From: an uncultured Clostridia bacterium
GTDB taxonomy: Bacteria > Bacillota > Clostridia > Lachnospirales > Lachnospiraceae
Assembly (NCBI GenBank): GCA_945622055.1
Contig: CALZBV010000002.1
Coordinates: 1 to 34,194, forward strand
DNA: 34,194 nucleotides
Direction of reading: 5' to 3'
Part shown: positions 1-34,194 of the stretch, one piece after another
Numbering within the stretch: position 1 is the first letter of the stretch
Layout: each line of letters opens with the position of its first letter
Notes under the pieces: model-generated
Seen by the model: the letters and a program-made list of their open reading frames with translations, nothing else
The model's database searches: none
What the model was told of the DNA's origin: nothing
Position numbers and translations under genes: made by a program

Positions 1-1
1 T

Positions 2-1090
2 TTTCTGATTGCGCTGCTGGAAGACTGCGGGTACATGGCAAGAGCTACAGTTGTATTGAATCCGATTTTTAAAAGAGCAGGGCTCTCCGGAAAATCAGTG
101 ATTCCCATGGTAATAGGCACCGGCTGTGCAATCCCGGGCATTATGGCATGCCGGACGATACGAAATGAGAGGGAACGAAGAGCAACGGCAATGCTTACGC
201 CATTTATGCCTTGTGGTGCAAAGCTACCGGTTATCGCGCTGTTTGTGGGCGCTTTTTTCCCGGATGCTTCCTGGGTAGGAACCCTGATGTATTTTGTCGG
301 AATTGTCTTAATTCTGCTGGGAGCTTTGCTGGTAAAAGCCATTAGCGGATACAAATACAGAAACTCCTTTTTTATCATGGAGCTTCCGGAATATAAATTG
401 CCAAGCATTAGGAGGGCTGCCGTTTCTATGCTTGGCCGGGGAAAAGCATATATCATCAAAGCCGGAACAATCATTCTTGTATGCAATACAATTGTACAGA
501 TTATGCAGTCCTTTCGTTGGGACCTGCAGGTGGTTGAGGAGGGGATGGAACATACATCCATACTGGCAACAATTGCTTCTCCGATTGCATATGTTTTGGT
601 TCCTATTGTTGGGAGCTTTGCATGGCAGCTTGCGGCAGCGGCAGTGACAGGCTTTATTGCAAAGGAAAATGTGGTTGGAACCCTGGCTGTATGCTATGGC
701 CTAAGCGCCTTTATTGACACGGAGGAGCTGATACTTGTGGGGGATGGAAATGTGGTAGTGTCTGCAATGGCACTGACGAAGGCGGCTGCACTTGCCTATC
801 TGATGTTTAATCTGTTTACACCTCCCTGCTTCGCGGCTCTTGGTGCCATGAATTCTGAGATGCAAAGTAAAAGATGGCTGTGGGGAGGGATTGCCCTTCA
901 GTCGGGAACAGGGTATACCGTAGCTTTTCTTGTTTATCAGATTGGTACACTGATTACAACGGGAAGCACCGGAGCAGGCTTTATTCCGGGACTGATTGCA
1001 GTGCTTATTATGGTAGGTATTGCAGGGGGATTAATTTACAGAACAAAGAAACAGCTTAATGAAGAATATGCGTTGAAGAAGGCGGTCTAG
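2..1090 (+). CDS. feoB: Ferrous iron transport protein B, C-terminal part (truncated by window start)
   Basis: Frame is open from base 2 (FLIALLEDCGYMARAT...). FeoB membrane-domain motifs: GTGCAIPGIMACRTI, LTPFMPCGAKLPVIALF, TGFIAKENVVGTLAV. Confidence 0.95.
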   Translation, partial: FLIALLEDCGYMARATVVLNPIFKRAGLSGKSVIPMVIGTGCAIPGIMACRTIRNERERRATAMLTPFMPCGAKLPVIALFVGAFFPDASWVGTLMYFVGIVLILLGALLVKAISGYKYRNSFFIMELPEYKLPSIRRAAVSMLGRGKAYIIKAGTIILVCNTIVQIMQSFRWDLQVVEEGMEHTSILATIASPIAYVLVPIVGSFAWQLAAAAVTGFIAKENVVGTLAVCYGLSAFIDTEELILVGDGNVVVSAMALTKAAALAYLMFNLFTPPCFAALGAMNSEMQSKRWLWGGIALQSGTGYTVAFLVYQIGTLITTGSTGAGFIPGLIAVLIMVGIAGGLIYRTKKQLNEEYALKKAV

Positions 1091-1162
1091 CAGGCATGGA
1101 AATGCTACGGCAGGCCTTGCTGTTGCGGTGACGCTTTATACCGGAATTAGAAAGGAGCAACA

Positions 1163-1336
1163 ATGGAAAATCTGATGGTTATAGGAATTTTGCTGGTTTT
1201 AGTAGGAGCAGCGGTTTTTTATATACGTAAGGAAAGGAAGAAGGGTGCGGGATGTATCGGATGCCCGGCTGCGGGCTGCTGCCTGAAAAAAGGCTGCAAA
1301 AGCCCCGGGGAGAAAAACGGAACTCCCCAGGGGTAA
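1163..1336 (+). CDS. FeoB-associated Cys-rich membrane protein (small)
   Basis: 57-aa ORF not in the supplied track: MENLMVIGILLVLVGAAVFYIRKERKKGAGCIGCPAAGCCLKKGCKSPGEKNGTPQG. One TM helix plus a CxxC/Cys-rich tail, directly after feoB, SD aaaggag. Confidence 0.85.
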   Translation: MENLMVIGILLVLVGAAVFYIRKERKKGAGCIGCPAAGCCLKKGCKSPGEKNGTPQG

Positions 1337-1384
1337 TGCTATTGCCATTGATAAACTGCCCGGCAGCTCTGCTTACAGAAGCTA

Positions 1385-2629
1385 TCATTTATCAAGCTTA
1401 TGAATGAACAGTCCGCTGCGAAGCTTTGGCTCGAACCAGGTGGACTTCGGAGGCATCAGACGACCGGCGTCGGAGACTGCGAACAGGTCCAGAATAGAGG
1501 TCGGATACATGGAAAATGCTACGGCACTGTCGACGCGGCAGCGACGCTCCAGTTCGGAAAGACCACGGATGCCACCGATGAAATCGATTCTGCGGTCGGT
1601 ACGCGGGTCGCCGATTCCCAGCACCGGGGTCAGAAGGTAGTCCTGAAGTAAGGAAACATCAAGAGACTCTACCGGGTCTGTAATGGAACGCAGGGAATCC
1701 TTGATGGTAAGACGGTACCAGCAGTCGTCAAGGAACATACCAAAGGTATGCTTTTCGGTCGGGGCGTAGGCCTCGGCTCCAAGCTTTTCTACGATAAACT
1801 GTTCTGCAACGCAGTGAAGGAACGTCTCAGCGGTGTATCCGTTTAAGTCTCTGACAACACGGTTGTATGGAAGAATCATCAGCTCATCCTCCGGGAAGAG
1901 AACGGAGAGGAAGTAGTTGAATTCCTCAGCGCCCGTGTAACCCGGGTGCTCTGCGCGGCGTTTCAGCCCCACTTTAACAGCGGAGGCGGCACGGTGGTGA
2001 CCGTCTGCAATGTAGATGCTGTCAATGGAGGAAAATGCGGCTTCCACAGCGGCAATATCTTCCGGCAGGCTGATACAGAAAACACGGTGCGTAATGCCGT
2101 CCTCTGAGGTAAAATCATAAAGCGGTTCGCCGGACTTTACCTTCGTTGTTATGGAATAAATCGTTTCATTTCTGCGGTACGCAAGGAAAATCGGACCGGT
2201 CTGTGCATTACACGTGTCAACATGACGGATGCGGTCTTCTTCCTTACTCTGACGTGTATTCTCATGCTTCTTAATGACATTGTTCTGATAGTCATCAATG
2301 GAAGCACAGGCAACAATACCGGTCTGGGTACGGCCGTTCATGGTAAGCTCATAAATATAGTAATTACGCGTCTCATCGGTCACGAAAACACCGTCTGCCA
2401 TCTCTTTATTCAGCATTTCTGCGGCCTTTTCGTAAACACAATCTGCATATGTGTCCACGTCATCGGAAAACTGTGTCTCCGCACGGTCAATATTCAAAAA
2501 AGAGAGAGGGTCTTTTGCTGCAGCGACTTTCGCTTCTGCGCGGTTGTATACATCATACGGAAGGGCAGCCACGCGGGAGGCAAGCTCCTTAGTCGGGTGA
2601 ATACAATGAAAAGGTTTGATGGTAGCCAT
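1385..2629 (-). CDS. DUF1015 family protein
   Basis: ORF with likely start MATIKPFHCIHPTKELASRVAALPYDVYNRAEA; DUF1015 hallmarks 'LPYDV' and 'IADGHHRAASA'. The upstream extension in the track is A/T-rich and unlikely to be coding. Confidence 0.85.
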   Translation of the reverse strand: MATIKPFHCIHPTKELASRVAALPYDVYNRAEAKVAAAKDPLSFLNIDRAETQFSDDVDTYADCVYEKAAEMLNKEMADGVFVTDETRNYYIYELTMNGRTQTGIVACASIDDYQNNVIKKHENTRQSKEEDRIRHVDTCNAQTGPIFLAYRRNETIYSITTKVKSGEPLYDFTSEDGITHRVFCISLPEDIAAVEAAFSSIDSIYIADGHHRAASAVKVGLKRRAEHPGYTGAEEFNYFLSVLFPEDELMILPYNRVVRDLNGYTAETFLHCVAEQFIVEKLGAEAYAPTEKHTFGMFLDDCWYRLTIKDSLRSITDPVESLDVSLLQDYLLTPVLGIGDPRTDRRIDFIGGIRGLSELERRCRVDSAVAFSMYPTSILDLFAVSDAGRLMPPKSTWFEPKLRSGLFIHKLDK

Positions 2630-2778
2630 AAGAGTCCTTTCCGGTAAAAACCTGTAATTTTTTTCTAAGTATACCCGATATGTTCGAAAAACGCAAGGGA
2701 ATGAAGGGGATTTTGGGACTTTTTTGGTAAATTTGTAAAAAGTGCAAAATATGTGTGGAAATTGCAAAAAAAATATAG

Positions 2779-2784
2779 TATAAT
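2779..2784 (+). promoter_or_regulatory. Putative -10 (TATAAT) upstream of the CheX-like gene
   Basis: tatagTATAATagcac about 50 bp upstream of the ATG at 2834; no good -35 seen. Confidence 0.5.
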
Positions 2785-2833
2785 AGCACTAATAGGCCGA
2801 ACATGATCGGCAGGACGCAAAGGGGGTAATTTC

Positions 2834-3712
2834 ATGGTTAGTCAGATTCTTGGAAACTACATGGTAGAAGAAGGATACATGACCCGGGAGCAGTTTGCCA
2901 AGGTTTTGGAGGAGCAGACAAAGATTCGCGTTAAGCTTGGCCTGATTGCTGTTTCAGAGGGTATGCTAACACTTGATCAGGCGGATGCAATTAACCGCAT
3001 GCAGCAGGTTCTGGATAAGCGTTTTGGAGATATTGCCGTGGAAAAGGGCTACCTGACGGAAAATCAGGTAAGCAGCCTGTTAAAGATGCAGGGGAATGAG
3101 TATCTTACCTTTGCCCAGACACTGGTGGACAGCGGAATTATTACAATGGACAAGCTGGGTGCCGTATTGAAGAACTTCCAGGTAGAGAACGGGTACACCA
3201 ATACCGAGATGGAAGCGATAAAGAGCGGAGAAGTTGAGAAGATTGTGCCGTTGTTTTTGCCGCAGGGTGCAGAGGAGTATGAGGCAGTTGTTACGGTAGC
3301 GTTAAAGACGGTAATTCGTTGCATCGACAGTCAGGCCTATCCGATGAATGGCGTGTTGGCAGACAGCGTGTCGTTAAAGCGCCCGGTACTGCAGGAGCTG
3401 GGCGGTGAACAGTACTGGAAGATTGGTTTTTCTGATGTTGATGAGAGCCTTTGCTCCATCGCATCGGTATTTGCAAGAGAGAACTTCAGTGTAGTGGATG
3501 AGGATGCACAGGATGCAGTGGGTGAATTTGTTAACTGTATCAATGGTCTGTTTGCTACTTCACTTAGTGCACAGGGCATTTCGGTGGAACTGCTTCCGCC
3601 GGAGCTTGGAAAGTCTGCAGAGGTTTCCGGAAAGAAGATTCTTATGATTCCGTTCGGAATCTGCGGCACTACAGTTCATTTTGTTGTAACCGATCAGAAG
3701 GAATGGAGGTAA
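2834..3712 (+). CDS. CheX-like chemotaxis phosphatase domain protein with N-terminal MshEN-like repeats
   Basis: N-terminus has 24-residue repeats (LGxxxVxxGxxTxxQ...Q) spaced by 5 residues. C-terminus has D-x3-E-x2-N (DAVGEFVN) followed by PP, typical of the CheC/CheX/FliY phosphatase fold. Followed by cheY. Confidence 0.75.
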   Translation: MVSQILGNYMVEEGYMTREQFAKVLEEQTKIRVKLGLIAVSEGMLTLDQADAINRMQQVLDKRFGDIAVEKGYLTENQVSSLLKMQGNEYLTFAQTLVDSGIITMDKLGAVLKNFQVENGYTNTEMEAIKSGEVEKIVPLFLPQGAEEYEAVVTVALKTVIRCIDSQAYPMNGVLADSVSLKRPVLQELGGEQYWKIGFSDVDESLCSIASVFARENFSVVDEDAQDAVGEFVNCINGLFATSLSAQGISVELLPPELGKSAEVSGKKILMIPFGICGTTVHFVVTDQKEWR

Positions 3713-3718
3713 AAGGGA

Positions 3719-4081
3719 ATGGCAACCGTATTGATTGTAGATGATTCCAGAACGTCGAGAAAGATTCTTGGTGATGTTTTGAGAAATATGGGCTTGGAAG
3801 TAGTTGGCGAGGCCGTAAACGGTGAGGAGGGCTTCCTTAAGTATAAGGAGCTGAAGCCGGACCTTGTGACGATGGATATTACCATGCCGGTGATGTCCGG
3901 ACTGGAGTCGCTGCTCCTGATTAAGCACGAGAATGCCAACGCAAAGGTAATTATGATTACCGCAGCAGGACAGAAGGAGAACCTGATGCAGGCAGTAAAG
4001 GCCGGAGCAGAGGAGTTCCTTACCAAGCCGCTTGAGGAAGCTGAGGTTCGTCGTGTTGTTACGGAGGTTCTCGCGAAGTAA
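3719..4081 (+). CDS. cheY: Single-domain response regulator, CheY-like
   Basis: MATVLIVDDSRTSRKIL...DLVTMDITMPVMSG...KVIMITAAGQ...GAEEFLTKPLE; classic receiver domain with DD, phospho-D, T/S and K. Confidence 0.93.
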   Translation: MATVLIVDDSRTSRKILGDVLRNMGLEVVGEAVNGEEGFLKYKELKPDLVTMDITMPVMSGLESLLLIKHENANAKVIMITAAGQKENLMQAVKAGAEEFLTKPLEEAEVRRVVTEVLAK

Positions 4082-4102
4082 CTGAATTTTCAGAATGAAA
4101 GG

Positions 4103-4150
4103 AAGCTGTCATATCAGACCGGAGAGGAATGGTATGGCAGCTTTTTTGTG
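4103..4150 (+). terminator. Rho-independent terminator after cheY
   Basis: AAGCTGTCATA ... TATGGCAGCTT stem followed by TTTTTT. Confidence 0.75.
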
Positions 4151-4188
4151 TAATAGGAAATTCCTCGAATTTCCTATTACACAAAAAA
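4142..4188. repeat. Perfect 21-bp inverted repeat with 5-nt loop
   Basis: TTTTTTGTGTAATAGGAAATT-cctcg-AATTTCCTATTACACAAAAAA. Confidence 0.9.
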
Positions 4189-4208
4189 ACGCTCCGCGGG
4201 GATGCACA

Positions 4209-4311
4209 CGCTTTTGCTAAGGAATATGTCGCAAAAATGCGACGCAAAAGCGGCGCAGAATATCGCGAAGCGATATTCTTTGTTTAGTGACATAGTGCTT
4301 TTCAGAAAAGC
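4209..4311. repeat. Cluster of consecutive short inverted repeats
   Basis: CGCTTTTGC(4209-4217)/GCAAAAGCG(4244-4252) enclosing GTCGCA-aaaa-TGCGAC(4228-4243); GAATATCGC-gaa-GCGATATTC(4258-4278); GCTTTT-cag-AAAAGC(4297-4311). Confidence 0.85.
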
Positions 4312-4361
4312 AGGATATTTCCATGAGCACCCATTGAACAGGGTGTCGTTATGCCTCTTGC

Positions 4362-5606
4362 TCACAGATACCTCTCCAGCACCTTCGCAAACGTATCCCA
4401 GCCCAGCATTTTTTCTGCATATGCCGTTCCACGGGCAGCGATTTCCTGCATCCGCTCCGGAGCAGAAAGGAGTCCCGAAACAAGCGCCGGAAGCTCAGAA
4501 AGGTTCTCCAGGTGATAGAAGGTAAGAAGGTCTTTGTCAGCAAAACGGGAAAGCAGGTATTCGCTTGGGTCGGTAACGCAGACGGCACCGTTTTGCAGGG
4601 AGCTGTAAATGCGGTCGTGTGCACCGCGCTTAAACCAGGGCATGACGTTCAGGGAGAGTCTGGCGTCTGCAATGGCACGGAGGCAGACGGAGGTGTCGGA
4701 ATATTTTGTTATGGTAAGGAGCGACTTGTTTTTGCAGTCCAGCAGGTCCCAGCCGACGCCGATGCAGTGAACCGGAATGCCGGAATCGACCAGTGTTTTT
4801 ACGACACGGCCGCGAAAATGGAAACGAATCCATAAATCAAGAAAAATCATTTTGTTCATGACATTCCGAAGGTCTTCCTCCGAAAGGTCCGGGAGGTCGC
4901 GGTTTAGATGGCGCAAAAAAACTGTGTGGATGCATTGGGAAGGATTTGCCAGCAAATCGTTTAAAATGCCGTGATAGAAGGAATTGTATTCCTCACCGTT
5001 TCTGTTCATGTACGGAAGAAAAAAGTCCGGAGGGGTATAACAGCCGGTAAATACTACGTCTGTAGAACGCTCTGCGGACGGAAGTACCGGAGAAGAGGGG
5101 GTTTTTTGCGAAAAAGGGCGAAGAACGGAAAAATCGGGAAGGCTCTCTTCGTCTGAAAACGGGAAAGCAGCCCGCGCACGACAACCGGCAAGCGGCATGA
5201 TGTCGCCTAAGGGAACGTCAGGATAAAAGCGCCGCATGTAGTCAGCATGGTCCTCGTCAATGCAGATTTGCAGATAATGCTTTGGAAGGTAGTTCAGTTC
5301 CTCGTAGTAGTAAAACGGGTGGTCCACAACGATGTTGATGCAGTGCACATCAAAAACGTCCCAGAGCAGAAGCTTTTTCCTTTTTGTATGAAAAATAGCT
5401 TCGCGCTGCAATCCGTGGAAATTAAAGGTAATTAAGGTTGTCTCGCCGCGTTTGAGATATTCCGTTAGCTCGTTAGTGCCGCTAAATGGTTCATGGATGT
5501 GAACCAGAGCAACCTCATAACCGAGTGCGCTGTATTCCTCTGCCAGACGTTCTGAGAAAAACCGGAGAGTTTCGACACTTGGCTGGAATAGTAAAAGCTG
5601 TTTCAT
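4362..5606 (-). CDS. Glycosyltransferase, CgeB/GT1-like
   Basis: 414-aa ORF; C-terminal 'RAIADARLSLNVMPWFKRGAHDRIYSSLQNGAVCVTDPSEYL' is typical of the CgeB-like glycosyl transferase family 1 domain. Confidence 0.75.
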   Translation of the reverse strand: MKQLLLFQPSVETLRFFSERLAEEYSALGYEVALVHIHEPFSGTNELTEYLKRGETTLITFNFHGLQREAIFHTKRKKLLLWDVFDVHCINIVVDHPFYYYEELNYLPKHYLQICIDEDHADYMRRFYPDVPLGDIMPLAGCRARAAFPFSDEESLPDFSVLRPFSQKTPSSPVLPSAERSTDVVFTGCYTPPDFFLPYMNRNGEEYNSFYHGILNDLLANPSQCIHTVFLRHLNRDLPDLSEEDLRNVMNKMIFLDLWIRFHFRGRVVKTLVDSGIPVHCIGVGWDLLDCKNKSLLTITKYSDTSVCLRAIADARLSLNVMPWFKRGAHDRIYSSLQNGAVCVTDPSEYLLSRFADKDLLTFYHLENLSELPALVSGLLSAPERMQEIAARGTAYAEKMLGWDTFAKVLERYL

Positions 5607-5762
5607 GAGTTCCTCCGTAAAATTAAGGCTGTCTTTGTTCGGTCTTTAACGGAAGTTTACCATATCCGGCGACAGAACGCAAGAAATCGCATGAAACAGC
5701 ATGGAAATGTCATGAAAACGGCAGAGAAAAAAGTGGATTCCTGTGTTTACCAAACTCCGGAC

Positions 5763-5791
5763 TTGCAAACGACAGAAAAATCATGTACAAT
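5763..5791 (+). promoter_or_regulatory. Putative sigma-A promoter of prfC
   Basis: TTGCAA-17 bp-TACAAT, about 45 bp upstream of the ATG. Confidence 0.65.
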
Positions 5792-5835
5792 AATCCTATT
5801 ATGGAAAATTATGCTCTTATATAAAGGAGGCAGCT

Positions 5836-7422
5836 ATGAGCAACGCTGACGAGATACAGAAGCGCAGAACCTTTGCGATTATATCCCACCCGGATGCGGG
5901 AAAAACGACACTGACGGAGAAGCTTTTGCTGTATGGAGGTGCAATTAACCTTGCGGGCTCGGTAAAGGCAAAAAAGACGGCAAGACATGCGGTTTCCGAC
6001 TGGATGGAGATTGAGAAGCAGAGAGGTATTTCCGTTACCTCGTCGGTAATGCAGTTTGAATATGACGGATACTGTATTAATATTCTGGATACTCCGGGAC
6101 ATCAGGACTTCTCGGAGGATACGTACCGGACACTGATGGCAGCAGACTCTGCGGTCATGGTAATCGATGCATCGAAGGGTGTTGAGGCACAGACGATTAA
6201 GCTGTTCAAGGTATGCGTGATGCGCCATATTCCGATTTTTACCTTTGTGAATAAGCTTGACCGTGAGGCAAGAGATACGTTTGAGCTTTTGGATGAAATC
6301 GAGAATGTACTTGGAATCCGTACCTGTCCGATGAACTGGCCGATTGGCTCCGGCAAGAATTTTAAGGGCGTATACCAGCGTGACACCGGGACGATTACCA
6401 GATTTTTTGCAGCAAATAACGGACAGAATGAAGTGGAAAAGATCGAAGCCCGGCTTGGAGACCCGAATCTGGATGAAATCATTGGTCGTGAGAATCACAA
6501 CAATCTGGTGGATGAAATCGAGCTTTTGGACGGCGCGAGTAGCGAGTTCGACCTTGACAGAGTGAGCGCCGGTGAGCTTACTCCGGTATTTTTCGGCTCG
6601 GCACTGACCAACTTCGGCGTAGAGACATTTTTGGAGCATTTCCTTAAGATGACGACTTCTCCGCTTTCCCGTAAATCAAAGACCGGGGAGATTGACCCGC
6701 TGACGCATGATTTTTCGGCATTTGTATTTAAGATTCAGGCAAATATGAATAAGGCACACCGTGACCGTATTGCATTTATGCGGGTTTGTTCGGGAAAGTT
6801 TGAGGCCGGCGAAGAGGTACTGCATGTGCAGGGTGGCAAGAAGCTCCGTCTTTCCCAGCCGCAGCAGATGATGGCACAGGACAGAAAGATTGTTGAGGAG
6901 GCTTATGCCGGAGATATCATCGGTGTATTCGATCCGGGAATTTTCTCGATTGGGGATACGGTTTGTGCGCCTTCGGAGCAGATTGAGTTTGAAGGTATTC
7001 CGACGTTTGCACCGGAGCATTTTGCAAAGATTCGTCAGGTGGATACCATGAAGCGTAAGCAGTTTGTAAAGGGTGTCTCCCAGATTGCACAGGAGGGTGC
7101 AATTCAGATTTTCCAGGAGTTTCACACCGGTATGGAGGAGATTATCGTCGGCGTGGTCGGTGTCCTGCAGTTTGATGTGTTGAAATTCCGTCTGGAATCC
7201 GAATATGGCGTCGAAATCCGTATGGACCCGCTTCCGTATGAGTATATCCGCTGGATTGAGAATGATAATATTGATGTGGCAAAGCTGAATATTACCACGG
7301 ATTCCAAGCGGGTAAAGGATCTGAAGGACAGACCGCTTCTGCTCTTTACACATGAATGGAGTATCCGTACGGTACTTGAGCGAAATGAAGGACTGAAGCT
7401 TGCGGAGTTTGCAAAGAATTAA
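5836..7422 (+). CDS. prfC: Peptide chain release factor 3
   Basis: Translation-factor GTPase: AIISHPDAGKTTLTEKLL, EKQRGISVTSSVMQF, DTPGHQDFSEDTYRTL, FVNKLDREARD; 528 aa, ends QFAKN-like RF3 tail; SD aaaggagg. Confidence 0.97.
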   Translation: MSNADEIQKRRTFAIISHPDAGKTTLTEKLLLYGGAINLAGSVKAKKTARHAVSDWMEIEKQRGISVTSSVMQFEYDGYCINILDTPGHQDFSEDTYRTLMAADSAVMVIDASKGVEAQTIKLFKVCVMRHIPIFTFVNKLDREARDTFELLDEIENVLGIRTCPMNWPIGSGKNFKGVYQRDTGTITRFFAANNGQNEVEKIEARLGDPNLDEIIGRENHNNLVDEIELLDGASSEFDLDRVSAGELTPVFFGSALTNFGVETFLEHFLKMTTSPLSRKSKTGEIDPLTHDFSAFVFKIQANMNKAHRDRIAFMRVCSGKFEAGEEVLHVQGGKKLRLSQPQQMMAQDRKIVEEAYAGDIIGVFDPGIFSIGDTVCAPSEQIEFEGIPTFAPEHFAKIRQVDTMKRKQFVKGVSQIAQEGAIQIFQEFHTGMEEIIVGVVGVLQFDVLKFRLESEYGVEIRMDPLPYEYIRWIENDNIDVAKLNITTDSKRVKDLKDRPLLLFTHEWSIRTVLERNEGLKLAEFAKN

Positions 7423-7444
7423 TTCGGAAAGGGTATTTTGGGGT

Positions 7445-9928
7445 ATGGCAAGGATAAAAAAGGATTTACCGGGAAAAAGAACGGAAAAGGGTTTACCGGG
7501 AAAAAGAAAGTGCAGAACGGCGAAGGCTGTACTTTTGGCAGGAATATTTGGTCTGGGACTGATGCTTTTAGCAGCTTTGCAGCCGGTGACATATGGAATG
7601 GCGGCGGAGGAGACAGAGGACCGGAGCGCGGCTGAGAAGGTGTTTGTACCGAGTACAGTGGAAGGACCGGTATTTGCTCAGGAGGCAGGTTTTTATAATA
7701 CTGCATTTACGCTGACAATATCGGCCCCGGCCGGAAGCAGGGTGTATTATACACTGGATGGCTCCCTTCCTGTTGTGGGCGGCGCTGCGACGAAGGAATA
7801 TTCCGATGGAATCGGGATTCATTCCTACACGGACAAGATTCCGTTCCGCGCAACAGTGGTTCGTGCGATTGCGGTAAACGCAGCGGGTGAGTGCAGTGAT
7901 GTGGTAACGAATACGTATTTTGTTGCCCGTGGCATGGAAAAACGTTTTAAAACTGCGGTAATTTCAATTTCTGCACCGGAGGAGGCATTTTATGACGTCG
8001 AAACGGGAATCCTTACCAATGCGGAAGAAAGTGGCAGAGAGTGGGAACGTGAGGCGCATTTTGAATATTTTACGGCGGAAGGGAAGCAGGAAATTTCCAT
8101 GAACGTTGGTGTGCGTGTACATGGTGCATATTCCAGACGTTTTGCAATCAAATCACTCCGACTCTATGCAAGAGATGAATATGACACGCAGAAAAATTTC
8201 AAGTATGATTTCTTTTCCGACAGTATCATACCGGCAGTTGAAATGAACGGAAAGGAAAAGACGATTAAGAAGTTCAAACGTCTGATTCTTCGGACCGGAG
8301 GAAACGAAGGCGATGCCTGGGAGACGACCTTTTTCCGTGATGCACTGGTGCAGTCCCTCATGACCGGAACGTCTCTGGATTTGCAGGGCTACACGCCGAC
8401 GATTACCTTCCTGAACGGGAAGTTCTACGGCATTTTGAATATCCGCGAACGTATGGATGACCGTTATCTGAGCTCTCATTACAACTGCTCTGAGGAGGAC
8501 GTTGTTATCTATGACTTCCAGTATACGAAGGATTCCGACGGAAAGGTGATTTTACCGAAATCCGGAGAAGCCTTTGAAACGGTAATCTATGAAGGACCGG
8601 AAGAACAGCTTTCTTATTTTCAGAAGGCATACAGCTTTGTCACGGGAAATGATATGAGTGTTGCGGAGAATTACCGCAAGGCGCAGAGCTACTTTGATAT
8701 TGATAATTTTATTGATTATCTTTGTGTGGAGCTGTACAGTGGCAATACGGACTGGCCGCACAATAACTGCCGTGCATGGAGATACTTTGGCGAAGCATCG
8801 GAGGAGTATGGTCTGGACGGGAAAATCCGCTGGCTGCTGTTTGACACGGATTTTGGATTTGGTCTTTACGGACATCAGGCGGATGAGGATACGCTGGCAC
8901 CGATGCTTTCCGACAAGTATTCGGTACAGCCGTACCGGGATGTGCTGACGCGATTGCTTCGGAGCTTTATGAAGAATGCTTCGTTTCAGGAAAAGTTTGT
9001 TTCCCGTTATGTGGACCTTTTGAACAGTCGTTTCAGCCCGGAAGAGATTCTTGACAAAATAGATGCGCTGGAGAAGGTGTATGAGCCGCTGGTACAGGAG
9101 CAGTATTCCCAGTATGGTCAGAAGGGGAATTATGCGGACAATGTGGAGCAGGTAAGGGCGTTTGCAAGAACGAGAAACCGTGAGCTTTTGCTGAAGCTGT
9201 CGAAGCAGTTCTCGCTTGGCGGAAGATACACAATCTCCGTAAAATGCAGCGAAGCACTTCACGGAACGATTCTTTTGAATACGGCTGAAATATCGGAGGA
9301 ATGCCTGGAAAACGGGGTCTGGTCCGGAACATATTTTAAAAATCTTCCGATGACGGTGACTGCGGTAGCCGCAGAGGGCTATGCATTTGATTACTGGGAA
9401 GGCGCTTCGGTCGCAAAGGGTGTGAATACGATTACCTTCGCAGCCGGAGAAATCGGTACAAACATGACCTTGATTCCGCATTTTGTTAAGACTGCAGGTG
9501 ACACTGCGGAGGGCGGAAAGCAGCCGGAGGACGGAAAGAATCCGGAGGACGGAAAGCAGCCGGAGGGCGGAAAGCAGCCGGAAGGCGGAAAGAATCCGGA
9601 GGACGGAAAGCAGCCGGAGGACGGAAAGAATCCGGAGGGCGGAAAGAATCCGGAGGACGGAAAGAATCCGGAGGACGGAAAAAAACCGGACGGAGAGAAG
9701 GAGCCGGGCACAGCGGATGCCCCGGATAAAACTGCGCCGGAGCAGACTCCGTCGGATAAGACCGGTTCTGATGCAGCAGAGAATGGACAGGATGCATCGG
9801 CACCGGTGATTGAGATTCGTGAAGAAGAGAACACCACGCAGCGTTTTCCGATAGGTGCGGTGCTTATTGCAGTTGTTTTAATACTGGGTGGTGGACTTGC
9901 AGCAGTTTTACTTGGGAAAAAGAAATAA
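7445..9928 (+). CDS. CotH kinase family secreted/surface protein with CHB_HEX-type domain, repeat linker and C-terminal TM helix
   Basis: Signal peptide (AVLLAGIFGLGLMLLAALQPVTYGMA), 'VYYTLDGSLPVVGG' chitobiase-like domain, CotH motifs 'TDWPHNNCRAWRY' and 'RWLLFDTDFGFGLYG', (GK[QN]PE[DG])n linker, C-terminal 'PIGAVLIAVVLILGGGLAAVLLGKKK'. Confidence 0.88.
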   Translation: MARIKKDLPGKRTEKGLPGKRKCRTAKAVLLAGIFGLGLMLLAALQPVTYGMAAEETEDRSAAEKVFVPSTVEGPVFAQEAGFYNTAFTLTISAPAGSRVYYTLDGSLPVVGGAATKEYSDGIGIHSYTDKIPFRATVVRAIAVNAAGECSDVVTNTYFVARGMEKRFKTAVISISAPEEAFYDVETGILTNAEESGREWEREAHFEYFTAEGKQEISMNVGVRVHGAYSRRFAIKSLRLYARDEYDTQKNFKYDFFSDSIIPAVEMNGKEKTIKKFKRLILRTGGNEGDAWETTFFRDALVQSLMTGTSLDLQGYTPTITFLNGKFYGILNIRERMDDRYLSSHYNCSEEDVVIYDFQYTKDSDGKVILPKSGEAFETVIYEGPEEQLSYFQKAYSFVTGNDMSVAENYRKAQSYFDIDNFIDYLCVELYSGNTDWPHNNCRAWRYFGEASEEYGLDGKIRWLLFDTDFGFGLYGHQADEDTLAPMLSDKYSVQPYRDVLTRLLRSFMKNASFQEKFVSRYVDLLNSRFSPEEILDKIDALEKVYEPLVQEQYSQYGQKGNYADNVEQVRAFARTRNRELLLKLSKQFSLGGRYTISVKCSEALHGTILLNTAEISEECLENGVWSGTYFKNLPMTVTAVAAEGYAFDYWEGASVAKGVNTITFAAGEIGTNMTLIPHFVKTAGDTAEGGKQPEDGKNPEDGKQPEGGKQPEGGKNPEDGKQPEDGKNPEGGKNPEDGKNPEDGKKPDGEKEPGTADAPDKTAPEQTPSDKTGSDAAENGQDASAPVIEIREEENTTQRFPIGAVLIAVVLILGGGLAAVLLGKKK
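9515..9694 (+). repeat. 18-bp tandem coding repeat, about 10 units (GK-Q/N-PE-D/G)
   Basis: ggaaagcagccggaggac / ggaaagaatccggaggac units in frame within the CotH-family ORF. Confidence 0.95.
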
Positions 9929-9942
9929 TTTTTGAAAAGAAT

Positions 9943-9968
9943 GGAACCGGGTGGCGCTTTTCGTCGTC
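9943..9968 (+). promoter_or_regulatory. Putative ECF-sigma promoter upstream of the sigma factor gene
   Basis: GGAACC (9943-9948) - 16 bp - CGTC (9965-9968), resembling the canonical GGAAC/CGTC ECF promoter; 23 bp upstream of the ATG. Confidence 0.6.
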
Positions 9969-9990
9969 TAGTAGTTGTAAGAGGTAAATT

Positions 9991-10560
9991 ATGAGAGTGA
10001 AAGAACCGGAATGTAAGGAATGCCGGATTTGTGACAATGGTGTGGTTTATACACTGGAGACGCTGATGCGGCAGTTCGGAAATGATGTGCTTCGCCTGGC
10101 ATATTCCTATGTGAAGGACCGGGATACGGCGGAGGACATGTTTCAGGAGGTTTTTATCAAGGTGAATGCGAAGGCAGGGGAATTCCGGGGGGAGTGTTCG
10201 GTACGAACCTGGCTGCTGCGTATCACTGCCAATACCTGTAAGGATTATCTGAAAAGCGCATACCGGCAGCGTGTTACGCTGATGGGCGAGGAAGAAGAAA
10301 GAACGCTCGCGGCGAAGGACACAATTGAGGAAATTGAAAAGAAAGAGGATGCGAAACGGATTCGTGAAACCCTTTATCTGTTGCCTGAAAAATACCGGGA
10401 GGTTCTGGTCGGATTGTACTTTGAGGAACGTTCCATTGCCGAGACGGCAGCGCTTCTTGGTATCAGTGAAGGTACGGTAAAAAGCAGACTTGCAAGGGCA
10501 AGGGAACGGTTTAAAAAGCTTTTGGAGGAACAACAGAAAGGAGGTGCCGGCCGTGGATGA
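9991..10560 (+). CDS. RNA polymerase sigma factor, sigma-70 (ECF) family
   Basis: 'LMRQFGNDVLRLAYSYVKDRDTAEDMFQEVFIKV' region 2; 'LPEKYREVLVGLYFEERSIAETAALLGISEGTVKSRLARARERFKKLL' region 4. Confidence 0.95.
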   Translation: MRVKEPECKECRICDNGVVYTLETLMRQFGNDVLRLAYSYVKDRDTAEDMFQEVFIKVNAKAGEFRGECSVRTWLLRITANTCKDYLKSAYRQRVTLMGEEEERTLAAKDTIEEIEKKEDAKRIRETLYLLPEKYREVLVGLYFEERSIAETAALLGISEGTVKSRLARARERFKKLLEEQQKGGAGRG

Positions 10561-11362
10561 ACAAGGTCATGTGGAGGATGAACAACTGTATGCTTTACTT
10601 GATACTGCTTTTTCGGAGGATGCCCTGACGGTAAGTGAGGAGCTGATTCAAAAAACGTTACAGCGTGTGAAAGAGGAGAAGCTTAAGACTCCGGCCGGAA
10701 GAACGGTTTCGCTTAAAAAGTGGCTCTCCTATGGAGGAATGGCAGCGGCAGCAGTTGCCGTGCTTGTACTTGGAGGCAACACGCTTGGTAAAAAAACATC
10801 AGGTGCTTCGGATATGCTGCAGAAGGGCGAGGTGCGCATGCGCTCAGAAGAGCCGGTTCACAATGGAGATAATACACCTAATGCCGGGTACTTCGCCGAG
10901 GAATACGTGACAGACAATGCTGTGAAGCCGGAGGGAAACGCTACCTGGGAACATGGTAGTGACGGAATCGGAGGTCACGATTTGAAAGCGGCAGCGCAGG
11001 AGCTTTTGGAGTCCTGGCAGGCTGAGTATGAACGGCTGGAGACGGCATATGAATTGTCGGAGGCTGTATGCAGTGTGCTTTCAATGGCCGGCTATCACCC
11101 GCTGAACCAAAAAGCATCGGTATGGAAAAAATGCGGGAGCGCGGTGCAAACAGAGATAGACTGGAATGAGGAGCTTTCCGACTATTTTGAGGAGAAGGGG
11201 ACGGCTGCCCTGAAAACAGAGGAACGTCTGGAAACGATGTTTCCGGATGAGACACATTTTCTGCTTTCAACGAAGACGGGAGCCGAAGAGATGCTTCTGC
11301 TGGAAACCGACCAGGGAAGAATCTGGGTGTTATTTGACGAAGGAATTTTGATTCTGAAATAA
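10553..11362 (+). CDS. Probable membrane anti-sigma factor (GTG start, overlaps the sigma gene)
   Basis: GTG at 10553 with SD aaaggaggt; overlaps the ECF stop by 8 nt; N-terminal cytosolic ~60 aa, one TM (YGGMAAAAVAVLVLGG), extracytoplasmic domain. No ZAS HxxxCxxC motif. Confidence 0.7.
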   Translation: MDEQGHVEDEQLYALLDTAFSEDALTVSEELIQKTLQRVKEEKLKTPAGRTVSLKKWLSYGGMAAAAVAVLVLGGNTLGKKTSGASDMLQKGEVRMRSEEPVHNGDNTPNAGYFAEEYVTDNAVKPEGNATWEHGSDGIGGHDLKAAAQELLESWQAEYERLETAYELSEAVCSVLSMAGYHPLNQKASVWKKCGSAVQTEIDWNEELSDYFEEKGTAALKTEERLETMFPDETHFLLSTKTGAEEMLLLETDQGRIWVLFDEGILILK

Positions 11363-11416
11363 AAAAGGGCTTTACTGACCGTGCGTGAAGCAAAGCTGCA
11401 CGGCAGTAAAGCCTTT
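11363..11416. terminator. Bidirectional terminator hairpin
   Basis: AAAGGGCTTTACTG-CCGTGC ... GCACGG-CAGTAAAGCCTTTT between convergent genes. Confidence 0.85.
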
Positions 11417-11429
11417 TGTCTGCTGAAAA

Positions 11430-11756
11430 CTATTCAGCATCAACAGTCTCTCCCGATTCTGCGAAAGCCGGTTCTTCTGTGGAAGTATCTCCGGACTCTT
11501 CTGTGGAAGTATCTCCGGACTCTTCTGCGGAAGCATCGACCGTCTCTTCTTCGGTTTCTTCTTCGGTCTCATCGTTGGTGATATTGATGGAAACATACTC
11601 GCGGGAAGCGGATGGGTCGTCCTCATCTGCAAAGCTGTCGTCAAAATCAAAATCATCGGCTTCATTAGCAAAGAATTTTTTATAAACGAGAAATGCACCG
11701 CCTGCTACTGCTGCAAAGGAAGCTACTGTAGCAAAAAATTTAAAAATCTTCTTCAT
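11430..11756 (-). CDS. Small acidic membrane-anchored protein, unknown function
   Basis: Start MKKIFKFFATVASFAAVAGGAFLVYKKFF with SD aaaggag; then a D/E/S/T-rich tail including EESGDTST repeats. Confidence 0.7.
   Translation of the reverse strand: MKKIFKFFATVASFAAVAGGAFLVYKKFFANEADDFDFDDSFADEDDPSASREYVSINITNDETEEETEEETVDASAEESGDTSTEESGDTSTEEPAFAESGETVDAE
11473..11537. repeat. 24-bp tandem repeat (2 perfect copies plus a degenerate third)
   Basis: tcttctgtggaagtatctccggac at 11473-11496 and 11497-11520, partial from 11521. Confidence 0.9.
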
Positions 11757-11894
11757 GAGGGAAAACTCCTTTCTATTCTTCATGGTTCTGACTCTATTAT
11801 ATGGCATTTGGTGTAAAAAGAAAAGAAGAAAATAATTTTTTTATGATTTTTATGTTTTTCACATCTTTTGGAAAAAATAATAAGGAAAGACAGC

Positions 11895-11950
11895 GCTGAA
11901 GTGGGAAAACATTTCACTTCAGCAAGGAAGGACAGTGGAAACTGTTTCCA
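11895..11950. repeat. Two inverted repeats upstream of the MCP promoter
   Basis: GCTGAAGTG-N11-CACTTCAGC (11895-11923) and TGGAAAC-T-GTTTCCA (11936-11950). Confidence 0.85.
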
Positions 11951-11958
11951 TGTTTTAC

Positions 11959-11987
11959 TTGAAATCATCCGAAAAAAATGATATAAT
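11959..11987 (+). promoter_or_regulatory. Putative sigma-A promoter of the MCP gene
   Basis: TTGAAA-17 bp-TATAAT. Confidence 0.7.
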
Positions 11988-12061
11988 TTTGATAAGGGAG
12001 GATGTGTAAATTTTATCAAAAGAAAAAGATTGCTTCAAGGCAGCAAGGAGGTTTGCGCACC

Positions 12062-14317
12062 ATGAAACAGGCTACGAATTTGTTAAAATTTTTCAACAAG
12101 GAAACATCAGAGGACGAAACAAAAAAAACAGAGGATTTAAAAAGAAAAACATCAGGGAAAAGTAATGAACCGGTGGCTTTTAAGGATAAAATGAGAGCGA
12201 TGAAACCGAAAAAAGAAAAGAAGCCGGAAAAGAGAATGGAAAAGAAGCCGGAAAAGAGAACGGTGATTCCTGCAAAGAAGAAAAAGATGAGGAGCATACG
12301 TACGCAGCTGATTGGAATGTATTGCGTACCGATTGCCTTTATTCTGATTCTTGGACTGATTTGTACCTCCACAGCAGCACGGTCGCTTCAGAAGAATTAT
12401 GAACAGGCGGCAAGCTCTACGATTCTGGCAAGAGCGGATCAGTTTTCCCTGATTTTCTCTACGGTAGAGTCAAAGATGTCCCAGCTGAACTCAAACAGTA
12501 ACATATCCCTGTATTACGGAGGGGCACTTACGGAGAAAAGCAAGTCTGAGACAGAGGCGAAAAAAGCCATTCAGGCGGAGATAGGAACGCTTGGCGGAGA
12601 ACGGGAGCAGATGATTGGAAATATTGCGGTTCTTGCGGATTACGGTGTTTCCTATGCCTCTGACGGAACGTTTCAAAATACCGGGCTTGCAACGAGGTTC
12701 GCACAGAGCGAGGAGGGAAAGGCATTTCTTTCCGGCGGAAAGGAATTTGACTGGACCTCTTACCATAATTTTGTTGATTCTGAGCTCGGCCTTCGCTCAG
12801 AGGATTATTTCATGGCGGTAACGACCGTGATGAAAAATGCACTTGGAAAAGAAATTGGATACATTTCCGCGGATATCCGTATGGATATGATTACGCAGAC
12901 ACTTTCCACGATTGAGCTTGCAGAGGGAAGTATTTTTTGTGTGACTGCAGTGGACGGAAGCGAAGCCGGTGTGAACGGAAGAAATACCGAATCGGTATTT
13001 TCAGCAAAAGAAACCTACCGGAAGGCAATAAATACAGGTGCTTTGGCCAAGGACTATGAAAAGATTGACGGAAAGAACTATCTGATTATCTGTTCTCCGA
13101 TTGGCGAAACCGGTGTAATGCTCTGCGGTGCGATTCCGAAGAATGAGATTATCGCAAGTGCAAATTCGATTCGTATGCTTACGGTTATCATGATAGCGAT
13201 TTCCGTGATATGCTCCGTTGCACTTGGTATGTATGTTGCCGGCGCTTATGCAAAGGCAATGAAGCGTACCATGGTTGGACTGGATCGTATGGCAAGAGGT
13301 GATTTGTCTGCGAAGCTTCGTACCGGAAGAAAGGACGAATTCGGGGCTTTGGTAGCCTGTGCGAATAAGTCGGTAGTGAACATGAAGGGCATGGTGGAAA
13401 AGACCTCGGCAGTAGCAGACAGTGTCGGAAGCTCTGCACTGGATGTGGAAGACACCTCCACAAAGCTTCTAAAGGCGACACAGAACATAACGAGCTCCAT
13501 CTCCGAGATTCGAAACGGTATTGTCCAGCAGGCAGAGGATTCGGAGCGCTGCCTTATTCAGAGTGAAGAGCTCAGCAGCCGGATCAATGAAGTAAAAGAG
13601 GATGCCGATGCCATCGATGAGCTTGCAAAGAATGCAAAGACCGCCGTGGAAAAAGGTATGGATGCTATCGGTATTCTGGAAAAGAAGGGCGAGGAGACGA
13701 GCGCAATTACCAGACGAATTACGGTTGATATGGACGCACTGGTAAAGGAGTCCCATTCGATTGGAAAGATTACCGGTGTTATCAATGATATTGCAGAACA
13801 GACGAACCTCCTGTCGTTAAATGCTTCCATTGAGGCAGCACGTGCAGGTGAGGCAGGGCGTGGGTTCGCAGTTGTTGCAGACGAGATTCGCCGGCTGGCA
13901 GAGCAGTCCGTGGAGGCGGCAGGTGAGATTGCCAAGATTGTAGACGGAATCAAAAAGCAGACCGAGGGAACCGTGCAGACGGTGGAGCAGGCAGAAAGCA
14001 TTGTAGCCTCCCAGAGTGTTGCGCTGAATCATACGATTGCTTTGTTCAGGAATATTGATGACAATGTAGAGGAAATGACGGAGCGTCTGGAGCACATCTC
14101 CGAAGGTGTTGACCGGATTGGGCAGGCACAGACGGTTACGGTAGATGCAATCAGCAGCATTTCGGCGATTTCCGAACAGACCTCTGCTGCGTCTGAGGAG
14201 GTACAGAATATGGTTGACCTTCAGCTGACGGCGGTGGAGAATCTGACCGGTGCATCTTCAGTACTGAACGAAAAGGCAAAAGAGCTTCAGGATGTACTGA
14301 GTGCATTCCGCATATAA
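12062..14317 (+). CDS. Methyl-accepting chemotaxis protein
   Basis: SD aaggaggt before the ATG; two TMs, HAMP ('[32 protein letters not shown]'), signalling hairpin '[40 protein letters not shown]'. Confidence 0.95.
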
Positions 14318-14325
14318 GAATATAC

Positions 14326-14368
14326 AGTGCCCCGAATCTTACGTAAGCTTTGGGGCATTCTGTTTTTG
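14326..14368 (+). terminator. Putative terminator after the MCP gene
   Basis: TGCCCC ... GGGGCA stem followed by ttctgttttt. Confidence 0.65.
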
Positions 14369-14378
14369 GGAGGAAAGG

Positions 14379-15596
14379 ATGAAGAAATTGAGTAAAGGGG
14401 TGCTCCTCGGAGTTGTGCTTTCAGCGGCCTGTCTGGTGGGCTGTGGGGATAAAAAAGAACCTGGGCAGGAGGAGCTGACCATAACACCGGGAACGGTAAC
14501 GGAGATGCCTTCGGGAACGGGGGAGGCAGTGATTAGCCATAACGGAGCGGAAGCAGAGATGTTATCGAAGCTTGTATCGGAAGGAAAGCTGTGGCAGTTG
14601 TCCGGTCGTCTTCCGAAGGCGGAAGCAGTTTATCAGGCCAGTGAAGTGAATGGGCAGTATTCGGAAAGTGTCTGCATGGCAGCGGTAGCCGATGACGGGA
14701 TAACCGGCGCGCTGTTTTCGGAAGGATTGTTTGCACTAGCCTCTGACGGCAGCATTGTACCGAATATTGCAAAAGGGTATTCGGTAAATGCGGATGCAAC
14801 GATATATACAATTTTGCTTCGGGAGGGGCTGCGATGGTCAGACGGAGTACCGTTTACCGCAGACGACTGCCTGTTTTATTACAACAGTCTGTGTGTATCG
14901 GAGGTGACGGGAGAGAGCATTCCTTCGTGTTTTTTGGTTGGGCCGAAGCGGGCCACGTTTGAAAAAGTTAACGATTACTGTTTTACGGTTACATTTTCAT
15001 CAGCAAAGCCGTCCTTTCTCAGAGAAATGACTGAAGCGGGTGGTGTCTGCTTTGCACCGGAGCATTTTTATGTGAACCTGCTCCCGGAGTATATGGGAGA
15101 AGATGCTGCACTTTCCAAGGCAAAGGATATGGGCTATGCGAGTGTGAAGGAGGTACTTCGTGCAACGCTGCTTTGCCCGTGTAATTTTGCCGGACTTCCG
15201 ACCCTGAATGCTTTTTTGCTTTCGACCGAGGAAGGAAAGAATAATGTAAATGGCGCATATTATGAATTTGTGCGTAATCCGTATTACTGGAAGGTAGATG
15301 CTGTCGGACGCCAGCTTCCGTATCTGGACCGTATGGAATTCACGAGAGTGTCCGGAGAGAAGCAGCGTCTGCTGCTCACTACAGAGGGCTATCTGGCGGT
15401 AAGCAGGATAACAGCGGAGGAACTTTCGGAGGCACAGGCCTCGGCAGAGCGGGGGGGCTATCACATTGTTACCTGGTCTGAGGGCAGTCGTTTTGCCGTA
15501 TGCAACAGGCTGATGAATTTTCCGGAGGGTGCTCCTGCGGAAGAGAAGAGCCGTGGTATAGGTGCTGCACATGCAGAGTACTGGTATATGAAATAG
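14379..15596 (+). CDS. Short ABC-type (family 5) solute-binding lipoprotein
   Basis: Lipobox LSAACLVGC; 'NIAKGYSVNADATIYTILLREGLRWSDGVPFTADDCLFYYN' typical of SBP family 5; ends soon after 'VRNPYYWKVDAVGRQLPYLDRMEFT', well short of a full family-5 SBP. Confidence 0.8.
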   Translation: MKKLSKGVLLGVVLSAACLVGCGDKKEPGQEELTITPGTVTEMPSGTGEAVISHNGAEAEMLSKLVSEGKLWQLSGRLPKAEAVYQASEVNGQYSESVCMAAVADDGITGALFSEGLFALASDGSIVPNIAKGYSVNADATIYTILLREGLRWSDGVPFTADDCLFYYNSLCVSEVTGESIPSCFLVGPKRATFEKVNDYCFTVTFSSAKPSFLREMTEAGGVCFAPEHFYVNLLPEYMGEDAALSKAKDMGYASVKEVLRATLLCPCNFAGLPTLNAFLLSTEEGKNNVNGAYYEFVRNPYYWKVDAVGRQLPYLDRMEFTRVSGEKQRLLLTTEGYLAVSRITAEELSEAQASAERGGYHIVTWSEGSRFAVCNRLMNFPEGAPAEEKSRGIGAAHAEYWYMK

Positions 15597-15609
15597 GGAG
15601 GGAATGCCT

Positions 15610-16302
15610 ATGGATTTTGCAATTCCTGAAATTTTGCTGGAAGTCAATGTGGTATCAACGGTTGTCCGGCTGCTTTTGTCACTGGTCTGCGGTGGGATTC
15701 TGGGCAGTGAACGCGGAAGAAAGCACCGTCCGGCGGGACTGCGGACGTACATGCTTGTTTGCATGGGCTCCACGCTGGTAATGATTACGAACCAATACAT
15801 CAGCGCACGTTATCCGGGTGTGGATGTTGCCCGTATGGGAGCGCAGGTCATCAGCGGAATCGGTTTTCTCGGCGCCGGGACGATTATTGTGACCGGACGA
15901 AACCGGGTAAAGGGCTTAACAACCGCTGCCGGTCTCTGGGCCTCCGCCTGTGTGGGGCTGTCTATCGGAATCGGGTTTTACTGGGGAGCGATTATCGGCT
16001 GTCTGCTGATTTTTGTGATTATGTCCGTACTTCACCGCCTGGATGACCAGATGCAGTCATCGACAAAGGTAATTGGTCTGTATCTGGAATTTGAGCACAT
16101 GGCAGACGTCGGAAGGTTTATCCGGTTCTCCAAGGAATGCGGCTATCGGCTGAGTGATTTGGAGATTACCAAAACAAACGGTGTGAATGATGCAGATATC
16201 GGTGTGCTCTGCTATATGCGTCTTCCGAAGAAGGAGCCGCATGCGGAGATTATTCAGAAGCTCAGTGAGCTTGAGATGATACGATATGTAGAGGAAACGT
16301 AA
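15610..16302 (+). CDS. MgtC/SapB family membrane protein
   Basis: 'GGILGSERGRKHRPAGLRTYMLVCMGSTLVM', 'VISGIGFLGAGTIIVTGRNRVKGLTTAAGLWASACVGLSIG'; C-terminal ACT-like tail. ATG at 15604 is an alternative start. Confidence 0.93.
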   Translation: MDFAIPEILLEVNVVSTVVRLLLSLVCGGILGSERGRKHRPAGLRTYMLVCMGSTLVMITNQYISARYPGVDVARMGAQVISGIGFLGAGTIIVTGRNRVKGLTTAAGLWASACVGLSIGIGFYWGAIIGCLLIFVIMSVLHRLDDQMQSSTKVIGLYLEFEHMADVGRFIRFSKECGYRLSDLEITKTNGVNDADIGVLCYMRLPKKEPHAEIIQKLSELEMIRYVEET

Positions 16303-16312
16303 AAAGGAAAAG

Positions 16313-16345
16313 AAAAGCCCCGGGCAATGCGCCCGGGGCTTTTTG
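16313..16345. terminator. Bidirectional terminator between mgtC-like and foldase genes
   Basis: AAAGCCCCGGGC-aatg-CGCCCGGGGCTTTTT. Confidence 0.92.
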
Positions 16346-16367
16346 CGGGAGAAACGAAGTATTCTCT

Positions 16368-17570
16368 TTATTCTGCAGTGTCTTCAGATGTTTTCTTATC
16401 CATGAACGTGAGCGTGTTCTTCGTATTGATAATCTTGTAGGAAGCGGTAAGCTCGTCCAGATACTTATTTACCGTAGCAGAGGTAAGTGTGTTCTTTACA
16501 GAGGTCTTTGTGGAATCTGCAAGGTAACGCTTCTCGAACTTGAGCACATAAACAACCTTCTGCTCGTCATCGGTGTAAACGATAGCTTCTCCGCTCTTTC
16601 TTTCCTCATCAAAAAGCCAGGTGCTGAAGCCTACGTAAGCATCGCTCGGAGTAAGGTCGGTAATGGTATCCAGGGACTTGTCCGTATCCGGGTCAGCGTA
16701 GTTCGTACGTTCTATCTCGGTTGCATAATCGACACAAAGCTCTTCGAAATCCTCTCCTGCCAAAACCTTGGCAAGCATCTCATTTGCACGAACCTCAGCC
16801 TTCTTTAATGCTTCTTCCACTTCGCTATCGGAAGCATCGTTCGGAAGCTCGGTATAGAATGGAAGGATACGGTAGTCAACCGAGGTGTATTTGATTTCGT
16901 TGTCATCGATTTCCTTCTGGACGTCTTCGTCAGAAGCTGCATATTTTTCCATAAGCTTGGAATAATATGCGGAAGAGGTAAGCTCGTCCTCGATGAAGCT
17001 CATAATGCGCGCTTCGGTAGCAGACTCACCATACAGACGCACCAGATAATCCTTTACGCTGCTGTTTGCAGACTCGGCGGTGGTTGCCAGATTCTCCTTG
17101 TAAAGCTTGAGAGTCTCTGAAATATCAACGGTCTCTCCCTTTGCCTTCATATCGGCAATCAGGGCACGGGTCTCTGCAATCGAGGTAACTGCCTGCTCGG
17201 CAAAATATTCCTCCCAGGTCAGTCCGGTGCTGGTGTCATAGATCTGAGTACTCAAATCCTGTGTGGTATCCAGACCGATGTACTGTAAAATACTTCCGTA
17301 GGTGGTCAGAAAATTGTTCATGACGCGGTTCTGATAATAATTGAACTCCAGTGCAGAAACCGGTTCATCATTTACACGGAAATATTCCTTGAGCCCTGCG
17401 CGTTTTCTGGAAAGCGGGATGAAAATCAACAGTGCGGCAATGATGAGAACAGACATTACGGCAATAACAATCGACACGATTTTATTTGCACGTTCCTGCT
17501 TTGCGGCAGCGAGTTTTTCCTTTTGACTGCGGCTGAGCGCTGTGTTATTCGTTTTTTCTTTTTGTTCCAT
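16368..17570 (-). CDS. Membrane-anchored SurA/PrsA-like foldase (peptidylprolyl isomerase-like)
   Basis: N-terminal TM anchor, 'FRVNDEPVSALEFNYYQNRVMNNF' SurA_N-like start, C-terminal segment with PpiC-like layout (ANEMLAKVLAGEDFEELCVDYATE...). Confidence 0.65.
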   Translation of the reverse strand: MEQKEKTNNTALSRSQKEKLAAAKQERANKIVSIVIAVMSVLIIAALLIFIPLSRKRAGLKEYFRVNDEPVSALEFNYYQNRVMNNFLTTYGSILQYIGLDTTQDLSTQIYDTSTGLTWEEYFAEQAVTSIAETRALIADMKAKGETVDISETLKLYKENLATTAESANSSVKDYLVRLYGESATEARIMSFIEDELTSSAYYSKLMEKYAASDEDVQKEIDDNEIKYTSVDYRILPFYTELPNDASDSEVEEALKKAEVRANEMLAKVLAGEDFEELCVDYATEIERTNYADPDTDKSLDTITDLTPSDAYVGFSTWLFDEERKSGEAIVYTDDEQKVVYVLKFEKRYLADSTKTSVKNTLTSATVNKYLDELTASYKIINTKNTLTFMDKKTSEDTAE

Positions 17571-17698
17571 GGTGCTTTGCTGCGAATCCGGTTCAGATTC
17601 GCAAAATCCTCCTTTTTTTATTCTGCAACCTATTCTACACTATTTTTGTTCAAGAATAAAGCACTTTTCGAAAAGATTCACAAAAAAAACAATTTTTC

Positions 17699-17727
17699 TT
17701 GCATTTTTGATAAGTATGGTATATGAT
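17699..17727 (+). promoter_or_regulatory. Putative promoter of the peptide ABC operon
   Basis: TTGCAT-17 bp-TATGAT. Confidence 0.55.
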
Positions 17728-17780
17728 GTAAGCGTAAAAATTAAATAAGCGGAAGTTAATCCGCGAACGGAGGTAGTAAA

Positions 17781-19301
17781 ATGAAGAAACATGCAGTTTT
17801 GGTTGCGCTACTCCTTTCCCTCACCGCACTTTGTGCCTGCAATGGCGGCAAGACGGGGAAGAACGGTTCGGATTCGCGTTCCGCGGTAGTAGGAATAACA
17901 CAGGATTTAGACAGTCTTGACCCACACAAAGCAGTAGCGGCAGGAACCGATGAAGTCTTGTTCAACGTCTTTGAAGGCCTCGTAAAGCCTTCCGTGGACG
18001 GAACGTTAGTTCCTGCGGTGGCAGAAGACGTAGAGATTGCTCCGGATGGTATGAGCTATACGTTTACGCTTCGCGAAGGTGTGAAATTTCACAACGGAGC
18101 GGATGTTACTGCAGAGGATGTCGTATATTCGATTAAAAGATGCGCCGGTTTACTGTCTGACCCAGATCCTGAGGTCAAAGTGAGTTCGGCGCTTTCTGTT
18201 ATTTCGGCCGTGGAAAAGAAGAATGCCGGTACGGTAGTGATTACCCTGAAAGAGGCAAATACAGAGCTTCTTGGATTTTTAACCGTTGCAATCATTCCGG
18301 AGAATTATACGGAACAGAGTACAAAGCCGGTCGGTACCGGTCCGTACCGTTTTGTCAGCTACGAGCCGCTGACCAGCTTTGTGGTAGAACGGTTCCCGGA
18401 GTATTACGGAGAGACTCCGTATCTGGAAAAGGTAACCTTTAAAATCTGCGCAAGCAACGACGCAGCATTTATGGAGCTTCTGGCAGGAACGATCGATATC
18501 TTCCCGTATCTGACCGAGGAGCAGGCTTCCCAGCTTACGGATGAGTACAAGCTTGAGGTTGGTGCAAGCAACCTTGTCCAGGCAATGTTCTTAAACAATG
18601 AGTTTGCGCCGTTTACAAAACCTGAGGTTCGTCAGGCACTTTGCATGGCAGTGGACAAGCAGGAAATTCTGAACATTGTGGCAGGCGGCAAGGGAAACAT
18701 CATCGGAAGTAATATGTTCCCGAATTTCGGCGTTTATTACAACAAGGATATGGAAACATATTATACCTATCAGCCGGAGAAGGCAAAGGAGCTGCTCGCA
18801 AAGGCAGGCTATAACGAGAGCAATCCGTTGACCTTCACCATGAAGGTGCCGTCCAACTATGACTTCCATGTGGCAACGGCACAGGTCCTTGTTGAGCAGT
18901 ATAAGAAGATTGGCGTTGAGGTGAAGCTTCAGCTCATCGAGTGGCCGACCTGGCTGACGGACGTATACCGCGGAAGAGATTATGAGGCAACGATTGTCGG
19001 TCTGGATGCGGCACTCGCCCCGAGTGATGTTGTCAGACGGTATCGCTCGGATGCTTCCGGCAATTTTGTGAATTATAAGAGTGATGCGTATGACGCTTTG
19101 TTTGATAAGGCAAAGGCAAGCGTAAGCAATGAGGAAAAAATAACGTACTACAAGCAGCTTCAGGAGATGCTGACGAAGGATGCGGCAAGCGTATACCTTC
19201 AGGACCCGGCGAAGCTGGTTGCAGTCAATAAGAGATTTACCGGATATCGGTTCTATCCGGTGTATGTACTGGATATGGCCTCCATTCGTCCGGAAAAATA
19301 A
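17781..19301 (+). CDS. ABC transporter substrate-binding lipoprotein (dipeptide/oligopeptide family 5)
   Basis: Lipobox LTALCAC; 'AEDVEIAPDGMSYTFTLREGVKFHNGADVTAEDVVYSIKR', 'RQALCMAVDKQEILNIV'. Confidence 0.95.
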   Translation: MKKHAVLVALLLSLTALCACNGGKTGKNGSDSRSAVVGITQDLDSLDPHKAVAAGTDEVLFNVFEGLVKPSVDGTLVPAVAEDVEIAPDGMSYTFTLREGVKFHNGADVTAEDVVYSIKRCAGLLSDPDPEVKVSSALSVISAVEKKNAGTVVITLKEANTELLGFLTVAIIPENYTEQSTKPVGTGPYRFVSYEPLTSFVVERFPEYYGETPYLEKVTFKICASNDAAFMELLAGTIDIFPYLTEEQASQLTDEYKLEVGASNLVQAMFLNNEFAPFTKPEVRQALCMAVDKQEILNIVAGGKGNIIGSNMFPNFGVYYNKDMETYYTYQPEKAKELLAKAGYNESNPLTFTMKVPSNYDFHVATAQVLVEQYKKIGVEVKLQLIEWPTWLTDVYRGRDYEATIVGLDAALAPSDVVRRYRSDASGNFVNYKSDAYDALFDKAKASVSNEEKITYYKQLQEMLTKDAASVYLQDPAKLVAVNKRFTGYRFYPVYVLDMASIRPEK

Positions 19302-19328
19302 GACGTGTGGAGGAAAGGAGGGTCAAAA

Positions 19329-20270
19329 ATGCGATACTGGGTGAAAAAAACGGCGGCGTTGTTGGTTACACTTTTGGTTGCAGCATTTTTGACCTTTCTT
19401 GCGTTTGAGGTCATTCCGTCGGATGCTGCGATGACAAAGCTAGGATTGGATGCGACCGAGGAAGAAATACAGGCTCTCCGCGAGCAGCTGGGCCTGAATC
19501 GTCCGTTACCGCTCCGCTACCTGAGCTTTCTGGCAGATGCGGTACGTGGGGATTTTGGTAATTCCACGCAGTACGGACGCAGTGTGGGAGAGCTGCTTGG
19601 CGGACGAATGCCGGTTACTCTGGGACTGGCGTTTTATTCGTTCTTTCTGATTGTGGCAGTGTCGCTTCCGCTTGGTATTTTATCGGCAAGAAAGCACGGA
19701 AGCCACGGAAACGGTGGCTTTGCCCTGCTGACACAGCTGATGATGGCGGTTCCGCCGTTCTTTCTCGGTATGATTCTGACCCTGGTGTTTGGAATTATTT
19801 TTAAGGTGTTTACTCCCGGGGCGTATGTGCCGGCGGGGGAGGATTTCTTTGGATTTCTTGGTTTTATGCTTTTCCCTGCATTAAGCGTTGCGATTCCGAA
19901 AATCGGAATGACGGTGCGGTTTTTGCAGAATTCATTAAATGAACAATTGACGGCAGATTACGTACGTACCGCAAAAAGTAAGGGCTGTAATCGCCGCAGA
20001 GTGTTGTGGGGGCATGTGCTCCGCAACGCACTCGTTCCTGTGGTTACGTTTTTGTCGATGGTAATGGCAGAGATTCTGGCAGGAAGTATTGTTATCGAGC
20101 AGGTATTTAATTTATCCGGTGTGGGCCGCCTGCTTGCCGTTTCGATTTCCCACCGGGATTATCCGGTTGTGCGTGCCATTATTTTGTATGCAACAACGGT
20201 AGTTATTCTACTCAATTATCTTTCAGATATCGCATGTCGTATGTTAGATCCGAGAATTCGGCAGATTTAA
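19329..20270 (+). CDS. ABC transporter permease, DppB/OppB type
   Basis: 'LREQLGLNRPLPLRYLSFL', 'DYVRTAKSKGCNRRRVLWGHVLRNALVPVVTFL', 'GSIVIEQVFNLSGVGRLL'. Confidence 0.95.
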   Translation: MRYWVKKTAALLVTLLVAAFLTFLAFEVIPSDAAMTKLGLDATEEEIQALREQLGLNRPLPLRYLSFLADAVRGDFGNSTQYGRSVGELLGGRMPVTLGLAFYSFFLIVAVSLPLGILSARKHGSHGNGGFALLTQLMMAVPPFFLGMILTLVFGIIFKVFTPGAYVPAGEDFFGFLGFMLFPALSVAIPKIGMTVRFLQNSLNEQLTADYVRTAKSKGCNRRRVLWGHVLRNALVPVVTFLSMVMAEILAGSIVIEQVFNLSGVGRLLAVSISHRDYPVVRAIILYATTVVILLNYLSDIACRMLDPRIRQI

Positions 20271-20296
20271 GGAACCAAAGGAAAGGAGGCAGAACA

Positions 20297-21121
20297 ATGG
20301 AACACCTGAGATGGCTTCGTAAAGACGGAAAATGGAGAATCAATTTTATGATTGGTGCGGGACTGTTTCTGTTGGCAGCACTTCTTTCCGTGATTGGTTG
20401 TTTTTACACGCCGTATGACCCGAACGAAATGAATTCCGCAATGAAAAATGCTGCGCCCTCGTTTCAGCATTTGTTTGGAACGGACAGCTTTGGACGCGAT
20501 GTATTCAGCCGTGTGTTAAAGGGCTCCCGGACAACCTTCCTGGTTGGACTTGCGGTAGTGAGCATTGGTGCGGTCGGTGGAACGCTTGTCGGAGCATTTA
20601 CGGGTTATTTCGGAGGAAAACTGGATTTGATTCTGATGCGTGTGAACGATGCGCTTGCGGCGATTCCGAGTATATTGCTGGCACTTGTTTTCGTTGGTGC
20701 GTTTGGCAGCGGAACCCTCCAGCTGGTTCTGGCACTTGGTCTTTTGTTTATTCCGAGCTTTGCACGTGTGGTGCGAAGCGGTTTTTTAGTACAAAAAGAG
20801 TATGATTATGTGAAGAATGCACGCCTGATGGGAGCAGGGCAGCTCCGCATCATGTTTGTCCATATATTACCGAATACAAAAGGAAGCCTTTTGTCCGCAC
20901 TGGCCATCGGTTTCAATAATGCAGTATTATCGGAGGCTGCCATGAGCTATCTGAGCCTTGGCGTCCAGCCGCCGGAGCCGAGCCTGGGACGTATGCTTTC
21001 CGAGGCCCAGCCATACCTGATTCGTGCACCGTGGAGTGCGATTGCACCGGGGATGATGATTCTTGTGTGTGTGCTTGGTGTTGGTCTGATGAGTATCGAG
21101 GGAGGGGAAAAGCATGACTAA
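20297..21121 (+). CDS. ABC transporter permease, DppC/OppC type
   Basis: 'HLFGTDSFGRDVFSRVLKGSRTTFLVG', 'YVKNARLMGAGQLRIMFVHILPNTKGSLL', 'AAMSYLSLGVQPPEPSLGRML'; SD aaaggagg. Confidence 0.95.
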   Translation: MEHLRWLRKDGKWRINFMIGAGLFLLAALLSVIGCFYTPYDPNEMNSAMKNAAPSFQHLFGTDSFGRDVFSRVLKGSRTTFLVGLAVVSIGAVGGTLVGAFTGYFGGKLDLILMRVNDALAAIPSILLALVFVGAFGSGTLQLVLALGLLFIPSFARVVRSGFLVQKEYDYVKNARLMGAGQLRIMFVHILPNTKGSLLSALAIGFNNAVLSEAAMSYLSLGVQPPEPSLGRMLSEAQPYLIRAPWSAIAPGMMILVCVLGVGLMSIEGGEKHD

Positions 21122-22745
21122 AGATGCAACGAAGGGGAAAAATTCCAAGGTGCTTTTGTCGGTTCGTGACTTATGTATTTCCTTTCCGCGCCCGGACCGA
21201 AGCAACAAAATGGTGGTGGACCATGTTTCGTTTACCCTTTCGGAAGGTGAAATACTCGGAGTTGCCGGCGAATCCGGTTCCGGGAAAAGTATGACAGCCC
21301 TTGCGGTTATGGGCCTTTTGCCGGAAAATGCGAAATATGAGGCTTCTGAGCTTAGCTTTTTGGGCCAGAGCCTTTTGTTTTCAAACAGAAAGAAAGAGGA
21401 AGAGGTGCGGTGCCGTCTGTCCGGAAGTGAGATGGCGATGATTTTCCAGGAACCGCTGACCTCCTTAAATCCGGTACAGACGATTGGCACGCAGATGGAG
21501 GAGCCACTGCTTTTGCATGCCGGGCAGGCGAAGGAAGCGAGAAGGGAATTGATATTGGAGGCGCTTGCAAGTGCAGGACTTCGGAACCCTTCGGAGCTTT
21601 TGAATCAGTATCCGCACCAGCTGTCCGGCGGTATGCGTCAGCGTGTCATGATTGCGATGGCACTAATCAACGGTCCGAAACTATTGATTGCCGATGAGCC
21701 TACTACGGCACTGGATGTTGTCATTGAACAGGAAATTGTGGAGCTGATCCGGACACTTGCCAAAGAGCGACAGCTTTCCGTAATATTTATTTCCCATAAT
21801 TTAAATGTGCTGCAAAAGCTTTGCGACCGTCTGATTGTAATGAAGGACGGAAAAATCGTGGAGGAGGGAAGCACGGAGCAGGTGTTTTCCACGCCGGTGC
21901 AGGACTATACGAAAAAACTGATGAGTGCGGTGGTAAGCGGGCCAAAGGAACGTGCAAAAGAAAACGCCGAGAAGGAAACGAAGGAAAGCACTGAAACAGA
22001 GGCAGTGCTTCGCATGGAGGAGCTTTCCGTGATTTTCCGGAAAAAGACATCGATGTTTCATGCACCATTATATAAAACTGCAGTGAACAAGGTGAGTCTT
22101 TCGGTAGGACGCGGGGAGATTTTCGGTATTGTTGGCGAGAGCGGCTGCGGAAAGTCTACCCTGCTAAAAACGATTGCGGGACTTCAGAAGGCATCGGACG
22201 GCACGCTGTCGGTTTCTCAGACGGAAGCGGGCGTTCAGATGGTATTTCAGGACCCATACACGAGCCTGAATCCAGCCAAAAAGGTTGGCTGGATTTTAGA
22301 GGAGCCGCTCCGTCTTCATACAAAGCTGACAAAGCAGGAACGCAAGGAGCGCGTGCTTTCGATGCTTGCGGAAACGGAGCTTTTACCGGAGATTGCCGGA
22401 CGGCATATTTCGGAGTTATCCGGCGGACAGCGGCAGCGTGTTGCGATTGCTGCAGCACTGATTTTAAATCCGGAGCTGGTGCTTTTGGATGAGCCAGTAT
22501 CGGCACTGGATGTTACCGTCCAGGCGCAGATTCTCGCACTTTTGCTGCGTCTTCAGAGAGAACACGGACTGACATATGTCTTTGTTTCACATGATATGGC
22601 CGTTGTACGAAAGCTATGTGATACGGTAATGGTGATGAAGGACGGACGAATGATTGAGTGTGGTCCGGCAGAGCAGGTTTTTCTGAATCCGAAGGAGGAC
22701 TATACCAAAAAGCTCATCGGGTCTGCGAAGGAAAGCGGAAAATAG
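21114..22745 (+). CDS. Fused dipeptide ABC transporter ATP-binding protein (DppD-DppF type)
   Basis: Two ABC modules: [12 protein letters not shown] / [15 protein letters not shown] / [12 protein letters not shown] and [11 protein letters not shown] / [15 protein letters not shown] / [12 protein letters not shown]. Confidence 0.96.
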
Positions 22746-22790
22746 GGTTTGGGATACGTTGGCACGGAGCGGTGCGAATGACAGGAAGAC

Positions 22791-22848
22791 ACCGAAAAGA
22801 AGAATTGTGAAAAAGCAGAACCGGAAAGAAGAATTGTGAAAAAGTAGT
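22791..22848. repeat. 29-bp tandem duplication upstream of the lysine riboswitch promoter
   Basis: accgaaaagaagaattgtgaaaaagcaga / accggaaagaagaattgtgaaaaagtagt; 20-bp identical core at 22796-22815 and 22825-22844. Confidence 0.9.
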
Positions 22849-22876
22849 TGACAAGACATGCCTTCTGGTATATTCT
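22848..22876 (+). promoter_or_regulatory. Sigma-A promoter of the lysine riboswitch-dapA-dapB transcript
   Basis: TTGACA-17 bp-TATTCT. Confidence 0.8.
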
Positions 22877-22894
22877 ATGAGTATAAATTGAATT

Positions 22895-23065
22895 TGTGGT
22901 AGAGGTGCATCGATTATCAGTACACTGTGGGATATGACAGGACATAGGTGAACACAGAGGAAAGGATGAGATGCCGAAGCGGCGGTTGCCTGGGAATCGT
23001 CTGCTGGGGCCGGGGTGAACAGCTCCGGGACTGTCATCATGTATTTGATGGAGGGCTACCGGAGA
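22895..23065 (+). ncRNA. Lysine riboswitch (L-box)
   Basis: L-box core: GGTAGAGGTGC, AGTAC, GGATGAGATGCCGAAGCGGC, TGCTGGG, GACTGTCATC...GATGGAGGGCTACC; P1 GGTAG/CTACC; located upstream of dapA. Confidence 0.93.
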
Positions 23066-23108
23066 CATTACACACGGGTCGTGCGTGTGTACGCCAAAGG
23101 GCAGCTTC

Positions 23109-23138
23109 GGGACCATCATCGGATGGTCCCTTTCTTTT
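23109..23138 (+). terminator. Riboswitch expression-platform terminator
   Basis: GGGACCATC-atcg-GATGGTCCC followed by TTTCTTTT. Confidence 0.88.
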
Positions 23139-23239
23139 ACAGGAAATTATATGATTTCCTGTAAGCAGGACGCACCGCAGGAATTGCACTGCGAGTGCTT
23201 TTGGTACTTATTCATTCTTATTTCAGGGAGGTAAACATT

Positions 23240-24124
23240 ATGGCGATTTTTACAGGAGCAGGTGTTGCAATTGTTACACCGATGAAGGCAAACGGAGAGG
23301 TAAATTACGATAAGCTTGGCGAGATGATTGAGTTTCAGATTGCAGGAGGCACAGACGCAATCATCATTTGCGGAACGACCGGTGAGGCGTCCACATTAAG
23401 CCACGAGGAGCATTTAGAGTGCATCCGTTACACGACGGCAAAGGTTGCAAAGAGAATTCCGGTGGTTGCGGGAACCGGTTCCAACTGCACCGAGACTGCG
23501 ATTTATCTGTCAAAGGAAGCAGAGAAGGCAGGCGCGGACGGACTTTTACTGGTTACCCCGTACTACAACAAGGCTACCCAGAAGGGCCTGATTGCGCATT
23601 TTACGGAGACGGCCAAGTCGGTAAACATTCCGGCGATTCTTTACAATGTTCCAAGCCGTACCGGATGTAATCTTCTTCCGGCAACGGTTGCTTCCCTTGT
23701 AAAGAATGTTGATAACATTGTCGGCATCAAGGACGCAACCGGAAATATCAGCCAGACGATGCAGACGATGCAGCTTTGCCAGGGAGATATCGACCTGTAC
23801 TCCGGCAATGACGACCAGATTGTCCCGGTAATGGCAGCCGGTGGCATCGGAGTCATTTCCGTATTATCCAACATTGCCCCGAAGGAAACGCATGATATCT
23901 GTGCTAAGTTTGCTTCCGGAGACGCAAAGGGTGCCCTTGCGCTCCAGTTAAAGTACCTGAACCTGATTAACGCGCTGTTTTGTGAGGTCAATCCGATTCC
24001 GGTAAAGGCCGCTTTAAACCTGATGGGCAAGGAGGTTGGTCCGCTTCGCCTTCCGCTTACCGAGATGGAGGCTGTAAACAAGGAAAAGCTGGCAGAGGAA
24101 ATGAGAAAGGTTGGTCTTATCTAG
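23240..24124 (+). CDS. dapA: 4-hydroxy-tetrahydrodipicolinate synthase
   Basis: 'GAGVAIVTPMKANGEVNYDKL', 'IICGTTGEASTLSHEEH', 'VTPYYNKATQKGL', 'YNVPSRTGCNL', 'IVGIKDATGN'; SD aggaggt-like. Confidence 0.97.
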   Translation: MAIFTGAGVAIVTPMKANGEVNYDKLGEMIEFQIAGGTDAIIICGTTGEASTLSHEEHLECIRYTTAKVAKRIPVVAGTGSNCTETAIYLSKEAEKAGADGLLLVTPYYNKATQKGLIAHFTETAKSVNIPAILYNVPSRTGCNLLPATVASLVKNVDNIVGIKDATGNISQTMQTMQLCQGDIDLYSGNDDQIVPVMAAGGIGVISVLSNIAPKETHDICAKFASGDAKGALALQLKYLNLINALFCEVNPIPVKAALNLMGKEVGPLRLPLTEMEAVNKEKLAEEMRKVGLI

Positions 24125-24159
24125 TCAGCATTATGAGAAGATACCGTCAGGAGGAAAAT

Positions 24160-24927
24160 ATGGTACGAATTATTATGATAGGCTGCAATGGTAAAATGGG
24201 ACGTACGATTTCTGAGCTTGCAGCGGTTGATGAGCAGGTAAAGATTGTTGCCGGAATCGATCTGAATCCGGTTCAGTTATACGATTATCCGGTTTTTGTC
24301 AGTCCGGAGGAATGTGATGTGGAGGCAGATGTTTTGATTGACTTCTCCTCCACACAAAAGCTTACAGAGCGTCTTTGCATGGCAGTTGAGCGCAATATGC
24401 CGATTGTACTTTGTACGACGGGACTGAGCGAGGAGCAGTATGCCCAGGTAAAGGAAGCCTCCGGGAAGGTAGCGGTGCTTCGTTCCGCTAACATGTCTCT
24501 TGGTATTAACACGATTATGAAGCTTGTTGCTGCTGCAACGAAGGTGTTTGCTGCTGCCAACTTTGATATTGAAATCGTGGAAAAGCATCACAACCAGAAG
24601 GTGGATGCTCCGTCCGGAACTGCACTCGCGATTGCCGATGCAATCAATGAGGCTTTGAAGGAATCCCTGGAGGAGGAGTATGCATACAAGTTTGACCGTT
24701 CCCAGGAAAGAAAGAAGCGCGAAAAGAAGGAAATCGGTATTTCCGCAGTGCGCGGAGGAACAATTGTCGGGGAGCATGAGGTGATTTTTGCCGGTGCCGA
24801 TGAGGTGATTGAGATTCGCCATACGGCATATTCCAAGGCAATCTTTGGAAACGGTGCGCTTCAGGCTGCAAAGTACCTGGCAGGAAAGCCGGCCGGTATG
24901 TACAACATGAGCGATGTTATCGGTTAA
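24160..24927 (+). CDS. dapB: 4-hydroxy-tetrahydrodipicolinate reductase
   Basis: 'MVRIIMIGCNGKMGRTISE', 'VEKHHNQKVDAPSGTAL', 'GISAVRGGTIVGEHEVIFAG'. Confidence 0.97.
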   Translation: MVRIIMIGCNGKMGRTISELAAVDEQVKIVAGIDLNPVQLYDYPVFVSPEECDVEADVLIDFSSTQKLTERLCMAVERNMPIVLCTTGLSEEQYAQVKEASGKVAVLRSANMSLGINTIMKLVAAATKVFAAANFDIEIVEKHHNQKVDAPSGTALAIADAINEALKESLEEEYAYKFDRSQERKKREKKEIGISAVRGGTIVGEHEVIFAGADEVIEIRHTAYSKAIFGNGALQAAKYLAGKPAGMYNMSDVIG

Positions 24928-24960
24928 AGAATGGTCCCATGGGTTTTAGTGTGGAAATGA

Positions 24961-25001
24961 AAAGAGCTAAGTCCGGCAAGCTGCAGGACTTAGCTCTTTT
25001 G
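24961..25001. terminator. Terminator between convergent dapB and Big2 gene
   Basis: AAAGAGCTAAGTCC ... GGACTTAGCTCTTTTG. Confidence 0.88.
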
Positions 25002-25043
25002 TTGCGGAGACAAATGCCTCTACATAATTGTTCTGCGAAAGAT

Positions 25044-25769
25044 TTACTGTGCTAACGCACCCGTATCTTCAGAGGTATTATCACCATTGGAAAAGTTCTC
25101 GTTTAATCGGATCAGAAACTCGGCAAAGCTCACATCCGGAGTCAATTCAACAGCAGCAGGTGCAGCCTCCTCGCCCGGAGCAACGGAAATCTTACATACA
25201 TCGAACTGACCGTTATCGATCTGTGCGTAAATGCAGGCAGTTCCTTCGGATTTAGCGGTTACAACGCCACCCGCACTGACTGAGGCAACCTCAGGAGCGG
25301 AGCTGAAAAACTTCGGTTGCTCAACTGTGTTGAGCGGAGAGAGCAGACAGTACATCTGAGAACGCTGTCCGATTACCATCTCAGCATCCTTACGGGACAG
25401 GATTACAAAAAGAGCCGGTGGCCCCACGGTAACCTTGCACTGTAATTTCACTGTGTAATCAGATGCGGAATCAGTGACTGTAGCAGTAACGACAGCAGTT
25501 CCTATGCTGAATGCGTGAATCACGCCATCCCCATCGACGCTTACGACCTTTGAGGAATCAACAGAGAAAACTACGGTCTGGGTTTCGGTCAGATTATAAA
25601 CCTTAAGGGCATAGTCCTTACCTTTTACAATAGCCTTCGACTTTACATTCAGCTTTGGCTCAGGTGTCCCGGCGAATGCGATCGCAGGACGAAACAGAGA
25701 CGTAAAGGAGCTGATGAAAAGCAGGAGGACCAGGGTAATGATACCTTTGAACAAAGCTTTGTGTTTCAT
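25044..25769 (-). CDS. Secreted Ig-like (Big2-type) domain protein
   Basis: Signal peptide MKHKALFKGIITLVLLLFISSFTSLFRPAIAFA; two Big2-like segments ('VFSVDSSKVVSVDGDGVIHAFSIGTAVVTATVTD', 'FFSSAPEVASVSAGGVVTAKSEGTACIYAQ'). Confidence 0.75.
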   Translation of the reverse strand: MKHKALFKGIITLVLLLFISSFTSLFRPAIAFAGTPEPKLNVKSKAIVKGKDYALKVYNLTETQTVVFSVDSSKVVSVDGDGVIHAFSIGTAVVTATVTDSASDYTVKLQCKVTVGPPALFVILSRKDAEMVIGQRSQMYCLLSPLNTVEQPKFFSSAPEVASVSAGGVVTAKSEGTACIYAQIDNGQFDVCKISVAPGEEAAPAAVELTPDVSFAEFLIRLNENFSNGDNTSEDTGALAQ

Positions 25770-25816
25770 GGTATTGCCCTCCATAAACGATTACGGAAAT
25801 CCTTGCGTCACATCCT

Positions 25817-25846
25817 AGTGTAGAGTGTAACACCAGATTTTGTCAG
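25817..25846 (-). promoter_or_regulatory. Putative promoter of the Big2 gene
   Basis: On the minus strand: CTGACA-18 bp-TACACT. Confidence 0.5.
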
Positions 25847-25871
25847 TTTGGTGTCAGGAAGGTGACAGAAA
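25839..25871. promoter_or_regulatory. Three direct repeats TGTCAG/TGTCAG/TGACAG at 11-bp spacing
   Basis: tttgtcagttt | ggtgtcaggaa | ggtgacagaaa; phased direct repeats typical of OmpR/PhoB-family binding sites. Confidence 0.65.
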
Positions 25872-25942
25872 AAGTTTTTTTCAAAAAGAAGTCTTTTTGA
25901 AGTATTTGGAACAATTTCCAATGGATTTCTATGAAAATCGGC

Positions 25943-25971
25943 TTGAGAAAAAGGGTGGAAACTATTATAAT
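25943..25971 (+). promoter_or_regulatory. Putative sigma-A promoter of the two-component system
   Basis: TTGAGA-17 bp-TATAAT. Confidence 0.7.
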
Positions 25972-26035
25972 AGCAGTATGGGACATGGGATTTACAGGAT
26001 GAGTCGGGCAGACCATTGACGGAAGGAGAATGTAC

Positions 26036-26740
26036 ATGCAATGCATTTTAATTGCTGATGATAATACAGATATTACGGATGTGCTGGCGGCATATGTAAA
26101 AAAAGAGGGCTACGAGCCTGTGCTGGCAGCGGACGGAGAAGAGGCACTCCGCCTGTTCCGGCAGTGCAATCCGGCTGCAGTGCTTTTAGATGTAATGATG
26201 CCGAAGGAGGATGGATATGAGGTCTGCAGAAAGATTCGTGCTGCTTCGGATACGCCGGTAATTCTGATTACCGCACGCGGTGAGGATTTTGAGCGTGTTA
26301 TGGGACTGGATATCGGGGCGGATGACTACATAGTAAAGCCATTTTCGCCGAATGAGGTTATGGCACGTCTTCGTGCGGTACTGCGGCGTATGGCACGAAA
26401 TGACAGGGACAGGGGCGGTGAATCGAACGCCAATGTGATTATGATTGACAATCTGATGATTAATCTTGAGGAGTACACCCTTACGATTGGCGGTAAGCCG
26501 ATTGCACTTACCAAAAAGGAAATCGAAACGATGTGGACGCTCGCGGGAAATCCGAAGAAGGTATTCACAAGAGACAATCTGCTTGACAGTCTGTGGGGCT
26601 ACGATTACGTCGGCGATACGCGTACGGTGGATTCCCATGTAAAACGTCTGCGCGCAAAGCTTGACAAGGCAGAGCATCCGGGCTGGGACATTGCGACGGT
26701 CTGGGGTGTCGGTTATAAGTTTGAGCTTACGGAGAACTAA
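26036..26740 (+). CDS. OmpR-family response regulator
   Basis: Receiver domain (LIADDNTDI, LLDVMMPKEDGYEV, VKPFSPNEVMARL) plus winged helix (LTKKEIETMWTLAGNPKKVFTRDNLLDSLWGYDYVGDTRTVDSHVKRLRAKL). ATG 26030 is alternative; SD spacing favours 26036. Confidence 0.96.
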   Translation: MQCILIADDNTDITDVLAAYVKKEGYEPVLAADGEEALRLFRQCNPAAVLLDVMMPKEDGYEVCRKIRAASDTPVILITARGEDFERVMGLDIGADDYIVKPFSPNEVMARLRAVLRRMARNDRDRGGESNANVIMIDNLMINLEEYTLTIGGKPIALTKKEIETMWTLAGNPKKVFTRDNLLDSLWGYDYVGDTRTVDSHVKRLRAKLDKAEHPGWDIATVWGVGYKFELTEN

Positions 26741-26761
26741 CGGATTTTGCAGGAGAGCAGA

Positions 26762-28255
26762 ATGAAGAAGGAAAAAAAGAGAAGACCACGACATACGCTG
26801 TTTGTGACAACCTATTTTGGTTTTGCTGCGATTATCCTTCTGTTTGCGGTGGCACTTGGTGTTATTTACATGCGTCTTTACGAAAAGACAACGATGGATG
26901 GATACCGTGAGCAGATAAGAACCAAGGCGGAGAGTGTTGCGAAGCGCTGTTCCCGCTACTTTTTGGATTATCAGCCTGCCGCATGGCAGGATTATCTGAT
27001 TATGCTTGGCGAAATCGAGCAGACGGAGGTCTGGGTGGTTGCAAATCCGAATGCAGAGCATCCGCTGACAGCGGCATTTGCACTGGATATGGACGGTTTT
27101 ATGCGTCTGGAGACATATGAAAGCGGCTATCGTGACATTATCAATAATGTGTTCCACAATATTCCGACGGCGAGAACCCGTTTCAGCTCAGTCCATGAGA
27201 TGAATGTTGTAACGGTAGGTGTTCCTGTTTCCGGTGCGAACGGAGAGGTTGCCGGTGGTATTATTATGAATGCCAAGGTGGAAAACGAAAAAGCGGTGGT
27301 AGACAGCAGCTGGCAGCTGATTGCAGTCAGTGCAATTATTTCCCTGGTGTTAGCGTTTGTAACGGCGTTTCCCTATGTAAAGGCGCTGTCGGACCCGATT
27401 TTGAAAATCCGAAGAACGGCGCTTGAGCTTGCAGCCGGCAATTACAACATTGAGACGAGAATACGCCGGAGGGACGAAATCGGTGAGCTGGCACTTACGA
27501 TGGATTTTTTGTCACAGAAGCTTCAGCAGAACGAGATTGAACGGAAAAACCTTGACCAGATGCGGTTTGATTTTTTTGCCAATGTATCGCATGAGCTTCG
27601 TACGCCGATTACGGTTGTGCGCGCATATACCGAGAGTCTTGTGGATGGTGTGGTGGATGACCCGGAGAAGGTGCGCCATTATTATGAAAGAATGCTTCGG
27701 GAATGTAAGGGGATGGAGCGGCTGGTCGGCGACCTTCTGCTTCTTTCCAAAATGCAGAATCCTGATTTTACGATAGAAAAGGAGCCGGTAAACCTGGTAC
27801 AGATTTTTGAGGATCTTCGAAAGACTGTACTGACACTTGGTGACGAGAAGGATATTGCAGTGGATCTTTACACGGAGCTTCCGGTGATCATGATGCTCGG
27901 TGATTATGACCGCCTGCGTCAGATGTTCCTCGTGATTCTGGACAATGCGATAAAGTTTTCCCCGGAGGGTTCTACGGTATATATCCGGGTGACAACGGAG
28001 GAGCATATCGTGGTTTCGATTCGCGACGAAGGAATCGGTATCAGCGAGGAGGAACAGGAGTTTATTTTCGAAAAGTTCTATAAATCAAAGCTTCGTCAGA
28101 ATGCAAAGGGCTCCGGACTCGGACTTGCGATTGCAAAGCAGATTGCAATCCGTCATGGCGGTACGATTGAAATTCACAGTGAGCTCGGAAAAGGCACAGA
28201 GATTATTTTTTATTTTCCGGAGGCAGAACTGTTTGATTCCAAGAGAGGAATGTAG
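26762..28255 (+). CDS. Sensor histidine kinase
   Basis: Two TMs, HAMP, HisKA 'FFANVSHELRTPITVVRAYTESLVDG', HATPase 'LDNAIKFSPEGS', 'GSGLGLAIAKQIAIRHGG'. Confidence 0.96.
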   Translation: MKKEKKRRPRHTLFVTTYFGFAAIILLFAVALGVIYMRLYEKTTMDGYREQIRTKAESVAKRCSRYFLDYQPAAWQDYLIMLGEIEQTEVWVVANPNAEHPLTAAFALDMDGFMRLETYESGYRDIINNVFHNIPTARTRFSSVHEMNVVTVGVPVSGANGEVAGGIIMNAKVENEKAVVDSSWQLIAVSAIISLVLAFVTAFPYVKALSDPILKIRRTALELAAGNYNIETRIRRRDEIGELALTMDFLSQKLQQNEIERKNLDQMRFDFFANVSHELRTPITVVRAYTESLVDGVVDDPEKVRHYYERMLRECKGMERLVGDLLLLSKMQNPDFTIEKEPVNLVQIFEDLRKTVLTLGDEKDIAVDLYTELPVIMMLGDYDRLRQMFLVILDNAIKFSPEGSTVYIRVTTEEHIVVSIRDEGIGISEEEQEFIFEKFYKSKLRQNAKGSGLGLAIAKQIAIRHGGTIEIHSELGKGTEIIFYFPEAELFDSKRGM

Positions 28256-28279
28256 GAAGCTGTGAAAGCGGTGGAAAGG

Positions 28280-28489
28280 ATGAAGGGTATGAATCTTTCG
28301 GTAGGAGATATTGTAAAAATGAAAAAGCAGCATCCCTGCGGAAGCCGGGAATGGGAGCTGCTCCGTGTCGGCATGGATATCAAAATGAAGTGTATGGGCT
28401 GCGGACATCAGGTCATGCTGGCCCGTTCGCAGGTGGAGAAAAATATCCGCGGTGTGGTTCCGGCTACGGAAAAAGCGAATCATATATAA
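28280..28489 (+). CDS. DUF951 family protein
   Basis: 'LSVGDIVKMKKQHPCGSREWELLRVGMDIKMKCMGCGHQVMLARSQVEKNIRGVV'. Confidence 0.9.
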   Translation: MKGMNLSVGDIVKMKKQHPCGSREWELLRVGMDIKMKCMGCGHQVMLARSQVEKNIRGVVPATEKANHI

Positions 28490-28551
28490 CTTGGGAATGA
28501 TTTTGACCGGCGCAAGAAAACGGCGTGTAAACACGCCAAATAAAAAAACAC

Positions 28552-28581
28552 TTGACAGACCGTTTTGAGCTATGCTATATT
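28552..28581 (+). promoter_or_regulatory. Putative promoter of the rpmG-secE-nusG operon
   Basis: TTGACA-18 bp-TATATT. Confidence 0.7.
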
Positions 28582-28665
28582 ATACTAGCTATGGAAGCGG
28601 TCTTTTTTTTATGCCTAAAAACAGACTTAGCTATTGAGCTAAAATTATAACGGAGGTGGATTGTC

Positions 28666-28815
28666 GTGCGAGTAAAGATTACATTAGCATGTACTGAGTG
28701 CAAGCAGCGTAATTACAATACCATGAAGGAAAAGAAGAATCATCCTGACAGAATGGAAACGAAGAAGTACTGCAAGTTCTGTAAGTCACACACGCTGCAT
28801 AAGGAAACCAAATAA
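28666..28815 (+). CDS. rpmG: 50S ribosomal protein L33
   Basis: GTG start, SD ggaggtg; [49 protein letters not shown]. Not in the ORF track because of the GTG start and short length. Confidence 0.96.
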
Positions 28816-28881
28816 TCAGCAGGATTTTTTTCTGCCCGTAGGGTTACGGATGCAACGCAGACAGGAAGGAAATAGTGAAGC

Positions 28882-29112
28882 ATGGGAGAGAATACTGCAA
28901 ACACTAAGGAGAAGGCTCCGAAGAAAGGCATTTTTGCCGGTATGAAGAGCTGGTTTAGAGGTCTGAAGTCTGAGTTTAAGAAGATTATCTGGCCTGACAA
29001 GGATACCCTTGTAAAAGAGTCGGCAGCAGCTATCGTCATTACGGTAATTCTCGGTATCGTCATTGCACTGATTGATATGGTGATTGAAACCGGATTACAC
29101 TTAATAATCTGA
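28882..29112 (+). CDS. secE: Preprotein translocase subunit SecE
   Basis: 'GLKSEFKKIIWPDKDTLVKESAAAIVITVILGIVIALIDMVIETGL'; position before nusG. Confidence 0.95.
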   Translation: MGENTANTKEKAPKKGIFAGMKSWFRGLKSEFKKIIWPDKDTLVKESAAAIVITVILGIVIALIDMVIETGLHLII

Positions 29113-29132
29113 TTTGGGACAAAGGTGATGAA

Positions 29133-29657
29133 ATGGCAGAGGCAAAATGGTATGTTGTGCATACTTATTCCGGATACGAGAATAAGGTAAAGGCAAACAT
29201 TGAAAAAACAATCGAAAACAGAAAGCTTCAGGACCAGATTCTTGAGGTTTCCGTTCCGCTTGAGGATGTAATCGAGATGAAGGACGGAAAAGAGAAGAAG
29301 GTTTCCAGAAAGATGCTTCCGGGCTATGTGCTCATCAACATGATTATGAACGATGACACATGGTATGTAGTGCGGAACACCAGAGGCGTAACGGGCTTTG
29401 TAGGTCCGGGAAGCAAGCCGGTACCGCTTACGGAGGAAGAAATCCTGAATATGACGGGTCCTCACGAGCAGGAAGTTGTTTACGAGTTCGAGGTTGGAGA
29501 TACCGTACATGTTGTGTCCGGCGTCTGGGAGAATACCGAAGGCGTGGTACGCATCATCAACGGAGAAAAGAAAACCCTCACTATCAGTATTGATATGTAT
29601 GGCCGTGAAACACCTGTTGAGATTGGATTTGAGGATGTAAGAGCCGACAAATATTAA
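29133..29657 (+). CDS. nusG: Transcription termination/antitermination protein NusG
   Basis: 'AKWYVVHTYSGYENKVKANIEKTIENRKLQDQILEV', 'KMLPGYVLINMIMNDDTWYVVRNTRGVTGFVG', KOW segment. Confidence 0.97.
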   Translation: MAEAKWYVVHTYSGYENKVKANIEKTIENRKLQDQILEVSVPLEDVIEMKDGKEKKVSRKMLPGYVLINMIMNDDTWYVVRNTRGVTGFVGPGSKPVPLTEEEILNMTGPHEQEVVYEFEVGDTVHVVSGVWENTEGVVRIINGEKKTLTISIDMYGRETPVEIGFEDVRADKY

Positions 29658-29678
29658 CAAAAGCGGATTTGTTCCGCA

Positions 29679-29758
29679 GTGGGAGGAATCAGCAGAAGCT
29701 GAAGGTATTCCGGGCGGCATGGCTGCAAAGAAGAGTACCTGACCCCGATAACACCACA
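29679..29758 (+). promoter_or_regulatory. Candidate ribosomal protein L1-binding leader upstream of rplK
   Basis: 5' GTGGGAGG ... CCGATAACACCAC 3'; GUGG/CCAC and GG/CC helices flanking a 7-nt asymmetric loop, like the L1 site of 23S rRNA. Confidence 0.65.
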
Positions 29759-29777
29759 TTTTAGGAGGTATACAAAA

Positions 29778-30206
29778 ATGGCAAAAAAGGTTACTGGTTA
29801 CATTAAGTTACAGATTCCTGCAGGAAAGGCAACTCCGGCACCGCCGGTTGGACCGGCACTTGGTCAGCACGGCGTAAATATCGTACAGTTTACGAAGGAA
29901 TTCAATGCAAGAACCGCAGATCAGGGTGATCTGATTATCCCGGTAGTAATTACCGTATATGCAGACAGAAGCTTCAGCTTCATCACCAAGACTCCGCCGG
30001 CTCCGGTTCTCTTAAAGAAGGCCTGCAACTTAAAGAGTGCATCTGCAGCTCCGAACAAGACAAAGGTTGCAACCATTAAGAAGAGCGAAGTTAAGAAGAT
30101 TGCAGAGCTTAAGATGCCTGACTTAAATGCAGCAAGCATTGAGGCAGCAATGAGCATGATCGCTGGTACCGCAAGAAGCATGGGTATCACGGTTGTTGAT
30201 GACTAA
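29778..30206 (+). CDS. rplK: 50S ribosomal protein L11
   Basis: '[42 protein letters not shown]', '[18 protein letters not shown]'. Confidence 0.98.
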
Positions 30207-30252
30207 TTCCGATTTGTGATTAGGGGCATGACCCCGTAAATTGTAAGATTAT

Positions 30253-30366
30253 GTGGGAGGAATCGATCATACATGGTGCAAGCAAGTTCGTATGAGAGCT
30301 GACATGAAACCATGCAAAAACAGGTTGCACCGGATTGTATGACTACCTCATTCCGCAAATACCACT
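30253..30366 (+). promoter_or_regulatory. Second candidate L1-binding element between rplK and rplA
   Basis: 5' GTGGGAGGAATC ... ATTCCGCAAATACCAC 3'; GUGG/CCAC and GGAAU/AUUCC helices around GA and GCAAAUA. Confidence 0.6.
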
Positions 30367-30380
30367 AGGAGGTTAATTCA

Positions 30381-31073
30381 ATGAAAAGAGGAAAGAAGTA
30401 TATCGATGCTGTAAAGGCTTTCGATAAGTCCGTACAGTATGATACAAACGAAGCAATTGCTAATGTTAAGAAGTCCGCTACCGCAAAGTTCGATGAGACC
30501 ATCGAGGCTCACATCAGACTTGGTGTTGATGGACGTCATGCAGACCAGCAGGTACGTGGTGCAGTAGTTCTTCCGCACGGTACCGGTAAGACTGTCAGAG
30601 TATTAGTATTCGCAAAGGGTGACAAGGCTAACGAGGCTGAGGCAGCTGGTGCAGATTACGTTGGAGCAGAGGACCTTATTCCGAAGATTCAGAACGAGGG
30701 ATGGTTTGAGTTCGATGTAGTAGTAGCTACCCCGGATATGATGGGTGTTGTTGGTCGTCTCGGTCGTGTACTTGGACCGAAGGGCTTAATGCCGAACCCG
30801 AAGGCCGGAACTGTTACCATGGATGTAACCAAGGCTATTAACGATATTAAGGCTGGTAAGATCGAGTATCGTCTCGACAAGACCAACATTATTCATGTTC
30901 CGGTAGGTAAGGCTTCCTTTACCGAGGAGCAGCTCGCAGACAACTTCCAGACGATTATGGGTGCAATCATTAAAGCAAAGCCGGCATCTGCGAAGGGTCA
31001 GTATTTAAAGAGCGTAACACTTGCGTCCACGATGGGCCCGGGTGTTAAGGTGAACACCGCAAAGTTAGGCTAA
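30381..31073 (+). CDS. rplA: 50S ribosomal protein L1
   Basis: '[23 protein letters not shown]', '[22 protein letters not shown]', '[22 protein letters not shown]'. Confidence 0.98.
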
Positions 31074-31168
31074 ATTTTCGGCGGATTTCCTGCCGGTTAA
31101 GAAACTTGTTTTTGATTAGGCATATCAAAAAGTCCTTTAATGGTTGACACTATATATGTGTTAGTTGA

Positions 31169-31199
31169 GGCTGTCGTGGAAACACGGCAGCCTTTTTTT
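31169..31199 (+). terminator. Terminator after rplA
   Basis: GGCTGTCGTG-gaaa-CACGGCAGCC followed by TTTTTTT. Confidence 0.85.
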
Positions 31200-31332
31200 A
31201 CAGTGTTTTTCCTGTTCCGGGAAATGTATTGCTTTTCCTTATGAAGTAAGGTACAATTAATGTAGGGATATAAATAAACGGAAGGGAGAAAGGGTATAAC
31301 CGGTCTTTTTAGGTTGGATACCGGGTGAGACG

Positions 31333-32679
31333 ATGAAACAGGAGATTGTTTTTCCGAAAAATCTGTATTCAGATGTACGTATTGAGGAGAGTTACTCTAT
31401 TTGGCTGAACATACAAAACGGAGATATAGACGGGGATGGAGAAATAAGCGAAAAGGGAGCCATGATTCGTGTGTACGACGGAACGATGTGGTACACCTCC
31501 TCCACAAATGACCTTGACAGTATCCAAAAGGAGCTGGACAGTCTGGCAGAACTGGCGAATCCGAATCCGGACATTTATGAGGACCCGGCGATTTCGCTGC
31601 TGGAGGTCAATCATGACCGCATCTTCAGATATGAAGGTGAGAATGATATCAGAAAAATTACCAGAGCCGAGTGGAAGGAGCTGGCAGATGATTATGTTGA
31701 AAAATGTATTGATGACTCCATTCCCGAAATGAATTTCTGGTGTGCGTATGCAAATGCAAATCACCATGTTTACAGCTTTTATTCCAGTAAGGGAGCAAAG
31801 CTGGAGCATGACAATCAGGAATGCAGCATCGGTGTAGCGTATGGCTTTACCGTAGATGGTGTTACCACCTATGGAAACAAGCAGTATACAAGATTCAGAT
31901 TTGAAGACTTAAAGCACCATGAAGACGAAGTGCTTGCCCAAAGAGATAAGGTGATTGATTATGCAAGAAATGCAGTCGATGTCGAACCGGGAGATTATTG
32001 CTGTGTTCTGGCACCGATAGTTACGGCGATGTTTACGCATGAGAGCTTCGGACATAAGAGCGAATCGGATTTCATGCTCAATGATAAGACGCTTCAGGAG
32101 GAGTGGATTATAGGAAAGAAGGTTGGCTCGGAGCTGGTTTCCATCTGCGACGACGGAGAAATGCCAAACCACGGATATAAGCCGTATGATGATGAGGGAA
32201 CGAAGGCGAAGGAAACCTGGCTGATTCAGGGTGGTATCCTGACGGGGCGTCTTCACGATGCTAATTCTGCATCGGTGTTAAAGGAAACACTTACGGGAAA
32301 CTGCAGGGCACAGAGTTATTTACATATGCCGATTGTGCGAATGACAAACACTTATATGAAGGGTGGAGACACTGACCCTGAGAAATTGCTGGAGGGAATC
32401 GAAGACGGTATCTATATCGACAATGTTTCCTCCGGTACCGGACAGTCCATGTTTACGATGCGTCCGACGCTATGCTACCGTATCCGGAACGGAAAAAAGT
32501 GTGAACCGCTGAGAGTAAATGTGGTAAACGGGAATGTGTTCAAAACACTCTTTGACATAGAAGCAGTCGGAAATGATTTTGAACTGTTCGATGAGTATTC
32601 CTGCGGAAAGAACGGTCAGGGAGCGGCAGTTTCTGCAGGCGGACCGTCCATCCGTGTAAAGAGTCTTACGATAAATTGA
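31333..32679 (+). CDS. TldD/PmbA family metallopeptidase (TldD-like, with HExxxH)
   Basis: 'PIVTAMFTHESFGHKSESDFML' (HESFGH), 'DDEGTKAKETWLIQGGILTGRLHDANSA', 'NVSSGTGQSMFTMRPTLCYRIRNGK'. Confidence 0.9.
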   Translation: MKQEIVFPKNLYSDVRIEESYSIWLNIQNGDIDGDGEISEKGAMIRVYDGTMWYTSSTNDLDSIQKELDSLAELANPNPDIYEDPAISLLEVNHDRIFRYEGENDIRKITRAEWKELADDYVEKCIDDSIPEMNFWCAYANANHHVYSFYSSKGAKLEHDNQECSIGVAYGFTVDGVTTYGNKQYTRFRFEDLKHHEDEVLAQRDKVIDYARNAVDVEPGDYCCVLAPIVTAMFTHESFGHKSESDFMLNDKTLQEEWIIGKKVGSELVSICDDGEMPNHGYKPYDDEGTKAKETWLIQGGILTGRLHDANSASVLKETLTGNCRAQSYLHMPIVRMTNTYMKGGDTDPEKLLEGIEDGIYIDNVSSGTGQSMFTMRPTLCYRIRNGKKCEPLRVNVVNGNVFKTLFDIEAVGNDFELFDEYSCGKNGQGAAVSAGGPSIRVKSLTIN

Positions 32680-32736
32680 TAAAACACACGAAACAAAGGG
32701 ATGCAAAATAGAACAGCTGTGAAATGCGGGGGAAAT

Positions 32737-33951
32737 ATGAGAGAAAAGTTTAATACGATTACAGAAAGTACAACGGTAAAATATGTAGAGAGTAAAAAGA
32801 ATTCCGTCAGCAGAATGAAAGAAATCCTTAACTCCTTTCGTGTATATCGGGATGGATTTGCCGGAATTCATTATCAGTTAGGTGAGGTAAAGGATGAGGA
32901 GGGCTATAAAAAGGCAGAGGAGGGGCTTTCAAGAAAGCGTCCATACCCTTTTGAGCCGGAAACCGGAATGAGAAAGCGCGATATGACAGAACGGAAGCTT
33001 TCGGACCGTGAGCTTCTGGAGATTTCCGAGGATAACATGGAATATCTCAGGAAGAATTATCCGGATTTTACGTTCTCCGGGTCCTTTGGTACGCAGGACG
33101 TAAAGAAAACAAGACAAAATGAAAACGGAATGGATTATTGTAACATTGATTACAGTGTGAATGTAGGAATCGGCTTTAAGCATAAGGACAGTAAGGATAT
33201 CTCGGACGGCGGGTTCAGCTTTTGTCTTCGCGACTATGACAGCAAGGTCTTCTATAAAATGGCGGATGATTATCTTGCAAATTATAACAAAATGGTTGAT
33301 TTTCCTGAAGAACTCATTATCGACGAGCAGTATTACGGTATCGTCGGCCAGCTCGGTTCCTATCTGAACGGGGAAAATCTGGCACTGAAGACCTCGCTGC
33401 TTACAGGGAAAATCGGACAGCAGGTGTTTTCTGAGCGCTTTACGCTTGCCCATGATGTAAGTGACAAAGAAACCTGGTTTCATCCGTTCTGGGACGGTGA
33501 TGGCTGCACCCTGAAAAATGACAGACTTTTGTTGATTGACCACGGAAAAATACTTACAGGGTATGCATCCAAGAAGGATGCGCAGAAGTACAATATTTTG
33601 CATACCGGACCGGCTTATTCGGACAATGCCGATATTCCGGGAACAGGTGGACTTAACCTCCGGATTGACAGAAGTACCAAAACGGTAAAAGAGCTTTTGG
33701 ACGGGAGATATGCGGTTATTCCGGTAATGAGCTATGGCGGGGGCTTTAATGAAAAAGGAGAATATACCATGCCGGTTCATTCCAGCCTTTTGTTTGATGG
33801 GGAAAAGATACTTGGAAAGCTTCCGCCGTTTACGATTATCAGTAATATTTTTGACATGTTTGGAAAGGATTTTATCGGCGTTGGAAGCGACCAGCCGGTT
33901 TTCCATGACAAACAGATTCTTTTCAGGGTAAAACGCGGTGAAATGAAATAA
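32737..33951 (+). CDS. TldD/PmbA family protein (second subunit-like)
   Basis: Adjacent to and similar in layout to the previous gene; 'LLIDHGKILTGYASKKDAQKYN', 'NLRIDRSTKTVKELLDG'. ATG at 32701 is an alternative start. Confidence 0.8.
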   Translation: MREKFNTITESTTVKYVESKKNSVSRMKEILNSFRVYRDGFAGIHYQLGEVKDEEGYKKAEEGLSRKRPYPFEPETGMRKRDMTERKLSDRELLEISEDNMEYLRKNYPDFTFSGSFGTQDVKKTRQNENGMDYCNIDYSVNVGIGFKHKDSKDISDGGFSFCLRDYDSKVFYKMADDYLANYNKMVDFPEELIIDEQYYGIVGQLGSYLNGENLALKTSLLTGKIGQQVFSERFTLAHDVSDKETWFHPFWDGDGCTLKNDRLLLIDHGKILTGYASKKDAQKYNILHTGPAYSDNADIPGTGGLNLRIDRSTKTVKELLDGRYAVIPVMSYGGGFNEKGEYTMPVHSSLLFDGEKILGKLPPFTIISNIFDMFGKDFIGVGSDQPVFHDKQILFRVKRGEMK

Positions 33952-34057
33952 CAGGAGTTTATATTATAAAGGACGGGTCTTTGCGGGGATGAAGGGACTA
34001 AATTAAAAGGGGAAGAAAGAAAATGAAAAAGTGAGGAGCATTTCATAATAAGGCGTT

Positions 34058-34098
34058 CGGACCTGTATGCAGGAATGTGTACAGGTCCGGGGCCTTTT
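34058..34098 (+). terminator. Terminator downstream of the TldD/PmbA pair
   Basis: CGGACCTGTA ... TACAGGTCCG then gggcctttttat. Confidence 0.75.
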
Positions 34099-34194
34099 TA
34101 TGGTTGTAGGTTTTGCTGTTTCGCCGTTTTCATGAAACACAGGTGTTCGGATTAAAATTTGGCTGTATAAGTATTCTTTGGTTGTTTTCCACAA

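Follow-up and report, generated by a model that had tools for sequence, protein, structure and literature searches.

The DNA analysed here, referred to below as the window, is a stretch of 34,194 nt (contig CALZBV010000002.1 of assembly GCA_945622055.1, positions 1 to 34,194) from an uncultured gut bacterium of the Lachnospiraceae. On its forward strand, an open reading frame supported by domain models (2834..3712) encodes a protein of 292 residues in which MshEN-type repeats are fused to a CheX-type domain. It is followed after a gap of 6 nt by cheY (3719..4081), whose 120-residue product is a single receiver (Pfam Response_reg, E 1.5e-28) with Asp53 as phospho-acceptor. Re-reading the window sequence bore out the reading frame, the coordinates, the repeat register and the intergenic gap given in the first-pass annotation. 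The fusion gene is preceded by a Shine-Dalgarno-like AAGGGGGT (2820..2827, read from the sequence), and the ribosome-binding site of cheY, a GGAGG located 9 nt ahead of its start (3705..3709, likewise read from the sequence), lies within the 3′ end of the upstream gene, which suggests that the two genes are translationally coupled. Upstream of the pair, a consensus scan alone gives a sigma-70-like promoter match, TGGAAA-17-TATAAT (2756..2784, + strand, 10/12), in a scan whose match count is not above that of shuffled sequences. On the 3′ side of cheY, positions 4142-4188 form a perfect 22-bp inverted repeat with a 3-nt loop, flanked by a T run before and an A run after, which may serve as a terminator in both directions or represent a small mobile repeat.

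The N-terminal 115 residues of the fusion protein are filled by four 24-residue motifs that start at residues 5, 34, 63 and 92, at a constant spacing of 29. Scored against the published relaxed MshEN motif, repeats 1 to 4 reach 10, 10, 11 and 8 of 11, a sum of 39/44, whereas no more than 29 was reached when the N-terminal 120 residues were shuffled 20,000 times, so a chance repeat is ruled out. In the same protein, no spacing between 24 and 35 other than 29 scores above 27. A profile search agrees with an MshEN-type N-terminus, as NCBIfam NF053729 (MshE-related c-di-GMP_motif) matches with E 3e-18 and 65.3 bits for a cut-off of 38, although single repeat pairs each fall below this cut-off and only the summed repeats pass it. 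The four repeats of 24+5 periodicity described in the first-pass annotation are therefore real, and so is the loss of the canonical Arg that it reported for repeats 1 and 4. Repeat 1 (residues 5-28, 2846..2917) is a degenerate flank with Ile/Leu at the Arg position, and repeat 4 (residues 92-115, 3107..3178) is another, which lacks Arg and in addition has Ala for the motif Gly and Phe at the Gln position. These last two changes had gone unremarked, as had the composition of repeat 2, which begins with Lys and carries Ala and Asn in place of the Leu/Leu of the motif. The full relaxed motif is passed by repeat 3 only.

The first reading of these repeats was a tandem of two MshEN-like modules. 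The evidence from conservation, from the contact residues and from the profile aligned with MshE instead favours a single core made of repeats 2 (2933-3004) and 3 (3020-3091), that is, residues 34-86 (2933..3091). Among 90 homologues, repeats 1, 2, 3 and 4 have 4, 11, 14 and 2 of their 24 columns at least 90% identical. With 25 of its 48 repeat columns at this level, the core is conserved more strongly than any other part of the protein, the catalytic CheX domain (15 of 140 columns) included. A profile built from 18 orthologues found as its top solved structure the Vibrio cholerae MshE (5htl, residues 4-61, E 1e-6), and this alignment covers residues 29-86 of the window protein, once more repeats 2 and 3. 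The c-di-GMP-binding unit of MshEN spans 53 residues (PMC5013675), exactly the length of residues 34-86. As conservation, length and profile match coincide at this place, a single MshEN core flanked by two eroded repeats is the simplest reading of the sequence and the one we favour, and the arrangement of modules 1+2 and 3+4 was rejected. In the predicted model, the N-terminus superposes on 5htl_B over 55 columns (Foldseek, rmsd 1.0, 31% identity, probability 1.00) with an E value of 0.64, weak as expected from so short a superposition, and has a four-helix fold of the MshEN_N type.

A close-up view of the ligand-contact positions was obtained by mapping the contacts of MshE (PMC5013675) onto repeats 2 and 3 of 116 homologues. 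On the side of repeat 2, R9 of MshE corresponds to K34 (113 Lys, 3 Arg), G11 to G36 and Q32 to Q57, the last two invariant in all 116. On the side of repeat 3, R38 corresponds to R63 (105 Arg, 9 Lys), L39 to F64 and G40 to G65 (both 116/116), D41 to D66 (103 Asp, 13 Glu), L54 to V/I/L79 (114/116), L58 to L83 (111/116) and Q61 to Q86 (115/116). Both halves of the core thus keep the Arg/Lys at motif position 1, the Gly at 3 and the Gln at 24 of MshEN. The hydrophobic residues expected at positions 17 and 21 are present in repeat 3 (V79/L83) and missing in repeat 2, where the two altered guanine-pocket positions (2981..2995) are Ala50 for Leu25 of MshE and Asn54 for Leu29. Throughout the 116 homologues position 50 is mostly Ala (82) or Val (19), and position 54 is Asn in 101 and His in 13, which together make 114/116. 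The asymmetry is therefore family-wide, with a canonical half-site 3 (R63, G65, D66, V/I/L79, L83, Q86) and a half-site 2 altered in so uniform a way that selection is suggested.

From the sequences, these two core substitutions weigh more than the loss of Arg in repeats 1 and 4, and they speak against c-di-GMP binding: no pair of repeats makes a perfect MshEN, and the guanine-stacking pair of the core appears as Ala and Asn/His across the family. Single substitutions of conserved hydrophobic residues in MshE cost more than 10-fold in affinity (Wang et al., PMC5013675), and binding has also been reported for proteins with imperfect MshEN motifs (PMC5013675). With these considerations in mind, binding of a cyclic dinucleotide to the core seems likely. 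The window genome carries 13 GGDEF domains, which makes c-di-GMP the default candidate.

CheX proteins have one D-x3-E-x2-N helix and CheC proteins two, and the C-terminal half of the window protein, which had been described as CheC/CheX-like, has one. Pfam CheX matches residues 202-274 (32.8 bits, cut-off 27), within a domain that extends over residues 147-286 (3272..3691). The NCBIfam model CheX_Thtogales (NF041094) gives 23.6 bits against a curated cut-off of 280, so the protein is not the Thermotogales equivalog. The AlphaFold2 model of the 292 residues (mean pLDDT 92.1, pTM 0.83) displays a CheX fold next to the MshE-like one: the top matches of Foldseek in the PDB are the CheX structures 3hm4 (E 4e-10, TM 0.77 by target length), 1squ and 3hzh (TM 0.72 by target length), the latter taken from a CheX-CheY complex, followed lower down by CheC, FliY and FliM. 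The catalytic signature D/S-x3-E-x2-N-x21/22-P is complete. Its first part, D227-x3-E231-x2-N234 (DAVGEFVN), is found at 3512..3535, and Pro255-Pro256 at 3596..3601, 21 and 22 residues after Asn234, just where the first-pass annotation had placed them. Conservation among 116 homologues is 107 for Asp, 113 for Glu, 116 for Asn, and 106 and 102 for the two Pro, and helix 223-246 with the Glu/Asn motif is the best conserved stretch of the CheX domain. E231 is replaced by Asp in two CheW-containing holders (L018/G023 and L174/G172). Family knowledge and the intact motif together lead to the expectation that the CheX domain acts as a phosphatase.

The pairing of this protein with a CheY, suggested by the first-pass annotation, turned out to be near-obligate. 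In the 80 loci surveyed in named genomes, which are nearly all Lachnospiraceae metagenome-assembled genomes and include the isolate Kineothrix sp. MSJ-39, cheY lies directly 3′ of the fusion gene on the same strand in 79, the one left being L062 (4001-4861). A second gene without an adjoining cheY was seen in L115, one of the two copies of genome G146. The order can be reversed, with cheY upstream, in families of the class and phylum that are more distantly related. The window cheY product keeps its acidic pair, Asp53, Thr81 and Lys103, and D8, D9, D53, T81 and K103 are invariant in 81 partner sequences. In 11 genomes both proteins are joined in single MshEN-CheX-REC chains of about 437-476 residues (L013, L015, L017, L186-L193). 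The model of the L013 fusion has high confidence, which does not speak to the CheX-REC interface. When the open reading frames of the neighbourhoods were clustered, each further gene accompanied the pair in at most 22 of the 80 loci, and a regular-expression search for c-di-GMP enzymes encoded next to the cassette yielded one clear case among 122 loci. One of the genomes with a REC fusion, G017, also carries a CheX paralogue without MshEN beside a similar CheY (L030, 1501-1995 and 2216-2575), which suggests that the MshEN sensor was added to a CheX-CheY pair.

At E<=0.001, 29 of 61 relatives contain matches to the fusion, a part of which cover one domain only. A wider survey included 298 genomes of the family, mostly one per genus and at least 90% complete except the window's own, of which 93 hold the gene at E<=1e-20. 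These holders comprise 92 of the 160 genomes with CheW and 1 of the 138 without it (Fisher p 2e-31, ancestry uncorrected), and in the smaller panel of relatives the gene is present in 19/24 CheW-containing and 0/13 CheW-lacking genomes. The two-gene unit is thus widespread in chemotactic Lachnospiraceae, and it is dispensable for chemotaxis, as 68 CheW-containing genomes of the family do without it. Two genomes with many GGDEF domains and no CheW (G024 and G035) lack the gene. A role in type IV pili, as for MshE, is not favoured, because the presence of the gene follows CheW. For a finding made on sequences only, the assignment of CheY as the probable substrate is unusually firm, owing to the strict co-occurrence with CheW and to the naturally occurring fusions with REC.

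The sole holder without CheW, G672, also lacks flagellin. At its locus (L185, G672:C6, 1489-2433) the CheX motif reads NTVSDFLN, with Asp and Glu changed, and the MshEN core looks intact. In the CheY of G672, one residue of the acidic pair is gone, as is the active-site Thr. Beside this locus, a gene for a GGDEF-EAL protein runs in the divergent direction (2516-4252). These changes are suggestive of a decay of the phospho-chemistry once the kinase was gone, in what is a single case and with a Glu-to-Asp change that, taken alone, is also seen in the two CheW-containing holders mentioned above.

Regarding the chemotaxis setting of the window genome, it encodes four CheW domains and four flagellins, a CheA-CheW-CheC-CheD operon on another contig and, elsewhere, a separate canonical CheY similar to that of Bacillus subtilis. 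Two stand-alone CheX genes are also present (G000:C111:7127-7396 and G000:C182:179-415), and the 2.2-Mb draft contains four matches of CheX/CheC type when the CheC of the che operon is counted. Membership of the pair in the main che/fla operon was rejected, since its neighbours besides cheY vary and CheA-CheW-CheC-CheD lies on another contig. As a separate CheY, a che operon and two stand-alone CheX genes exist in the same genome, the MshEN-CheX/CheY pair is most likely an accessory branch of chemotaxis.

Altogether, we consider the window protein to be most probably a cyclic-dinucleotide-regulated phosphatase of phosphorylated CheY that acts with its own CheY in an accessory branch of flagellar chemotaxis and binds c-di-GMP through its core, a reading to which we assign a probability of somewhat under 60%. 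The architecture, the conserved motifs, the fold, the pairing with CheY, the tie to chemotaxis and the presence of GGDEF proteins are seen in the data themselves, whereas we infer that c-di-GMP is the ligand and CheA the kinase, and likewise the gating, its direction and the output. In such a mechanism, c-di-GMP would bind to repeats 2 and 3, and the bound ligand would alter the four-helix-type sensor and thereby the activity or the dimer geometry of CheX. The partner CheY, presumably phosphorylated by the CheA of the cell, would be dephosphorylated by the CheX domain encoded next to it, or joined to it as a receiver in some species, by means of Glu231 and Asn234. The level of c-di-GMP would then set the active lifetime of this second CheY, which may either act on the flagellar switch or compete with the main CheY as a sink for phosphate. 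A gating of CheY dephosphorylation by c-di-GMP, as proposed by the first-pass annotation, seems likely.

The chief rival explanation keeps the phosphatase and dispenses with the ligand: the MshEN repeats would be a dimerisation or docking scaffold, and CheX a constitutive phosphatase for its CheY. It could account for the replacement of the guanine-stacking Leu pair by Ala50 and Asn/His54 and for the degeneration of repeats 1 and 4, and loss of binding by such changes is on record for some homologues (PMC5013675). A scaffold, however, would not need polar and backbone contacts (K/R, G, Q, D/E) that are near invariant in 116 homologues and lie in the most conserved region of the protein, and repeats 1 and 4, equally scaffold-like, have drifted, so that we regard this explanation as unlikely. 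Alternatively, the core might bind another nucleotide such as 3′3′-cGAMP, with a canonical guanine half-site in repeat 3 and an altered half-site in repeat 2 with its Asn/His54. The strict asymmetry between half-sites speaks for it, as does the weak binding of cGAMP by the V. cholerae MshEN (PMC5013675), but GGDEF proteins abound in the window genome and MshE tells bases apart by backbone amides beside a Gly that is kept here, which leaves this option with a very low probability. A related idea, that half-site 2 has been retuned by the Leu to Asn/His and Leu to Ala changes to another ligand or affinity window, giving an asymmetric sensor and a receptor class in which a cyclic dinucleotide other than c-di-GMP directly gates CheY dephosphorylation, strikes us as quite improbable.

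The remaining explanation concerns the other end of the protein. The CheX-like domain could mainly serve as a binding platform, a role open to folds of the CheC/FliM type, and hold or deliver CheY in a complex controlled by c-di-GMP. Fold matches that reach FliY, FliM and CheC and the fusion of REC to MshEN-CheX in 11 genomes would be in line with this, yet the catalytic Glu and Asn are kept in 113 and 116 of 116 homologues and no stretch of the domain is better conserved than helix 223-246, and we give this explanation little credence.

Returning to the c-di-GMP-regulated phosphatase, its parts have known relatives. Like the MshEN of V. cholerae MshE (PDB 5HTL; PMC5013675), the core spans 53 residues, in which 5 residues separate two motifs of 24, and it has Arg/Lys, Gly, Gln and Leu/Phe at the contact positions; unlike MshE, the window protein has four repeats instead of two, Ala and Asn/His for the Leu pair of guanine 1, and a CheX partner domain instead of an ATPase. 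It shares with the CheX phosphatases of Thermotoga maritima (1SQU/1XKO) and Borrelia burgdorferi (3HZH) the single D-x3-E-x2-N helix, the alpha/beta fold (TM between the predicted model and 3HZH or 1SQU of 0.72-0.74, normalised by target length) and a CheY alongside. At 15-21% identity, it differs from them by the N-terminal MshEN repeats and linker, and by forming with cheY a two-gene unit outside the che operon, REC-fused in some species. The predicted c-di-GMP input would resemble that of the Cle proteins of Caulobacter (PMC5677366), in which c-di-GMP reaches the flagellar motor via CheY-like proteins. There the CheY-like protein itself binds c-di-GMP, whereas here the putative sensor sits on the phosphatase. 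Similarly, c-di-GMP acts on a chemotaxis enzyme in the MapZ-CheR1 system of Pseudomonas (PMC6370697), as predicted here, but through a separate PilZ adaptor on receptor methylation, not through a putative sensor built into a CheY phosphatase.

The MshEN-CheX architecture has been known in outline since 2016, when CheX was named among the domains associated with MshEN with no function given (PMC5013675). In the literature searched, this is the one paper that deals with both MshEN and CheX, and a search on CheX with c-di-GMP or Lachnospiraceae retrieved no functional study of the fusion. If the proposed reading is true, a c-di-GMP sensor built into a phosphatase of CheY-P would be a new control point, located at signal termination. 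So far, c-di-GMP is known to act on motility by way of motor brakes, Cle proteins of CheY type, chemoreceptors and the methylation of receptors. To our knowledge, c-di-GMP effectors for swimming are little known in the Lachnospiraceae, which are major gut commensals, and MshEN-CheX with its CheY offers a compact two-protein system that is tractable in vitro.

Elsewhere in the window, a methyl-accepting chemotaxis protein (12002-14317), which weakly matches dCache, is found beside solute-binding and ABC transport genes. Further downstream, an ordinary lysine riboswitch (22892-23066; Rfam RF00168, 110.7 bits) precedes a dapA-like (23195-24124) and a dapB-like (24133-24927) gene.
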